DNA of 64,000 nt from Pseudoalteromonas marina. GTDB lineage: Bacteria > Pseudomonadota > Gammaproteobacteria > Enterobacterales > Alteromonadaceae. Below, in pieces: positions 1 through 64,000 of this stretch; position 1 is the first letter of the stretch; every line of letters starts with the position of its first letter. The DNA is taken from positions 1 through 64,000 of the forward strand of contig NZ_AHCB03000006.1 in NCBI RefSeq assembly GCF_000238335.3. Direction: 5' to 3'. Below the pieces are notes generated by a model. That model was not told the DNA's origin. It ran no database searches and saw nothing but the letters and a program-made list of their open reading frames with translations. The position numbers and the translations under genes are program-made.

Positions 1-14
1 TATTGTTAAAGAAC
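1..14 (-). promoter_or_regulatory. rRNA operon boxA antitermination element
   Basis: Read on the minus strand this is GTTCTTTAACAATA, a close match to the boxA sequence that precedes gammaproteobacterial 16S rRNA genes and is bound by NusB/NusE. Just upstream in transcription order (17-38) is a hairpin with arms TTGAGTTG and CGACTCAA that fits a boxB-like element. The 16S gene itself would lie beyond the left edge. Confidence 0.8.
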
Positions 15-16
15 GT

Positions 17-38
17 TTGAGTTGCCTTAGCGACTCAA
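17..38 (-). promoter_or_regulatory. boxB-like hairpin of rRNA leader
   Basis: An eight-base stem (one G-U pair) with a six-base loop lies between the downstream rrn promoter and boxA. Position and shape match the nut-like leader elements of rRNA operons. The role is inferred from context. Confidence 0.5.
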
Positions 39-47
39 GGGAAGCGA

Positions 48-75
48 ATCTTACGCTTTCCTGTATTTTTGTCAA
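48..75 (-). promoter_or_regulatory. rRNA operon promoter P2
   Basis: On the minus strand a perfect -35 TTGACA (70-75) is followed after 16 bases by -10 TAAGAT (48-53). It lies just upstream of the boxB/boxA leader, the usual place for the second rrn promoter. Confidence 0.75.
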
Positions 76-183
76 CACTTAATTTTAAACTTTATAAAAA
101 TCTAAACTCAAGTTTTACTCGACTCACTAAGTGGTTTGCTTGCAGCTTAAGCGTTGCCTGCTCTGCCGTCTCAGTGGGGTCGC

Positions 184-211
184 ATTATAGGGAGCCGCGA
201 ATTTAACGCAA
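184..211 (-). promoter_or_regulatory. rRNA operon promoter P1
   Basis: On the minus strand -35 TTGCGT (206-211) and -10 TATAAT (184-189) are 16 bases apart. The core CTCCCTATAATGCG and the following CCCCACTGAGACGG closely resemble E. coli rrn P1, including the GC-rich discriminator associated with stringent control by ppGpp. An A/T-rich block just upstream (about 212-240) could act as an UP element. Confidence 0.8.
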
Positions 212-390
212 GCCTTTTTTAACTAAAAAAGTGATTTAAATTGCACCCAAAGCAAGCGCACACCCTAAACACAAGTTACCCACAAACACCTGTTGATAAC
301 TCTATTTTTATGGTCGTTTATTCTAAACACTTGGCCATTCCTATGGTAAGTTGCGGTCACTTTTTTAACGCATGTCTTTAGGTAGTATTT

Positions 391-1806
391 ATGGCAGATA
401 TAATAAATAGTATAAGTGGTCTCTTATGGGGGCACGTCCTCGTATACTTATTAATAGCAGCGGGTTTATTTTTTACCTTTAAATTAGGTTTTATTCAATT
501 TGTACAATTTCCACATATGTTCAAGGTTATGTTTGGATCTCGAAAATGTGGGAATAACGAAATCTCTTCTTTTCAAGCTTTTTGTACTTCATTAGCAGCT
601 CGAGTTGGTACTGGAAATATGGCAGGTGTCGCTGTTGCATTGTATCTGGGTGGCCCGGGAGCTATTTTTTGGATGTGGTTAATTGCATTAATTGGTATGG
701 CGACAAGCTTTGCCGAAAGTACACTTGCACAAGCTTATAAAACAAAAGATGCTGAAGGCAATTTTAGAGGTGGTCCAGCTTACTATATGCAAACCGGCCT
801 AGGTAAGCGTTGGATGGGGGTTTTATTCTCACTGTGTTTAATTTTAGCTTTTGGTCTGGTATTTAATGCTGTACAGTCAAACTCTATTGCTGCCGCTTTT
901 GAAGTAGCATTTGATATCCCAAAATATATTGTAGGTATTTGTTTAGTTATTGGTTCTGGGATCATCATATTTGGGGGCCTTAAAACAATATCTCGATTTG
1001 CTGAAATGGTTGTGCCTTTTATGGCTCTGGCCTATTTATGTGTTGCGCTTTATGTTTGTGCTATTAACTTTTCTGCACTTCCTGATGTATTCATGTTAGT
1101 AATTAACAGTGCTTTTGGAATAGAGCAAGCCGGTGCTGGCGCTATAGGTTATGGTGTAATACAAGCGATGATCCAAGGAATTAAACGTGGTTTGTTCTCT
1201 AACGAAGCAGGTATGGGTAGCGCCGCTAATGCTGCAGCAACAGCAACACCTTACCCTCCTCACCCTGCTTCACAGGGTTATGTGCAAATGCTTGGGGTTT
1301 TTATTGACACAATTGTAATTTGTACTGCGACTGCATCACTTATCCTTCTATCTCAGCAATTAATTCCTGAATCAGGAGTATTAGGTATAGAATTGACTCA
1401 AGCAGCATTATCAGAACATGTTGGTAGTTGGGGCACTTATTTTATCGCTATTGCAATTTTATTCTTTGCCTTTACCTCTATTGTTGCTAATTACTCGTAT
1501 GCAGAAACTAATCTTATGTTTTTAGAACATAACTCCCAAAAAGGGATGTTTATATTCCGCTTGATTGTTTTAGGAATGGTTATGTTTGGGGCCGTAGGTG
1601 AGCTCGGATTAATTTGGACATTAGCCGATATATCTATGGGTTTAATGGCTATTGTTAATGTAATCGCGTTATTTATGCTTTCAGGTGTCGTTGTATGGCT
1701 TTCAAAAGACTATAACGAACAACGTAAAAAAGGCCTAATCCCCTCGTTTGATAAAAGTAAACATCCAAAACTAGATAAAGAAGTAGACCCTCTAGCTTGG
1801 AAATAA
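391..1806 (+). CDS. Alanine/glycine:cation symporter (AGCS family)
   Basis: Inner-membrane secondary transporter expected to take up alanine or glycine with Na+ or H+. The 471-residue protein is the normal family length and has about ten hydrophobic segments. It carries family-like stretches such as GTGNMAGVAVAL near residue 75, GGPAYYM near 130 and GLFSNEAGMGSAANAAA near 270. The ATG is preceded by a purine-rich TAGGTAG. It is transcribed away from the rRNA promoters, with its own bidirectional-looking terminator right after the stop. No glycine riboswitch, which sometimes precedes such genes, could be recognised upstream. Substrate preference cannot be read from sequence alone. Confidence 0.9.
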   Translation: MADIINSISGLLWGHVLVYLLIAAGLFFTFKLGFIQFVQFPHMFKVMFGSRKCGNNEISSFQAFCTSLAARVGTGNMAGVAVALYLGGPGAIFWMWLIALIGMATSFAESTLAQAYKTKDAEGNFRGGPAYYMQTGLGKRWMGVLFSLCLILAFGLVFNAVQSNSIAAAFEVAFDIPKYIVGICLVIGSGIIIFGGLKTISRFAEMVVPFMALAYLCVALYVCAINFSALPDVFMLVINSAFGIEQAGAGAIGYGVIQAMIQGIKRGLFSNEAGMGSAANAAATATPYPPHPASQGYVQMLGVFIDTIVICTATASLILLSQQLIPESGVLGIELTQAALSEHVGSWGTYFIAIAILFFAFTSIVANYSYAETNLMFLEHNSQKGMFIFRLIVLGMVMFGAVGELGLIWTLADISMGLMAIVNVIALFMLSGVVVWLSKDYNEQRKKGLIPSFDKSKHPKLDKEVDPLAWK

Positions 1807-1810
1807 AAAT

Positions 1811-1838
1811 AAAAAAGCGAGCTCCGGCTCGCTTTTTT
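1811..1838 (+). terminator. Rho-independent terminator of the AGCS gene
   Basis: A perfect 12-base stem (AAAAAAGCGAGC / GCTCGCTTTTTT) with a TCCG loop begins four bases after the stop codon and ends in a T-run. Confidence 0.9.
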
Positions 1839-1944
1839 AGTTCTAAAGTTTATTTACCCAACATTAAAACTTAGATTAATTTTTACCACTACTTTATATT
1901 TACTACGTATAGGAACAAAAAGAGATATCTAAAAAGGAGAGCAG

Positions 1945-3543
1945 ATGAATGACATGACAAAAAAATACAGTATCGATACCACTGATTATCAAGTTGGACA
2001 AGATAATATTCAAAAATGGGGGTTTGATATACATAATCCTGTATTTGGAATAAGCGCTTTTTTAGTTGTTTTATTTGTATTGCTTAGCTTGGTTTTTGAC
2101 CCTACCGTTACCCGCGACGCACTAACCTCCACTAAAGACGCTATCATAAATCAATTCGATAGTTACTTTATGTTACTTGCTAACGCCTTTGTAATTTTTT
2201 GTATTATCTTGGCATTCTCTCCCTTAGGTAAAATTCGTTTAGGCGGTGTCAAAGCTCGTCCAGATCATGGTTACATATCGTGGCTTGCCATGTTATTTGC
2301 TGCAGGAATGGGCATTGGATTACTATTTTGGGGTGTTGCAGAACCAACGGCTTATTATACAGGTTGGTATCATATGCCTATGGGGGTTGAACCAAATTCA
2401 CCACAAGCACATTCATTAGCTTTAGGTGCGACTATGTACCACTGGGGTTTGCACGGATGGGCAATTTACGCAGTAGTTGGCTTAAGCTTGGCTTTTTTTG
2501 CATTTAATAAAGGCCTACCTTTATCTATACGTTCTGTTTTCTATCCCTTATTTGGTGATCGCGCATGGGGGTGGATGGGGCATATCATAGATATACTCGC
2601 GGTATTGTCGACTTTATTTGGTTTAGCAACATCACTTGGGCTTGGCGCACAACAAGCGACCAGTGGTATAAATTACCTATTAGGCACCGATTATGGCACT
2701 GCTTTTCAAATATCTGTTATTGGCTTAGTAACGTGTATTGCTATTTTCTCTGTTATTAGAGGTATTGAGGGCGGTGTAAAAGTACTAAGCAACGTTAATT
2801 TAATTTGTGCGTTTTTTTTGCTGTTAGTTGTTATCGTACTTACATTCTCTGATTCAATCCCTGCTGTTTGGTTTACCCTGGGAGCATACGTAGAACATTT
2901 TGTACCATTGAGTAATCCTTTTAATAGGCCCGATGAAGATTGGATGCATTCTTGGACTGTATTTTATTGGGCGTGGTGGATATCTTGGTCACCGTTTGTT
3001 GGTATGTTTATAGCGCGTGTTTCAAAAGGGCGCACTGTACGAGAGTTCTTACTTGTTGTTATAGGCCTACCAACTCTGCTTAGCCTTGTGTGGATGGGTG
3101 TATTTGGCAATATGGCAATAACACAAGTTATAGATAAAGTCGGGCCACTTGGACAAAATGGTTTGACTGATATTTCAGTTACTTTATTTCAGGTATATGA
3201 ACAGCTACCGTTTTCTAGCTTTATTTCTATTATTTCTATTGCTTTAGTTTTAGTCTTTTTTATCACTTCATCTGATTCAGGATCACTGGTGATAGACGGC
3301 ATAACTGCTGGCGGTAAAATTGATGCACCAGTGCCACAGCGTATATTTTGGGCTACTGTCGAAGGTATGATAGCAGCAGTGTTACTCTGGGTTGGCGGCT
3401 CGCAAGCCTTACAAGCACTTCAATCGGGTGTAGTAACTACTGCACTCCCATTTTCAATCATACTTATTTTAATGTGTGTTGCGCTTATACAAGGCTTGCT
3501 AAGCGAATACCCTACTTATAAGGTTCAAAGCAAACTGCACTAA
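1945..3543 (+). CDS. BCCT family betaine/choline/carnitine transporter
   Basis: Inner-membrane transporter for quaternary ammonium compounds such as glycine betaine or choline, used for osmoprotection or as nutrients. The 532-residue protein has about 12 hydrophobic segments. It shows the BCCT signature region AWWISWSPFVGMFIARVSKG (about residues 344-363) and the GMGIGLLFWGVAEP stretch near residue 120. A good ribosome site (AAGGAGA) lies six bases before the ATG. The N- and C-terminal tails are short, so an osmosensory C-terminal extension of the BetP kind is not evident. It stands alone, with no betaine-oxidation genes nearby. Confidence 0.92.
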   Translation: MNDMTKKYSIDTTDYQVGQDNIQKWGFDIHNPVFGISAFLVVLFVLLSLVFDPTVTRDALTSTKDAIINQFDSYFMLLANAFVIFCIILAFSPLGKIRLGGVKARPDHGYISWLAMLFAAGMGIGLLFWGVAEPTAYYTGWYHMPMGVEPNSPQAHSLALGATMYHWGLHGWAIYAVVGLSLAFFAFNKGLPLSIRSVFYPLFGDRAWGWMGHIIDILAVLSTLFGLATSLGLGAQQATSGINYLLGTDYGTAFQISVIGLVTCIAIFSVIRGIEGGVKVLSNVNLICAFFLLLVVIVLTFSDSIPAVWFTLGAYVEHFVPLSNPFNRPDEDWMHSWTVFYWAWWISWSPFVGMFIARVSKGRTVREFLLVVIGLPTLLSLVWMGVFGNMAITQVIDKVGPLGQNGLTDISVTLFQVYEQLPFSSFISIISIALVLVFFITSSDSGSLVIDGITAGGKIDAPVPQRIFWATVEGMIAAVLLWVGGSQALQALQSGVVTTALPFSIILILMCVALIQGLLSEYPTYKVQSKLH

Positions 3544-4006
3544 CAATTCATCCGGTATAAGTGGCTCTTAAGAGTCGCTTATACAAATCATATAAAACTT
3601 ATTATAGCCACGTCACATTTTTCCTCAATCTAGCTCTAGTTACTACTTTTTTATTTTAAAAGCGCAAACCTTACTCTCATCGTGTTGAAAATACCCTGAT
3701 TGACTAAAACATAGATAAAGGCGTAATTGAATTACTAATGTTCTGATTTGTTTATTTTGTTATGGACAAGTGCGTTACTCATACAGATTCACATAATTAA
3801 GTACTATTTCGGATTGGTATTAACTGAGCTGAGTGAAATAAAGTAATGACGATAAAATTAGGCCTTGCAAAGGCTACGTAATAAAATCTTTAAATAGTAA
3901 AGTTAAGGAGATATCAAAAATAGATTAGGTAAATGAGATTTGAATGTATATTAAAAAATTTGTGGTGTGAGTTTTTGTGATTTCGGATTTGGGATTTATA
4001 TAGAGA
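3544..4006. other. Intergenic region with hairpin and repeat remnant
   Basis: The first part holds an imperfect palindrome (3555-3584, arms GTATAAG...CTTATAC with inner CTCTTAAGAG) that may end the BCCT transcript. Positions 3796-3820 match the right end of a repeat found at 40942-41103. I see no plausible gene in the rest. Confidence 0.5.
3796..3820 (+). repeat. Solo right end of an interspersed repeat
   Basis: This 25-base stretch ending in GGATTGGTAT is 23/25 identical to 41079-41103, the right end of a MITE-like element. No matching left end was found here, so it looks like a truncated copy. Confidence 0.45.
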
Positions 4007-4093
4007 TGGTGCCCGAGGCCGGACTTGAACCGGCACGACTTGTTAGTCGAGGGATTTTAAATCCCTTGTGTCTACCAATTCCACCACTCGGGC
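4007..4093 (-). tRNA. tRNA-Leu(UAA), third copy
   Basis: 87 bases including an encoded CCA end. The anticodon loop TTTAAAA gives UAA. It has a long class II variable arm. It is the last gene of the eight-tRNA minus-strand cluster. Confidence 0.95.
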
Positions 4094-4131
4094 ATCGAGT
4101 TTGCTAATTAAAGCGCGTGGAGTAAATTATG

Positions 4132-4205
4132 TGGAGGCGGAACCCGGAGTCGAACCGGGGTAAACGGATTTGCAATCCGGTGCATGGCCACTCTGCCATT
4201 CCGCC
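4132..4205 (-). tRNA. tRNA-Cys(GCA), second copy
   Basis: 74 bases with encoded CCA. The anticodon loop TTGCAAA gives GCA. It appears identical in body to the copy at 4817-4890. Confidence 0.95.
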
Positions 4206-4224
4206 TTAACGCTTCCATATAATT

Positions 4225-4300
4225 TGGAGCGGCACACGAGGCTCGAACTCGTGACCTCGACCTTGGCAAGGTCGCGCTCTACCAACTGAGCTAGTGCCGC
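4225..4300 (-). tRNA. tRNA-Gly(GCC), third copy
   Basis: 76 bases with encoded CCA. The anticodon loop reads GCC. It is the first member of the downstream Gly-Cys-Leu unit. Confidence 0.95.
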
Positions 4301-4427
4301 ATAAAACATTATCAGTAATTTGTTCGTTGGTGCGCGACCATGTCGCGGCAAAACGTTCTGGCAACTAAACTAACGCCAAAAATACTAATTTATCAACTTC
4401 AAATTACCTTGGTATGATAATTTAAAG

Positions 4428-4514
4428 TGGTGCCCGAGGCCGGACTTGAACCGGCACGACTTGTTAGTCGAGGGATTTTAAATCCCTTGTGTCTACCAAT
4501 TCCACCACTCGGGC
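4428..4514 (-). tRNA. tRNA-Leu(UAA), second copy
   Basis: 87 bases with encoded CCA, anticodon UAA, same variable arm as the copy at 4007-4093. It follows tRNA-Gly directly: the Cys gene is missing from this unit. Confidence 0.95.
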
Positions 4515-4553
4515 ATCGAGTTTGCTACTTAAAGCAAGTGGATAAAACTAATA

Positions 4554-4629
4554 TGGAGCGGCACACGAGGCTCGAACTCGTGACCTCGACCTTGGCAAGG
4601 TCGCGCTCTACCAACTGAGCTAGTGCCGC
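4554..4629 (-). tRNA. tRNA-Gly(GCC), second copy
   Basis: 76 bases with encoded CCA and anticodon GCC, same body as the other two Gly copies. Confidence 0.95.
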
Positions 4630-4694
4630 ATCATATTAATTCTACTATTACATTTTAAAAGTTATATGTTGGTGCATATAACTAAACCACAAAG

Positions 4695-4780
4695 TGGTGC
4701 CCGAGGCCGGACTTGAACCGGCACACTCTAAGAGCGAGGGATTTTAAATCCCTTGTGTCTACCAATTCCACCACTCGGGC
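4695..4780 (-). tRNA. tRNA-Leu(UAA), first copy, variant variable arm
   Basis: 86 bases with encoded CCA and anticodon UAA. Its variable arm (around CTCTAAGAG) differs and is one base shorter than in the other two Leu copies, while the rest of the body matches. Confidence 0.95.
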
Positions 4781-4816
4781 ATCGAGTTTGCTATTTAAAG
4801 CGCGTGGAGTGTTGAT

Positions 4817-4890
4817 TGGAGGCGGAACCCGGAGTCGAACCGGGGTAAACGGATTTGCAATCCGGTGCATGGCCACTCTGCCATTCCGCC
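4817..4890 (-). tRNA. tRNA-Cys(GCA), first copy
   Basis: 74 bases with encoded CCA and anticodon GCA. Confidence 0.95.
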
Positions 4891-4920
4891 CCAGCACTGG
4901 GGTTATAACCTTAGATAACT

Positions 4921-4996
4921 TGGAGCGGCACACGAGGCTCGAACTCGTGACCTCGACCTTGGCAAGGTCGCGCTCTACCAACTGAGCTAGTGCCGC
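4921..4996 (-). tRNA. tRNA-Gly(GCC), first copy
   Basis: 76 bases with encoded CCA and anticodon GCC. It is the promoter-proximal gene of the cluster. Confidence 0.95.
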
Positions 4997-5037
4997 ATTT
5001 CGTTATCTTGGGGGCTATGCCCTCTCAACACGGACGC

Positions 5038-5065
5038 ATTCTACAGAGATTATTAAACGCGTCAA
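5038..5065 (-). promoter_or_regulatory. Promoter of the Gly-Cys-Leu tRNA cluster
   Basis: On the minus strand -35 TTGACG (5060-5065), a 16-base spacer and -10 TAGAAT (5038-5043) are followed by a GC-rich discriminator GCGTCC. This is the pattern of strong, stringently controlled stable-RNA promoters. Confidence 0.8.
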
Positions 5066-5136
5066 TACAAAAAATGCTAGTTTTGAACTGTTTGCTTGTT
5101 TTTTATCTAAAACGGTGCGTTATTATACATTTACAG

Positions 5137-5682
5137 TTAATTTTTGGTCAATTCACTCCATGCAGCGTTCAAATATTGCAGCATAGAACTCAGGGTCAAA
5201 AAGGTTGCTATATAGAGTAGCCCAAAACTTAAATAATTCATCCAGGTGTCATATTGCCAAATCAAACCAATGATGGCTAACATTTGCGCAGCAGTTTTAA
5301 TTTTTCCCATATTAGATACAGCTACATTGCCACGCTTGCCCTGCTCAGCCATCCATTCCCTTAATGCTGATATAACTATTTCTCGACTAATAATAATAAG
5401 CGCAGGAATGGTCATATACATTGACTGATATTGATCAGAGAGAGCAACAAGTGCAGCACACACCATTACCTTGTCTGCAACAGGATCTAAAAAGGCTCCA
5501 AATGGCGTTGATTGTTCTAACTTTCTTGCAAGGTAGCCATCAAGTATATCGGTAATTGATGCTAGCCAAAAAATAAAAGCGGCAGCAAAAAAAGCCCAGC
5601 TATAAGGCAAATAAAATATCACCAAAAAAATGGGGATAAGAAAAAGTCTAAATGTTGTGAGTGTGTTTGGAATATTCCACAT
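5137..5682 (-). CDS. pgsA: CDP-diacylglycerol--glycerol-3-phosphate 3-phosphatidyltransferase
   Basis: Makes phosphatidylglycerophosphate, the committed step to phosphatidylglycerol and cardiolipin, in the inner membrane. The 181-residue protein has several membrane segments and an intact CDP-alcohol phosphotransferase motif: D48-G49-x2-A52-R53-x8-G62-x3-D66-x3-D70. It follows uvrC after 42 bases and precedes the tRNA-Gly/Cys/Leu genes, exactly the E. coli order uvrY-uvrC-pgsA-glyW-cysT-leuZ. The length is as usual for the family. Confidence 0.96.
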   Translation of the reverse strand: MWNIPNTLTTFRLFLIPIFLVIFYLPYSWAFFAAAFIFWLASITDILDGYLARKLEQSTPFGAFLDPVADKVMVCAALVALSDQYQSMYMTIPALIIISREIVISALREWMAEQGKRGNVAVSNMGKIKTAAQMLAIIGLIWQYDTWMNYLSFGLLYIATFLTLSSMLQYLNAAWSELTKN

Positions 5683-5724
5683 AACTACTTGGATATGTCT
5701 TTTCTTTTATATTCGCATGAAGGG

Positions 5725-7548
5725 CTAGCCCTTGTCATGTAAATGGTTAAATATCTTCTCAGCCATATCAGGGCTGATCCCGGGAACTTTCTTTAATTGT
5801 TCTATATTAGCAGCTTTTACCCCCTGCATGCCCCCTAAATATTTTAATAATGTTTGGCGACGCTTAGAACCTACTCCATTAATTTCTTCCAACAATGATT
5901 GTGTTCGCTGTTTTTGACGCTTATTACGATGCCCAGCTATTGCAAAACGGTGAGATTCATCTCGTATATGTTGTATTAGGTGAAGTGCAGGCGCATCAGA
6001 ATCCATCGGAATTGTTTTACGCCCACCATCTATGAGCAATGTTTCTAGGCCAGGTTTACGGCTCGTCCCTTTTGCAACCCCGACTAGCAGAGGCTTTTTA
6101 GAATGAGACCAATTAGAAAAATATTGCTCTGCACGCCCTAACTGTCCTTTACCGCCATCTATAAATATTACATCGGGGATTTTGTCTTCATCCACTAATT
6201 TGTTGTAACGCTTATTTAAAGCAAACTCCATGGCTGCATAATCATCACCACCGGTTATACCGGTTACATTATAGCGCCTGTATTCTTTTGTATTTGGGCC
6301 TTGTGAATCGAAAACAACGCAACTTGCTACCGTGTTTTCTCCCATAGTATGGCTTATATCAAAACATTCCATTCGCGCTATATCATCTAGGCGTAATGTT
6401 GCTTTTAATTGGGCATAGCGTTTATTAATAGAGTCTTGTGTACTTTGTTTGACAGCAATACTGTTTAACGCATTTTTATTTGCTAGTTGAAGGTATTGCG
6501 CACGCTCTCCACGTGTAACCACTTTAAGCGCCACTTTACGATCGCTTATTTGCGTCAGTGCTTCGCTTAACGCACTGCTCTCTTCTATTTCAAACGGTAG
6601 AATAATTTCTTTAGCAATGCGTCCTGTTGCACCTGGTGCTAAATAATATTGACCTAAGAATGAAGTTAAAATTTCTTGCTCGCTTGAATCTTTAGGTACT
6701 TTTGGAAAGTACGTTTTACTGCCGAGCACTTTATGATCGCGGATCATTAATAAATGTATGCCGTTTAATCCATTTAAATGAGCAAAACCCACCACATCCA
6801 TTTCTGCAAAGTTACCCGAAATAGATTGTTGTTCCTGCATTTTACGCAGTAGCATTATTTGATCACGTACTTTTGCGGCAAGCTCAAAGTTGAGCTCCGC
6901 ACTGGCCGCTTCCATTTTTTTTATTAGTTCGGCAATCACTTCATCCGATTTACCCGTCAAAAATTTGCGAACATAGTCAACTTGTTCACTGTAGTCTTGC
7001 TCGGTAACTTTGTTAACGCATGGCGCAGAGCAACGCTTGAGCTGATACTGCAAACAAGGGCGACTTCGGGCACGATAATAAGCATCTTCGCATTGACGAA
7101 CGGGAAATATTTTTTGCATTAAACGCAAACTTTCCGAGACCGCGCCTGCACTCGGAAATGGACCAAAATACTCACCTTTTATTTTGCGGCTACCTCTATG
7201 GAACGCTAACCGCGGATGCTTATGGTTCGTTAATAAAATATAGGGGTACGACTTATCATCTCGCAGTAGAATATTATAACGAGGCTGATATTTTTTTATG
7301 AGGTTATTTTCAAGCAGTAGCGCTTCGGTTTCGGTGTTGGTCAGTGTGACTTCTATATCATTAATGTTACTGACTAAAACACGGGTTTTGCTGTCGGTAA
7401 TGTTGGATCTAAAGTAACTGCTTACGCGTTTTTTTAATTGTTTAGCTTTACCAACATAAATAACTTGGTTGTCACTATCAAGCATGCGGTAAACACCGGG
7501 CTCGCTTGATAGCGTTTTTAAAAAATGTACGTGATCAAATTCAGACAT
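5725..7548 (-). CDS. uvrC: Excinuclease ABC subunit C
   Basis: Nuclease subunit of UvrABC nucleotide excision repair, making the 3' and 5' incisions around a lesion. The 607-residue protein has an N-terminal GIY-YIG domain (GVY at 18-20, YVG at 31-33), a Cys cluster region near 150-180, a UVR motif near 203-238 that contacts UvrB, the RNase H-like endonuclease half, and C-terminal helix-hairpin-helix motifs near 555-607. It starts nine bases after gacA and is probably cotranscribed with it, as in other gammaproteobacteria. Confidence 0.97.
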   Translation of the reverse strand: MSEFDHVHFLKTLSSEPGVYRMLDSDNQVIYVGKAKQLKKRVSSYFRSNITDSKTRVLVSNINDIEVTLTNTETEALLLENNLIKKYQPRYNILLRDDKSYPYILLTNHKHPRLAFHRGSRKIKGEYFGPFPSAGAVSESLRLMQKIFPVRQCEDAYYRARSRPCLQYQLKRCSAPCVNKVTEQDYSEQVDYVRKFLTGKSDEVIAELIKKMEAASAELNFELAAKVRDQIMLLRKMQEQQSISGNFAEMDVVGFAHLNGLNGIHLLMIRDHKVLGSKTYFPKVPKDSSEQEILTSFLGQYYLAPGATGRIAKEIILPFEIEESSALSEALTQISDRKVALKVVTRGERAQYLQLANKNALNSIAVKQSTQDSINKRYAQLKATLRLDDIARMECFDISHTMGENTVASCVVFDSQGPNTKEYRRYNVTGITGGDDYAAMEFALNKRYNKLVDEDKIPDVIFIDGGKGQLGRAEQYFSNWSHSKKPLLVGVAKGTSRKPGLETLLIDGGRKTIPMDSDAPALHLIQHIRDESHRFAIAGHRNKRQKQRTQSLLEEINGVGSKRRQTLLKYLGGMQGVKAANIEQLKKVPGISPDMAEKIFNHLHDKG

Positions 7549-7557
7549 ATAAAAGGG

Positions 7558-8208
7558 TTAGTACGATACGTCTATGTCAATCATCTTATGACGAATAGCT
7601 AAATGTGTAAGTTCAACATCGCCACCTACATTCAATTTTTCAAACATTCGGTAACGATAGCTATTAACTGTTTTAGAACTGAGGTTTAAGCGCTCTGCAA
7701 TATCTTGTGCTTTTTCACCTTTGGTGATCATAAGCATTATTTGGAGTTCGCGCTCTGATAAGCTCTGGAACGGATTTTCGTCTGTACGACCAGTAACCTG
7801 TGCCAGTGCTATTTGTTGTGCAATTTCAGGCGCGATGTAGCGTTGACCTGCATGGACTGAACGAATGGCACGAACCATTTCATCAGAGCCAGCTCCTTTG
7901 GTAAGAAAGCCGTGTGCACCAATTTGCATTACTTTAGACGGAAATGGGTCTTCGCAATTAACAGTAAGAACGATAATTTTTACATCTGGGCAATAGCGAC
8001 AGATCTTTTTAGTTGCCTCTAATCCACCCATGCCAGGCATATTCATATCCATAAGTACAATATTAGGTGTGTGCTGTCGGCAAAACTGAACAGCGGCTTC
8101 ACCGTCTTTTGCTTCACCTACAACTTTAAACCCACGCACATCATCTAATATGCGTCTGATCCCAGTTCGTACTAGTTCATGATCATCAACTAAAAGTACA
8201 TTAATCAA
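7558..8208 (-). CDS. uvrY: GacA/UvrY response regulator
   Basis: Response regulator of the BarA/UvrY (GacS/GacA) system, which activates Csr/Rsm small RNAs. The 216-residue protein has a receiver domain with D8/D9, phosphoacceptor D54 and K104, then a LuxR-type helix-turn-helix (about 148-210). The start is a TTG: the reading MINVLLVDDHEL aligns fully with E. coli UvrY from its first residue, and there is no in-frame ATG nearby. A probable target, a CsrB-like RNA, lies at about 51.3-51.75 kb. The sensor kinase is not in the window. Confidence 0.95.
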   Translation of the reverse strand: MINVLLVDDHELVRTGIRRILDDVRGFKVVGEAKDGEAAVQFCRQHTPNIVLMDMNMPGMGGLEATKKICRYCPDVKIIVLTVNCEDPFPSKVMQIGAHGFLTKGAGSDEMVRAIRSVHAGQRYIAPEIAQQIALAQVTGRTDENPFQSLSERELQIMLMITKGEKAQDIAERLNLSSKTVNSYRYRMFEKLNVGGDVELTHLAIRHKMIDIDVSY

Positions 8209-8358
8209 TGCAATACCCTCATTAACTCAACTACACACGTCTAAATAATTCAATTTGTCACATTAACACAGTTAAAGCGAAACAATAACTAATATTATCG
8301 CTCTCACTCAGGCACGTTAACTAAAGTTAAAAGTACTGAAATCAATGTGCCCAGCGAT

Positions 8359-9510
8359 TTAAGAGGCTGACTTTTCACTAAAACGGTCAACCCATAATGC
8401 AATAATACCATCACCGGTAACATTACATGCCGTACCAAAGCTGTCTTGTGCTAAGTACAGTGCAATCATTAATGCCACAGCCCCTTCATTAAAGCCAAGC
8501 ATGCTTGTTAAAAGCCCAAGCGCCGACATTACCGCACCACCCGGTGCGCCTGGCGCTGCAATCATCACAACACCGAGCATAAATATAAATGGCAACATGC
8601 CCATTAACGATGGCACTTCCATACCTGGCGATAAAAACATAACGGCCATGGCACACGTAACAATAGTAATCGTTGAACCCGACAAATGAATGGTGGCACA
8701 TAAAGGTACAGTAAAGTTTGCTACGTCTTCTTTAACATTATTTGCTTTACTTGATTGCAACGAAACAGGAATAGTTGCTGCACTCGACATAGTACCTAAT
8801 GCAGTAAAATAAGCCGGTAGCATATTTTTAACTAACTCAAGTGGATTACGCTTCAATAAAATGCCTGTTGCAATATACAGAACACTTAACCATAGCCAAT
8901 GCATTACAAGGGCTGCAATGAGCACCACGCCAAATGTTTGCAGCGTATCAACCACTGTGCCTGCTACAGTCATTTCAGCAAATACACCGGCAATATAAAA
9001 CGGTAATGCCGGAATAATCACTTTTGACAATAACGCATCTATTACATCACGACCCTGATCCGATACTTTTTTTAATGTGTCTAATTCAAGCTGGCTCATA
9101 CCAATACCAAATATGAAAGCCGTAGCAAGCGCAGTCATCACCCCCATTAATGGTGGGATTTCTATATCAATAAAACTGCCTATTTCAGTGGCTACTTCAG
9201 CTTCGAACGTAATACCCCCACTTAAAAATGGGATAACAGCACTGACTAATAAAAAAGCAAGCGTGCCGGCGATAATGGTAGAGCTATACGCAAATCCAAC
9301 CGTTTTACCAAGTAAGTGGCCAGAACCTTTAGGAAGCCCTGCAATACCAGAAGCAATAAAAAATAGAATAATAAGAGGAATAGTGAAGGAAATAATTTGA
9401 CCAATTAACTCTTTAACCGTAAATAAGAGTTCAACACCTGTCAAAGGCACATAAAAGCCTACCAATATACCAGCCACAATGCCGGCAATTAACTTCAAAA
9501 TTAACTTCAT
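8359..9510 (-). CDS. Dicarboxylate/amino acid:cation symporter (DAACS family)
   Basis: Inner-membrane Na+- or H+-coupled carrier of the glutamate/aspartate/C4-dicarboxylate family. The 383-residue protein is somewhat shorter than GltP/DctA (about 420-440), mainly in loops. It shows family-like stretches: a serine-rich region TMSSAATIPVSLQ (near residue 240), then a segment with LCATIHLSGST (near 270) and PGAPGGAVMSALG (near 320), equivalent to the reentrant loops that hold substrate. It stands alone, convergent with nothing, upstream of a 458-base gap. The substrate cannot be assigned. Confidence 0.88.
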   Translation of the reverse strand: MKLILKLIAGIVAGILVGFYVPLTGVELLFTVKELIGQIISFTIPLIILFFIASGIAGLPKGSGHLLGKTVGFAYSSTIIAGTLAFLLVSAVIPFLSGGITFEAEVATEIGSFIDIEIPPLMGVMTALATAFIFGIGMSQLELDTLKKVSDQGRDVIDALLSKVIIPALPFYIAGVFAEMTVAGTVVDTLQTFGVVLIAALVMHWLWLSVLYIATGILLKRNPLELVKNMLPAYFTALGTMSSAATIPVSLQSSKANNVKEDVANFTVPLCATIHLSGSTITIVTCAMAVMFLSPGMEVPSLMGMLPFIFMLGVVMIAAPGAPGGAVMSALGLLTSMLGFNEGAVALMIALYLAQDSFGTACNVTGDGIIALWVDRFSEKSAS

Positions 9511-9968
9511 TTTTATTACTCAATTATTGTTAGATAAACGTTTTTATCATGTTTTGATTGGCTTGTGTCATAAAACCGCTGAACTAAAGTTTGTTTGCAT
9601 AAATAATCATCAATAAAAAGTACATTTGGTCTCGATAAAGTACCATATTCAAAAATCAGTCAATTTATTAGTCATTGGGCCGCATGAGCGTCTGCGCCTA
9701 TTTAAATATTTAAGCGTCTCTTTAGTTTATTTACAGGTAAAAAGCCGACATAACAAACAAAAGCGTCTTATCATTAAATTTAATGTGCCAACCTAATAAC
9801 AAAAGGCACAGCTAATATAGATTTTTATTTCACTTAGTTATAAGCTCAATAGATATATCTTATAGCCAAACTTTACTTTTATTTTTTTAAACTCTCAGTA
9901 AAGTGTCAACATATAGTTAGTAGCAAAGGCTATTAGCACGTTGATCAGATTGTATCCAAAGGAACATT
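9511..9968. other. Intergenic region upstream of cysK
   Basis: A/T-rich region between divergent genes for the DAACS carrier and cysK. It must hold both promoters. I could not identify a convincing CysB site, riboswitch or small gene. Confidence 0.4.
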
Positions 9969-10937
9969 ATGTCTACTATTTTTGAAGATAACTCACTTAG
10001 TATCGGTAATACACCACTGGTAAAACTTAAACGTGTTACAGGTGGGAATGTATTCGCTAAAGTGGAAGCGCGTAACCCAAGCTTTAGTATAAAATGCCGC
10101 ATTGGTGCATCGATGATTTGGGAGGCTGAAAAAGCAGGTCAGCTAACTGAGGGTAAAGAACTTATCGAGCCTACATCTGGTAATACAGGTATTGCATTGG
10201 CCTTCGTTGCCGCAGCACGTGGTTACAAACTAACGCTTACCATGCCTAACACTATGAGCTTAGAGCGTCGTAAACTTCTAAAAGCACTGGGCGCTAACCT
10301 TGTGCTTACAGACGGTGCTAAAGGTATGAATGGTGCAATCCAAAAAGCAAAAGAGATTCAAGCCACCGATCCTGAAAAGTATATCTTGCTACAGCAGTTT
10401 GAGAATCCAGCAAACCCAAAAATACACTTTGAGACTACAGGCCCAGAAATTTTTGATGCTCTTGACGGAAAAGTGGATTACTTTGTAGCAGGCGTAGGTA
10501 CTGGCGGGACTATAACAGGTGTCAGTCGCTACCTTAAAACAGAAAAAGGTCTAAATGTTAAGTCTATTGCTGTTGAGCCAACTAACTCGCCAGTAATCAG
10601 CCAAACACTTGCCGGTGAAGAAGTAAAACCAGGGCCTCATAAAATTCAAGGTATTGGCGCAGGATTTATCCCTGGAAACCTAGACATGAGCCTAATAGAT
10701 GCTGCAGAGCAAGTATCTAACGAAGATGCAATTGCAATGGCACATGAGCTAATGAAAAAAGAAGGTATACTAGTGGGTATTTCATCGGGCGCTGCTGTAG
10801 TGGCAGCAAAACGTATTGCTGAAAAACCAGAAAATGCCGACAAAAATATTGTTGTTATTTTACCAAGTGCCACTGAACGTTACTTATCAAGCCCGCTATT
10901 TGATGAGGAATTTAGTGACCAAGAGCTTGTTCAATAA
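9969..10937 (+). CDS. cysK: Cysteine synthase A
   Basis: O-acetylserine sulfhydrylase, PLP enzyme making cysteine from O-acetylserine and sulfide. The 322-residue protein aligns along its whole length with E. coli CysK. It has the PLP lysine K42 in the [11 protein letters not shown] stretch, the substrate loop TSGNTG at 69-74 and the phosphate-binding GTGGT near residue 177. The CysK rather than CysM type is indicated by the EDNSL start and the length. A monocistronic unit ending in its own terminator. Sulfate-assimilation genes are not adjacent. Confidence 0.96.
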
Positions 10938-10958
10938 TCATAGCTAACCATTTTTTGA

Positions 10959-10983
10959 AAGGATGCCTAGGCATCCTTTTTTA
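10959..10983 (+). terminator. Terminator of cysK
   Basis: Inverted repeat AAAGGATGCC/GGCATCCTTT with a minimal loop, followed by a T-run, 20-45 bases after the cysK stop. Confidence 0.85.
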
Positions 10984-11080
10984 TTATTTACTCTGCAATA
11001 TCTTTTTATTTACCTTCCATGTCTTTACATATTAGCTAATTCACCACACACTTAAATAAAACTAACCAACAAAAATTAAC

Positions 11081-11515
11081 ATGAAAAAAATAACCTATTT
11101 AGTCAGCCTTATTCTGTGTTTGTTTTTAGTTGCCTGTGGCGATGATGTAAAAAAACTTGGCGATTCACCCGGTGACACTGCAACAGCCTACTTTGATGCC
11201 TTGTACAATCAGCAAGACCTTCAAAAAGCAACAACCATGGCAACACCCAACCTTACGCGAATCATGAAGTCGTACGGTACAGCTAAACAATTTACTCGTA
11301 ACTTAGTTAACATGCAGTACGATGAGGTTATTATTGAAGTTGATATGACCAATATGAGTGTACGCGAACAGTATGGTGACAATGCTAAAATAAATCTTAT
11401 TTTCACCGGTTATTTAAACGGTAACAAAATAGATGACATGCGTAGCGTAAAAATGCTACGTAAAAAAGGTAAATGGTATATCGACAAAATAGTTGCAGAC
11501 CCATACGCACGTTAA
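11081..11515 (+). CDS. Small lipoprotein, NTF2-like fold possible
   Basis: Unrecognised 144-residue protein with a type II signal: a hydrophobic N-terminus and lipobox LVAC, with C19 as the predicted lipidated residue, followed by GDD. The Asp at +3 rather than +2 leaves sorting uncertain. The rest (a helix-rich part with AYFDALYNQQD, then alternating strands ending in KKGKWYIDKIV) resembles DUF4878/NTF2-like lipoproteins that share the final G-x-W-Y/K-I pattern. The resemblance is structural impression only. It is flanked by terminators on both sides, so it is a single-gene unit. Confidence 0.75.
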   Translation: MKKITYLVSLILCLFLVACGDDVKKLGDSPGDTATAYFDALYNQQDLQKATTMATPNLTRIMKSYGTAKQFTRNLVNMQYDEVIIEVDMTNMSVREQYGDNAKINLIFTGYLNGNKIDDMRSVKMLRKKGKWYIDKIVADPYAR

Positions 11516-11525
11516 TCATTATATT

Positions 11526-11559
11526 AAAAAAAGGCCTTACACATGTAAGGCCTTTTTTA
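11526..11559. terminator. Bidirectional terminator, lipoprotein/fadE
   Basis: A 14-base stem (AAAAAAGGCCTTAC / GTAAGGCCTTTTTT) with ACAT loop sits between two convergent genes, with A and T runs on either side. It can end transcription from both. Confidence 0.9.
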
Positions 11560-11579
11560 TTTACGGTTCAAATAATTAG

Positions 11580-13856
11580 CTACAACTCGCCTTGCTGAAA
11601 GTTATCAACCGCTATTGCTTGCTTACGTAGCTTATTAGCATGGTGCATAGCATCGGCATCGGTTTGCGTTACTAAATCATTGTCTAATGCAAAGTTAATC
11701 GCACCTTCAATATCGAGCGTTGCAGGAATATTACCCTTGCGCTGCCATTGTTTTAAATCTTTGAATTGAGCCTGCATATCGTGCATAGCTAAAAATGCAT
11801 TTTCCATTACCCCTGTACCTGCGTTTTCATCTACATAACACAAATGAGTTAAGCGATTTCTAAACACACCTGGTTGTGTCATATGCTCGCAAATACGTTG
11901 TGCAATTTCATCGCTTGGTTTTTCGTAATGATTACCAATTGGAAATACAATACGCTTAAGCACAAAATTAATAATCGGGTTTGAGAAATTTTTGAAAAAA
12001 CCATCAAACGCTTGGCCAATTTCAAATAACGATGTTTCTATCGCATATTTAACAAAAGGTAAGTCTGCTTGTTGACGACCTTCGTCTTCGTAGCGTTTTA
12101 AAACCGTAGAAGCTAAATACAACTGACTTAATACATCACCTAATCGGGCAGATATCATCTCTTTGCGTTTGAGCTCACCACCTAACATTAACATGGCTAC
12201 GTCAGTACAAATAGCCAAGCCTCTGCTCATTCTGCTTAGGTGCTTGTAGTAAACTGCGGTTTCGCCGCCAACAGGCGCTTTTGCAAAGTAACTACGTGTT
12301 AAACCATGTATAAATGCCATGCTGGCATTACTTACAGCAAATAATATATGGTTCATTAATAAACCATCAAATTGATTCAAAGCAGCATCGTCGTCTTCAA
12401 GTGCAGCGGCCTCCATTTCTTTTAGAACAAAGGGATGACAACGGGTCGCTCCTTGGCCAAATATCATTAAATTTCGAGTTAAAATATTTGCGCCTTCTAC
12501 CGTAATAGATACCGGTATTCCCATATAACCATGTGCCAAATAGTTATTTGGCCCCACCTGAATGCCTTTGCCTGAATGAATATCCATCGCATCATTCATT
12601 ACTGTACGACCCATTTCAGTCATATGGTATTTGGCAATAGCGGTGACAACCGAAGGGCTAAGTTTTAAATCGATTGCGCCAGCCGTCATTAACCGACATG
12701 ACTCTAGCGTGTAAGTCAAGCCACCAATGCGAGCAAGCGCTTCTTGCACACCTTCAAATTGCCCAATAGATACACCAAATTGCTGGCGAACTACGGCATA
12801 TGCTGAAGTCATTTTAGCCGCTAAGTGACCGGTTGCAGCACTTAAAGCCGGCAGCGAAATACCACGCCCTGCACTTAAACACTCCACCAGCATGCGCCAG
12901 CCACGCCCCGCACACTCTTGCCCACCAATAATCCAGTCAAGCGGAATAAACACGTCTTTACCATAAGTTGTACCGTTCATAAATGCCATATTAAGTGGGT
13001 AATGACGCTCACCTGTTTTAACTCCTGGGTGATCGGTTGGAATAAGTGCGCACGTAATACCAAGCTCTTTTTCGTCTCCTAATAAACCATCGGGGTCATA
13101 CATTTTAAAAGCAAGGCCTAATACTGTGGCAACGGGTGCAAGGGTAATGTAACGTTTTGACCAGTTTAAACGCAGGCCAATTACTTCTTCACCATTGTGC
13201 TCTCCTTTACATACAACGCCAGAGTCTGGAATGCTACCGGCATCAGAGCCTGCTTCTGGGCCTGTAAGTGCAAAGCATGGAACATCTTCACCATTGGCAA
13301 GCGTTGGTAACCAGCGGTCTTGTTGCTCTTTAGTACCGTAATGCAGCAATAGCTCACCCGGCCCTAAACTATTTGGCACCATTACGGTAACCGCCGCAGT
13401 TAAACTCTTGGTCGAAATTTTTGAAACAATGGTTGAATTAGCAATCGCCGAAAACTCTCGTCCACCAAACTTTTCAGGAATGATTAATGCAAAAAAACCT
13501 TCTTTTTTTAAGTAATCCCACACTTCTTTTGGCAAGTCTTTGTCTTTTTGCACTATTTGGTAATCATCTAGCATCGCCATTAGGGTCTCAACCTGATTAG
13601 CCATAAATGCGTTTTCTTTTTCGCTCAATTCTGGCTTTGGAAAATTGTGTAATTTTTTCCAATCAGGGTTACCACTAAATAGTTCTCCATCCCACCAAAC
13701 ATCGCCTGCTTCCATAGCCTCTCGCTCTGTTTGCGAAAGCGGTGGAAGTACTTTTTTAAACATTTTAAACGTGGGTCTACTGATCAGGTTTAAACGGATA
13801 TCTTTAACGGCAAAAATAACCACTATAACAACCAGTAAAATGATAAATACCGACAT
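11580..13856 (-). CDS. fadE: Acyl-CoA dehydrogenase FadE, paralogue 1
   Basis: FAD enzyme for the first step of fatty-acid beta-oxidation. The 758-residue protein is of the large FadE type: an N-terminal membrane helix (residues 1-20), an acyl-CoA dehydrogenase core with the FALTGPEAGSDAG stretch near residue 200 and a flavin-site [12 protein letters not shown] near 455, then the long C-terminal DUF1974-type domain. A second FadE of 818 residues lies at 36.7-39.1 kb. They are clearly homologous but diverged, so this is an old duplication. This copy has one N-terminal helix fewer. No FadR-like operator was seen upstream of it. Confidence 0.93.
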   Translation of the reverse strand: MSVFIILLVVIVVIFAVKDIRLNLISRPTFKMFKKVLPPLSQTEREAMEAGDVWWDGELFSGNPDWKKLHNFPKPELSEKENAFMANQVETLMAMLDDYQIVQKDKDLPKEVWDYLKKEGFFALIIPEKFGGREFSAIANSTIVSKISTKSLTAAVTVMVPNSLGPGELLLHYGTKEQQDRWLPTLANGEDVPCFALTGPEAGSDAGSIPDSGVVCKGEHNGEEVIGLRLNWSKRYITLAPVATVLGLAFKMYDPDGLLGDEKELGITCALIPTDHPGVKTGERHYPLNMAFMNGTTYGKDVFIPLDWIIGGQECAGRGWRMLVECLSAGRGISLPALSAATGHLAAKMTSAYAVVRQQFGVSIGQFEGVQEALARIGGLTYTLESCRLMTAGAIDLKLSPSVVTAIAKYHMTEMGRTVMNDAMDIHSGKGIQVGPNNYLAHGYMGIPVSITVEGANILTRNLMIFGQGATRCHPFVLKEMEAAALEDDDAALNQFDGLLMNHILFAVSNASMAFIHGLTRSYFAKAPVGGETAVYYKHLSRMSRGLAICTDVAMLMLGGELKRKEMISARLGDVLSQLYLASTVLKRYEDEGRQQADLPFVKYAIETSLFEIGQAFDGFFKNFSNPIINFVLKRIVFPIGNHYEKPSDEIAQRICEHMTQPGVFRNRLTHLCYVDENAGTGVMENAFLAMHDMQAQFKDLKQWQRKGNIPATLDIEGAINFALDNDLVTQTDADAMHHANKLRKQAIAVDNFQQGEL

Positions 13857-14046
13857 GCCTACATTCCTTTAACATTAGAAATTAATAACCTAAGTATGAC
13901 CCATCTTAGTTTAAATACAATCATTGCAAATACGCTGCCTACTAAGCCTGTAAATTGGGTAATAAAGAATAAACTAGTCTGTAATTATTAATTTTGATAT
14001 GGGTAAAGCAACTAACAAATAAAACGTATAGGCCTTAATAATACAA

Positions 14047-14069
14047 AAGCCCGCTGCATGAGCGGGCTT
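14047..14069 (-). terminator. Terminator of the porin gene
   Basis: Nine-base stem AAGCCCGCT/AGCGGGCTT with a five-base loop, about 40 bases beyond the porin stop on the minus strand, followed there by TTTTGT. Confidence 0.8.
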
Positions 14070-14108
14070 ATATTTTAATTAAGCTGAAAACTTAAATTGC
14101 GTTATTAA

Positions 14109-14897
14109 TTAAAACTGAAAACGCATGTTTGCAAAGTAAGCATCATTATCAGAGTCATCGGCATTGTTCTCGTAACCTACTTTAAGGCCAATATTTTTGT
14201 TAATGAAGTGCTGAGCACCAAAGCTGTAGGTATCTTGTTTATCGTAGCTTGCAAATACAGAAGTCGCTTTTGAGAAATAGTAATTCGTTTCTGCCACCCA
14301 TTGGTTTTCAGCATCATCAATGCTTTCGTATTTACCTTCAAATGTTAAGTAGTTACCTTGCTGTAAATCAATAAAGTATTTAGCAGCAACGGCGCGGTAA
14401 TCAAAATCATCATCCGCAGTAACAGTTACACCAATGTAATCGGTACTGTTAAGCATATGGTTATACGCTAAATCGAATAAAGCGAAGTCTTCGCCATCTT
14501 TATTTTCAACTAGAGTCACTTTTGCAAGCAAATCTGGGTTAAAAAAGTAACCGCCTGAAATTGTATATGCTTCGTTATGATTGCCAACATCAAGGTTTGT
14601 GTATGATGCACCAATAACAAATTCATTAATAAAGTACTCACCACCAACTAACGTTGCATCGCTAAAGTCGTCATCAGCGTATGCGCCGTAAATGTTGCTT
14701 TGTTTATTAATGTATTCAAATTGGTCGTACGGGCCTAATGTTTTTTTAGGTGATAGGTAATAAATAGAATCTACAGCAACGGTATCGTTATTGTCGCTGT
14801 CTTTGTAACTTAAGTTACTGATTGAGTTATAGCTGTCTGCAGCAGCCGCAGTGCTAGATAATAAAATGCTTGAAATAATAACTGCTAATTTTTTCAT
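14109..14897 (-). CDS. Putative outer-membrane porin
   Basis: A 262-residue secreted protein with a signal peptide (MKKLAVIISSILLSSTAAA, cleavage near residue 20), acidic mature sequence, many alternating hydrophobic/polar strands with aromatic girdles, and a terminal phenylalanine (MRFQF). This is typical of a C-terminal beta-signal recognised by the Bam complex. Repeated phrases such as YFINEF and FINKNIGLKVGYE fit beta-hairpins. It matches the general pattern of the small 'putative porin' family seen in Alteromonadales. The transported solute is unknown. It is a single-gene unit. Confidence 0.78.
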   Translation of the reverse strand: MKKLAVIISSILLSSTAAAADSYNSISNLSYKDSDNNDTVAVDSIYYLSPKKTLGPYDQFEYINKQSNIYGAYADDDFSDATLVGGEYFINEFVIGASYTNLDVGNHNEAYTISGGYFFNPDLLAKVTLVENKDGEDFALFDLAYNHMLNSTDYIGVTVTADDDFDYRAVAAKYFIDLQQGNYLTFEGKYESIDDAENQWVAETNYYFSKATSVFASYDKQDTYSFGAQHFINKNIGLKVGYENNADDSDNDAYFANMRFQF

Positions 14898-15069
14898 TGT
14901 AAGACTTCCCTATGTACATTGCGTTTTATGCTTTAGCTAAATTACTAAAGTGGGCACATGCTAACGCCGGGAAACTGAATGAAAACTTAATTAAACCATT
15001 GTATTTGTTGAGTTAATTGTAAGGAGGTGTAAGAAACTGTAAAATTAAAGTAGTTGCAACATTTAGTCA

Positions 15070-15090
15070 ACAACTACTTAAAGTAGTTGT
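15070..15090 (-). terminator. Hairpin downstream of the PH-domain gene
   Basis: Near-perfect palindrome ACAACTACTT-A-AAGTAGTTGT immediately after the PH-domain stop. No strong T-run follows, so termination is only suggested. Confidence 0.4.
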
Positions 15091-15094
15091 ACAA

Positions 15095-15469
15095 TTATAG
15101 AGCGTGTTGGCTAATTACTCTATAAACCTCATTAATGTTATCGCCTGCTTTAAACTCTTTTGTAAGTGGCGTTGGGTCAGAGCCAATCCAAATTTTAAGT
15201 TCAGCATCCAAATCAAAGTGCCCTGCACTCTCTTTGCTAAACTTGGTAATTTTAGAGTAAGCAATACTCACCATTTCCATTTTAGAACCAGTTACACCTT
15301 GCTTATCAATTAAAATTAAGCGCTTATTAGTAAAAATGAACATATCGCGAATAACTTTATAGGCTTTTTCGACGTGCTCACCCTCAATTAATGTATTAGC
15401 GAGTACTTTTTCTAAATCAGAATCATCAACTTCGCTTGCGTTACCCATTAATCCGCTTAATAAACCCAT
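15095..15469 (-). CDS. PH-like domain protein (bPH type)
   Basis: A 124-residue soluble protein matching the bacterial pleckstrin-homology-like (former DUF1696) family: a short helical N-terminus, then strands including VIRDMFIFTNKRLILID and a C-terminal helix. The cellular role of the family is unknown. Its start overlaps the stop of the preceding ABC ATPase gene (TAATG), so translation is probably coupled. That makes it the third gene of an exporter operon, though a direct link to transport is inference. Confidence 0.82.
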   Translation of the reverse strand: MGLLSGLMGNASEVDDSDLEKVLANTLIEGEHVEKAYKVIRDMFIFTNKRLILIDKQGVTGSKMEMVSIAYSKITKFSKESAGHFDLDAELKIWIGSDPTPLTKEFKAGDNINEVYRVISQHAL

Positions 15470-16377
15470 TATACTTTCTCCTGTTTAAAAATTTGATTTT
15501 CTAATGTATGGCCATTAACCAATTGCCTGTATTGCCAATTATGTTGGTGGCAAAACTGTAATAGTGCAATATCAAGTGCCTGCTCAGATTGTGTGTATTC
15601 AATAACATACTCTTTGTGTTGGCTCATATAAACAGAGCTTACACCATTGAGTAACTGTAACTGTTGCTCAACGTTTTCATACATCTCGTTTAGCATTAAT
15701 GTGTAAAAGTGTTTGTCGGTTTGATTTACTTTTGTTTGGTGCTCACTCAATACGCCTTTATCTAAATGCAGCACTTGGGAACATAACCGCTCAAGCTCAG
15801 TTAAATCGTGCGAACTTAAAATAAAGGTTGCTTCAGAGCTCAACGTTGACACCAACTCACGTACTTCTCTGGCATGAATAGGATCAAGTCCTGCGGTTGC
15901 CTCATCTAGCATAACAATTTGCGGCGAACCAATAAGAGCCTGAGCTATAGTTACACGTTTGCGCATACCATGAGATAAATCACCTGCACGGTTTTTAGCA
16001 ATTTCACGCAGCCCAACTAAATCAAGCACGCGTAATGCTTCTGTTTGGCTTTGCTTGGTACTCATACCTTGTAATTTGGCATAAAAAGCAAGTTGTTTAT
16101 CTATATTAAAACGCGGATCGAGCTGCGCATCTTGTGGTAAAGCACTGACCTTATTAAATAATGCGGCACTGCCGGGTTTATGGCCGAGTATTTCAAGCTC
16201 ACCATTGCTGGGCGCTATATAGCCGCATAACAAACTAAATAATGTCGTTTTACCCGCACCATTTGGGCCAACTAGAGCAACAGGAGCACCTTGCTCAATT
16301 TCAAAGTTCACATTATTAAGCGCAAGTTTAGACCCATACGACTTACTTAAATTACGCCCTGTAATTAATGGATTCAT
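15469..16377 (-). CDS. ABC transporter ATP-binding protein
   Basis: Nucleotide-binding subunit of an ABC-2 type exporter. From the chosen start MNPLITGRNLSKSYG it is 302 residues. It has Walker A GPNGAGKTT near residue 39, signature LSHGMRKR near 138, Walker B IVMLDEATAGLDP near 157 and an H-loop SSHDLTE. An in-frame extension upstream is open for 55 more codons, but it overlaps the permease gene in another frame and looks non-coding. The ATG at 16377 overlaps the permease stop (ATGA), which decides the start. The long C-terminal part resembles NosF-like proteins. The substrate is unknown. Confidence 0.9.
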   Translation of the reverse strand: MNPLITGRNLSKSYGSKLALNNVNFEIEQGAPVALVGPNGAGKTTLFSLLCGYIAPSNGELEILGHKPGSAALFNKVSALPQDAQLDPRFNIDKQLAFYAKLQGMSTKQSQTEALRVLDLVGLREIAKNRAGDLSHGMRKRVTIAQALIGSPQIVMLDEATAGLDPIHAREVRELVSTLSSEATFILSSHDLTELERLCSQVLHLDKGVLSEHQTKVNQTDKHFYTLMLNEMYENVEQQLQLLNGVSSVYMSQHKEYVIEYTQSEQALDIALLQFCHQHNWQYRQLVNGHTLENQIFKQEKV

Positions 16378-17201
16378 AGTGAGCTCCTTGCAAAAATACG
16401 TTGAGCCACTGCCAGTAACACAGCAGTTTGTACAAGTGGTATTCCCACGGCACTTAATAATGGCAGGTTTTGACCGGCGAGTTGCTCTATTTGTACACCC
16501 GGGAATAAATAATCTAGCGCGCTTAATGCAGGTATTTGCCACTGTAGTAAACCCACTACAATTCCACCCGCTGTAAAATATAAAATAGCGAGTACAATTG
16601 ATAACCGCGATGAACGTGCAAAAGTATTAATTAAAGTCATTAACGCCACAAACGGTGCAAATGTAACTATAAGAATTGAAAATATTGACACAGCGCGGCC
16701 AACACCCCCTACCAACAAACTCGGATCGCGATACCCTAATACCGCTAATGTGGCCACAAGAGTAATTGCGACCAAACACGTTAATACAGCTAATTGCCCT
16801 ATAAACCGGCCAAACAAAATTTCAAATCGGGTTGAACGCAATGATAAAAACCTAAGTGTACCGCGCTCTCTGTCACCCACTGTTTGGTCACTACAAATAA
16901 ATAAACTAAACACAGGAAAACTGTACAAAGCAATTAACCAATACATAGCAAACTCGGCTTCAGGCCAATCAAGAAGTTTACTCAAGCCAATTGAGCCTGA
17001 AATATCGCGGGCTATTTGCTCAAAGTTTGGGGAGCTAATAATGCTCACCGCTTGCCCTATCGGGTAGCGTAAAATAATTAACCAAACAAGTGCAAATGCC
17101 GCCAGGGCTATAAGCCCACGTTTAGTTAAAAACATACGTACAAGCTCAAATCCCGCTATTTGCGTTAATCGCCCTACGTTTATTGGTAATGGTGTTGCCA
17201 T
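16374..17201 (-). CDS. ABC-2 type transporter permease
   Basis: A 275-residue membrane protein with about six helices and the cytoplasmic stretch CSDQTVGDRERGTLRFL, which is typical of NosY/ABC-2 permeases (the E-x-G-T-L pattern). It is the first gene of the operon with the ATPase (4-base overlap) and the PH-domain gene. It could move or insert a membrane component. Genes for nitrous-oxide reductase, the partner of NosFY, are absent here, so a Nos role is not supported. Confidence 0.85.
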   Translation of the reverse strand: MATPLPINVGRLTQIAGFELVRMFLTKRGLIALAAFALVWLIILRYPIGQAVSIISSPNFEQIARDISGSIGLSKLLDWPEAEFAMYWLIALYSFPVFSLFICSDQTVGDRERGTLRFLSLRSTRFEILFGRFIGQLAVLTCLVAITLVATLAVLGYRDPSLLVGGVGRAVSIFSILIVTFAPFVALMTLINTFARSSRLSIVLAILYFTAGGIVVGLLQWQIPALSALDYLFPGVQIEQLAGQNLPLLSAVGIPLVQTAVLLAVAQRIFARSSL

Positions 17202-17290
17202 TGACTATCCTTAATGACGTTGCTAATGCTTTAGTTCAAAGCCTAATATAACTACCCTAAGTGTAAACACCTTGAATTACCAGCAAAAAA

Positions 17291-17311
17291 AAGCCCACTA
17301 AGAGTGAGCTT
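17291..17311 (-). terminator. Terminator of nudC-metC
   Basis: On the minus strand AAGCTCACT/AGTGGGCTT (one G-U pair) with a three-base loop, followed by a run of eight Ts, about 35 bases after the metC stop. Confidence 0.85.
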
Positions 17312-17345
17312 TGTAACAAACCATTTAAATGTAACAAGCGCAGAG

Positions 17346-18527
17346 TTATAAATGCTGCTTGTATACCTCAAGCGCTTGGCTTAAATCAGCTAATAAGTCG
17401 TCGATATCTTCAAGGCCAATATGCAATCTAATAACCGGTCCTAAATCCCACCCGGTGGTTGAACGCAGTCCTTTCATTGTTAAGTTAGCGGTAACTAAAC
17501 TTTCAAAGCCACCCCACGAAAAACCCATTTTAAAATGCTGAAGGCTATCTAAAAATGCATCTATCGCTTTTTGATTCCCTGTTTTCATAACTATTGAAAA
17601 CAACCCATTACTGCCATCAAAGTCGCGCTTAAAAAACGCATGCCCAGGGCAGCTTTCAAATGCAGGATGGCGAATATGATCAACTAACTCATGTTGCTCA
17701 AGCCATTTTGCCACCTCTATCGCCGCCTTTTCATGCTGATTTAAACGCACGCTCATCGTGCGTAAACCGCGCAGTGCTAAGTATGCATCGTCAGCACTTG
17801 TACACTGGCCTAATAAGTAAGAATGCTCGCGCAGCGTTGGCCAATATTTTTTATTAGCCACTGCAACCCCCATCATTACATCCGAATGACCAACAATGTA
17901 CTTTGTTGCCGCCTGAATACTAATATCGACGCCATGCTCAAGCGGTCGGTAATGAAGACCGTTTCCATAGGTGTTATCCAGCATGGTCATCACATTATGT
18001 TCTTTGGCTACGTTTACCATGGCTGGGACGTCTTGAATTTCCATCGTTATGGAGCCAGGAGATTCTAAAAATAACACCTTGGTATTTGGCTTAATATAAT
18101 CTTTTATACGTGCACCAATTGTTGGCGGATAATAAGTAGTGGTAATACCTAGGCCTGCTAAAATTTTATCGCAAAAATCGCGAGTAGGCTCATATGCATT
18201 ATCAACCATTAAAATATGGTCGCCACTTTTTAAAAACGACAATAACGCTTGGCTAATTGCAGCAGCCCCACACGGATAAAGTGCACACCCTTCACCGCCT
18301 TCTAAATCGGTAATGGCTTCTTGTAATGCAAAGTGGGTGGTAGTGCCACGACGCCCATAAAAGAGGGTTTTATCGCCACGCTTCTTCGCTGCTTCTTTAA
18401 GTTCTGCAACCGAATCAAATACCACCGTTGATGCGCGCTGCACAACGGGGTTTACTACACCATGGGTGTAAGCTTTTTTGCGCCCAGATGACACAAGCTG
18501 AGTATTTTTATTACTGTTACTCGACAT
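17346..18527 (-). CDS. metC: Cystathionine beta-lyase
   Basis: PLP enzyme cleaving cystathionine to homocysteine, ammonia and pyruvate in methionine synthesis. The 393-residue protein of the Cys/Met-metabolism fold has D184 and the PLP lysine K209 in SIQAATKYIVGHSD. The ATKYxxGHSD pattern and the THGVVNPVV start favour the gammaproteobacterial MetC over MetB. It begins nine bases after nudC and shares its terminator, so the two are likely cotranscribed. No clear MetJ operator was seen upstream of nudC. Confidence 0.92.
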   Translation of the reverse strand: MSSNSNKNTQLVSSGRKKAYTHGVVNPVVQRASTVVFDSVAELKEAAKKRGDKTLFYGRRGTTTHFALQEAITDLEGGEGCALYPCGAAAISQALLSFLKSGDHILMVDNAYEPTRDFCDKILAGLGITTTYYPPTIGARIKDYIKPNTKVLFLESPGSITMEIQDVPAMVNVAKEHNVMTMLDNTYGNGLHYRPLEHGVDISIQAATKYIVGHSDVMMGVAVANKKYWPTLREHSYLLGQCTSADDAYLALRGLRTMSVRLNQHEKAAIEVAKWLEQHELVDHIRHPAFESCPGHAFFKRDFDGSNGLFSIVMKTGNQKAIDAFLDSLQHFKMGFSWGGFESLVTANLTMKGLRSTTGWDLGPVIRLHIGLEDIDDLLADLSQALEVYKQHL

Positions 18528-18536
18528 GGTTATTCC

Positions 18537-19457
18537 TTATGGATTAGTACGCCAATGTTCAATTAAATAGCGAGAAATAGAATCAGTACGAGGTAGTTTT
18601 AAATGCTCGCCTTCGTCATGCCAATTACCAAAGTTTGCCAAATCTTCACGGCTAAACCACTTAGCATCGTCAAGTTCGTCCTTATCTACGTTAATTTGCT
18701 CAGACGTTGCTTTAGCAAAAAAGCCAAGCATGATAGATGAAGGAAATGGCCATGGCTGAGACGCCACATAGGTTACGTCATCAACGTCAATCCCTGCCTC
18801 TTCTTTTACCTCACGGGCAACAGCTTGCTCTAAAGTTTCACCTGGGTCTACAAAGCCGGCTAATGACGAATACATTCCTGTAGGCCACACTGCTTGGCGG
18901 CCAAGCAAACATCGCTCAATGCCATCGGCAAACGTTTTAGTTACAACCATAATTACCGCAGGGTCGGTACGAGGAAAGGTGGGGTGTTTACAGCGCTCGT
19001 TTTCACATAAACGAGAATGTCCCGCTTCAACTAAGTGGTTTTTACTGCCGCAACGTCCACAAAAACGATGCGTTGCATGCCAATAGCACAACCCGCGTGC
19101 AAGCGCAGCAATAGACCCCTCTTTTATATCAACAAGCGGCCCCTGTTTACGAATATCCATAAACTCTGCGCCACTTATTATGGGGGTAAGTGTTGTGTCA
19201 TCAATAGTAGATACATCGAGGGCAAACACCCCCTGCTGTGTGGTGTTGAAGCCTAAAAATAGCGCATTGGTTAAGTTTAGCTGTGCAATTTTCTCGTACG
19301 GTAAAAACTTTATTTGAGGCGTATTTTTAATAAATAATGTCTCGTTGTTTTTTACCAAAAGCCACACGCTTTGCGACGACAATTGACCTTTTAGCCATAT
19401 TGGGTCTTTTCGCACATTGGAGCATCTATCAAGCGGCATATCACTGTAGTTGAGCAT
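18537..19457 (-). CDS. nudC: NAD(+) diphosphatase / NAD-decapping hydrolase
   Basis: Nudix hydrolase that cleaves NAD(H) and removes NAD caps from RNA 5' ends. The 306-residue protein has a four-cysteine zinc ribbon (C133, C136, C151, C156), a complete Nudix box (G201 to about 223, REVKEEAGI) and the SQPWPFPSS motif (233-241) that separates NudC from other Nudix enzymes. It is longer than E. coli NudC (257) through its N-terminal domain. First gene of the nudC-metC unit. Confidence 0.94.
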   Translation of the reverse strand: MLNYSDMPLDRCSNVRKDPIWLKGQLSSQSVWLLVKNNETLFIKNTPQIKFLPYEKIAQLNLTNALFLGFNTTQQGVFALDVSTIDDTTLTPIISGAEFMDIRKQGPLVDIKEGSIAALARGLCYWHATHRFCGRCGSKNHLVEAGHSRLCENERCKHPTFPRTDPAVIMVVTKTFADGIERCLLGRQAVWPTGMYSSLAGFVDPGETLEQAVAREVKEEAGIDVDDVTYVASQPWPFPSSIMLGFFAKATSEQINVDKDELDDAKWFSREDLANFGNWHDEGEHLKLPRTDSISRYLIEHWRTNP

Positions 19458-19533
19458 GTAAATCCTTAATTACTCGTCATCGCTTAAAATTAACATAACC
19501 ACATAGTAAACCCAATTGATTACAACAATAAAA

Positions 19534-19571
19534 AAAGCCTATATTAGGTTTAAATGAACTATATGGGCTTT
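19534..19571 (-). terminator. Possible terminator downstream of the NYN-domain gene
   Basis: Arms AAAGCCTATAT and ATATGGGCTTT (one G-U pair) enclose a 16-base loop. Read on the minus strand a T-run follows. It lies just beyond the stop of the NYN gene at 19621. Confidence 0.55.
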
Positions 19572-19620
19572 GTATTAAAAACTCTCATGTTGCAGGCACT
19601 TAGCCTCTGTTTTTTAAGCT

Positions 19621-20124
19621 TTAAAGTAATAAACTATCATCAATCAAATGAAACTGTTCTGCACTTTGCTTAAGTACTTCGGCGGTTAACTTATCTGCCC
19701 CGTATACATCACACGGCACATTATATTGATTTTTTAAATGAGCAAGTAACAGTGCAAAATCGCCATCGCCCGATAGCAAAATTACTTTGTCGAGATTTTT
19801 TCCATGCTCTAACATATCTATCGTTATGCCTACATCCCAGTCGCCTTTTGCACTGCCATCTCGGCGCTGAATAAACGGCTTTAGTTTTACCTCAAACCCA
19901 ATCGCTCTCAAAATATTCTGAAACTGATTTTGCTTTTCATCTCCACGATAAATAGCGTAAGCAAACGCACAATCTATTTCGTACTGCTCCTGGATAACTC
20001 GCCAAAAAGCATTGTAATCAAAGTTTTTGCTATAGCTTTCTCTACACGTGTAATAAATATTTTGTACGTCAACAAATATACCTACACGCGGTTTGATGTT
20101 TTGCTGCGAGTTAAATGAAGTCAT
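19621..20124 (-). CDS. NYN domain (PIN-like) protein, LabA/DUF88 family
   Basis: A 167-residue protein of the NYN/PIN-like nuclease fold. The acidic residues expected of a metal site are visible: D19 in VGIFVDVQNIYY, D95/D97 in GDWDVG, and D120/D122 in LLSGDGDF. Members of the fold include RNases, but many LabA-like proteins have no defined substrate, so RNase activity is inference. It has no partner gene in its operon and is divergent from the SatD-like gene, with a 147-base shared region full of GTAAC/GTTAC motifs. It is possibly regulated together with that operon. Confidence 0.85.
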   Translation of the reverse strand: MTSFNSQQNIKPRVGIFVDVQNIYYTCRESYSKNFDYNAFWRVIQEQYEIDCAFAYAIYRGDEKQNQFQNILRAIGFEVKLKPFIQRRDGSAKGDWDVGITIDMLEHGKNLDKVILLSGDGDFALLLAHLKNQYNVPCDVYGADKLTAEVLKQSAEQFHLIDDSLLL

Positions 20125-20196
20125 GTAATGCCCTAGTTAGAATAATAGCCATAGCCAAATAATTTAAACTCAGTGTACCTTGCTATTTGCTTTTAA

Positions 20197-20263
20197 GTAA
20201 CCTAAATTAGTTACATAACGCTATGTAACCATTTTTGGTTACATTTTAAAAAGTAACTAATTT
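20197..20263 (+). promoter_or_regulatory. Operator-like cluster of GTAAC/GTTAC half-sites
   Basis: Five half-sites lie within 67 bases just ahead of the SatD-like start. They form GTAAC-N8-GTTAC (20197-20214), a perfect ATGTAACC-N6-GGTTACAT (20223-20244) and an 11-base GTAACTAATTT (20253-20263) that is the exact reverse complement of 20204-20214. The last overlaps the ribosome-binding region. The density is far above background. Binding, perhaps by the HTH-bearing first gene, is inferred. Confidence 0.65.
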
Positions 20264-20271
20264 GGATTGTT

Positions 20272-20895
20272 ATGATTGGTGTGATCAGCGGCGATATTAT
20301 TAAATCGCAAACTATTCCTAAACAGCAATACGATGCCATGCTTTATGAGCTAGAGCAAAGTTTACGTTGTGTATCGGGCGAGAGTACACTTTGGAATATT
20401 TATCGAGGCGACTCTTTTCAATTACAAATAAATAACCCTGAGTATTTGTTTAAGCATGCCGTTTTAATTTATTTATATTTGAAGGCATCAGGGTACGAAG
20501 TCAGACAAAGTATGGCTATTGGGGAAATAGATAACCCGCGCAATGATATAAAAACAGCTACAGGTTCAGCATTTACTCTTTCGGGTCATGGCCTTGATAA
20601 AATAGCCAATCAACGGTTTTTATTTAATACGCCTCCTCAAAACATCCATGAAAGTTTAAACCTTAATTTAGCCTTTGCTGATGTACTCCTTACTAAAATA
20701 ACACAAAAACAAGCCAATGCTTTGTACGCCTATTTAACCAGTACAGATAATAGCCATGCAGCTTTAGCAAAAGATCTTAAAACCAGCAGAGAAAACGTAA
20801 CTAAGCTACTTAATTTAGCCCATTACCAACTTATCGAACGATTTTTAGAGCATGCGAGCAACATTATAAAAAATATAAATCAAGGGAGATGCTAA
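20272..20895 (+). CDS. SatD-like protein with C-terminal helix-turn-helix
   Basis: A 207-residue protein resembling the SatD family, whose biochemical function is not established to my knowledge. It opens with a hydrophobic strand carrying an acidic residue (MIGVISGDIIKS, D8) and has a second acidic turn RGDSFQL (R45-Q50). This pair is reminiscent of palm-domain enzymes, but that is only a pattern. Residues about 162-190 (AALAKDLKTSRENVTKLL) form a convincing helix-turn-helix. It is followed by a DUF3307 gene with overlapping stop/start (TAATG). The ribosome site is weak and overlaps an operator-like repeat, which suggests repression. Confidence 0.72.
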   Translation: MIGVISGDIIKSQTIPKQQYDAMLYELEQSLRCVSGESTLWNIYRGDSFQLQINNPEYLFKHAVLIYLYLKASGYEVRQSMAIGEIDNPRNDIKTATGSAFTLSGHGLDKIANQRFLFNTPPQNIHESLNLNLAFADVLLTKITQKQANALYAYLTSTDNSHAALAKDLKTSRENVTKLLNLAHYQLIERFLEHASNIIKNINQGRC

Positions 20896-21638
20896 TGGCT
20901 TTTTCGCTTTTACTCGTAGCCCTAATTATTGGCCATTTATTGGCTGATTTTTACTGGCAACCCATGAGCTGGGTTAACGACAGAAACTCCCGCCACTTCA
21001 AGGCAACTAAACTGTATTTTCATGTATTGGTTCATGGGGTCACTAGCGCAATAATTATTAGCGCGTGGGAATACACTTATGGCTGGCAACAAATTAGCAG
21101 TATTGTAATAGCAACCGCCGTTATTATGCTTAGTCATTACGCAATTGATATAGCCAAATCTTACTCAAGCAAAGGTGTCGTGCCCTTTTTAATGGATCAA
21201 CTTGCCCACATAGCCGTAATAATCTACTTAAGCGTATGGCTGAGCGATAATACACACTTTTTAGACACCCTATATTCACTTGTCACTAACCCAAATGTGT
21301 TGTGGGTTGTGTGCGGTTATTTAATTATTTTAAGCCCAAGTGCAGTATTTATTAGAATGATGCTAGAGCGTTTAACGGGTAACTTTAGCAGTAAAGGCAG
21401 CTTAGTACTTGCAGGGCAAAGTATTGGCATGTTGGAGCGCGTGTTAATGCTGAGCTTTATTTTACTCGATCAATTTGCGGGTGTTGGATTTTTATTAGCG
21501 GCTAAGTCGGTCTTTAGGTTTGGCGATTTAAGCGCCAGTAAAGATAAAAAGCTCACCGAATACGTAATGTTAGGCACACTACTTAGCGTAAGTGTAACTT
21601 TGTTTGTAGGTTTAATGGTAAAGTATTTAATACATTAA
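20895..21638 (+). CDS. DUF3307 membrane protein
   Basis: A 247-residue integral membrane protein of the DUF3307 family with about six helices. Conserved-looking polar residues sit inside or next to helices: H14/D18 (GHLLADF), H43/H47 (HVLVHG), H81/D85 (HYAID), D101/H105 (DQLAH). The pattern suggests a membrane metal site, as in YdjM-like predicted membrane hydrolases, but activity is unproven. I chose the ATG at 20895 because it overlaps the upstream stop and lies six bases after AGGGAG. The ATG two codons earlier would overlap that ribosome site. Translationally coupled to the SatD-like gene. Confidence 0.8.
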   Translation: MAFSLLLVALIIGHLLADFYWQPMSWVNDRNSRHFKATKLYFHVLVHGVTSAIIISAWEYTYGWQQISSIVIATAVIMLSHYAIDIAKSYSSKGVVPFLMDQLAHIAVIIYLSVWLSDNTHFLDTLYSLVTNPNVLWVVCGYLIILSPSAVFIRMMLERLTGNFSSKGSLVLAGQSIGMLERVLMLSFILLDQFAGVGFLLAAKSVFRFGDLSASKDKKLTEYVMLGTLLSVSVTLFVGLMVKYLIH

Positions 21639-21672
21639 AAAACGCGCTACCGTTTAAAGTAAGCGCGTTTTT
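21638..21672. terminator. Bidirectional terminator, DUF3307/rhlE
   Basis: Arms AAAAACGCGCT and AGCGCGTTTTT around a 13-base loop between convergent genes, with A/T runs at both ends. Confidence 0.85.
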
Positions 21673-21693
21673 ATTAAAACTAACTAAACCTAG

Positions 21694-23091
21694 TTAGTCA
21701 TTATTATTTGGACGGCGACGGCGCTGACCGTTTCCGCCTACCGACTGACGCTTTGCCCAAGGGTTTTGTGCGTTATCATCTTTTTTAGCGGCAGGCTTTT
21801 TAGAGCCACCACGGCGAGGGCCAGTACCGTTGCCGCCATTATTTGGCTTTTTACTATTTGGTTTACTGCTATCAGATTTAGGTTTGTTAAAAGGTTGCTT
21901 TTTCTTTGGCTTTTTAGCAGGTAATGGGCGTGCATCTAATGCGCGTTCTGCTACTGGGTTTACTGGTTCAAAGCCCTCTTCTTCAGCACGAGGAATAAGC
22001 TCACCAATAAAGCGTTCAATACCGTATAAATCGACTGCATCATCAACTGTAACAAACGAAATTGCATGGCCCGATGCACCCGCACGTCCTGTACGGCCAA
22101 TACGGTGAACATAATCTTCATACACATTTGGTAAGTCGTAGTTAACAACATGCGGAAGCTCAACAATATCAAGGCCACGTGCCACAATATCAGTGGCTAC
22201 AAGTACACGTACTTCGCCACTTTTAAAACCATCTAACGCTTTAACACGTGCGCCTTGTGATTTATTACCATGAATAGCTGCGCCTACGATATCGTCGCGC
22301 TCAAGTTGCTTAACCAAACGGTTTGCACCGTGTTTAGTGCGGCTAAATACTAAAACTTGCTGCCAATCGTTACTACGAATTAAATGACTTAGTAAAGCTG
22401 TTTTACGGCCTTTATCTACCGCGTAAACGCTTTGCGTTACACTTTTAGCTGTGGTGTTTTTTGCAGCGACTGAAATTTCAACCGGATCGTTTATTAATCC
22501 TTTAGCTAACGCTCGGATATCATCTGAAAACGTTGCCGAAAACATGAGGTTTTGGCGCTTAGCAGGCATTTTAGCAATAATGCGTTTAATGTCGTGAATA
22601 AACCCCATGTCGAGCATGCGGTCGGCTTCATCTAAAACGAGCACTTCTACGCTATCAAACTTAACGGCATTTTGATTATGTAAATCAATTAAACGCCCAG
22701 GCGTTGCCACTAAAATATCGACACCTTTACGAAGGCGCTGCATTTGCGGGTTAATTTTAACCCCACCATACACAACAAACGAACTCACGTTTGAATGCTT
22801 AGCGTACTCTTCAACGTTTTCGCTTACCTGAAGTGCAAGTTCACGTGTAGGCGCTAAAATAAGCGCACGTACATGGTTACTTTTTGCTTTTGGGCCCGTA
22901 GATAAACGTTCGATAAGTGGAAGCGTAAAACCCGCTGTTTTACCTGTGCCAGTTTGTGCTGCCGCCATTACATCGCGACGCTCTATAATTGCAGGAATTG
23001 CTTGAGCCTGAATTGGCGTTGGCGTTTCATAGCCCTTTTCTAAAACCGCATTAACTAAAGACTGTGATAAACCTAGACCTTCAAAACTCAT
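21694..23091 (-). CDS. rhlE: DEAD-box RNA helicase, RhlE type
   Basis: ATP-dependent RNA helicase involved in RNA turnover and ribosome maturation. The 465-residue protein shows the Q motif (TPIQAQAIP), motif [11 protein letters not shown] near residue 45, motif II DEAD near 155, motif III SAT near 185 and motif [12 protein letters not shown] near 332. From about residue 385 a low-complexity basic tail rich in K, P, N and R follows. The tail and the short linker favour RhlE over SrmB or DbpA. Monocistronic, with a promoter region of under 200 bases. Confidence 0.88.
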
Positions 23092-23216
23092 ATAAACTCT
23101 CTTTTAAATAAGGCCAAAGTGGCCAGTTGCGCGCATTATACCTGTCGTGGGCTAGAATGCATGCCATTATTTACTTTGCACTCAATTGAAGCCATGTATT
23201 ACTAAGCTTAAAACGC

Positions 23217-23241
23217 AAAAAACGGCTAAAAGCCGTTTTTT
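23217..23241 (-). terminator. Terminator of the IPNS-like oxygenase gene
   Basis: AAAAAACGGCT/AGCCGTTTTTT with a three-base loop, about 45 bases beyond the oxygenase stop. Confidence 0.85.
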
Positions 23242-23287
23242 GTTAATGCTTAAAAACCTAGAAGTAAGGCTTAATTAAGCTTAGGCA

Positions 23288-24127
23288 TTACTTAACACCT
23301 AGCTCGCGTAAACGTTCTTGCAAGTAGCTATCTGCGGTGTAACGCTCTGAAAGTACAACATCTGGCCGCGGGTGTAAAAACAGCGGTAATGAAATACGCG
23401 ACTTAGTAGACGCTTTGCCCGTTGGATTAATAACTCGGTGAATAGTAGACGGGAAATAACCGCCTGATGCTTCTTGCAGCATATCGCCAATGTTAATAAT
23501 TAAGCTACCAAAATCACATGGTACATCTAACCAACCGCCGTCTGTTTTTTGAACTTGTAAGCCCGGCTCGTTTGACGCTGGTAATACAGTTAGTAAGTTG
23601 ATGTCGCCATGTGCAGCTGCGCGAATTGCGCCTGGCTCTTCATCACCTGTCATTGGTGGGTAATGTAGAATACGTAGCAATGTTTGATCAGAGTCTGCAA
23701 TCATGTCTTTTAGATCAATCGAAAACTTAGCACGCACATCGGCAGGCGCCTCAGCTTGAACCCAGCTTAAAAGTGTTGCAGCAAACTCGTTTGCTAAGCG
23801 GTAGTACTCACGCACGTCAGCTTCAAGTTCGGCAGGTACACGCCCTTTTGGATAAACATGAAAGTACTCTTTTATGTCTTTAACGGTAAAGCCTTTAGCT
23901 ACTTCAGACACTGAAGGCGGAAAGTAACCGTCTTGTGTTTCTTTAGAGTATAAAAAGTCGTGCTTTTGCTCTGAGTTAAAAAAGTCTTGCCAGTTTTTGT
24001 AAATAGACTCAACTAAAGACTGTGGAATTGGGTGATTTTTTAAAACACCAAATCCAGTATTTCTTAACGATTCAACAAATTGTGCAGCCGCATCGGGAGC
24101 TTTATAATCAACAGTAGGTAATTGCAT
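23288..24127 (-). CDS. 2-oxoglutarate/Fe(II)-dependent oxygenase, isopenicillin-N-synthase family
   Basis: A 279-residue non-haem iron oxygenase. The complete site is visible: iron ligands H173 and D175 in AAHGDINLLT and H230 in STIHRVINP, and the co-substrate pair R244-x-S246 in SRISLPLF. An N-terminal DIOX_N-type part (residues 1-90) precedes the core. The family is broad and substrates range from amino acids to hormones, so none can be named here. It is monocistronic with its own terminator and no biosynthetic neighbours, which suggests a metabolic rather than antibiotic role. Confidence 0.88.
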   Translation of the reverse strand: MQLPTVDYKAPDAAAQFVESLRNTGFGVLKNHPIPQSLVESIYKNWQDFFNSEQKHDFLYSKETQDGYFPPSVSEVAKGFTVKDIKEYFHVYPKGRVPAELEADVREYYRLANEFAATLLSWVQAEAPADVRAKFSIDLKDMIADSDQTLLRILHYPPMTGDEEPGAIRAAAHGDINLLTVLPASNEPGLQVQKTDGGWLDVPCDFGSLIINIGDMLQEASGGYFPSTIHRVINPTGKASTKSRISLPLFLHPRPDVVLSERYTADSYLQERLRELGVK

Positions 24128-24248
24128 TGTACGTTCCAGTGAATAGGTTATTTGAAGTTAGGTACTTCAAGTACTTTTATGTATATAAAGTAGCAAGGAC
24201 TTCATTATAGCGCCATGCGAGGATAGACAAACAGCCCCAAAAACATAA

Positions 24249-24260
24249 GGACATATGTCC
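24249..24260. promoter_or_regulatory. GGACA-N2-TGTCC palindrome, copy 1
   Basis: Perfect palindrome GGACATATGTCC in the region between the divergent oxygenase and alpha/beta hydrolase genes. Similar palindromes occur at 33009-33020 and 51927-51938. Confidence 0.4.
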
Positions 24261-24387
24261 GCAAAGCGCCCCCATCAAAGGGTGCGTTGATCAAGATCAA
24301 TAAATAAAAGCGATTGAATTTGCACACATTGATGCATATGTATGGTCTAGTATTACAACGTATTTTATTTGTTCAAAAAGGCGACCC

Positions 24388-25143
24388 ATGCGACAAAAAG
24401 TATCTTTTAAAAGTGGTAATTTAGAACTTGCCGGACAACTTGAATTCCCCGATGGTGAAGTAAAATTTTATGCCCTCTTTGCCCATTGTTTTACCTGCGG
24501 TAAAGACATTGCAGCAGCAACACGTATTAGTCGTGCTTTAACACAGCAAGGAATCTCTGTACTTCGTTTCGATTTTACCGGCCTAGGCAACAGCGATGGC
24601 GACTTTGCAAACAGTAACTTTTCATCGAACATTCAAGACTTAGTATCTGCTGCTGATCATTTGCGAGCGCACTTTAAAGCACCGCAATTACTCATTGGTC
24701 ACAGTTTAGGGGGTGCCGCAGTGCTTGCTGCTGCACAATATATTCCTGAGGTGACAGCTATTACAACCATTGGCGCACCGTCAGATGCACAACATGTAGC
24801 ACATAATTTTGAAGCCCATTTAGATGAAATAAACGCAGCTGGCGAAGCAAAAGTGAGTTTAGCTGGCCGTGAATTTACCATTAAAAAGCAATTTATAGAC
24901 GATATAGCTAAATACGATAAAAGCCACATAAGTAAACTTAAACGCGCTTTATTAGTCATGCACTCACCGGTTGATACAACCGTAAATATTACTGAAGCTG
25001 AAAAAATTTACGCATCCGCTAAGCATCCAAAAAGCTTTATAAGTCTAGATAACGCTGATCATTTACTTACTAATAAAAACGATGCCAACTACGCGGCAAC
25101 AATTATTGCACATTGGGCAAACCGCTACGTAAATTACGCATAA
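24388..25143 (+). CDS. Alpha/beta hydrolase (N-terminal half of the hydrolase/OsmC type)
   Basis: A 251-residue hydrolase with nucleophile S106 in IGHSLGG, an oxyanion region HCFTCGKD (33-40) and a late catalytic His in NADHLL near residue 230. The sequence from residue 28 on ([30 protein letters not shown]) is typical of the hydrolase half of bifunctional alpha/beta hydrolase-OsmC proteins. Here the protein stops at the end of the hydrolase and no OsmC gene follows, so it is a stand-alone version. The substrate is unknown. It is convergent with a second, unrelated hydrolase. Confidence 0.85.
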
Positions 25144-25187
25144 GGAAAACTTACCATTACGCGCTGCTAAAACGGCGCGTTAACCTG

Positions 25188-25907
25188 CTAATTTATAAAC
25201 TTAGCAACTTCTTTACTCATTCTATCAACCAACCAGTTAGGACCACTATCATACATATCGTTATGGCGCGATTTTTCTATACGTAATTGAGTAACCGGAA
25301 ACTCACTCAACTCTTTTTCGCTTAAGAGCACACCGGCATCTGCCGGGTAATCACTACCTCTAAGGGTAAGTACACGAATATCTTTATTACGAGGCAGTAA
25401 CATGCGGCGATGATCAAGCGTAATTAAATCACTGACTTCATCAGGATACATTGCAGCATACAAGGCTGAAATATCTCCACCATTAGAATGACCAAATAAA
25501 GTGAGCTTTGAAAAATCATACTCTGTGTATTTGGCTGCTAATTTATTGACTAAAAACTTAAGGGTGACCACACCGCGGTGCCAGTTCTCCATGCGAGTTG
25601 CCATATAAGGTGGATGCACATTTAACATAGGATCTGTTTTTAATTCATGGCCCACTGCAATGGCTACATAGCCTTGTTTGTTAAATTCATCACTGGCAAA
25701 AGTATAGCTATTGTGACCCATACCATACCCTGCATTAATAAAGGCAACTGGGCATTTATTTTGTTTGCTGCATTTAACGTTATTTGTTGGCAACGAAATG
25801 CTAACTGGGATCTCACGATCACGGCTAATGTCTGTAATATATGTTTCGCTGGCATAGGAGCTTACACTTGTGAAAAGAAGTGTGAGGTAAAAAAGTGTTT
25901 TATGCAT
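25188..25907 (-). CDS. Secreted alpha/beta hydrolase
   Basis: A 239-residue protein with a signal peptide (MHKTLFYLTLLFTSVSSYA, cleavage near residue 19) and a nucleophile elbow FGHSNGGD with S141. A conserved-looking SRHND near residue 212 could supply the catalytic His. It is similar in outline to periplasmic dienelactone-hydrolase/PET-hydrolase-like proteins, but the substrate cannot be read. Two cysteines (C46, C52) in a short loop may form a disulfide, in keeping with export. Confidence 0.75.
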   Translation of the reverse strand: MHKTLFYLTLLFTSVSSYASETYITDISRDREIPVSISLPTNNVKCSKQNKCPVAFINAGYGMGHNSYTFASDEFNKQGYVAIAVGHELKTDPMLNVHPPYMATRMENWHRGVVTLKFLVNKLAAKYTEYDFSKLTLFGHSNGGDISALYAAMYPDEVSDLITLDHRRMLLPRNKDIRVLTLRGSDYPADAGVLLSEKELSEFPVTQLRIEKSRHNDMYDSGPNWLVDRMSKEVAKFIN

Positions 25908-26129
25908 ATTACTTAACGTATTGTTTATTATAATTAATGCGGGTTAGTTTAGGCGTTTTATACTATTAATGACAGCCTTAAAAGTAATAGTAGTCTGTGT
26001 GGTTATACCAAATTTATTTACATTTAAATTGCAGGTTAATAAATGTTGAAAAAGACTAACAGCCGCAAACGCAAAATTGTGCGATAATAGAGGCAATTGT
26101 TCCAATATACTCAGTAAAAGATCCAATAC

Positions 26130-26453
26130 ATGAAATCATACAGCACCATTGAACAGCGCATTGAAATTCTAGAAGAAAAGTTAGCCTTAATTAATGATGA
26201 AATTAGCACATTAAAGACACCCGCTAAAAACAACAATGAACGCATTATATTTAAGTTTATTGAAACCGGCAGTACAGGTAAAACAAAGGACTTTGTTCGT
26301 GAATTAGGAATTAAATCGCCGCGTGATGGACTGTTTTCATCAGGTGATGTTACTGCTTTAATTAAAAATGGCGCTGACGATATTTCGCCGGCGTTACTAG
26401 CAATTGCTAGGCAACTAGCCAGTGCACGCAATAAAAATGGCCCTAGCCGATAA
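26130..26453 (+). CDS. Hypothetical protein with N-terminal coiled coil
   Basis: Unrecognised 107-residue soluble protein. Residues 5-35 (IEQRIEILEEKLALINDEI) have a heptad pattern typical of a short coiled coil. The middle (FIETGSTGKTKDFVREL) is rich in polar turns, and the C-terminus is basic. There is no signal peptide or membrane segment. The antisense frame is also open for much of its length, but this strand has the better start context and codon pattern. Single-gene unit. Confidence 0.6.
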   Translation: MKSYSTIEQRIEILEEKLALINDEISTLKTPAKNNNERIIFKFIETGSTGKTKDFVRELGIKSPRDGLFSSGDVTALIKNGADDISPALLAIARQLASARNKNGPSR

Positions 26454-26549
26454 TTAAACAACGCATGTAACGTTTAGAAGCTTAGGCATCGTCTTTGCTT
26501 CTAATGTTTTAGTTACACTTTTTACTTAACGCTTTCCTCTTCACAATTA

Positions 26550-26780
26550 TCAATGGCTGTAGTCGCCTCTCTCTGGCAAATCTTTTCTTAGCGCAAGCAC
26601 TGCAATATAAATAAGCCCAAATAATGGAAATAATGCTAAGCACCCGCCTACAAAAGCTAAAACACCTGGGCTGGTGCTTTTTCGCTTGCCAATTTTGTAG
26701 CTAATAAGCGCAAAAATAGGAATACAAAATAAGATGAAAAATGTTAAAAACTCGCCAAATAAAGTGAGATTAATTGACAT
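26550..26780 (-). CDS. Small two-helix membrane protein
   Basis: A 76-residue hypothetical protein with two hydrophobic helices (about 8-27 and 40-63) separated by a short basic loop KIGKRKS, and a charged tail. The positive-inside rule places the loop in the cytoplasm. The family is not recognised. It lies downstream of aspS in the same direction but after a strong terminator, so it has its own promoter. Confidence 0.65.
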   Translation of the reverse strand: MSINLTLFGEFLTFFILFCIPIFALISYKIGKRKSTSPGVLAFVGGCLALFPLFGLIYIAVLALRKDLPERGDYSH

Positions 26781-26836
26781 GGGAATTCCTTTTCATAGTG
26801 GTTAAATTATAGTCTGCGCTAAATTTAACCACAAAA

Positions 26837-26865
26837 AAACCCTTAAGCAAACAACTTAAGGGTTT
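26837..26865 (-). terminator. Terminator of aspS
   Basis: Arms AAACCCTTAAG and CTTAAGGGTTT around a seven-base loop. On the minus strand it is followed by TTTTG. Confidence 0.88.
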
Positions 26866-26894
26866 TAAATTCAATGCTGTAAACTCAGCTCAAA

Positions 26895-28673
26895 TTACTC
26901 TTCGCTAGCGGCTGATTTTTCTACCACACTTATTGCAAGCTCAGTTAACGAATCATTATTCGCTTTGCTTGGTGCGTCGGTTAATAAACAAGATGCTTGT
27001 GTAGTTTTAGGGAAAGCAATAACGTCACGAATGTTATCTGTTCCGCATAAAAGCATAACTAAACGGTCTAGACCAAATGCTAAACCTGCATGTGGCGGTG
27101 TACCGTATTTAAGGGCATCAAGTAAAAAGCCAAATTTGTCTTGTTGCTCTTGTTCATCAATTCCTAAAATTCTAAATGCTGCTTCTTGCATATCTGCATT
27201 ATGTATACGTACCGAGCCACCGCCCACTTCGTAGCCGTTTAATACCATATCGTAGGCATCTGAGATAGCCGCTGCAGGGTTTGCTTCAAGTTCACTTGCA
27301 CTAATATCTTTTGGTGCAGTGAACGGATGGTGCACAGCATGTAATGTGCCTTCGTCATCTTCTTCAAACATTGGGAAGTCTACAACCCAAAGTGGTGCCC
27401 AGCTATCTAAATTAGTGATTTCTAGATCTACACCAATTTTAAGGCGTAGTGCACCCATAGCTTCATTTACTGTGTTGCGCTTATCTGCACCAAATAAAAT
27501 GATATCGCCCGTTTGTGCATTAGTACGCTCAAGTAACTGTGTGATCACATCTTCGTTTAAGAATTTAGCGATTGGCGATTGCACGCCTTCAACGCCTGCA
27601 TCACGGTCGTTTACTTTCATCCATGCTAAGCCTTTAGCACCGTAAATACCAATAAACTTAGTGTAATCATCAAGTTGCTTACGCGAAAGCTTAGCGCCAC
27701 CCGGTACTGTTAATACAGCAACACGGCCTTTTTCGTCGTTTGCAGGGCCTGAGAATACTTTAAACTCAACATCTTTCACTAAATCAGCAACGTCTACTAA
27801 TTTCATTGGGTTACGTAAGTCTGGCTTATCAGAACCGTATAAACTCATCGCTTCGCTGTAAGGCATAATTGGGAAGTCGCCTAAGTCAACGTTGAGTAAC
27901 GATTGCCACATTTCACGGATCATTTTTTCAGTCATACCACGTACTTGATCCGAGCTCATGAACGAGGTTTCTAAATCTATTTGAGTAAATTCAGGTTGGC
28001 GATCGGCACGTAAATCTTCATCACGGAAACATTTAACAATTTGGTAGTAACGATCAAAGCCTGACATCATCAACAATTGTTTAAATAATTGTGGCGATTG
28101 CGGTAATGCGTAAAAGCTGCCTTTATGCACACGGCTTGGTACTAAGTAATCGCGTGCACCTTCTGGCGTTGCTTTTGTAAGTACCGGTGTTTCGATGTCT
28201 AAAAAGCCGTTTTCATCTAAAAAGCGACGAACAAAGCTGCTTGCTTTAGCGCGTAATTTAATGCGGTCGCTCATTTCTAAGCGACGAAGGTCTAAGTAGC
28301 GGTACTTTAAGCGGCGCTCTTCAGAGTTTGTTTGGTTAAAATCAAGCGGCAATGGCTCTGAGCGGTTGATAATTGTAAGCTCGGTGCCTAAAATTTCCAC
28401 TTCGCCTGTTGCCATATCTTTATTTACTTGGCTTTCTGGGCGAGCACGTACAACCCCTTTTAACTGAACACAAAATTCTTGGCGAAGCTTGTTCGCTGTA
28501 TCCATAAGTCCTTCAACTTCTGGATCGAATACAACTTGTACTAAACCTTCTCTATCGCGTAAATCGACAAAGATAAGTCCACCAAGGTCACGTCGTTTGT
28601 TGATCCAGCCACATAGTTCAACTTCTTGATCTACGTGAGTTTTATTTAGCTGTCCGCAGTATATAGAGCGCAT
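26895..28673 (-). CDS. aspS: Aspartyl-tRNA synthetase
   Basis: Charges tRNA-Asp. The 592-residue protein is the bacterial AspRS length (E. coli 590): an N-terminal OB-fold anticodon domain, class II core with motif 2 [18 protein letters not shown] near residues 217-234, the bacterial GAD insertion (about 280-420) and motif 3 [13 protein letters not shown] near 530-542. It is relevant that the window also carries seven tRNA-Asp genes, its substrate. Monocistronic. Confidence 0.97.
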
Positions 28674-28921
28674 AGTTTTCCTGTCAGATAAAAGGCTTCA
28701 ACGGTAAAAATTATTTGTTTTTATAGGCGCATAATTTAAAAAAGAGCTACCACACTTCAAATAAAGCCGTAAGCAATCTAAAAATATTCAAATTAAGCCC
28801 TGCATTATACCCAAGTAGGTTGAAGATGCTAGGCGTGTTTGGTGTGTTGGTGTTAATTTAAAGCAGGCGCTGTTGGTATTTGCTACACTGGCGCCACGAT
28901 GTAATTTATCAGCTATTTCTT

Positions 28922-29770
28922 ATGTTATATATTGGATGCCCTCAGTGGTCTAGCAGTGCATGGAAAGGCAATTTATTTTCAAGCCAATGTAAAAACGCCG
29001 ACATGCTAAGCCAATACGCACAGCATTTTAATTCGGTAGAAGGTAACACCAGTTTTTACGCCGACCCATCACCTAGTACTGTTTTGCGCTGGGCACAAAG
29101 CGTACCTGACGATTTTAGATTTACCTTTAAATTTCATCGCCGTTTTAGCCATGAGCTAGCGCTTAGCAACGTACAAATAGAGCTTACCGACTGGCTTACA
29201 TTATTTGCCCCTTTACTCGAAAAAACAGGGCAAATAATGCTGCAACTACCCAAAGCATTTGGCCCAAACGATTTACCCAAATTGGCGCAATTTATTAGCT
29301 TGCTCCCCAAAGAGCTTACTTACGGTGTAGAGGTTCGTCATATTGAATTTTTCAAAAAAGGCGAAGCCGAGGTAGCACTTAATCAGTTATTAATAGCAAA
29401 TAACATAAATCGTATTTCAATGGATACACGGGCGCTTTTTGCAGTAAAGCCAACCACCGAAGCGCTAATAGACGCCCAACAAAAAAAACCTCACTTACCA
29501 GTACATGCAATAGCTACTGGCTCGCAGCCTATGGCGCGGTTTGTAATCGCTGATTTACAAAACGACTATCAAGCCTTTTATAAACCGTGGCTGAGTAAAG
29601 TAAAACAATGGCTTGATGAGGGTAAATCCCCTTATGTGTTTTTTCATACAGCCGATAATCGTGAGTCGCCACTACTTGCACGTCAATTTTGTAAAGATCT
29701 TGGGTATAATCACCCAGTACTCAACCCGTTCAGCGGCGAAAAAGAAGCGCAGCAGCACGCCCTGTTTTAA
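28922..29770 (+). CDS. DUF72 family protein (YecE-like)
   Basis: A TIM-barrel-like protein of the DUF72/YecE family, 282 residues from the chosen ATG. The start MLYIGCPQWSSSAWKG matches the usual family beginning (IG-x-x-x-W). The 14 codons upstream in the same frame look non-coding. Other family features are YFNSVEGNTSFY-like (here FNSVEGNTSFYA), RFTFKFHR, and a terminal FFHTADNRESP. The function of the family is unknown. It is followed 30 bases later by a YgjP-type metallopeptidase in the same direction. Confidence 0.88.
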   Translation: MLYIGCPQWSSSAWKGNLFSSQCKNADMLSQYAQHFNSVEGNTSFYADPSPSTVLRWAQSVPDDFRFTFKFHRRFSHELALSNVQIELTDWLTLFAPLLEKTGQIMLQLPKAFGPNDLPKLAQFISLLPKELTYGVEVRHIEFFKKGEAEVALNQLLIANNINRISMDTRALFAVKPTTEALIDAQQKKPHLPVHAIATGSQPMARFVIADLQNDYQAFYKPWLSKVKQWLDEGKSPYVFFHTADNRESPLLARQFCKDLGYNHPVLNPFSGEKEAQQHALF

Positions 29771-29800
29771 AAATTAAAACAAAAATATAGAGACATAAAA

Positions 29801-30298
29801 ATGAGTGAATACGCCCGTTACTTTACAGGCTACCCTGCAAACATTGTTGAGCAAGTATTAAGCCTAATTAGTAACAACAAGGTTTGTGACTACTTACTTA
29901 AAAAGTACCCGCACGCGCACACCATAACCACCGATAAACTACTTTATAGCTACGCCACCGAGCTTAAAAAGCAGTATTTAAAAAACGCTCCACCATTTGG
30001 CCGTGCGGCGTTTAAAAAACAAGGTGATATGGTTACCAACGCATTGGGTACGCACACCTATCGTATGCAAGGCAAAACCCGTAAACACGATTTAGCCATA
30101 AACAGCGATTTACTGCGCGCCCCCGAGCCTTTATTAAAAGCGCTGGTTGTGCACGAGCTCGCCCATTTTAAAGAAAAAGACCACAACAAAAGCTTTTATA
30201 AGCTGTGTTGCCACATGGAGCCACAATACCACCAGCTAGAGTTAGATTTAAGAATTTTTTGTGTGGTGGTGGCGATGGGAGAGAATCCGTACATATAA
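29801..30298 (+). CDS. YgjP-like zinc metallopeptidase
   Basis: A 165-residue protein of the M48/YgjP (WLM-like, DUF45) group with the zinc-binding H118-E119-x2-H122 in VVHELAHFKEKDH and further His residues (H128 and later) as possible third ligand. It is mostly helical with no signal peptide or membrane segment, so it is likely cytoplasmic. The physiological substrate is unknown. It is probably cotranscribed with the DUF72 gene and followed by a long bidirectional terminator. Confidence 0.85.
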   Translation: MSEYARYFTGYPANIVEQVLSLISNNKVCDYLLKKYPHAHTITTDKLLYSYATELKKQYLKNAPPFGRAAFKKQGDMVTNALGTHTYRMQGKTRKHDLAINSDLLRAPEPLLKALVVHELAHFKEKDHNKSFYKLCCHMEPQYHQLELDLRIFCVVVAMGENPYI

Positions 30299-30341
30299 GC
30301 TTTTTTGCACAGAACCTCTTATTAGTAAATAAAACCCCATA

Positions 30342-30379
30342 AACAATAAAAACGCGATCTAAATCGCGCTTTTATTGTT
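30342..30379. terminator. Long bidirectional terminator, ygjP-like/DUF3334
   Basis: A 38-base palindrome: outer arms AACAATAAAA/TTTTATTGTT and inner CGCGAT/ATCGCG with one mismatch between and a four-base loop. It lies between convergent genes. Confidence 0.88.
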
Positions 30380-30424
30380 AATACTTTTTCAATTCTGAAA
30401 GCTTTAGACTGACAACTTTGGGTG

Positions 30425-31111
30425 TTAAAGCCCTAACTCAGCCATAAAGTCGTCATCGGCATCATCTTGCACGGGCTCTTTTTTAGCCTGCGCTTTTTCA
30501 GCTTTTTGCTTTGCTTCGTTTTCAATAATGTCGTCAGGGTCAATGGCTTCAATAATGTCAAAATCGTGTAGTTTAATAAACTCTGTTTTATCCATTGCCA
30601 GTTCTAGGTAAAAAATATTTTGATTACGTGTAGTAAAAGTAACACGTCGTGCTTGTGGGCGATCCATTGTGGTATCTACCGAAATTTGCACTTGTTTATT
30701 AATCGCCATCATTTTTGGCTGATTTTGCGTAATAGAGGTATGTAATTGCTCGCGAACCTTAGAAGTAAAGTCACCTACTATTTGGTTCATTAACTCGCCC
30801 ATTACGTTTGAAACATCGTCTGACAAGTGACTATGTGCAATTTCTTCTTCTGGCATACCCATGTTGCGCATGTAGTCGCCGTAGATTTCCATTGCAGCCT
30901 GCGATGTAAAGTTGGTTACAACAAGCCCTGTAAAGCCGCCATCAAACAATACAAAGCAACCAATGTCTGGTCGCATGCAGGTGCGTGTTATTTTTTGAAC
31001 CATGGCCGAGTAACTTATTTCGTTACCGCTTGCTGATGAAAGTACCCCTGTCACAGAGTGACAAAGCGTTGCTAGTATATCGTCGGTGCTAATAACTTTA
31101 CTTTTGCTCAT
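30425..31111 (-). CDS. DUF3334 family protein, CheX-like
   Basis: A 228-residue cytoplasmic protein of the DUF3334 family found in Vibrio, Shewanella and relatives. The stretch DDVSNVMGELMNQIVGDF (near residue 100) contains an E-x2-N pattern like the active site of CheC/CheX/FliY phosphatases, and the flanking helices and strands fit that fold, so CheY-P phosphatase-like activity is possible. This is inference. The C-terminus is a low-complexity K/A/E/D tail. There are no chemotaxis genes nearby. Monocistronic. Confidence 0.8.
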   Translation of the reverse strand: MSKSKVISTDDILATLCHSVTGVLSSASGNEISYSAMVQKITRTCMRPDIGCFVLFDGGFTGLVVTNFTSQAAMEIYGDYMRNMGMPEEEIAHSHLSDDVSNVMGELMNQIVGDFTSKVREQLHTSITQNQPKMMAINKQVQISVDTTMDRPQARRVTFTTRNQNIFYLELAMDKTEFIKLHDFDIIEAIDPDDIIENEAKQKAEKAQAKKEPVQDDADDDFMAELGL

Positions 31112-31227
31112 TTAACGTTCTCTTTTGTACTTATTATTCATAATTCTAGCCAACCTACTGAATTTATCACTGACTATCCAGCATAAAATGTTAAAATAAC
31201 CTTATTATTTTTAAAGAGACTGCCTTC

Positions 31228-31953
31228 GTGACCATAAAAGACAGTATTTACGCCTCTGAGCAACAAGTAAAAGATTTCAGCTTTGACCAAAATGTGGTTG
31301 AAGTATTCCCTGATATGATTCAGCGATCAGTGCCTGGTTATGCCACCATTGTAAGCACTATGGGTAAATTAGCGGGCCAATACGCTCAAAGTAATTCTAA
31401 CTTGTATGACCTAGGCTGCTCATTGGGCGCGGTTACGCTGAGCATGCGCCGTAATATTCGCACCGATAATTGCAACATTATTGCAGTAGATAACTCACAA
31501 GCCATGGTTGAGCGTTGTAAGGTGCATTTACATGGGTTTAAATCGGACGTGCCGGTTACTGTTACCCTTGGCGATATTAACGAGCTTGAAATTCAAAGCG
31601 CATCGGTTGTAGCAATGAACTTTACACTGCAGTTTATACCCCATGCACAGCGCCAAGCCGTGCTTGAAAAAATTTACGCTAACTTAAAGCCCGGTGGTGT
31701 ATTACTACTTAGTGAAAAAATTAAAGCCGAAAACGAGCAGTGCGATAATTTACTGATTGACTTGCATCATGATTTTAAGCGTCATAATGGCTACTCTGAG
31801 CTTGAAATAAGCCAAAAGCGCACAGCAATAGAAAACGTTATGCGCCCCGATACACTCAGCACACATATTAATAGGTTAAGTGATATTGGCTTTAGCCAAA
31901 CACAAGTGTGGTATCAATGTTTTAATTTTTGCTCAATGGTAGCAATTAAATAA
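31228..31953 (+). CDS. cmoA: Carboxy-S-adenosyl-L-methionine synthase
   Basis: Converts SAM and prephenate to carboxy-SAM for making 5-oxyacetyl-uridine (cmo5U34) in tRNA. The 241-residue methyltransferase fold has motif I YDLGCSLG near residue 63 and the diagnostic VAEVFPDMIQRSVPGY-like segment (here VVEVFPDMIQRSVPGYA, residues 23-39). It starts with GTG. It is followed 12 bases later by cmoB, its partner in the pathway. Confidence 0.96.
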   Translation: MTIKDSIYASEQQVKDFSFDQNVVEVFPDMIQRSVPGYATIVSTMGKLAGQYAQSNSNLYDLGCSLGAVTLSMRRNIRTDNCNIIAVDNSQAMVERCKVHLHGFKSDVPVTVTLGDINELEIQSASVVAMNFTLQFIPHAQRQAVLEKIYANLKPGGVLLLSEKIKAENEQCDNLLIDLHHDFKRHNGYSELEISQKRTAIENVMRPDTLSTHINRLSDIGFSQTQVWYQCFNFCSMVAIK

Positions 31954-31965
31954 AAAGAGTAATTT

Positions 31966-32934
31966 ATGTCTCAATGGTTTAACCAATTTTACGCTGCAAT
32001 TGCACAAAGCCCACTTAGCCACTGGCTAGAAACGCTACCTGCCCAATTAAAACATTGGCAGTTAGAGGCAAGCCATGGTGATTTACCACAATGGCAAAAA
32101 GTGCTTAAAAATTTACCTGAAATAAACACAACTCACGTTGATATAGCCACTAAAGTAGAAATTGGCGCACCAGGGGAAATGAGTGAAGGCCAACAAAAGC
32201 AAACTACACACTTATTAAAGCGCATGATGCCTTGGCGAAAAGGCCCATTCAGTGTGCACGGTATTGAAATAAACACCGAATGGCGCAGTGATTGGAAATG
32301 GGATCGCCTCCTTCCACATATTGAGCCATTAAAAGGCCGTACAGTGTTAGATATTGGTTGTGGCTCTGGCTATCATTTATGGCGCATGCGCGGAGAAGGC
32401 GCCGAGTTTGTAGTGGGTATTGATCCTTCTGACTTATTTTTGTGCCAGTTTCAGGCAATTAAACACTTCAACCCCGACGAAAACGTGCATTTATTACCAT
32501 TAGGTGTAGAAGCCCTGCCAGAGCTTAAAGCCTTTGATACGGTATTTTCAATGGGGGTGCTTTATCATCGTCGTTCACCAATTGATTTTTTAGCGCAGTT
32601 AAAAGCGCAGCTTCGCCCGGGCGGCGAGTTAGTGCTTGAAACCTTAGTTATTGAAGGCGATGAAAACACAGTACTCGTGCCTACCGACCGCTACGCAAAA
32701 ATGCGCAATGTGTGGTTTATTCCAAGTACTGCTGCATTAAAACTGTGGATGGAGCGCGTTGGCTTTAAAGATGTGCAAATAAAAGATTGCGCAATTACCA
32801 CGCTTGATGAACAACGCAAAACCGATTGGATGGAAAACGAATCGTTAGTTGATTTTTTAGACCCAACCGACACCAGTAAAACCATTGAAGGCTACCCTGC
32901 TCCACTTAGAGCGATACTAACCGCCAAAGCATAG
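31966..32934 (+). CDS. cmoB: tRNA U34 carboxymethyltransferase
   Basis: Transfers the carboxymethyl group from carboxy-SAM to 5-hydroxyuridine at tRNA position 34, widening decoding of several codon families. The 322-residue protein has an N-terminal helical domain and a Rossmann methyltransferase core with [15 protein letters not shown] near residue 125 and [11 protein letters not shown] near 195, both typical of CmoB. Second gene of the cmoAB operon, with a terminator after it. Confidence 0.96.
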
Positions 32935-32960
32935 CGGTTAATTTAACGCTTTTAATACTA

Positions 32961-32984
32961 AAAAAACGCCAACGGGCGTTTTTT
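32961..32984 (+). terminator. Terminator of cmoAB
   Basis: AAAACGCC/GGCGTTTT with an AACG loop and an eight-T run, about 30 bases after the cmoB stop. Confidence 0.9.
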
Positions 32985-33008
32985 TTGTTTATTTAAACAA
33001 CAAGCAGC

Positions 33009-33020
33009 GGACAAGTGTCC
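33009..33020. promoter_or_regulatory. GGACA-N2-TGTCC palindrome, copy 2
   Basis: GGACAAGTGTCC lies between the cmoAB terminator and purM, about 105 bases ahead of the purM start. Related sites are at 24249-24260 and 51927-51938. Confidence 0.4.
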
Positions 33021-33125
33021 TTGTTAATTATTTCAAACCTATATTTACGCTAGCCGCGCAGATGCAATTGTTGTAAAATACGCGCGTTTCTAAGCAACCC
33101 AAAACAACTATTTTGAGGAAAACCT

Positions 33126-34178
33126 GTGAGCGAACAAAAACAGTCTCTTAGCTATAAAGACGCGGGCGTAGATATCGACGCTGGTAATGCACTTGTTGAG
33201 CGTATTAAAGGCGTAGTTAAAAAAACCCGTCGTCCTGAAGTGATGGGCGGAATTGGTGGTTTTGGCGCACTTTGCGAAATTCCTGAAGGTTATAAACAAC
33301 CTGTATTAGTAGCGGGTACTGATGGCGTGGGTACTAAATTGCGTATGGCAATTGACCTTAAAAAGCACGATACCGTAGGTATTGACCTAGTAGCTATGTG
33401 TGTAAACGATTTAATTGTTCAAGGTGCTGAACCCCTGTTTTTTCTAGATTACTACGCAACGGGTAAACTAGACATAGACACAGCAGCCGACGTAGTAACA
33501 GGTATTGGTAAAGGGTGTGAAATTTCAGGTTGTGCCCTAATTGGTGGCGAAACAGCAGAAATGCCAGGTATGTATGATGGTGAAGACTACGACATGGCAG
33601 GCTTTTGTACCGGTGTGGTTGAAAAATCAAAAATCATTGATGGTACTAAAGTAGCTGCAGGCGATCAGCTTATTGCCCTTGCCTCTAGTGGCCCACACTC
33701 AAATGGTTTTTCTTTAATTCGTAAAGTACTTGAGGTATCTAACGCCGACACCAATCAAGTAATTGATGGTAAAACATTAGGCGAGCATTTATTAGAGCCT
33801 ACACGTATTTACGTTAAACCTTTACTTGAGTTATTTAAGCACGTTGACGTGCATGCCCTTTCGCACATTACCGGCGGTGGCTTTTGGGAAAATATTCCAC
33901 GCGTATTACCTGCATCAGCTAAAGCTGTGGTTAAAGGCGATAGCTGGCAGTGGCCAAGTGTTTTTAACTGGTTACAAGAAAACGGTAATATTACTACACA
34001 TGAAATGTACCGTACATTTAACTGTGGTGTAGGCATGGTTTTGGTTGTTCCTGCCGACAAACTTGAGCAAAGCTTAACTATGCTTAAAGATTTAGGTGAA
34101 AACGCTTGGCACCTTGGCGAAATCCAAGATGCAGCACCAGGCGAAGAGCAAGTAGACATTGTAGGTGGTGCTAAGTAA
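33126..34178 (+). CDS. purM: Phosphoribosylformylglycinamidine cyclo-ligase (AIR synthetase)
   Basis: Fifth step of purine synthesis, FGAM plus ATP to AIR. The 350-residue protein has the family features [12 protein letters not shown] at the N-terminus, [10 protein letters not shown] near residue 65, CVNDL near 92, [11 protein letters not shown] near 140, and [12 protein letters not shown] near 190. It uses a GTG start with AGGAAA upstream. The stop overlaps the purN start (TAATG), the usual purMN pair. No convincing PurR operator was seen. Confidence 0.96.
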
Positions 34179-34825
34179 TGGCACCTACTCGTCTAGTAGT
34201 TTTAATTTCAGGCAGTGGCTCTAATTTACAAGCCATCATTGATGCCTGTGAACGTGGCGAGATAAACGGACATATTGCGGCTGTTATTAGCAATAAAGCA
34301 GACGCATATGGCCTAGAACGAGCTAAAAATGCAGGCATTGCAACGCAAGTACTCAGTCATAAAGATTTTGACTCGCGCGAGGCCTACGACGCGCAGTTAA
34401 TGAACGTTATTGACTCTTTTGAACCAAATCTAGTTGTATTAGCTGGGTTTATGCGTATTCTTACACCTAGCTTAGTGCAAAAATATATTGGAAAAATGTT
34501 GAACATTCATCCATCTTTGTTGCCTAAGTACCAGGGGCTGAATACCCACCAAAGAGCAATTGATGCAAAAGACGATGTTCATGGCGTAAGTGTTCACTTT
34601 GTAACTGAAGAATTAGACGGTGGTCCGGTCATTCTTCAAGCGCAAATACCTGTACTCAAGGATGATACAGCAGACACATTAGCAAAACGCGTGCACGAAC
34701 AAGAGCATATAATTTATCCTTTGGTGGTCAAATGGTTCAGTGAACAAAGACTTACTATGGAAGCAGATTATGCGGTTCTTGACAAAAAACAACTTCCTGC
34801 ACACGGCGCGCACTACCCACAATAA
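34178..34825 (+). CDS. purN: Phosphoribosylglycinamide formyltransferase
   Basis: Folate-dependent third step of purine synthesis (GAR to FGAR). The 215-residue protein has the substrate loop SGSGSNLQAI (11-20), catalytic N109 and H111 in LNIHPSLLPKY, and D147 in EELDGG, the full PurN triad. Translationally coupled to purM by a one-base stop/start overlap. Its 3' end overlaps the start of the DUF3108 gene by more than 50 bases. Confidence 0.96.
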   Translation: MAPTRLVVLISGSGSNLQAIIDACERGEINGHIAAVISNKADAYGLERAKNAGIATQVLSHKDFDSREAYDAQLMNVIDSFEPNLVVLAGFMRILTPSLVQKYIGKMLNIHPSLLPKYQGLNTHQRAIDAKDDVHGVSVHFVTEELDGGPVILQAQIPVLKDDTADTLAKRVHEQEHIIYPLVVKWFSEQRLTMEADYAVLDKKQLPAHGAHYPQ

Positions 34826-35570
34826 AAAAATAAGCGCCCTAATGCTATGTGCGGGCGCTTTACTTCCAACAAGCCTTATTGCAGGCGAATTGACTCAATA
34901 CGAAGCCAAGTATGATATTTTGCGTAAAGGCAGCAATCACGGCACGGCAGTTCGTTCTCTTAAAAAGCTTGATGATGAAAATTATGAATTAACCTACCAC
35001 AGTGACATTGAGTGGATGATTTTTTCTGACTCGCGTAAAGAAACCTCTAAATTTACGTTTAAAGACGGTAAGGTGTCTCCTGATCATTATTCAATGGTAC
35101 GTAAAGGAACAGGTCCTGATAAAAACTATAAAATTGATTTTGACAAAGAGAATGAAATTGTTACCAGCAGTAACAGTGAGTACCCGCTAAAATGCGAGTG
35201 GACTGATGATTTTCAAGATGCCATTTCGTATCAAGTTCAGGTTCGTGAAGGGTTAAAAAAAGGCGAAACCAACTTCTCGTTTCCGCTTGTTGATAAAAAA
35301 GGTAACCGTCGGGATTATAACTTTGAAGTGGTAGGCACAGAGATGATTTCTTTGCCTATAGGTAACATAGAGGCAATTAAAGTAAAACGTTTATACGATA
35401 CCGACAAGCGACAAGCCCTCGCTTGGTTTGCACCTGAAATGGATTACATGCTTGTGCGCATGTGGAAAGGTGAAAAAGGGACTGAGCAGTTTGAAGTTCA
35501 AATGAACTCCTTTACTGTGACTGCACCAACCGCAACAGCTGAGCACACTAAAAACCTTCAAGCAAACTAG
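34770..35570 (+). CDS. DUF3108 secreted protein
   Basis: A 266-residue periplasmic protein of the DUF3108 family, function unknown. The chosen ATG (MRFLTKNNFLHTARTTHNKK) gives a basic n-region followed by a hydrophobic ALMLCAGALLPTSLIAG signal segment with cleavage near residue 40. A longer in-frame start exists ten codons earlier. The mature part (ELTQYEAKYDILRKGSNHG) is typical of the family. The gene begins inside purN and a strong hairpin lies over its 5' coding end, so expression is tied to purMN in some way. Confidence 0.82.
   Translation: MRFLTKNNFLHTARTTHNKKISALMLCAGALLPTSLIAGELTQYEAKYDILRKGSNHGTAVRSLKKLDDENYELTYHSDIEWMIFSDSRKETSKFTFKDGKVSPDHYSMVRKGTGPDKNYKIDFDKENEIVTSSNSEYPLKCEWTDDFQDAISYQVQVREGLKKGETNFSFPLVDKKGNRRDYNFEVVGTEMISLPIGNIEAIKVKRLYDTDKRQALAWFAPEMDYMLVRMWKGEKGTEQFEVQMNSFTVTAPTATAEHTKNLQAN
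34832..34860 (+). promoter_or_regulatory. Hairpin just after purN, inside DUF3108 coding region
   Basis: Perfect AAGCGCCC/GGGCGCTT arms around a 13-base loop, starting seven bases after the purN stop. Only a short T-run follows, so it may protect the purN 3' end, act as a partial terminator or attenuate the downstream gene. Confidence 0.45.
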
Positions 35571-35586
35571 CTAACGATTTATTTGC

Positions 35587-35619
35587 AAAATGGGTGAACT
35601 ATATACGCTCACCCATTTT
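35587..35619. terminator. Terminator between DUF3108 and yafJ
   Basis: Perfect 11-base arms AAAATGGGTGA / TCACCCATTTT around an 11-base loop, between convergent genes. The right arm overlaps the last codons of yafJ. Confidence 0.8.
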
Positions 35620-36363
35620 AAATAACGAAAACTCGCCTGGCTCCATTGTTTGCCAACGCTCATCATTAGTAAGCGGCCTTGTTGCAATGACAGTTACCAC
35701 ATCGTTTGGGGTTGTCTCTTTTTGAAAATCAACAACCATATCGGCATCTATTAATGTAGCTTTACCAAAAGGCGCACGGCGCGTTATGTAATGTAAGTTA
35801 TTTGTGCAGTACGCTAAAACAAATACGCCATCGGTCAACAACATATTAAATACGCCCTTTTCACGCAGCGTGTGAGAAAGCTTGGCAGCGTATCTAAAAA
35901 CAGACGCCATATTAGAAGGTCGTTTAGGGTATTTTTCACGAATTTTATCAAGCAACCAACAAAAAGCGAGTTCACTGTCAGTATTACCCACTGGACGATA
36001 ATATTCGGGTTTTAAATCGTGATAGTTTGAAAGCTGCCCATTGTGTGCATAGGTTATTTCTCGCCCCCACAGCTCACGCGTAAACGGATGGGTATTTTCA
36101 AGGCATACTCGCCCGCGATTACCTTGGCGTATATGGCTGATAACCGACACGCTTTTTATAGGATAAGCTTTAACAAGCTTAGCAATTTCTGATTGGTAGC
36201 TTGGTTCTGGGTCTTTAAAAGTTCGACACCCTTTTCCCTCATAAAACGTAATGCCCCATCCATCTTTGTGTGGCCCCGTATTACCACCACGCTCTAATAG
36301 CCCTGCAAAACTGAAACATATATCAGTAGGCACATTGGCAGACATACCAAGTAATTCACACAT
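35599..36363 (-). CDS. yafJ: Class II glutamine amidotransferase (YafJ-like)
   Basis: A 254-residue Ntn-type amidotransferase domain with the nucleophile C2 exposed after removal of Met (MCELLGMSANVPTD), HIRQGNRGRVCLENTHPF near residue 80 and GNTDSELAFCWLL near 130, as in E. coli YafJ. No synthetase domain is attached, so the ammonia acceptor is unknown. It lies next to fadE (divergent), near other genes that neighbour it in E. coli. Confidence 0.9.
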   Translation of the reverse strand: MCELLGMSANVPTDICFSFAGLLERGGNTGPHKDGWGITFYEGKGCRTFKDPEPSYQSEIAKLVKAYPIKSVSVISHIRQGNRGRVCLENTHPFTRELWGREITYAHNGQLSNYHDLKPEYYRPVGNTDSELAFCWLLDKIREKYPKRPSNMASVFRYAAKLSHTLREKGVFNMLLTDGVFVLAYCTNNLHYITRRAPFGKATLIDADMVVDFQKETTPNDVVTVIATRPLTNDERWQTMEPGEFSLFKMGERI

Positions 36364-36667
36364 TTATAAAAAAACCCTTAAAAAGTACGGATAAATAGCA
36401 GTACATTTTACAAAAAAAAATTTCTAAATTAGTTGCATATTTACTTAAAAAAATCATTATGGCTACCTGAATTATAAATTTTTAACGCTCTGAATTAATA
36501 AAAAACATAATGTGTATGGCAAAAAGCACTATCCGTCCCCTTAAAAGGTATTCTGTAAAGCAAAACTTCTGACTTTTTACTATAATTTTACACGCTAATT
36601 TACTTGAAACTTGAGCTGACTAGCGCTACTCTAAATGAGGTGGTCTGACCTCTATTAAGGAATTAAA
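36364..36667. other. Divergent yafJ-fadE intergenic region
   Basis: A/T-rich, with an A-tract near 36410-36425. It holds the promoters for both genes and the FadR-type operator near the fadE start. No small gene was seen. Confidence 0.5.
36636..36653 (+). promoter_or_regulatory. FadR-type operator upstream of fadE
   Basis: TGAGGTGGTCTGACCTCT is an inverted repeat (GAGGT-N6-ACCTC) whose core TGGTCTGACC fits the E. coli FadR consensus (about ACTGGTCnGACCAGT). It ends 14 bases before the fadE ATG, well placed for repression relieved by long-chain acyl-CoA. The fadR gene is not in the window. Confidence 0.7.
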
Positions 36668-39124
36668 ATGACACTCATATTTACACTCGGTTTAATCGTG
36701 CTGCTGTGCACTGCGATTTACCACAGAGCGAGTTGGAACACAGCACTTGGTGTTTCTGCTGCAACATTATTAATCGGTACCTTCGCAGGTGCTTTTGGTT
36801 TAATTAGCTGGTTGATCTTTTTGATCATCGCAGTGCCTCTTTCAGTTACTGGTATTCGCCAGCAATACATCATCAAACCTATCTTTACGGTATTCAAAAA
36901 AGTAACACCGAGCATGTCTGACACTGAAAAGTCAGCTATCGATGCGGGTACAACTTGGTGGGAAGCTGATTTATTTTGCGGTAACCCTGATTGGAAAAAG
37001 CTACACCAATACCCTGTGCCTAAACTTACTATTGAAGAGCAAGCCTTTATAGATGGCCCTGTTGAAGTAGTATGTAGCATGCTAGATGATTGGGAAGCAA
37101 CACACGAGCTAACTGATTTACCGCAAGATGTATGGCAATACCTTAAAGACAATAAATTCTTTGCCATGATCATTAAAAAAGAATACGGCGGTTTAGAGTT
37201 TTCTGCGTTTGCTCAGTCTTGTGTACTTCAAAAACTAACGAGTAAATCAACATTACTTTCGTCAATTGTTGGTGTTCCAAACTCGTTAGGTCCAGGTGAA
37301 TTATTACAACACTATGGTACAAAAGAGCAAAAAGACCATTACTTACCGCGCTTAGCTAGCGGTCAAGAAATTCCATGTTTTGCATTAACATCACCAGAAG
37401 CTGGCTCTGACGCAAGTTCAATCCCTGATTACGGTGTTGTATGTAAAGGACAATGGAACGGTGAAGAAGTTGTCGGTATAAGCCTAACGTGGAACAAGCG
37501 CTATATCACGCTTGCGCCCGTGGCAACGGTACTTGGTCTTGCATTTAAATTACAAGATCCAGATGGCTTATTAAGTGATGTAAAAGAGCCAGGTATTACC
37601 TGTGCATTGATCCCAACAGATACTCCTGGAGTAGAAATTGGTCGTCGTCACTTCCCGCTTAACGTACCATTCCAAAATGGTCCTACTCGCGGTAAAGACA
37701 TTTTTGTACCTCTTGATTACATTATTGGTGGGCCAGATATGGCTGGCCAAGGCTGGCGAATGCTAGTTGAGTGTTTATCGGTAGGCCGTGCAATTACTTT
37801 GCCGTCAAATTCTGCCGGTGGCATTAAAATGATTGCAACCGCTACGGGTGCATACAGCCGTATTCGTCGTCAATTCCGTTTACCGATTGGTAAAATGGAA
37901 GGTGTTGAAGAATCAATGGCTAAACTTGCCGGTTACGCATACAGCTCAGATGCTGCAGTAAGTATGTCGACTGGTGCGGTTGACTTAGGTGAAAAACCAT
38001 CTGTTGTATCAGCGATTATTAAATATCACTTAACCGAACAAATGCGCGATGCAACAATCCATGCAATGGACGTTCTTGGCGGTAAAGGGATCATGCTTGG
38101 TCCAAATAACTATTTAGGTCGTGGCTATCAAGGTGCACCTATTGCCATAACCGTTGAAGGTGCAAACATCCTGACCCGTAATATGATCATTTACGGCCAG
38201 GGTGCGATTCGCTGTCATCCGTTTGTACTAACCGAGCTAGGTGCGTGTGAAATTGAGGACCGCGAAGAAGCGCTTAACGTATTTGATAAAGCGCTAATGG
38301 GTCACATAGGCTTTACTATGTCAAACCTAGTGCGTACTAAATGGCTAGCCCTTACAGGTGCTCGCTTTACAAGTGTGCCTTACCATGACGAAACAGCTGA
38401 GTTTTACCGTATAGCGTCGCGCTTTAGTGCTTCTTTAGCACTTATGTCAGATATTAGCATGGCTGTATTTGGCGGCTCTCTTAAACGTAAAGAGCGTATT
38501 TCTGCACGTTTAGGTGACTTACTTAGCTACCTTTACTTAGTATCTGCAACGCTTAAGCGTTACAACGACGAAGGCCGTAAAAAAGAAGATTTTGCGCTTG
38601 TTCAATGGAGCTGTCAGGATCACCTTTACCACTGTCAACGTGCGCTTGCTGACTTAATTAACAATATGCCTTCTGCACCACTTCGTGGCGTATTAAAAGT
38701 GTTATTGTTCCCGTTTGGTCGCCCGGTACGTAAACCGACTGATAAGTTAGAGCATAAACTAGCTCAAATTTTACAAGTACCTAGCGAAACACGTAACCGT
38801 TTAGCAAGTTATGTATACTTAACAAATGAGCCTCTTAACCTTGTAGGTCGTCAGGAGCAAACGCTTAAAGACGTGCTAGAAGTTGAGCCATTATTTGAAA
38901 GAGTATGTAAAGAGAAAGGTGTTAAACTACCGTTCTTCCAACTTGATAAAGTAGCGCAAATGGGTCTTGAAGCAGGTATTTTAAGCCAAGCTGAGGCCGA
39001 TAAGCTAGCCGCTGTAGAGCAAGCTCGTTTAGACGTAATCAACGTAGACGATTTTGACCCTGCTGATTTGCTTGCAGGTAAAGCATCGCGTGATAGCGTT
39101 ATTACAAAAGTTGATGCCGCTTAA
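36668..39124 (+). CDS. fadE: Acyl-CoA dehydrogenase FadE, paralogue 2
   Basis: FAD-dependent acyl-CoA dehydrogenase of fatty-acid beta-oxidation. The 818-residue protein has the length of E. coli FadE (814). It has two N-terminal membrane helices (residues 1-22 and 28-58), the ACAD core with [14 protein letters not shown] near residue 240 and [12 protein letters not shown] near 500, and a long C-terminal DUF1974 domain ending in KVDAA. It differs from the 758-residue paralogue at 11.6-13.9 kb by its extra N-terminal helix and by the FadR-type operator. Its terminator lies within the end of the convergent permease gene. Confidence 0.95.
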
Positions 39125-40240
39125 CTAGTTTAGTAAAGCAAGCAACCCAACGTTAGAAATAATCCAAACCAGCGCATAATGCGCTGGTTTTTTTTGTGCA
39201 AAATAAACCTGCAATAAACACCACACAAACCCCAGGTTTAGCAAAGTGCTGTGTAATCTCTCAAACGTAATGCTATAGGCTATAAAGGCTCCTAAAAACA
39301 AAAGCATACTGGGCATAAACTGGCTAATATAAAACGCTCGCGTCTTTTGATTCATTTTAAAAAACAACCGATGTTGTCCATGAACTTTAGTACAATCAAA
39401 TTGTAATGAGCTGCTAAAAAGTACAATAAAAGCAACCGCCACACCGCCTATTATATTCACAAGATCTGGCCGCTTTTCTAATAACTCAGCCGATGCCATA
39501 AATACACACAAAAGCAACGATATACGCCATACTAATGTCCAACTATGGTTTATGAAGTAACAAAACCAAAAGCTAAATAAAGACCGAACACTCGTCATTC
39601 CATTTATATTAATGACAGGTATAGATGCGCTTAAAAGAAAGATAATTGCAAAACCCAAATGATAAATTAGCGGCGATAACTCAAAAGGAGTAAACAAAAA
39701 TAAAGTACTTAAAGTAAATCCATAAACGAGCGCGCTAGGTTTGTATAAACAAACAATGCCTAAACCTAACTGTATAAACATAAAAACAAAAAAATGCGGT
39801 ACTTTTATCCACTGAGCCCAGGTTAAATCAAGCGCTATCAACAGACTCGCTATAAGCCAGCCATTACTAATAAGTAATAATTTAATATCTGCTATGTTCA
39901 GCCAGCTAGGACAAGCTATTGTGTGTTGAAATAGCCGTTGCTTGCTATTTTTAATTGCCGGCTTAATCGCGCTTAACATCACACTTTGCAATAACAAATA
40001 AAACAAGGCCATTTGGGCACCATATGCAGGTGCATCTGTACTATCTATAATTTTCCCTAGGCCCAAAAAGAGCAACAACACCAAGCCTAAAATGGATGAA
40101 CCCAACACTACTAAAAATATCAAACCAAAGCTTTTTAACTGCAGTAGCAGCTGCTTAAGCTCAAACGTGTATGCTAGGTACCGATAACTCATAAATGCAC
40201 GATACTGCTCAAGCTTGCCTTTTACGCTCGCGAAACTCAT
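39125..40240 (-). CDS. Uncharacterised polytopic membrane protein, likely ABC permease
   Basis: A 371-residue protein from the chosen ATG (MSFASVKGK), with about eight to ten hydrophobic segments and no recognisable family motif. The start is set by a four-base overlap (ATGA) with the upstream ATPase gene; four codons further upstream there is another possible start. Partnership with that ATPase makes it the likely membrane half of an ABC exporter. The last 65 bases carry the terminator of fadE on the other strand. The sequence is rich in F, L and S, and its substrate is unknown. Confidence 0.7.
   Translation of the reverse strand: MSFASVKGKLEQYRAFMSYRYLAYTFELKQLLLQLKSFGLIFLVVLGSSILGLVLLLFLGLGKIIDSTDAPAYGAQMALFYLLLQSVMLSAIKPAIKNSKQRLFQHTIACPSWLNIADIKLLLISNGWLIASLLIALDLTWAQWIKVPHFFVFMFIQLGLGIVCLYKPSALVYGFTLSTLFLFTPFELSPLIYHLGFAIIFLLSASIPVININGMTSVRSLFSFWFCYFINHSWTLVWRISLLLCVFMASAELLEKRPDLVNIIGGVAVAFIVLFSSSLQFDCTKVHGQHRLFFKMNQKTRAFYISQFMPSMLLFLGAFIAYSITFERLHSTLLNLGFVWCLLQVYFAQKKPAHYALVWIISNVGLLALLN
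39166..39195 (+). terminator. Terminator of fadE within the convergent gene
   Basis: AAACCAGCGC/GCGCTGGTTT with an ATAAT loop and eight Ts, starting 41 bases after the fadE stop. It lies inside the 3' coding part of the permease gene on the minus strand. Confidence 0.88.
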
Positions 40241-40827
40241 AGCGAAACACACTTAAAGCCATGCTCAATAAATACAGCCGGCTCATGGCAAGTAATAATA
40301 ATTTGCCCATTAGGCTTATCATTTAAATACACATCGAGTAATTTTAAAAGATGCTCAATGCTTATTTGATCAAGCGCAGCACTTGGCTCATCAAGTAGTA
40401 AATACGGTGACTTTCGCATTAGCGCTAATATTAGCTGACACTTTTTTTGGTTACCCGAGGACAAGGCACTAAATCGAGTATTTAAAAATTCAGTAAAGCC
40501 AAACCCTTTAACCAGCTCATGTGGCCACGGGCAGTCGATAGCACTAACAGACAAGTCAATAATTTGATGGGCTGTTAAAAAATCAGGTAACGTAATACGG
40601 TCACTGGCTATGGCCACTGTTTTTGTGGGCTCATTCAGCTCCCTCCCCGCAAACAAAAGTGAGCCACTTTGCGGTTTATCAAGTCCTGCTAGCATCATAA
40701 GTAAGGTGGTTTTACCGTGGCCATTAGGTGCTTCTATGCAGAATTTTTGATCTGAAAAAACCTGGTTATAATTTTTAAAAACTACATTGTTGGAAAATTG
40801 CTTATTTAAACCAATAACTTCAATCAT
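40237..40827 (-). CDS. Short ABC transporter ATP-binding protein
   Basis: A 196-residue nucleotide-binding protein: Walker A region EAPNGHGKTT near residue 32, in which the first canonical Gly is replaced by Ala (A-P-N-G-H-G-K-T-T), signature LSSGNQKK near 124, Walker B YLLLDEPSAALD near 143, and a terminal TCHEP H-loop. It is shorter than most ABC ATPases (about 220-300) and close in size to CcmA-like proteins. First gene of a two-gene operon with the membrane protein that overlaps its end. No substrate or accessory gene is visible. Confidence 0.85.
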   Translation of the reverse strand: MIEVIGLNKQFSNNVVFKNYNQVFSDQKFCIEAPNGHGKTTLLMMLAGLDKPQSGSLLFAGRELNEPTKTVAIASDRITLPDFLTAHQIIDLSVSAIDCPWPHELVKGFGFTEFLNTRFSALSSGNQKKCQLILALMRKSPYLLLDEPSAALDQISIEHLLKLLDVYLNDKPNGQIIITCHEPAVFIEHGFKCVSL

Positions 40828-41365
40828 AAAATATCCTTATAAACTAAGGTTTTATTATAAGCCTACAAAGTAAAGAGGCAAACTTATTGATTTGATTACT
40901 GCGTTAGCTAAAAGTACTTACTCATTTTTATAAATAAACTAATACCAACTCGCTTAATTAAATGAGCTATTTTGAGGCTGGGAAAACGTGTTAATAGCTA
41001 GGTAAAAAATTCACTATTTAATTGTTCTAAATGAGAATTTTTTAACGCAGGTACCGACACGTTTAGCCCCGCGAAATGATTAAGTATTATTGCGGATTGG
41101 TATAAAACAACTTAATTAGCTCTGAGGCAATTTTTGGCGGTAAAAAAATTAAATAGAGGATTTTATCTGCTAACGAAAAATAGCATCAACAGTGGCGTTA
41201 TAAGCCTATTTAAGGCAAATACATGTTTATATTTAAAAGTATTATTTAAGATACAAAAAATAAATAAAAGTGATTATTTATTAATTTTTATTTAATAGTT
41301 TGATAAGTATCGGTGATTATAAAATTTATAAATGATTTTATGATAAGAAAATTAATCTTTAAAAC
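40828..41365. other. A/T-rich gap with MITE-like repeat
   Basis: 538 bases between the ABC operon and the tRNA-Asp array. It contains the repeat at 40942-41103. The rest is very A/T-rich with no supported gene. Confidence 0.5.
40942..41103 (+). repeat. MITE-like interspersed element candidate
   Basis: About 162 bases bounded by imperfect inverted ends: ATACCAACTCGC at the left and, as reverse complement of the right end, ATACCAATCCGC. The right 25 bases recur at 3796-3820 (23/25). It has no coding capacity. The size, the ends and the second partial copy fit a miniature mobile or interspersed repeat. Confidence 0.45.
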
Positions 41366-41388
41366 CTTGTTATTGAGGAAATAACAAG
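41366..41388 (-). terminator. Terminator of the tRNA-Asp array
   Basis: Perfect nine-base arms CTTGTTATT/AATAACAAG with a five-base loop, directly after the CCA end of the last tRNA. On the minus strand TTTT follows. Confidence 0.7.
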
Positions 41389-41465
41389 TGGCGGAGTGGA
41401 CGGGACTCGAACCCGCGACCCCCGGCGTGACAGGCCGGTATTCTAACCAACTGAACTACCACTCC
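41389..41465 (-). tRNA. tRNA-Asp(GUC), copy 7 of 7 in transcription order
   Basis: 77 bases with encoded CCA. The anticodon loop reads GUC and the acceptor stem GGAGUGG/CCACUCC is intact. The body looks identical to the other six. Confidence 0.95.
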
Positions 41466-41518
41466 GCAGTGGTATGTGCATGGGGTAATGCACTTACTAA
41501 TTTTGTTATGATATCAAA

Positions 41519-41595
41519 TGGCGGAGTGGACGGGACTCGAACCCGCGACCCCCGGCGTGACAGGCCGGTATTCTAACCAACTGAACTACCACTCC
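41519..41595 (-). tRNA. tRNA-Asp(GUC), copy 6
   Basis: 77 bases with encoded CCA, anticodon GUC. Confidence 0.95.
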
Positions 41596-41633
41596 GCAGA
41601 GATATCTTTTTTACTTGTCATTACTTAATTTGT

Positions 41634-41710
41634 TGGCGGAGTGGACGGGACTCGAACCCGCGACCCCCGGCGTGACAGGCCGGTATTCTAACCAACTGAA
41701 CTACCACTCC
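41634..41710 (-). tRNA. tRNA-Asp(GUC), copy 5
   Basis: 77 bases with encoded CCA, anticodon GUC. Confidence 0.95.
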
Positions 41711-41748
41711 AGCATACAAATTTTGTAATATAACGTTGTTTAAATAGT

Positions 41749-41825
41749 TGGCGGAGTGGACGGGACTCGAACCCGCGACCCCCGGCGTGACAGGCCGGTA
41801 TTCTAACCAACTGAACTACCACTCC
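41749..41825 (-). tRNA. tRNA-Asp(GUC), copy 4
   Basis: 77 bases with encoded CCA, anticodon GUC. Confidence 0.95.
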
Positions 41826-41856
41826 AGCGCGTATTTAAACTGTTACTTTTTCTTAT

Positions 41857-41933
41857 TGGCGGAGTGGACGGGACTCGAACCCGCGACCCCCGGCGTGACA
41901 GGCCGGTATTCTAACCAACTGAACTACCACTCC
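41857..41933 (-). tRNA. tRNA-Asp(GUC), copy 3
   Basis: 77 bases with encoded CCA, anticodon GUC. Confidence 0.95.
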
Positions 41934-41974
41934 ATAATAAGAATATGTTTTACAACCATATGTTGTGCAAGTGT

Positions 41975-42051
41975 TGGCGGAGTGGACGGGACTCGAACCC
42001 GCGACCCCCGGCGTGACAGGCCGGTATTCTAACCAACTGAACTACCACTCC
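41975..42051 (-). tRNA. tRNA-Asp(GUC), copy 2
   Basis: 77 bases with encoded CCA, anticodon GUC. Confidence 0.95.
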
Positions 42052-42078
42052 AGCGCATACTTACAAATTGTCGAAAAT

Positions 42079-42155
42079 TGGCGGAGTGGACGGGACTCGA
42101 ACCCGCGACCCCCGGCGTGACAGGCCGGTATTCTAACCAACTGAACTACCACTCC
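42079..42155 (-). tRNA. tRNA-Asp(GUC), copy 1, promoter-proximal
   Basis: 77 bases with encoded CCA, anticodon GUC. It lies about 40 bases downstream of a strong promoter. Confidence 0.95.
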
Positions 42156-42196
42156 GCATTTTCGTTGCTGTTTAGGTCTCCCTGACAGCGGCGTGA

Positions 42197-42225
42197 ATAA
42201 TACGAACCAGCCCCTATTTCGTCAA
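42197..42225 (-). promoter_or_regulatory. Promoter of the tRNA-Asp array
   Basis: On the minus strand -35 TTGACG (42220-42225), a 17-base spacer and -10 TATTAT (42197-42202), followed by a C/G-rich stretch containing CGCCGC. The tail end of dnaQ-TIGR03503 transcription may also read in. Confidence 0.78.
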
Positions 42226-42252
42226 GGGCTTTTTTGTTTTTTTACAGGTTTT

Positions 42253-43623
42253 TTAGTCATCTGACATCGAAAGGTTTAAAATTTCACCTGATTTGTCATT
42301 TTTTGAACCATTTTTGTCTACTTGATTTTTTTCTGTGTCGTCCGCATCTTGATTCGCGTGTTTCTTTTTATTTAAAAAAGGTAACGATAGTTTAATTTTA
42401 ATCGGTTTTTTTTGCACAAATATTCGAATAGCTAACCAGCCAAGCAGTGTAATTAAAATATTACCGCCGATTATTAAGCCCACAATGGTGGATGTGGCCA
42501 TTTTTTCTTCTTCCGGCTCAATGGGGGTGGCTTGCTCGGCTTCAACTATTGTTGCAGGGTCAACTTCTGGTACCGCTTCTATTGGCCGGGCTATTTCAAA
42601 TTTATAGGTTGGTAAAGTGGCCATAAATTCACGGCCGTTGTTATTAGTACCAAATACAGAGAGTTCTACACTGTAGCGCCCCCAGTCATAGTTTTTAATT
42701 ATTAACTCTCTTGTCTCACCTGGCGCAGCGTTTATAGTAAACATTTGCTCTTCGTTGTTAGGGTAATAAATCTTACCCTGAAAAATAACGGTCTCTGGTT
42801 TAACTATTTTGTTGTCTGTTGTGATCGTTAATTTATGTTCATCAATATTTTCATCTGCAAGCGCGATATTAAAGCCAAAGGGGGGTTCGTGAACAATAAT
42901 GGTGTCTTGCACGATTCTGCGTTGCAGTAAAGGAGTAGAAATGTAAAGTTCTGGGGTCCACTCACCTTCAGGGAACACAAGTTTAAACTCACCGGTAAAT
43001 ACACCGTCTTTTGGACGTTCATCAAATCCACGCCCGTCGTCTTTAAATTCGGCGACTTCTTGTGTACCTGCGCCAAAGTTTGCAAAGCTATCGTTATTCG
43101 TACTTACAAAGTCAACATTAAGACTAACCACATCTCTAAATAGATTAGCGTTAATCGGTTCACCGTCATTTAAAATTTGGCCAGTTACTTTTATCGTTTC
43201 GCCTCTAAAAAGCATGGGAGGTAATGGCTCTGCCTGTAGTGATATTTCACCCAGTACAACAATTCTGCTATCTGGTAAAATACTCCCTATAACTTGCCAA
43301 GGACCTGGCATTGGTTTTTTTATGGTGACAAGGTCATAACTAAGTTCGTCAAACCATTCAATATTAGTATCCCTAACTGCGTTGGTGGCAAAATACTTAC
43401 TACCATCAGGCCTAACTAAAATAACGGCAGGTGTCCCTGGTTTTCTGAAAAAGAGTAATGTGATTTCGTCTATTTGGCTGTCAATCCGAAAGCGGTTGTC
43501 GAGTAAGGGGATTTCATTTTGTAGGCCATCCCGTTTTAAAACTTCAACTTGCTCTGCGCTATATGCGTTACCTGATAACAAACTGAGTGCACATAACACG
43601 GTTACAAAATACATTATTCTCAT
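42253..43623 (-). CDS. TIGR03503 family membrane-anchored protein
   Basis: A 456-residue protein of a family found next to dnaQ in Alteromonadales and Vibrio. Function unknown. It has an N-terminal signal (residues 1-22, ending SGNAYSA), a beta-rich periplasmic part, one C-terminal membrane helix (about 383-405, VGLIIGGNILITLLGWLAI) and a charged cytoplasmic tail rich in K, N and D. The stretches near 150-260 resemble the Ig-like or von Willebrand-associated domains of surface proteins. It begins nine bases after dnaQ, so it is probably cotranscribed. Confidence 0.82.
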   Translation of the reverse strand: MRIMYFVTVLCALSLLSGNAYSAEQVEVLKRDGLQNEIPLLDNRFRIDSQIDEITLLFFRKPGTPAVILVRPDGSKYFATNAVRDTNIEWFDELSYDLVTIKKPMPGPWQVIGSILPDSRIVVLGEISLQAEPLPPMLFRGETIKVTGQILNDGEPINANLFRDVVSLNVDFVSTNNDSFANFGAGTQEVAEFKDDGRGFDERPKDGVFTGEFKLVFPEGEWTPELYISTPLLQRRIVQDTIIVHEPPFGFNIALADENIDEHKLTITTDNKIVKPETVIFQGKIYYPNNEEQMFTINAAPGETRELIIKNYDWGRYSVELSVFGTNNNGREFMATLPTYKFEIARPIEAVPEVDPATIVEAEQATPIEPEEEKMATSTIVGLIIGGNILITLLGWLAIRIFVQKKPIKIKLSLPFLNKKKHANQDADDTEKNQVDKNGSKNDKSGEILNLSMSDD

Positions 43624-43632
43624 TATAAGGCC

Positions 43633-44346
43633 TTATTCAGCGCGCCATAGGCATTGGCCGCCTTCTTTATTTACAAGATCCAATCTGGCTTCGTGTGCGC
43701 TTTGCTCTTCATCTGTAGCGCGTAATACTACCAATGGCGCTCTTTCACTGTTTAAACGTCTTATGCCGCCTTGCTGTTGCTCACTACCATCATCTTTATT
43801 TTGATTTAAGTTTAACTTTGTTTGTCCGCCTGTCATGGCAAGATAAACATCAGCTAAAATTTCAGAATCCAGTAACGCCCCGTGCAAGGTACGTTTAGCG
43901 TTATCTATGTCGTAACGTCGGCATAACGCATCAAGGTTATTCTTTTGTCCTGGATGCAAGTCACGCGCCATTTTAAGCGTGTCGAGAACTTGACAGTAAT
44001 CATGCGTATTTGGAAAACCTTGATTAAGCAATGCAAATTCATTATCCATGTGGCCCACATCGAACGGGGCATTATGAATTACAAGTTCAGCACCTTTTAT
44101 ATAATCAAAAAACTCTTGTGCAATATCGCGGTAAAGCGGTTTGTCGCGTAAAAACTCATTGGTAATACCGTGAACGTCAATCGCTTCTTCTTCTATGCTA
44201 CGTTGCGGATTAATATAAACATGAAAGTTATTACCCGTTAAACGGCGATTTACTAACTCTACACAACCAATCTCTATAATTCGGTGCCCTTGTTTAGGGT
44301 CGATGCCGGTTGTTTCTGTATCTAAAACTATTTGTCTGCGTGCCAT
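43633..44346 (-). CDS. dnaQ: DNA polymerase III epsilon subunit (proofreading exonuclease)
   Basis: 3'-5' exonuclease of the replicative polymerase. The 237-residue protein has Exo I D9 and E11 (IVLDTETTG), the conserved HGITNEFL near residue 60, HNAPFDVGHMD near 97-107 (Exo II) and HGALLDSEILADVY near 160 (Exo III). The C-terminal tail would bind the alpha subunit. It is divergent from rnhA with a 68-base gap, exactly as in E. coli. Confidence 0.96.
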   Translation of the reverse strand: MARRQIVLDTETTGIDPKQGHRIIEIGCVELVNRRLTGNNFHVYINPQRSIEEEAIDVHGITNEFLRDKPLYRDIAQEFFDYIKGAELVIHNAPFDVGHMDNEFALLNQGFPNTHDYCQVLDTLKMARDLHPGQKNNLDALCRRYDIDNAKRTLHGALLDSEILADVYLAMTGGQTKLNLNQNKDDGSEQQQGGIRRLNSERAPLVVLRATDEEQSAHEARLDLVNKEGGQCLWRAE

Positions 44347-44414
44347 ATCGAATTAAGCCTGACTCTGGTATCTTTCTATAATCACTTTATTGTACATAAG
44401 ATCAAGGTAAAACA

Positions 44415-44879
44415 GTGCAAAAAACCGTAGAGATTTACACCGATGGCTCATGTTTAGGTAATCCAGGCCCCGGTGGTTATGGTATTTTTATGATTTATGA
44501 CGCCCATGAAAAAAAATTAAGCCAAGGCTATAAGCTCACTACAAACAATCGCATGGAAATGCTTGCGGCTATAGTGGCACTTGAATCACTTAACCGTGCT
44601 TGTGTTGTAAACCTTACTACCGATAGTCAATACGTAAAACAAGGTATCGAGTCATGGATATCAAACTGGAAAAAACGCGGCTGGATAACGTCAGCTAAAA
44701 AGCCAGTTAAAAATGTGGACTTATGGAAACGCCTAGATGCAGCTTGCAGCAAACACACAGTAAATTGGAAGTGGGTTAAAGGTCATAGCGGCCATAAGTA
44801 CAACGAAATTGTCGACGATTTAGCTCGTGATGCAGCTGGCAGCACAGATTTACTCGAAGATGTGGGCTACCAGCCTTAA
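44415..44879 (+). CDS. rnhA: Ribonuclease HI
   Basis: Degrades RNA in RNA:DNA hybrids, removing primers and R-loops. The 154-residue protein keeps all catalytic residues at E. coli positions: D10 ([15 protein letters not shown]), E48, D70, H124 and D134. It starts with GTG. Divergent from dnaQ and convergent with the YafS methyltransferase gene. Confidence 0.97.
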
Positions 44880-44890
44880 TTTACTTGATA

Positions 44891-45667
44891 CTAATGGTTG
44901 TCATTTTTTTGGTCGCACGTTTTGTAATGCTGCTTTGAAGTTTGCCTAAGCCCCGCTCCTTTAACAGGCACAAATTGTGGCCGTGCGTGCCACTTAGGCT
45001 TTATAGGTGTAAGGGGCGCAACGCGTTTTCGAGCCACCAGCATATAAACACTACCCATAGGTTTTAAATACTGCTTGGCAAATGCTCGCCAAAATTCAAA
45101 CCGTGATAACCTGTTTCCCCTAGCAAGTGATGAGTAAATAAACCGCTCGTCACTTACAATTTCAAAACCCAATAAATTCAGCCAATCCTTTACCCTTGCT
45201 GGGGTAAAAAATCGTCCTGTCCACGGTAATTTTTGCCCGCTAAACGGCAACATTTGAGCCAACCCACACAAGCTCAGCGGATTAAACCCGGTAATTAAAA
45301 CGTAGCCGCCAGGTATGAGTGTTCGATGAGCTTCGCGTAAAATGTGATGTGGGTCAGAGTGGTACTCTAAACAATGGCTTAAAATACACGCGTCAACACT
45401 ATGTTCGTAAAAAGGTAATTCATCTATATCTGCCACTACCCCTGTATATGGTCCGGGCTCAGCGACACACACCTGGTGCTTAATAGTACTTAAACTTGTA
45501 TTTAACTCACCGCTTAAGTTACCTAACTTAAGCATATGGTAACCAAACATGCGTGGTAGCCAATATTGCATTTTACGTTCAATATCAGCTTGCAAGTAAT
45601 CCCCGTGAGGAAACTGCTGCCACGACAGTGGTTTGGGTCCTTCTTGAAAACTAAGGGCTGGTTTCAT
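44891..45667 (-). CDS. yafS: SAM-dependent methyltransferase (YafS-like)
   Basis: A 258-residue class I methyltransferase. Motif I is degenerate, but the pattern VVADIDELPFYEHSVDACILSHCLEYHSDP (residues about 77-106) and the post-motif GGYVLITGFNPLSLCGL near 128 are typical of methyltransferase-11 proteins and of E. coli YafS, which has the same place between gloB and rnhA. The substrate is unknown. Divergent from gloB with a 53-base gap. Confidence 0.85.
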   Translation of the reverse strand: MKPALSFQEGPKPLSWQQFPHGDYLQADIERKMQYWLPRMFGYHMLKLGNLSGELNTSLSTIKHQVCVAEPGPYTGVVADIDELPFYEHSVDACILSHCLEYHSDPHHILREAHRTLIPGGYVLITGFNPLSLCGLAQMLPFSGQKLPWTGRFFTPARVKDWLNLLGFEIVSDERFIYSSLARGNRLSRFEFWRAFAKQYLKPMGSVYMLVARKRVAPLTPIKPKWHARPQFVPVKGAGLRQTSKQHYKTCDQKNDNH

Positions 45668-45720
45668 TTTATGAGCTCGTTATACTATGCGTTAAATGTC
45701 ACTTTATAGAGCAATTTAAC

Positions 45721-46494
45721 ATGGTGCAAGTCAAAGCAATTAAAGCCTTTTCAGATAATTACATTTGGTGTTTAACCACTGAAGGCAACGCTGAAGCATG
45801 GGTCGTTGATCCTGGTCAGGCTGAGCCTGTGCTAGCTCATCTCGCAGCAGAAAACTTAACACTGGGTGGCATTTTAATTACCCATCATCATTACGATCAT
45901 ACCGATGGTGTTGCGCAGCTAGTAAAAGATGACCCAACAATAAAAGTTTATGGACCTAAAAATAGCCCCTTTAAAGGAGTGACGCATCCACTGGTTGATA
46001 GCGATAGTATTGATGTTTTAGGCATCAACTTTAAAGTGCTCACAACTCCAGGGCATACACTTGATCACATTTGTTTTGTAAATGACAACATGGCATTTAC
46101 TGGTGATACATTATTCAGTGGTGGCTGTGGACGTTTATTTGAAGGTACTAGTGAACAAATGTGGCATTCTCTAAACAAATTAAAAACGCTACCAGCAGGG
46201 TGTAAAGTGTTTTGCACCCACGAATATACACAAGCTAATTTAACTTTTGCTAAAGCTGTTGAGCCTCGTAATCCATCGTTACTTGCACACAGTGAGCTGG
46301 TAGATGAGTTAAGGAAAGAAGATAAAACTTCACTGCCAACCACTATAAGCCAAGAGCTTAAAATAAACCCGTTTATGCGCAGCGACATTCCAACCATCAT
46401 AGATGAAGTACCTGAAGAATTTATTTCGGTTACAAAAAACAATGAACCTTGGCATAACTTTGCTGCTCTGAGAAAGTTCAAAGATAATTTTTAG
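45721..46494 (+). CDS. gloB: Hydroxyacylglutathione hydrolase (glyoxalase II)
   Basis: Hydrolyses S-lactoylglutathione in methylglyoxal detoxification. The 257-residue metallo-beta-lactamase-fold protein has the metal motif H55-x-H57-x-D59-H60 (THHHYDHTDG), further ligands H110-like in TTPGHTLDH and FTGDTLFSGGCGRLFEGT, and the C-terminal hydroxyacyl domain. It sits in the conserved mltD-gloB-yafS-rnhA-dnaQ block. Confidence 0.95.
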   Translation: MVQVKAIKAFSDNYIWCLTTEGNAEAWVVDPGQAEPVLAHLAAENLTLGGILITHHHYDHTDGVAQLVKDDPTIKVYGPKNSPFKGVTHPLVDSDSIDVLGINFKVLTTPGHTLDHICFVNDNMAFTGDTLFSGGCGRLFEGTSEQMWHSLNKLKTLPAGCKVFCTHEYTQANLTFAKAVEPRNPSLLAHSELVDELRKEDKTSLPTTISQELKINPFMRSDIPTIIDEVPEEFISVTKNNEPWHNFAALRKFKDNF

Positions 46495-46635
46495 CGCATA
46501 TAAGTTTATTATTTTAAATCATTAACTTGAAATACATGAACACTTTCTACTAACTGCTGTAATTGTCATAAAGTGGTAATGTTAGTTTATTAAAGGTAAC
46601 ATTTGCCGAGTTTTTTACCCGATGTATTGGTATTT

Positions 46636-48219
46636 ATGAATAAATCTCCTCTTATATTAACCTTGGCGCTTGCGCTAAGTGGTTGTCAAACATTGACTAC
46701 CTTAGAATCAGACCCTCAGGTCGCAAATCAAGCTAATAATAAGCTTGAAGGTGCAAGCCCAAATGATATTAACAATGCATTAATGGTAAACGCGCAATAT
46801 CAACAACTAGATAGCGATGAACAAGATGCGCCGGTATTTGACGATGTATGGGAGCGTATTCGTTACCAATTGTCGATTAATGTTCCTCAAAACCGCCCGG
46901 TTGTGACCGAGCGAAATTATTATGCGAAGCATCAACGTTATTTAGACCGTATTTCAAAGCGTGCAGAGCCGTACCTTCACTTTATTGTTGAAGAAGTGGA
47001 AAAACGCGAGATGCCAATCGAAATTGCGCTCCTTCCTATTGTAGAAAGCGCTTTTGATCCCTTTGGCTACTCTCACAGAACCGCCTCGGGTATTTGGCAA
47101 TTTATGCCACAAACGGGTGAGCGCTTTGATTTAAAACAAAACTGGTGGTACGACGGCCGCCGAGATATTGTGCAATCTACCCGTGCAGCGCTAGATTACT
47201 TATCTTATCTTCACAAAACACTTGAAGGTGATTGGCTCAATGCCATAGCCGCCTATAACTCCGGTGAAGGGCGGCTGATGCGCGCAATTAAAAAAAATCG
47301 TAAAAAGCATTTGCCCACCGATTTTTGGTCATTAGATTTACCAAGAGAAACCACAGCTTACGTACCAAAGCTACTGGCACTAGCTGACTTATTAAAACGT
47401 TCGGATGAATTTAATGTATCGTGGAAACCCATTATCAACGCCCAAGTAGTAGAAGTAGTTGATGTAGGCTCACAAATAGACCTAGCACTTGCCGCCGAAA
47501 TGGCCGACATGACATTAACAGAGCTTTACAGATTAAACCCTGGGTTTAACCGTTGGGCTACAGATCCAAATGGCCCCCACTCTTTGCTTTTACCTATTGA
47601 TAAAGCGCAGCAGTTTTCTGAAAAGCTTGCCAATACTGATATTAAAAATAGGCTTCGCTGGCAACGATACGTGGTAAAAAGCGGCGACAGCTTATCTGTA
47701 ATTGCTAAAAAGTTTACCACTAGCACCAGCGCAATTAGATCTTTGAACAAGCTTAATTCAAATACGATACGCATTGGACAAGAGCTACTAGTCCCGTTAA
47801 CCGATGGTGCAATAAATAGCGAGCACTTACCAAAGCAAATGCGTATGGCTGCAAATAAAACATCACGCACTAAGCTTTCGCATACCGTAAAAAGTGGCGA
47901 TACCTTATGGGATATCAGCCGCGAATACGATGTGACTATGGATGAATTGGCAAAGTGGAATAAACTTAAAAAAAGCGCTGTGCTACGCTTAAATCAAAAG
48001 CTCACAGTGTATAAATCACAAAATAAAACGACCAGCGCACCAAAAAGCACTAATCGCACGATTACGTACAAAGTACGAAGAGGCGATTCACTTGCGCGTA
48101 TTGCGTCTAAGTTTAATTTAACGGTAAGCGAAATTATCAAATGGAATAATTTAGCAGGTCAAAAGTACTTGCAACCGGGGCAAAAATTAAAGCTTAAAGT
48201 GGACGTAAGAAGTAGTTAA
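46636..48219 (+). CDS. mltD: Membrane-bound lytic murein transglycosylase D
   Basis: Cleaves peptidoglycan glycan strands from the periplasmic face of the outer membrane. From the chosen ATG (MNKSPLILTLALALSGC) it is 527 residues. The lipobox LSGC gives C17 as lipidation site. This start is preferred over an in-frame TTG 11 codons upstream that would spoil the signal. An SLT domain follows (catalytic Glu in LPIVESAFDP near residue 138, GIWQFMPQTG), then three LysM repeats (near 345, 425 and 480) that bind peptidoglycan. E. coli MltD has two LysM repeats. Confidence 0.94.
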   Translation: MNKSPLILTLALALSGCQTLTTLESDPQVANQANNKLEGASPNDINNALMVNAQYQQLDSDEQDAPVFDDVWERIRYQLSINVPQNRPVVTERNYYAKHQRYLDRISKRAEPYLHFIVEEVEKREMPIEIALLPIVESAFDPFGYSHRTASGIWQFMPQTGERFDLKQNWWYDGRRDIVQSTRAALDYLSYLHKTLEGDWLNAIAAYNSGEGRLMRAIKKNRKKHLPTDFWSLDLPRETTAYVPKLLALADLLKRSDEFNVSWKPIINAQVVEVVDVGSQIDLALAAEMADMTLTELYRLNPGFNRWATDPNGPHSLLLPIDKAQQFSEKLANTDIKNRLRWQRYVVKSGDSLSVIAKKFTTSTSAIRSLNKLNSNTIRIGQELLVPLTDGAINSEHLPKQMRMAANKTSRTKLSHTVKSGDTLWDISREYDVTMDELAKWNKLKKSAVLRLNQKLTVYKSQNKTTSAPKSTNRTITYKVRRGDSLARIASKFNLTVSEIIKWNNLAGQKYLQPGQKLKLKVDVRSS

Positions 48220-48231
48220 TTTCAGCTAACA

Positions 48232-48257
48232 AAAAAGGAGCGCATGCGCTCCTTTTT
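48232..48257. terminator. Bidirectional terminator, mltD/mioC-like
   Basis: Perfect 26-base palindrome AAAAAGGAGCGC/GCGCTCCTTTTT around an AT centre, between convergent genes. Confidence 0.88.
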
Positions 48258-48272
48258 ATTGGTATATAAAAA

Positions 48273-48722
48273 TTAACCTGGGAGCTTTTCAAGCCATGTT
48301 TTTAACCAAGGCTCTGTCACTGGCCAAGGCTCAAAATCTTCACACGCGTCAATTTCTAAACGGTTACCGACAGGCTTTGCTTGTAAATCACGTAATAGTT
48401 CATCAAAGCTTCGACCTGCACCGCAAAAAGTATCACCATAGCTTCTGTCACCCATAGCCACCACTCCAAATGGCTTGTCTGTAAGCATAGGGAAACTACT
48501 ATTAAGTGCATAATATAAGCCAGCTAGGTTACTTGGCACGTCACCCTGTCCTGTCGTTGAGGTAACAATTAATATGTTTGATGCGTTTTTAATATCGTCA
48601 AGCGAAGCCTCTGTGATGACCGCTGCGCTATGACCCGCCTGCTTAATAGTTGCAGCTATATCATCACTTAAACGTTCAGCACCACCATTTACAGTGCCCA
48701 CAAAAATACTAATATGTGCCAT
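48273..48722 (-). CDS. mioC: MioC-like flavodoxin
   Basis: A 149-residue FMN-binding flavodoxin-fold protein from the chosen ATG (MAHISIFVGTVNGGAE). The phosphate loop is VGTVNGGAE, followed by TSTTGQGDVPSN near residue 57 and GDRSYGDTFCGAGR near 88, typical of MioC/YqcA-like flavodoxins. The start overlaps the truC stop (TAATG), which argues against the ATG nine codons upstream. In E. coli yqcA, a related flavodoxin, lies next to truC-yqcC, so this is probably the YqcA equivalent. The name is given by family resemblance. Confidence 0.82.
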   Translation of the reverse strand: MAHISIFVGTVNGGAERLSDDIAATIKQAGHSAAVITEASLDDIKNASNILIVTSTTGQGDVPSNLAGLYYALNSSFPMLTDKPFGVVAMGDRSYGDTFCGAGRSFDELLRDLQAKPVGNRLEIDACEDFEPWPVTEPWLKTWLEKLPG

Positions 48723-49486
48723 TAATAATCCTTCTCTTCGTTTGGCCAACCAAGTTGCTCACAAATCTGTAGCATATCATGTCCTAGTGGCGCTTTAATC
48801 GTTATTGCTTTGTTGGTGTAAGGGTGCACAAAACTCAGCTCAGTTGCAAACAGCATTAAGCGTCGTAATTCAAAATACTCCCTAAAAAATTGGTTATGTT
48901 GATTGTCGCCATGATTAACATCACCAATTATTGGTAATGATAAATGTTTTAAATGCCGGCGAATCTGATGCTTGCGCCCTGTCTTAGGAAAACACTCAAC
49001 TAATGAGTACCTAACCGTTGGGTATTTGCCTATTGGAATGGGTAATGCAGCTTGGTACAAACAATTAAACTGAGTTTGCGCCTCCTGTGGTGCTTTATTC
49101 TGATCTGCAAATTTATCGGCAATTTTATCAAGCTCTTCTTTTAAAGGCTTATCTAAAAAAACCGAATCAGGGGCAAATCCGCGTACTAGAGCTAAATATC
49201 GCTTAGCAATAGTACCTTCAATGAATAACTGATTCATATCGCGCGCGGCTTCAGAGCTTAAAGCAAATAGCAGCACACCCGACGTAGGTCTATCTAGCCT
49301 GTGAACTGGAAACACATGTTGCCCTAACTGATCGCGCAACATTTGCATCGCAAATTGAGTTTCATGTTTATCTAAAAAGGAACGATGTACCAATAGCCCT
49401 GACGGTTTATTAATGGCTACAAAGTTTTCGTCTTGATACAAAATGTCGAGTTCGCCGTATTCAATAGGCGCTAGGCGCTCACTCAT
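48722..49486 (-). CDS. truC: tRNA pseudouridine(65) synthase
   Basis: RluA-family pseudouridine synthase acting on U65 of several tRNAs. The 254-residue protein has the catalytic Asp in PVHRLDRPTSGVLLFA (near residues 58-73), a KRYLALVRG stretch near 100 and GRKHQIRRH near 165. The order yqcC-truC-flavodoxin matches E. coli yqcC-truC-yqcA. Overlaps yqcC at its start by eight bases and the flavodoxin at its end by one. Confidence 0.93.
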   Translation of the reverse strand: MSERLAPIEYGELDILYQDENFVAINKPSGLLVHRSFLDKHETQFAMQMLRDQLGQHVFPVHRLDRPTSGVLLFALSSEAARDMNQLFIEGTIAKRYLALVRGFAPDSVFLDKPLKEELDKIADKFADQNKAPQEAQTQFNCLYQAALPIPIGKYPTVRYSLVECFPKTGRKHQIRRHLKHLSLPIIGDVNHGDNQHNQFFREYFELRRLMLFATELSFVHPYTNKAITIKAPLGHDMLQICEQLGWPNEEKDY

Positions 49487-49805
49487 GCGGTTTTCCTAAT
49501 AGTGCATCTAGCTGTGTCAGCACCTCTATAATTTCATTTCCACCTGATTTATTAATCAAGGTCATTTGCGCCATGGGGGCAATTGCAAAGTTTCGCGGTA
49601 ATGGTTGCTTATAAGTAATCAAATGCTGCATTTTTTCAATAAAGACAAACTGTAGCCACTGCTCAAACGCCATCGAATCGTGACAAAAGGGAACACTAGA
49701 ATTTAGTGCCTCTGCTGAAATTGGCTCACATTGCCAAAGTTGATGCTTTTGTAATAGCGCTTTTAATTGCACTAAATAAGCTTGGGTCTGTTGGAACATA
49801 ACCAC
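49479..49805 (-). CDS. yqcC: YqcC family protein
   Basis: A 108-residue helical protein of the YqcC (DUF446) family, function unknown. Typical is the helical start VQLKALLQKHQLW and the FIEKMQHLI stretch near residue 60. Translation may begin at the first Met or at the second (two codons later, MFQQ). Overlaps truC by eight bases, an arrangement conserved in gammaproteobacteria. Confidence 0.88.
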   Translation of the reverse strand: MVMFQQTQAYLVQLKALLQKHQLWQCEPISAEALNSSVPFCHDSMAFEQWLQFVFIEKMQHLITYKQPLPRNFAIAPMAQMTLINKSGGNEIIEVLTQLDALLGKPHE

Positions 49806-49904
49806 CCTCTTTATAAGTTATGCAGCAATTATACCCTGTTCCCACAAAGCTCGCTATGGCGTATAATTAGTGCAATTTTGCAGTTAAAAACAATCGGGAA
49901 AACA

Positions 49905-50933
49905 ATGAGTGATCAAATAGCAACCTTAGGCCAACTTTTAGATGGTGCTGGCACGCAATGGCGGGCTTTTGATATTGGCAGGCACATTACTAAACTCGAT
50001 AAACAACAGTTTTTAGCTATTGAACAAGCCCAAGTACCTTACCCTTATCCGCTTGCTGGTCATGCGTGGCTAGCAATTCAGTTCTGGGATGCCAAAGCGA
50101 GCAAAGAACCCTATGTGTGGTTTTTAAAATTTCCGCTAGATGAGCAAAGTAAACTAGTTAGTGCAAGTCGTGATCACTTTGCCGATATGGTTGTTCAAGC
50201 TCTTGGCACTGAAATTACAGGTGAAAAAGCAGATGGTAAGCTTGATAACAATCCTTATGTGTTTACGCCTAATGCAAATAAACTGGCTGCATTTAACGCG
50301 CAAGTTAAAGTGTTACTAAAGCAACCTGCTTCACAATATTACGAATACGCTCAGCTATACTTTAGTGCAAAGTTAGGCTTTGATAATTGGCAAAGTGTGG
50401 CACTACAAGGCATTGCTGATTTTGCGCTGCGCCTAGATAACGATCAAAACTTAAGTAACTTACAAAAAGCCTGGGCACATTTACCCCTTGAAGTATTGCA
50501 GCCACTAAGTGCAATGCTTGAACATGTTGCAATACCATCAACACTGAGTGAGCTTTTACTCGCGCAGGGTCAAACAGCTATTAATAATAGTGATACTATA
50601 GTTTTAACCGCTGCACTACGCTCAATGTCTAAGGGTCAGGCACAAGGTTTATGCGCGCAGCTTGTTGATGCAACATTGAATTCAGCTCTTAAAAGCGACT
50701 CTGACGTACTTTTAACAATTGCTGGGCGTTGTTTTGTTCAGTTAGAAGACCCTGAACGATTGCATATATTTATGGATAATTGTGCTCAACATCAAAAAAT
50801 AGAGGCGCTTTTTCCAAGTATTTTTGCTGACTTAGTTGCAATACCGACCATTCGACCTCACCTATTAGGTTTATTACGAAAAGAAGATCGAAGCGAAGCC
50901 CTCGCTCGTGCAATTGGAAGGTTATTCTCTTAA
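49905..50933 (+). CDS. DUF3549 family protein
   Basis: A 342-residue cytoplasmic protein of the DUF3549 family seen in Shewanella, Vibrio and relatives; function unknown. The start MSDQIATLGQLLDGAGTQWR matches family N-termini. A longer in-frame opening upstream overlaps yqcC and is rejected. The C-terminal half is helix-rich with repeats of LL and A-rich helices and a final RSEALARAIGRLFS. It is followed directly by a DUF3301 gene, with the next ATG immediately after the stop, so the two form an operon divergent from yqcC-truC. Confidence 0.85.
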   Translation: MSDQIATLGQLLDGAGTQWRAFDIGRHITKLDKQQFLAIEQAQVPYPYPLAGHAWLAIQFWDAKASKEPYVWFLKFPLDEQSKLVSASRDHFADMVVQALGTEITGEKADGKLDNNPYVFTPNANKLAAFNAQVKVLLKQPASQYYEYAQLYFSAKLGFDNWQSVALQGIADFALRLDNDQNLSNLQKAWAHLPLEVLQPLSAMLEHVAIPSTLSELLLAQGQTAINNSDTIVLTAALRSMSKGQAQGLCAQLVDATLNSALKSDSDVLLTIAGRCFVQLEDPERLHIFMDNCAQHQKIEALFPSIFADLVAIPTIRPHLLGLLRKEDRSEALARAIGRLFS

Positions 50934-51233
50934 ATGGCAAGTTTATGGACGTTTATATTAATTGGTAGTGTTATTTATTTGTTTTGGCTAAATAGAAAAG
51001 TCGCCGAAGCGGCTAATGTTCATGCTAAACGTCAATGTGAGCAATTAAATGTGCAACTTATGAGTGTTGCGTGCACTAAGCGCCGTTTTGGTTTTCTAAA
51101 AAGTGGTAAACCGGGAATAAAAAGTGAGTTTTCATTTGAGTTTTCAAGTGACGGTGAAAATGCGTATCAGGGAATGCTTATTATGGAAAATGAGTTTTTA
51201 AAAAGTGTTGTCGTTCCACCACACAAAATCTAA
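50934..51233 (+). CDS. DUF3301 domain membrane protein
   Basis: A 99-residue protein with one N-terminal membrane helix (residues 3-19, ending YLFWLNRK) and a cytoplasmic part carrying RQCEQLNVQLMSVAC, characteristic of DUF3301. Function unknown. The start codon directly follows the DUF3549 stop, so translation is coupled. The csrB-like RNA terminator lies just downstream on the opposite strand and may also end this transcript. Confidence 0.85.
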   Translation: MASLWTFILIGSVIYLFWLNRKVAEAANVHAKRQCEQLNVQLMSVACTKRRFGFLKSGKPGIKSEFSFEFSSDGENAYQGMLIMENEFLKSVVVPPHKI

Positions 51234-51280
51234 GTGTTCTTATGCTTTTAATGTATAAAATTATTGCAATTGTGTAGTAC

Positions 51281-51752
51281 AAAAAACTAAGGCGTAACTA
51301 AAGTTACGCCCCAATTGGACTGCTTCCTGCTAGATATCCACTATCTATAATCCGTTTTTTCATCCCCTGAACGAGTAAACAACCTTGTTTACCCTCACAT
51401 TGCCTCATGCAATATCCATCGCCACCTTGGCAAACCCGCGTAAACTAACGCTTGGCTAAATCTATAGCATCATCCATGTTAATCCTTTGAAGTAGCGCCC
51501 TGCCACTTTGTGCTTCCTGCGTTGTCCCTTTGCTTTCCAAGCATTCACGTGCAACCTAGTACGTGGCTGCGTCCTGCAGCTTTAATCCTTTATATCCTTG
51601 AAGTAGCTCCTGCCACTTAGTGCGTCTTGCACTTCCTATTCATCCTTGCTGTCCTTGTTAACTTGTCCTTTTTGCATCCTGCTAGCATCTGCTATTTTGC
51701 CTATTCCTTATCCATGGCAGTAGCTTATTCATTAAGCTATGTCTTCTTGACA
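51281..51752 (-). ncRNA. csrB: CsrB-like CsrA-sequestering small RNA
   Basis: Untranslated RNA expected to bind and titrate CsrA/RsmA. On the minus strand about 20 GGA triplets occur in some 390 bases (51325-51713), many as AGGA or AGGAUG. Several sit in hairpin loops: AAGTGGC-AGGA-GCTACTT (51601-51618), GCTGC-AGGAC-GCAGC (51566-51580), TGCTT-GGA-AAGCA (51531-51543) and AAGTGGC-AGGGC-GCTACTT (51490-51508). It ends in a strong terminator. It lies between yqcC-truC and syd, as E. coli csrB does. The 5' end is estimated from a -10-like TAAACT at 51759-51764 and is uncertain by about 20 bases. Confidence 0.88.
51284..51313 (-). terminator. Terminator of the CsrB-like RNA
   Basis: On the minus strand GGCGTAACT-N2-AGTTACGCC followed by TTAGTTTTTT. 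The palindrome could also stop DUF3301 transcription from the other side. Confidence 0.85.
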
Positions 51753-51864
51753 AGTTAAAGTTTAGAGTAAACGAGAGGAGGAAGTAGTATGTGAGACAAA
51801 ATAATTCTTTGTCATAAAAATTAAAAAATCAATAAATTAATATTAAACATGCACTTAAATAAAA

Positions 51865-51888
51865 AAAGGCGACCAATTGGCCACCTTT
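51865..51888 (-). terminator. Terminator of the GNAT gene
   Basis: On the minus strand 11-base arms AAAGGTGGCCA/TGGTCGCCTTT (two G-U pairs) followed by seven Ts, about 90 bases beyond the acetyltransferase stop and ahead of the CsrB-like RNA. Confidence 0.8.
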
Positions 51889-51909
51889 AACTGATTACTC
51901 TCACGTTAA

Positions 51910-51927
51910 TGTAAGATATATCGCACG
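51910..51927. promoter_or_regulatory. Weak GacA-box-like site upstream of csrB-like RNA
   Basis: TGTAAG-N6-CGCACG has one perfect half of the GacA/UvrY consensus TGTAAG-N6-CTTACA and a poor second half. It lies about 160 bases upstream of the estimated RNA start. E. coli UvrY also acts from a far-upstream site. Only suggestive. Confidence 0.25.
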
Positions 51928-51940
51928 GACACATGTCCGT
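51925..51940. promoter_or_regulatory. GGACA-N2-TGTCC palindrome, copy 3
   Basis: ACGGACA-CA-TGTCCGT, the longest of three related intergenic palindromes (others at 24249-24260 and 33009-33020). It lies 40 bases beyond the GNAT stop. Confidence 0.45.
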
Positions 51941-51976
51941 TTGGGCGCATTAACTTACACACTAAGGGTTACGCTT

Positions 51977-52621
51977 TTAACCCGATGCACTTTTAAACAG
52001 TAACTCACCAGCAACTTGGTTAAACGTGAGCTGTTTAAAAGTCAAAAATCCTTCAGATTTAAAAAGTTCTGTATGCTCACTACGCGTTACAAATACTGCC
52101 AATCCAGAAGACTCACTATTTGCCTTTACCAGCTCATCAAGCCCTCTGAGTAAATACCGACCAAACCCTTGACCATGAAAATGCGGATCCACTGCAATAA
52201 AAGCTAAAAAGTAATAACGGCCTTTTTCTTTTAGTGTATCTCTAATAGTTTGTTCTTTTTCTATTAACTGGTTAGTTTGTAAGTAACCCGCACTCAGCAT
52301 TAATTTTAAGCGCCAATGCCAATAACGCTGAGCTTGAAGTTGACTTAAAGAATCAAACATACAGGCCACTGCTTTTAATTTGCCACTGCGATAAAGCCCT
52401 ATTAGTGGTTGCTTTTCTTGCCAAAAACTACTGAGTTCTTCACGTATTAATGCTCGTAACTTTTTCTCGTAAACGGCTTTATTTTTTCCATCATAACCTA
52501 GCATTGTTTTTAGTACAGGGTCATCATGGTATGCCTGATAAATTAAACTTGCGGCAGTGCTTATATCTTCTGCTTCAATGTATTGTACGCTGAACGTTTC
52601 TTCTTGTGCGGTTATACTCAT
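51977..52621 (-). CDS. GNAT family N-acetyltransferase
   Basis: A 214-residue acetyl-CoA-dependent acyltransferase. Motif A is visible as AVDPHFHGQGFGRYLLRGL (near residues 143-161) with the pyrophosphate-binding Q/R-x2-G-x-G pattern as HGQGFG, and motif B as FVTRSEHTELFKSEGF near 180. The N-terminal half has the TAASLIYQAYHDDP start typical of GCN5-like proteins that act on small molecules. The substrate is unknown. Single-gene unit. Confidence 0.85.
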   Translation of the reverse strand: MSITAQEETFSVQYIEAEDISTAASLIYQAYHDDPVLKTMLGYDGKNKAVYEKKLRALIREELSSFWQEKQPLIGLYRSGKLKAVACMFDSLSQLQAQRYWHWRLKLMLSAGYLQTNQLIEKEQTIRDTLKEKGRYYFLAFIAVDPHFHGQGFGRYLLRGLDELVKANSESSGLAVFVTRSEHTELFKSEGFLTFKQLTFNQVAGELLFKSASG

Positions 52622-52948
52622 TGTATGTCCTTTATTGTTTTAGCCGTAAATATAATCAGAGCTCAAATACTAAAGCTATACGCGAATAACTGCATTTACG
52701 AGTATATTTAATCTAAGAACTGGATATTACGCCGTATTGCCCGCTTAAAGAGAGAAATAATATCAAAGTGTTATTTATTTTTACTATCCTTTATAAAGTG
52801 CTTAACAGCGGTTTAGGCAATTTATTATTCAGAACTTAACTTTACTATATACCTAAAGTAATTAACCGACAATTCAGCTTGAGTTTAGCTAGTACATTGT
52901 ATTGTTGGGCCTTAAGGTAATTTATTGTTTATTTAAAGGAGTCGTAAC
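52622..52948. other. Divergent intergenic region, GNAT/DUF2789
   Basis: 327 A/T-rich bases between divergent genes. I see no clear operator, RNA element or small gene beyond the ribosome site AAAGGAG ahead of DUF2789. Confidence 0.4.
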
Positions 52949-53185
52949 ATGGATACTACTAAACACGATATTCATACATTATTTGCACAACTTGGTTTAC
53001 CAAATTCAGAATCTCAAATAGATCAATTTATTGCTTCACATGAGTTAAAAGACACAACACTGCTTCAAGATGCAGCATTTTGGGATGAAGCACAGCAACA
53101 CTTTTTAGCGGAATCGCTTGCTGAAGATGGCGCATGGAGTGAAGTGATTGATGAGTTAGATGTTCGTCTTCGCCAAGGCAAATAG
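52949..53185 (+). CDS. DUF2789 family protein
   Basis: A 78-residue helical protein of the DUF2789 family (start DTTKHDIHTLFAQLGLP, end WSEVIDELDVRLRQGK), function unknown. Acidic, soluble, no signal. It has a good ribosome site AAAGGAG. Single-gene unit. Confidence 0.85.
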   Translation: MDTTKHDIHTLFAQLGLPNSESQIDQFIASHELKDTTLLQDAAFWDEAQQHFLAESLAEDGAWSEVIDELDVRLRQGK

Positions 53186-53449
53186 CATTATTTAGCTAGA
53201 TAGCTATGATAAAGCCTTCAAAATTACTAATCCATGACGATTTTTAATGGGATCAAGGCCAATTTACTGCTCGATTTTTAACTTGTCTCACGCATATTTA
53301 CGAAAGTTAGCGTTGAGGTAAGTTACTATAAATAAGTTTTTAGCCTAAGTATTAGGTTATTTAATGTAGCATACCCGTTTTATTGCTACCATAGCACCCG
53401 CGCAGCATGTGTATGCTGCGCTTTATTTAATTTAAGAGTTATAAATATA

Positions 53450-53716
53450 ATGAATTCAGTTGTATTTGATGCAATTCAAGTCCTTTTAGATGAAGGCAAA
53501 ACACCCACAGTCGCATTAACGAAAAGTCGCTTAGCGCAACCGGTTCCAATGCCAATGATTATTGCAGCTGTGAGCCAATACAAAAATAACCCGGATTCTA
53601 TAAATAACTTTATTAAAACTTCCCAGCAGCCAGAAAACGCTGAGCTAAAAGCAAGCCAACTAGACAGAATTGAGCAAAAACTTGATCAATTACTTGCACT
53701 GCTAGAACAAAAATAA
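53450..53716 (+). CDS. Hypothetical protein with C-terminal coiled coil
   Basis: An 88-residue protein. The N-terminal half (VFDAIQVLLDEGKTPTVAL, then VPMPMIIAAVSQYK) resembles the small helical DNA-binding N-terminal domain of KfrA-type proteins. The C-terminal part (LDRIEQKLDQLLALLEQK) is a short leucine-heptad coiled coil suited to dimerisation. A DNA-binding role is a guess. It is followed 13 bases later by the Zn-ribbon protein gene in the same direction. Confidence 0.68.
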   Translation: MNSVVFDAIQVLLDEGKTPTVALTKSRLAQPVPMPMIIAAVSQYKNNPDSINNFIKTSQQPENAELKASQLDRIEQKLDQLLALLEQK

Positions 53717-53729
53717 TTTGAGACTGTAA

Positions 53730-54503
53730 ATGTTTGTTGTTGATTTAACATTTGATTGCTACCAAGACACCACCCTAGAACAAGCCGAACAAGCCATAAA
53801 CCGCTTAGTAAATGCGCTTCGCTTTAATGGCCAAATAATGGGGGAAGAGTTCCCCACCGTTTTAAAAGACGGCTTTTTCATAACCCGTGTTATGTGCCCA
53901 ACTGAAGACGCTATGCATCCACTAAATAATAGCCCTTTTGTTAAACACAGCATTGAAAAACTCCATAACGCTGGTTTATTGGCTCCCAAAGTAAAAGTGA
54001 TTGGCCAAGATATTCACTCTAATGGAGCGGATTGCTGCACTGAGCCGTCAAGTTACATCTTATATACTACTTATGTGCATACCTGTAGCCCTCTTTATTG
54101 TGGCGACGACTTTTTACCTGTGCCTCTATTTCGCATCCCTGCTATTGCCAATGGTGATTACAAAACGCTAATTAAGTGGCAAGAAGATTGGCAAGCATGC
54201 GATCAAATACAAATTAATGGCGCAACACGCTGTGAGTTTCCTGCCCTTGAGGAAATATCCAGTACTAAAAGTGATTTATATCGCCGCGGAAAAGACATCA
54301 CCAAACGCATTAGTTTTTTAACTAAAAAGCCGGTTTACTATTACTTATATCGAGTTGGTGGTGTGGATAAAGCCTCTGAGCTTGAGCGTAAATGTCCAAG
54401 CTGTAATGGCGATTGGAAACTAGATGAGCCTTGGTTTGGGCTATTTGATTTTAGGTGTGAACCGTGTGGTTTAGTCTCTAATGTGTCGTGGGACTTTCAA
54501 TAG
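53730..54503 (+). CDS. Zn-ribbon-containing protein (DUF2310 family)
   Basis: A 257-residue protein of the DUF2310 family, described as possibly nucleic-acid binding. A C-terminal zinc ribbon CPSCNGDW...CEPCG (near residues 220-248) is complete, and another Cys/His-containing stretch SNGADCCTEPSSYILYTTYV occurs near 95. No function established. It is probably cotranscribed with the preceding coiled-coil gene and convergent with syd. Confidence 0.82.
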   Translation: MFVVDLTFDCYQDTTLEQAEQAINRLVNALRFNGQIMGEEFPTVLKDGFFITRVMCPTEDAMHPLNNSPFVKHSIEKLHNAGLLAPKVKVIGQDIHSNGADCCTEPSSYILYTTYVHTCSPLYCGDDFLPVPLFRIPAIANGDYKTLIKWQEDWQACDQIQINGATRCEFPALEEISSTKSDLYRRGKDITKRISFLTKKPVYYYLYRVGGVDKASELERKCPSCNGDWKLDEPWFGLFDFRCEPCGLVSNVSWDFQ

Positions 54504-54519
54504 CTTCTATAATGACGTT

Positions 54520-55059
54520 TTATACTTCAAGCGCTTTTAAAAACGACTCTATATTTGGTGCAAGTACATGGTGCGTTTTTTTACCGACGTGCTCTAGACA
54601 CACCTCTCCAGAATGAATTAACACACTGACCAGTAAATCTTCTTTATCTGTTAAACCAATAAACACAGTTTCGGGTTGTTTTAGCTTTCGTTTCATTAAA
54701 ACATGACCAGTGATGTTTTGTTGAAGCATATCGAAGTCGTCTCTATTCCATGCTTGCAACAGTTCAATTTGATGTCCGTCAATAATTGCCAATACGCTAC
54801 CACCGTACATGTGCCCATAAAGTTCGCTTAACGCTGTTGGAAACTCAAGCTCTAATGCCTTAGCTAAATTGTTTAATGAGCCTGCTGGCTGCTGACGTAC
54901 GCCTTGCCATTGAATATTTCCTTGCTCGTCAACCTCGCCTAGCTCACACGGACTCGGCCATTGTTCATCGTGTGCTATAAGTGGGTACTTAGCAGTGTTT
55001 TTGAGGGTGTTTTCGCTAAATTGATGGTGAAGTTGTTCTAAAAGCAATGCTACAGACAT
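54520..55059 (-). CDS. syd: SecY-interacting protein Syd
   Basis: Cytoplasmic protein that binds SecY and is thought to monitor translocon assembly. From the chosen ATG (MSVALLLEQLHHQF) it is 179 residues, close to E. coli Syd (181); 19 codons upstream are open but unlike Syd. Typical segments are ALSELYGHMYGGSVL near residue 75 and EVDEQGNIQWQGVRQ near 42. Divergent from queF, as in E. coli, with the csrB-like RNA and yqcC on the other side, a conserved neighbourhood. Confidence 0.92.
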   Translation of the reverse strand: MSVALLLEQLHHQFSENTLKNTAKYPLIAHDEQWPSPCELGEVDEQGNIQWQGVRQQPAGSLNNLAKALELEFPTALSELYGHMYGGSVLAIIDGHQIELLQAWNRDDFDMLQQNITGHVLMKRKLKQPETVFIGLTDKEDLLVSVLIHSGEVCLEHVGKKTHHVLAPNIESFLKALEV

Positions 55060-55118
55060 ACTGTGAAACTCATTTAAATTAGATATAATGCGCACATTGT
55101 AACTATTTAAGAGCAAAC

Positions 55119-55964
55119 ATGACAGATTACAGCAACTCTCCAGACCTTAAAGGCAGTGTATTAGGACAATCTACTGAGTATGTAGACGACTATACGCCAA
55201 GCTTGCTTTTCCCAATTGCGCGCAAGCTAAATCGTGATGCTTTAAATATTGATGAAGCCGAACTGCCATTTAAAGGCCAAGATATTTGGACAGGTTACGA
55301 ACTTTCGTGGTTAAACGCCAAAGGTAAACCGCAAGTGGCTGTCGCCTTATTTACTTTTGCATGCCAAAGCAGCCACATTATTGAGTCTAAATCGTTTAAG
55401 CTTTATTTGAACAGCTTTAATCAAACTCGTTTTGAGAGCATAAACACAGTTAAGCAACATTTAATCGATGACTTATCAGGCGCAGTTAATAGTCCGGTAC
55501 AAGTAACCCTATACAAAGCGGACGATTTTAACTGTTTACCCTGTACTGCGCTGCCTGGGGAATGCATTGATGATTTAGATATTGAAATAGATAACTATGA
55601 TATTGATGCCTATTCACTTAAAGCTCATAGCGATGAAATAGTGACCGAAACACTCAATAGCCATTTGCTAAAATCTAATTGCTTAATAACGTCTCAACCA
55701 GATTGGGCGAGCATTATTATAAGATACACAGGCGAGAAGATATGTCGTGAATCGCTGCTACGTTATTTAATATCGTTTAGAACACATAACGAGTTTCATG
55801 AGCAATGTGTAGAGCGCATTTATAGTGACTTAACCACGCAACTCAACATTAAAGAGCTTGAAGTGTATGCACGTTATACACGCCGAGGCGGATTAGACAT
55901 AAACCCATACCGTTCTACGCATTATAACGAAACACCGTTTGCCGTTAAGATTAATCGTCAGTAA
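55119..55964 (+). CDS. queF: NADPH-dependent 7-cyano-7-deazaguanine reductase
   Basis: Reduces preQ0 to preQ1 in queuosine synthesis. The 281-residue bimodular (E. coli-type) QueF has catalytic C188 and D195 in CLITSQPDW, the QueF motif [12 protein letters not shown] (89-100) in the N-terminal half, and [12 protein letters not shown] near 228-239. Divergent from syd with a 59-base gap. Confidence 0.97.
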
Positions 55965-55992
55965 ATACGTTAAACACCAAAACATAAATATT

Positions 55993-56018
55993 AAAAAAGG
56001 AGCCTCAGCTCCTTTTTT
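55993..56018. terminator. Bidirectional terminator, queF/cyclophilin
   Basis: AAAAAAGGAGC/GCTCCTTTTTT with a CTCA loop between convergent genes. Confidence 0.9.
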
Positions 56019-56023
56019 TATAT

Positions 56024-56908
56024 TTAAATAACACGCTTTGTTGGGATAGGCATACCACATACATCAACGTAATTATACGATTGGACAAACCAGGGTTCCG
56101 TTCGGCTTTTACGTGCATCTATCAGTTGCTTGAACGATGCTGAGTTTGTCTTCATTACCTTGAATACTGTTACATCGCTATTAACATCAGCCAACACTTC
56201 AATATTTGTTATTGGATTAAACGCCAGTCCCTCAGTGGGTAAACGCTGCAAACGATTAAAGTGTTCCATACCTTCAAGCACTCTTCCAAACACGGTAATG
56301 TTTTTATCAAGGTAACGAGGGCCTTGCCCAATAGTGACAAAAAACTCAGTACTTGCGCTGTTTATATCATTAGCGCGTGCCATTGCAAATACACCATTGC
56401 AATGCACTTGCCATGTTTGAGTCTGTGTTTGATTTTGCGCAACAGCAAAACCATTTAAAAACCCCGTAACAGGCGCGTATCCATCGCCTTTTAACTCGGT
56501 AATTTTTAGTGGTTGCGATGTTGGTAAATAAAACTCTGCAGGTACGGTTTTATTCGCTGTTTTTATTTCTTTTTTACCCGAGCTGTCGCCACCTTGTGCT
56601 ACAAACCCTTCTACAAAACGATAAACACGGGTGTTTTTATAAAAGCCTTCTTGCGCCAACGTTTTAATATGTTGCGTGTGTTTTGGAGCTAGTTGCGGAT
56701 TTAATGCTATGTAAGCCGAACCAGTAGGTAAGGTTATTTTTAAAATATTTTGAGGATCGACTACTTGCCACTCATCTGCAGTTGCATTTTTTATTACATC
56801 ATTGGCACTAAGTGGTGTTTGTATATTTATAACGGATTTATTGTTAGCTGTTGTAGCGCAGCCGCTCAGCAAAAGAGCCATTACATAAATTGAAAAACGT
56901 GTTTTCAT
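56024..56908 (-). CDS. Cyclophilin-type peptidyl-prolyl isomerase lipoprotein
   Basis: A 294-residue protein with a lipoprotein signal (MKTRFSIYVMALLLSGC, C17 lipidated; next residues ATT suggest outer-membrane sorting). A cyclophilin-like domain follows (residues about 60-235, with YRFVEGFVAQGGDSSG, FAMARANDINSASTEFF and FGRVLEGMEHF), then a C-terminal extension ending in a Cys. The start is the ATG preceded by AAAGG; a TTG two codons upstream is less likely. Periplasmic foldase role is inferred. Several cyclophilin active-site residues appear replaced, so activity may be weak. Confidence 0.85.
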   Translation of the reverse strand: MKTRFSIYVMALLLSGCATTANNKSVINIQTPLSANDVIKNATADEWQVVDPQNILKITLPTGSAYIALNPQLAPKHTQHIKTLAQEGFYKNTRVYRFVEGFVAQGGDSSGKKEIKTANKTVPAEFYLPTSQPLKITELKGDGYAPVTGFLNGFAVAQNQTQTQTWQVHCNGVFAMARANDINSASTEFFVTIGQGPRYLDKNITVFGRVLEGMEHFNRLQRLPTEGLAFNPITNIEVLADVNSDVTVFKVMKTNSASFKQLIDARKSRTEPWFVQSYNYVDVCGMPIPTKRVI

Positions 56909-57102
56909 ATTCAACCTTTTATTTTTATTATTTAAAAGTAGCTTTAAGCAATCTAACTTACCTAGGGTCTGTTTGACATTAATGCGAGGTTATCGCCAAT
57001 TTATAGGTGATAACCATAATACATAGGCTCTTCCTTGCCCAAATATCAAACAGGCTGCTGCAAATTCAACCTGACAGTTCATCAGGCTCTAGAGCTTATA
57101 GT

Positions 57103-60100
57103 TCAGTCCCAATCAAATTTATAGAGCACATCAACATTTTGGTATAAACCACTGGTTACCTCTATATAGAGTTGCGACAACAACTGGTAACGAATGGCCA
57201 CTTCACTAAGTGACTCAAATACCCCAACGCTGTATTTAACTTGCAAGCTAGGCGCAACATAGCCTGAAATTTCTACCTTAGTGCTGTCACCACTTCCTGA
57301 CGAACTTAAGCTAACATCAGAAAGACCAAACGTTTCACCTACCTTTGACACAACCCCTTCACTTCTACTAACCCCTTGAGAAAGTAATAACTGGGCAAGC
57401 ATAGCGTTGCTTGATGCTCCCTCCCCCTCTCCTAGCGGCTGTCCATTGAGTAAGTATGCTAAGGTTTGCGCCTGATCCATTGCAGGCTCAGAGAACAGCT
57501 TTAGAGTGGGTTCTTTAACATTTCCCGTAAGCGTAACACCAGCTATAACACCATTTGCTGTATTAGCTGGGTTTCTGATTGCTTTAATATTCAAATAGGG
57601 ATGTTCAATGGAGCCACTAAAGCCCACTTGGCCAGTTCTTATAATTAAATCTTGGCCAAATGCTAAATAAGTGCCATTTATTAAATTAAGCTCACCTGTC
57701 GCAATAATTGGAACACCTTGACTCATTTTAATCGCTAAATCACCAGCCACTTTAGACTCTAATCCGAACGACTCTACTTTAACGTCATTTTTAACGATCA
57801 CATTTAAGTCTATGTCGTAGTCAAATGGTACCTTTTCGCTGGTTTCAGTTTTTTGATCAACAATAATTTCATCGTCACTAACCTGCACAGCACCTTCTGG
57901 AAGCTCTTCAATCGTAATACGACCATAAGGTACAACTACTTCACCCGCTAATTTAAGTGCATTATTAGCTAACCCTATTTTTAAATCTGGCGATATTTTA
58001 AAAGTAACGCCTTGCTGTGCGCGCACAAAAAACTGCTCGCCTTGCACATTTACATTTACTTCAGGTTGCTCATCTTGCCAATCAACATCACCGTTTAGCT
58101 TTACATTGCCACCTTGATTGTCGTTTATATTGCCTTCTATTGTGGCGGTCGTTTTATCAAATAATATGTTTATATTTGATTTTTGTAGCGCAATAGGAAG
58201 CTGTTCACCCTCAAGGTTTATATCGTTTACGTTAAGCTCACCATTTAATAGTGGGTCTTTTAACGTACCCGCAAGTGCGACCTTACCGCTAATATCACCT
58301 TTTAATTGCTCAAGGGTTTCAAGAAATGGCTGTAAGTCTGAAAGTAATATTTTATCAATATTAATAGTGCCATTAAGCGCCTGCGTATTTTGTATGTCGT
58401 CAATATTAATGTGTGTATTAATTTTACCTAGTACGCTTGACTCTATATTTGCTTCAAGCTGCCCCTTTTGAGAGTCTGAAAAAGCACTAATACTGAGTGT
58501 TTCTATAGGTAATTTAAAGCGATCTTCTTCTGAGGTTAAAACAGTGGTCAAGTCACTTGCATTTAAACTTGCGCGTAATGTTTTAAGAGCGCCTGCATTC
58601 CAATTGAGCGCCACATTACCCTTTACATCACCACGGGTGCGAATGTTATCGGGTAAAAAGTGTTTAAGCTCTTCAAGCGCTAAATTGTTTAACTTAGCAT
58701 TTAACTGGCCTAGCGCTTTAGTTTGGGCAAGCGTGTCTATACAAAGCTCGCTTTGCTGAGAAGCCCAGCAGTGCGCACTTACATTAAAATTACCGTTTTG
58801 AGAGTTAAACATAACGGCAATATTTTTAGTGTTGCTAAAGCTTAACTTTTTGTCGCTTAGCGTTACATTACTAAACTCACCATTCCAGGTAGCGTTATTA
58901 ATTTTGCCATTTACTTCAAGCTCTGCACTGCCCTGCTCGGCATCTACAGATGCTGTAAGTTGGTGATCTGTTTTATCGCCGCTAATATCAACTTTTACAC
59001 TATTAATTTGCTCATCAGCCACAAGCGCCGATCCAACACTTAACGATACGTCAGTTTGCCAATCAGCGGCTGTATCCAACTGCCCTTTTACCTTCAGTTT
59101 ATTTATATTGATTTCATTAAAAATGAAGCTATCAAGCATTAACGCTAAATCGACAGAAGGTGTTAGCCTCTGCCCTCTTACTTTTAAATCGGCGTTGCCA
59201 TCGGCAATAAATGGCATATTTGCCTCTTTATTACTTTTAAGTGTTATTTTACCGTCAACTTTCCACGTATCATCAACTTGCCCACTGATTACTAATTTAT
59301 TAGTGCCGCTACTTAAATAAAGGCTATCAATATTGGCTTTTAATGCATCATCAAGCTGAAAGTTTGACGCAAACTCAAGGGGTACCTCGTTTAATAATCC
59401 GCTTAGCTTAGTATCATCCATTTGTAGTTGCCACGAGCTTTCTGCAGCATTGAATGACCCTTTAAATTGCCCTGAAATATCGCTGGTTACAGCATCCGTA
59501 AAATACTGCGATTTTAGGTTTGAAAGCGAGCCGTTAAAACTCGCTTTAATGCCCTGTTGCCAATCAATATTAGCTTTTATAATCGAACTACTTTCATTGG
59601 CTTTAATAGTTAATGTTTTAAGCGTGGCTTGAGTTAAACCACCTGTCAGCTGAGTATTAAGATTAACAGCCGGATAAGCACCTAATTGGCTGTTTGCCTG
59701 TAAGTTGAGTTGGTAGTCATCAGCATTACCAGTTGCTTTAAGGCTTACATTTTTAACTTTAAGCTCATTACTTTGCGCATCAATAAGCCATTGGTTAATT
59801 TTGCCGCTTAGCTCAAATGGGTAATTTTTTTGCTTTAAATTAGCATTCGCTGTTAACGTGAGCGGATATTGTCCACTCGTTTCTAAATCTATAGATAAGC
59901 CAGCTAAATCACCGTTTAACTCTAAGTTTGCTTGGTGCTCGTCACTTTTTAAAGTCACTAAGCCTTTTACAGGCAAGTTACCTAAAAGCTCTGCATCTAA
60001 TTGGGTATTAAGCTGCCACTGCTCATAGGTAGCTGAAAGCGACTGCAAATTAATCACGGCATCTTCTACATTTAATAGCAGCGAAATGTTTTCGATATTA

Positions 60101-60792
60101 TGCTGCGCATCGCCCTGCTCAATTGTTACCTTTTCGATATCAAAGGCTTCAATGGCTAAATCAATGGGTGATGTAAATTCAATATCAGGAAGTGCTGGTA
60201 ATTGCGTAAGTGCAGCTTTGTTGCTTTGAGCAGTTTGCGCCTTGGCAAGTTGTTCTTGCTCTTTTAAAGCAACAAGTATACTCGGAATATTTAAGCTTTT
60301 TACAGTGAGTTTTGAACCTTCAGCCTTGGCTGATAGTTGAAAGTTATTAACGCTCACATCTGCACTAGGGTGGTTTAATGTAAACTCATTAACCGCTATA
60401 TTTTTTATTGAAACATTAAAAGGTAAAGTAATTTTTTCAAGGGGCTCAAGGGGTGCTTCATCTTGCGCTTCAACTGTTTTTGGCAAGGTTAGTTTAATAG
60501 ATTTAGCGCTTAAATTATCAACACAGATACCATCACACTGCCACCAAAATAAATCGATTTTTAATTGCTGGGCATTAAAATCTAGACCATTATTTTTAAA
60601 ACGAACATTAAACGCATCGTTATAAATAAAGCGGCCATCTTTAATTTCTATGTGTAATCCATCAACAACTTTATTTGCCGTATAGGCAATAAATTGATTA
60701 CCGGGTGCAGTAAATAATAAACAAAATACGCTAATAATTAGCGAAACTAAAATTGCACTTACTATGGCTGTTATTTTTTTTATTATTAACAT
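57103..60792 (-). CDS. tamB: Translocation and assembly module inner-membrane component TamB
   Basis: A 1229-residue AsmA-like bridge protein spanning the periplasm, now linked to phospholipid transport and outer-membrane protein assembly. One N-terminal membrane helix (residues 7-30) is followed by a very long stretch of short beta-strands (the lipid-conducting groove) and a C-terminal DUF490/TamB domain (from about 880) with DKVPFDYDIDLNV-like text and QTLAYLLNGQPL near 1120. The start overlaps the tamA stop (TAATG), so the two are coupled. Confidence 0.95.
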   Translation of the reverse strand: MLIIKKITAIVSAILVSLIISVFCLLFTAPGNQFIAYTANKVVDGLHIEIKDGRFIYNDAFNVRFKNNGLDFNAQQLKIDLFWWQCDGICVDNLSAKSIKLTLPKTVEAQDEAPLEPLEKITLPFNVSIKNIAVNEFTLNHPSADVSVNNFQLSAKAEGSKLTVKSLNIPSILVALKEQEQLAKAQTAQSNKAALTQLPALPDIEFTSPIDLAIEAFDIEKVTIEQGDAQHNIENISLLLNVEDAVINLQSLSATYEQWQLNTQLDAELLGNLPVKGLVTLKSDEHQANLELNGDLAGLSIDLETSGQYPLTLTANANLKQKNYPFELSGKINQWLIDAQSNELKVKNVSLKATGNADDYQLNLQANSQLGAYPAVNLNTQLTGGLTQATLKTLTIKANESSSIIKANIDWQQGIKASFNGSLSNLKSQYFTDAVTSDISGQFKGSFNAAESSWQLQMDDTKLSGLLNEVPLEFASNFQLDDALKANIDSLYLSSGTNKLVISGQVDDTWKVDGKITLKSNKEANMPFIADGNADLKVRGQRLTPSVDLALMLDSFIFNEININKLKVKGQLDTAADWQTDVSLSVGSALVADEQINSVKVDISGDKTDHQLTASVDAEQGSAELEVNGKINNATWNGEFSNVTLSDKKLSFSNTKNIAVMFNSQNGNFNVSAHCWASQQSELCIDTLAQTKALGQLNAKLNNLALEELKHFLPDNIRTRGDVKGNVALNWNAGALKTLRASLNASDLTTVLTSEEDRFKLPIETLSISAFSDSQKGQLEANIESSVLGKINTHINIDDIQNTQALNGTINIDKILLSDLQPFLETLEQLKGDISGKVALAGTLKDPLLNGELNVNDINLEGEQLPIALQKSNINILFDKTTATIEGNINDNQGGNVKLNGDVDWQDEQPEVNVNVQGEQFFVRAQQGVTFKISPDLKIGLANNALKLAGEVVVPYGRITIEELPEGAVQVSDDEIIVDQKTETSEKVPFDYDIDLNVIVKNDVKVESFGLESKVAGDLAIKMSQGVPIIATGELNLINGTYLAFGQDLIIRTGQVGFSGSIEHPYLNIKAIRNPANTANGVIAGVTLTGNVKEPTLKLFSEPAMDQAQTLAYLLNGQPLGEGEGASSNAMLAQLLLSQGVSRSEGVVSKVGETFGLSDVSLSSSGSGDSTKVEISGYVAPSLQVKYSVGVFESLSEVAIRYQLLSQLYIEVTSGLYQNVDVLYKFDWD

Positions 60793-62516
60793 TAAATTTC
60801 TGGCCCTATGGTAATACTCAAGCGGGTACTTTTGCTATCTTTAGTTAAGCCCCAAGCGTGATCAATTCGTACAGGGCCCACAGGCGTTAAATATCGAAAA
60901 CCAAAACCAGCACCCACTTCAAATTCATCTGAAAAATCATTCGTAGCAGTACCACCATCAACAAATAATGCTGCACGCCAATTTTGAGCAAACTGATAGT
61001 TGTACTCCATAGTGCCAGCAAGCAAATATTTACCCCCTATTAGTTCACCATCATCATTTTCTGGCGAAATTGACTGATAAGCAAAACCACGAACGCTTTG
61101 ATCACCGCCGGCATAAAACCGCAGTGAATACGGTACATTATTTATGTCATCAACTAGCATTGCGCCAATGTTTGCCTTAAGAAAAACTAAATGCTTATTA
61201 AGGTATGTACGAAGCCATGCATGCTGTAATTGAACCCTCAACAAATTCGTGCTGGAAAGCGCATCATCTAGGCCAAACTCTGCTGATATAAGCCATTGCT
61301 CGCCCCAATAAGGAGTCGTTCCGCCTTTTAAACTTTTGCGAGCATAACTAATTCCGGGCATTAACATTTCAGTCGACTCTTCTGGATCATCGCCAAGACG
61401 ATACGTCTCTTGGTCTCTGCGTAAAAACGCTGTTCTTACCCAATTTTCCTCAGTAAGCCACTGCCTTTGTAATTGTGCGGTTAATATCTCGCTGTAGACA
61501 TCATCTGCAAGTTCGTCTTCCAGTTTATAACCCACTGAAAAACGCCATAAATCATCATTAGGGTCGTCTACAGGAACGCTGTATGCCATAGAGAGATCTT
61601 GTTGCTTTTCAGCAATATTCATATTTGTATCAAGGTAATGGCCATCCTCTGTGATCCAAGGTTTACTCCACTTAAAACGGAACCTAGGCTCACTTTCAGA
61701 AACACCGCCGCCAATTTCAAAGCTATTTGCAGGTTTAGGAACAACCTCAACTTTGATGGGAACTTGGGCGTTTTTGCGCGCTGTAATATCAGCATAAACA
61801 CGCACACTAGCAAAATAAGGTGTGCTCGAAAGCTCAAGGTTATAGTCGGCTATGTAAGTTGACTTATAAGGTTGTCCCTGAGTAAATGGTGACAAAGAAC
61901 GAATATATTTTTCAGCTGGCGTATCACTGGTAATTTCAATACTGCCATATTGATAACGCACACCGGTGTTAATCACAAACGTGACAACGGCACTATTTTT
62001 TTTAATTGAAACTTCCAATTTGCGGGCAGGCCATTTAGCATCAAAGTAGCCAAGCTCCAAAAGCATAGATTCTATTTTTTTATACGCTGACTCATAGTCA
62101 CCATGGTTTAGCACATCACCCTGTTTTAAATTGGTATTTTTAATAAGGGTTTGTAATTGTTTATCGTTCTTCCCTTCACCATTTAATGTAATATTAATGG
62201 CGTCTATCCGTGTTGCAGGACCACGCTCAATTTTTACAACGAGTTCACTATCGTCTTTATCAAATTCAACCTCAACTGTTGGGCTGTAGTAACCCAGTGC
62301 TTTTATGCTGTTTTGTACCTGGCTTTTAGCATAACGTTGAAGGGTTCTTGTTGGTTTTTCACCTGTAAGCTGCTTTAGGTATAGCGCTACGTTTTTTTCT
62401 AAATCACCATTTATGCCTTTAATTTTGTAGTCTTCGATGACTCTTTCTGCCGCATAGGAATTTGCAGTCATAAAAACAATGGCAATGCACATGCAACGTA
62501 AAAACTTAATAAACAA
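60792..62516 (-). CDS. tamA: Translocation and assembly module outer-membrane component TamA
   Basis: A 574-residue Omp85-family protein: signal peptide (residues 1-22, ending NSYAA), three POTRA domains (about 25-265) and a 16-strand barrel with the family's QSVRGFAYQS (near residue 475, the VRGY/F lid motif) and the C-terminal RLSITIGPEI. It works with TamB, encoded immediately downstream. First gene of the tamAB operon. Confidence 0.95.
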   Translation of the reverse strand: MFIKFLRCMCIAIVFMTANSYAAERVIEDYKIKGINGDLEKNVALYLKQLTGEKPTRTLQRYAKSQVQNSIKALGYYSPTVEVEFDKDDSELVVKIERGPATRIDAINITLNGEGKNDKQLQTLIKNTNLKQGDVLNHGDYESAYKKIESMLLELGYFDAKWPARKLEVSIKKNSAVVTFVINTGVRYQYGSIEITSDTPAEKYIRSLSPFTQGQPYKSTYIADYNLELSSTPYFASVRVYADITARKNAQVPIKVEVVPKPANSFEIGGGVSESEPRFRFKWSKPWITEDGHYLDTNMNIAEKQQDLSMAYSVPVDDPNDDLWRFSVGYKLEDELADDVYSEILTAQLQRQWLTEENWVRTAFLRRDQETYRLGDDPEESTEMLMPGISYARKSLKGGTTPYWGEQWLISAEFGLDDALSSTNLLRVQLQHAWLRTYLNKHLVFLKANIGAMLVDDINNVPYSLRFYAGGDQSVRGFAYQSISPENDDGELIGGKYLLAGTMEYNYQFAQNWRAALFVDGGTATNDFSDEFEVGAGFGFRYLTPVGPVRIDHAWGLTKDSKSTRLSITIGPEI

Positions 62517-62718
62517 GCAAATATCCTTACTCTTATATACTACTTAAAACGAGCTAATGTGGCGCATATTAACATAGCCATAATGACCAACACATTAACT
62601 TAATGACAAACTCAGTTTAAATATGAAATGTGAAGAAGATAAAATTAGTACGCGTTAAGACAATATTTTAGTTACAATAGTGCCAACGAACACAAAATTA
62701 TTTTTAGATGAGTTTTTA

Positions 62719-63054
62719 ATGCAATTTCCAGATGACGAAAACGGCCAGCTGTTAGCCGAAATAGCCGCTGCAGGCGTCGATTTAAGTAAAATGCAGCAAA
62801 TCGACTTTTTCATTTTATTTGAGCAACAAGCCGATGCTGATAAGTTTGCTAAAGATATTGTTTCTGATGCATTAGTACAAACCGCTGACGTCGAAAAATG
62901 CAAAGACACTGGCGTTTGGGAAGTAATCACTCATGTACAAATGGTACCAGAGCACACATTACTAGGCCAAGCTGAACAGTACCTAGAAAGTATAGCGAAT
63001 GGCTATAACGGTTACGGTGACGGCTGGGGATTAATGGACGAAGACGCCGCTTAA
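62719..63054 (+). CDS. RraB-family ribonuclease E inhibitor
   Basis: A small acidic protein of the RraB fold (111 residues from the ATG at MQFPDDENGQLL). The family modulates RNase E. Family-like are the MQFPDDENG start, IDFFILFEQQADADKFAKD and the terminal NGYGDGWGLMDED, where the YDGWG motif of RraB is seen as GDGWG. A GTG 13 codons upstream (62680) would give 124 residues. Neither has a strong ribosome site, so the start is uncertain. It is shorter than E. coli RraB (138). Confidence 0.78.
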   Translation: MQFPDDENGQLLAEIAAAGVDLSKMQQIDFFILFEQQADADKFAKDIVSDALVQTADVEKCKDTGVWEVITHVQMVPEHTLLGQAEQYLESIANGYNGYGDGWGLMDEDAA

Positions 63055-63062
63055 TATATTAA

Positions 63063-63094
63063 AAATCAGTTAAGTTTAACGACTTAACTGATTT
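63063..63094. terminator. Bidirectional terminator, rraB-like/radD
   Basis: Perfect 12-base arms AAATCAGTTAAG/CTTAACTGATTT with an eight-base loop. The right part overlaps the end of the radD coding region. Confidence 0.7.
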
Positions 63095-64000
63095 GCCTTT
63101 CTAAAACTCCCCTTATAATCAAATAGCTTATCTGCTACTTTCCAACCATATTTTTTACTTTTTCGCGCAATCACAAAGTCAGGGGGCACCAAGTCGAACT
63201 GCGCTTTAATTACCTGTTCTGCTGCTTCAAAGTCTGTTGGTTTTTGTCCATGCGCAAGCCGTTTGCCAAATTGTTTATTAAATATAAACTGACCGCCTTT
63301 ACTGGCAAGGTTATAGACTTCATCACAACTAGTGCCGTCTTCGTCAAAATAAGTAACTTTGATTAGCTCGTCTTTAAGTTGAGTTACTGTTAGCCCACTA
63401 CAACGAAGCACTAATGCATTTTTTAAGTTTAGCGCATTACGCAACTTGTCGTCAGGATCAGCCATTATAACGCCGCAGTCGTGGCATTTTCGAGCAGCAA
63501 TATCGTTTTGCGCACCACATTCCTCACACTCTTTAAATCTAAAACGATAATCACACTGCTCTTTGCTACCTTCATCGTCTTCTAATAATCCTTGGCAACG
63601 TCTACCAAAATGCTCAACAACTTTGCCAGCAGAGTCCGTTTTACCCCAAAATATATTAGCAAACCCACAACCTGGACAAAGTACTTGTACAGGTTCATTA
63701 TCGCTGCCGCCTTTTTTATCCCCTACTTCAGGGTGAAATAAATTAAAACCATTTCCGGCATAATCAATCACTAAGCAATCGGTTTTAGATTCTGATAATC
63801 GTAAGCCCCGACCTACAATTTGTTGGTATAAGCTTACAGACTCTGTAGGACGCAAGATGGCAATAAAATCTACATGTGGCGCATCAAAGCCGGTTGTTAA
63901 CACAGAAACATTAACCAAATACTTTAACGTTTTACTTTTAAACGCAGAAATGATTTTATCGCGTTCAATATTAGGCGTATCGCCTGTAATTAGCGCGCTT
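63076..64000 (-). CDS. radD: RadD-like DEAD/DEAH-box helicase, 3' part
   Basis: C-terminal part of a superfamily 2 helicase resembling E. coli RadD (YejH), which helps repair of double-strand breaks. The reading frame stays open to the right edge, so the N-terminal half including Walker A lies outside. Visible are helicase motifs V-VI (LTTGFDAPHVDFIAIL and YQQIVGRGLRLSE), then a zinc finger region with C-x2-C and C-x2-C pairs (CPGCGFAN, CEECGAQN, CHDCGV). A TTG at 63918 is internal, because upstream codons (LKYL and DTPNIERDKI) continue the helicase sequence. Confidence 0.88.
   Translation of the reverse strand, partial: SALITGDTPNIERDKIISAFKSKTLKYLVNVSVLTTGFDAPHVDFIAILRPTESVSLYQQIVGRGLRLSESKTDCLVIDYAGNGFNLFHPEVGDKKGGSDNEPVQVLCPGCGFANIFWGKTDSAGKVVEHFGRRCQGLLEDDEGSKEQCDYRFRFKECEECGAQNDIAARKCHDCGVIMADPDDKLRNALNLKNALVLRCSGLTVTQLKDELIKVTYFDEDGTSCDEVYNLASKGGQFIFNKQFGKRLAHGQKPTDFEAAEQVIKAQFDLVPPDFVIARKSKKYGWKVADKLFDYKGSFRKANQLSR

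Follow-up and report, generated by a model that had tools for sequence, protein, structure and literature searches.

The minus strand between positions 51281 and 51751 of the window, the whole 64,000-nucleotide stretch of Pseudoalteromonas marina DNA analyzed here, almost certainly encodes a CsrA-sequestering sRNA of the CsrB type that is the ortholog of Pf1. The gene is thus already known, as Pf1 of the sister species P. fuliginea. The RNA of the window is one more member of a studied family, and the interesting part lies in the history of its locus and in its giant relatives.

A GGA-rich gene and its identity with Pf1

The initial annotation had read this stretch as a CsrB-type regulatory RNA with dense GGA motifs on the minus strand, and that reading is supported by its being the syntenic ortholog of Pf1, a studied Csr sRNA. 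Between 51281 and 51752 there are 21 GGA motifs on the minus strand versus 1 on the plus strand, and none of 2000 dinucleotide shuffles of the same stretch (mean 10.7, sd 2.4, maximum 20) reaches 21, which bears out the claimed density. Mononucleotide shuffles (mean 13.1) reach 24 GGA, and part of the excess is thus a matter of purine-rich composition. The sRNA is the densest 400-nt stretch of GGA in the window (21), with runners-up of 13 on the plus strand (a tRNA array) and 9 on the minus strand, and scanning the 64 kb for clusters on either strand returned no second one of at least nine GGA. The parts of the element and its immediate surroundings are as follows:

51281..51751, minus strand: Csr sRNA gene (very probable Pf1 ortholog), ~471 nt with 21 GGA, the 5′ end being placed by the promoter block
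51285..51316, minus strand: intrinsic terminator, a 14-pair stem with a T-run after it
51759..51764, minus strand: putative -10 element TAAACT, placed by inference, of a block present in 19 of 61 genus loci
51865..51888, minus strand: terminator of the upstream GNAT gene, between the Gac box and the sRNA promoter
51910..51927, minus strand: UvrY/GacA-type box CGTGCGATATATCTTACA, 176 nt upstream of the presumed sRNA start

The strong terminator that had been noted after the GGA motifs is indeed there, and its helix is paired at 98.8% across 23 aligned orthologs. Upstream of the sRNA, a TAAACT-N7-GTCAAG block points to a start near 51751, in agreement with the 5′ end proposed earlier at 51752; of 61 genus loci, 19 have a block of this kind and 46 have the start motif TCAAGA. 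The box CGTGCGATATATCTTACA has 3 mismatches to the Pf1 box, and the relaxed box matches the own genome at just one other site. A MicX match at 51820-51901 was rejected as nothing other than the terminator of the GNAT gene, and permissive Rfam matches on the plus strand (E 4.5-10) were taken as chance. Elsewhere, the window carries seven tandem tRNA genes with equal scores at 41392-42155 (the four shown are identical, with a GTC anticodon as judged by eye), and a further eight tRNAs lie at 4010-4996.

Pf1 is an experimentally studied Csr sRNA of P. fuliginea BSW20308 (PMC9927453, PMC11882849; statements from cited papers refer, here and below, to their accessible parts). Its promoters are reported to drive GFP and its overexpression to alter glycogen in E. 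coli, on account of which its authors hold that it binds CsrA (PMC9927453); knockout effects are also reported, and its GGA count is given as 21 in the 2023 paper (PMC9927453) and 25 in the 2025 paper (PMC11882849). We located the published 18-nt Pf1 GacA box, as an exact match, in P. fuliginea KMM 216 (L060), inside the ortholog of the gap that holds the window sRNA. With one mismatch allowed, it has a single match in genome G069, at the same position as in KMM 216 contig0001, and the KMM 216 ortholog has 25 GGA, equal to the 2025 figure. The location of the box, the uniqueness of the match and the motif count therefore mark the window RNA as the Pf1 ortholog. The two share their place by synteny (the GNAT-DUF3301 gap), the exact published box in the KMM 216 ortholog, the same terminator and 80% identity between the window and KMM 216 over 689 nt, upstream DNA included; they differ in that the window has 21 GGA versus 25 and an eroded module pair. 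Occurrences of the Pf1 box in L061 and L062 were rejected as chance, with GGA versus TCC counts of 9 versus 10 and 23 versus 13 and hence no one-sided excess, and that in L059 (EB27) lies beside another GGA-rich stretch rather than beside this locus. As a separate observation, the genome of the window displays a second Csr-type cluster (G000:C6:303056-303651; L161:2765-3152) of 25 GGA in 388 nt, with the box CGTGAGATATCTCTTACA upstream, between two ORFs of which one resembles, by eye, an iron ABC solute-binding protein; this is possibly the ortholog of Pf2 or Pf3.

Under the proposed mechanism, the BarA-UvrY (GacS-GacA) system would activate the sRNA from the box 176 nt upstream, an RNA of ~471 nt would run to the terminator at 51285, and its many GGA motifs would bind CsrA and draw it off target mRNAs; the number of these motifs would shift as copies of an internal tandem module are gained or lost. 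For this strain we infer transcription, the start site and CsrA binding, and the window RNA probably sequesters CsrA. The traits of the CsrB class seen here are ~20 GGA (21), a Rho-independent terminator and a host with CsrA, UvrY/GacA and BarA/GacS: the response regulator is encoded in the window itself (394 bits against a curated cut-off of 280), and the genome also has csrA, as well as barA at 1154 bits.

The covariance search proposed with the initial annotation did not bear out an Rfam assignment. At gathering cut-offs the window gave no CsrB hit, and the permissive match of Rfam CsrB (RF00018) to the sRNA scores 19.1 bits versus a cut-off of 71; we therefore file the RNA as CsrB-type only, not as RF00018. 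A CsrB search of its own genome at E 0.001 likewise returned nothing. Among 20 further loci scanned with Rfam (19 from the genus and the second cluster of the own genome), there were four sub-threshold CsrB and two sub-threshold CsrC matches, and 13 of the 20 had no Rfam match at E 0.1. At one of the 20 loci (L123:887-1048, plus strand), TwoAYGGAY, which belongs to the same Rfam clan as CsrB, exceeds its cut-off, but does so on the opposite strand from the sRNA and at a distance of some 400 nt.

The locus and its relation to csrB

The initial annotation had likened the gene context to that of E. coli, in which csrB lies between syd and yqcC. The genes that bear on this likeness, together with the response regulator, are:

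7570..8208, minus strand: uvrY/gacA response regulator
48273..48719, minus strand: flavodoxin, at the place of yqcA
48722..49486, minus strand: truC-like pseudouridine synthase
49479..49805, minus strand: yqcC (DUF446)
49782..50933, plus strand: protein that we take to be of the DUF3549 type, a syntenic anchor
50934..51233, plus strand: DUF3301 protein, convergent with the sRNA, a syntenic anchor
51977..52621, minus strand: GNAT acetyltransferase, a syntenic anchor
54520..55116, minus strand: syd

The E. coli order is yqcA-truC-yqcC-csrB-syd, all on one strand; that of the window is flavodoxin-truC-yqcC, two convergent genes, the sRNA, GNAT, three further ORFs and syd, with the sRNA on the same strand as yqcC and syd. 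The E. coli-like context thus holds, but is looser than had been claimed, as yqcC is 1.5 kb off with two genes between and syd 2.8 kb off with four ORFs between. Compared directly, the window RNA and E. coli CsrB (RF00018) both have many GGA (21 and 22), both lie between yqcC and syd on the same strand as these, and both have a UvrY-type box upstream, at 176 nt in the window versus an exact box at 191 nt in E. coli; they differ in showing little sequence similarity and in the two genes that the window adds on the yqcC side and the four ORFs on the syd side. Other members of the functional class are set up differently. The V. cholerae CsrB, CsrC and CsrD RNAs are likewise Csr sponges (28, 23 and 23 GGA), but come as three Csr RNAs (PMC6550530). 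Aln1a-c of Alteromonas macleodii Te101, another marine gammaproteobacterium, are also Csr-type sponges, but here three RNAs, each with its own start, share a 404-nt gap between other genes (PMC5864184), and syd goes unmentioned in the accessible part of that paper.

We surveyed CsrB across 119 genomes of the order, of which 62 had a match and 57 of these were tallied; the tally comprises 141 hits, with 9 of 150 listed rows, all extra hits in four already counted genomes, omitted. In 21 of the 57 tallied genomes, from 7 of 14 families, Rfam CsrB has a hit no more than 10 kb from yqcC or syd, where chance would place ~1.3 of the 141 tallied hits. In 13 of those 21 genomes CsrB lies between the two genes, and in each of the 21 the RNA and the anchor gene share the same orientation (strands as read from tables). 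All four genomes of one of these families, f18, show the compact gene order of E. coli. Two loci of a single family, both over the Rfam cut-off, read DUF3549-DUF3301-csrB. In the window's own family, two genomes from another genus, neither with a CsrB match, read GNAT-GGA cluster-DUF3301-DUF3549-yqcC, as in the window. In the other 7 of the 14 families with tallied CsrB hits, none is near yqcC or syd, and 7 of 11 extra genomes have no cluster at the locus (4 have one); the locus is therefore common, not universal, in the order.

The position of the window RNA makes it very likely that it goes back to the ancestral csrB of the order and has diverged in sequence beyond recognition. The Pf1 papers propose de novo emergence (PMC9927453, PMC11882849), although PMC9927453 leaves room for shared ancestry. 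That an RNA of the same function arose de novo in Pseudoalteromonas, the csrB neighborhood being coincidental as its discoverers suggest, strikes us as improbable. It would agree with the lack of a sequence match outside the genus in the accessible parts of the Pf1 papers (PMC9927453, PMC11882849), with the weak Rfam score of 19.1 bits and with the half of the CsrB-bearing families that have their hits elsewhere. It fits poorly, however, with a strand and neighbors that are the same as those of E. coli csrB and a similar box distance, with CsrB near yqcC or syd in far more genomes than the ~1.3 hits expected, and with the intermediates, namely Rfam-recognized CsrB beside DUF3301-DUF3549 and same-order GGA clusters in another genus of the family. 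The match to the E. coli csrB locus and the Csr-type RNAs at that place in several other families thus speak against the published de novo origin, and the locus evidence favors shared ancestry.

Spread and conservation in the genus

By sequence, Pf1 is reported from 252 of 672 genomes (PMC9927453, PMC11882849), and our own nucleotide search gave hits in 20 of the 35 other genomes of the genus, in some of them no more than short pieces; those in G040 and G055, 33-35 nt long, were set aside. By position, a cluster of at least 12 GGA is present in 108 of 108 genus genomes, the own genome included: in 101 of the others it lies at most 3.3 kb from the DUF3301 gene (median 106 nt) on the expected strand, and in six beside the GNAT gene. 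Ten first-choice regions (seven without a cluster, three cut at an edge) had been exchanged for wider or GNAT-anchored ones, and four of the 108 loci are cut by contig ends. A loss of the motifs from the same gap of relatives, which would have counted against the initial annotation, is thus nowhere seen in the genus, and the picture outside the genus is mixed. In 101 of the 108 loci, versus 1 of 108 in a reversed control, the first GGA is preceded at 140-235 nt by a Gac-like box (at most 3 of 15 positions mismatched); contig ends truncate 4 of the 7 loci without it. With a loose pattern, a terminator like that of the window was found in 77 of the 108. One genome (L124) has a second GGA cluster of 23 beside its main one of 31.

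Conservation was gauged in the window clade, comprising 48 loci, the window included, with DUF3301 proteins at least 80% identical. One of these is cut by a contig end; the remaining 47 reduce to 25 non-redundant loci at 93%, of which 23 were aligned and two with a third module left out. The GGA triplets of the window are conserved at 71% versus 34% for other triplets, and none of 10,000 random draws was as high (based on 18 GGA triplets outside the terminator, in columns of at least 12 rows). The fold of the whole sRNA has z = -3.6. Across the 23 orthologs, 20 of 49 pairs have changed on both sides versus 8.6 in shuffles, and eight helices have 97.5% of their cells paired, with no slid register coming near; RNAalifold had derived these helices from the very alignment that was tested, and one 4-pair long-range helix was dropped before the count. 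The number of further pair types did not depart significantly from shuffles (43 versus 40.0, 48/500). One of the covarying hairpins is:

51566..51580, minus strand: hairpin GCTGC-AGGAC-GCAGC with GGA in the loop, each of its five pairs showing a compensatory change in at least one ortholog

The earlier statement that several GGA lie in hairpin loops is literally true of the window sRNA (4 of 21, in stems of at least 4 bp), but this number is not above chance for this single sequence, shuffles with the GGA held fixed giving a mean of 2.7 (sd 1.6).

These data also bear on readings in which there is no separate sRNA. A GGA-rich 3′ UTR or attenuator of a neighboring mRNA could be imagined, as the GNAT gene upstream shares the strand and stops ~225 nt short of the presumed sRNA start; yet the terminator at 51888-51865 separates that gene, a box stands upstream of the RNA in 101 of the 108 genus loci and the Pf1 promoter is reported to be active (PMC9927453), leaving this reading very improbable. 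We give practically no credence to a purine-rich chance sequence or an unrecognized coding region, which the composition and the mononucleotide shuffles with up to 24 GGA might suggest, against the failure of all 2000 dinucleotide shuffles, the conserved GGA, the covariation, the lack of any ORF of at least 60 aa within the sRNA gap and module periods (79, 80, 88 and 110) that are not multiples of three (81 and 87 are).

Tandem modules and giant relatives

The separate CsrB-type sRNA carries the remnants of an internal duplication:

51594..51630, minus strand: repeat, first copy, remnant of a ~110-nt tandem module
51482..51520, minus strand: repeat, second copy, at a period of 110

The two copies are 85% identical over 39 nt (E 1e-6). 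The growth by internal duplication suggested earlier from a unit of ~40 bases is hence confirmed and larger than was claimed, the short copies being what is left of the module. In KMM 216 the pair is still complete (82% over 114 nt, period 107), and three copies are present in L068 and L073. Judged by span, the 47 uncut loci of the window clade have one module in 32 cases, two in 11 and three in 4.

Across the 104 uncut genus loci, the GGA number ranges from 18 to 80, with at least 50 in 19 loci; one of these 19, L228 (65 GGA over 1241 nt), is perhaps two RNAs. Two clades display 51-80 GGA in 0.67-1.05 kb, and the giant loci have three to four times the usual number of motifs. In six giants examined (L204, L205, L199, L178, L186 and L184; 69-80 GGA), TRF found 6.7 to 9.3 copies of a 79-88-nt unit behind a single upstream box, and in five of them a terminator scan detected a single terminator, at the end, versus none in L178. 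Three of the six are on contigs over 4 Mb, and assembly error is therefore unlikely there. In L199, 28 of 74 GGA lie in hairpin loops versus 10.4 in shuffles (maximum 23), chiefly CGCTT-AGGAG-AAGCG and GAGTC-AGGAT-GACTC. In a quick GNAT tree of 93 loci, the giants fall into two starred clades of 8 and 10 rows, with L228 besides on a long branch, and close neighbors in the tree differ in copy number. In another family, the yqcC-syd interval of L218 has 53 GGA over 1219 nt; its reading as a single giant RNA was rejected, since three boxes and two terminators indicate tandem Csr genes.

Published counts for RNAs of this class are 22 for E. coli, 28 for V. cholerae (PMC6550530) and 25 for Pf1 (PMC11882849). 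The 51-80 GGA of the giants are far above the 22-28 of these counts, and so we propose that the dose of the sponge is set by repeat copy number. It appears likely that the Pf1 locus is the ancestral csrB evolving as a tandem-repeat sponge, with modules gained and lost behind one fixed UvrY box.

The match to the csrB locus, the presence in 108 of 108 genomes and the amplification of modules up to the giants go beyond the accessible parts of the Pf1 papers (PMC9927453, PMC11882849); earlier reports of csrB synteny or of giant Csr RNAs may exist elsewhere in the literature. Gene neighborhood indicates csrB orthologs that escape both sequence comparison and Rfam, which at its cut-offs missed the RNA in the window as well as in the 19 loci of the genus that were scanned, and the csrB neighborhood bears on the origin of Pf1, which has been stated to be an open question. 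With 18 to 80 GGA at one locus, the genus offers a natural series in which sponge capacity can be tested against repeat number and CsrA level.
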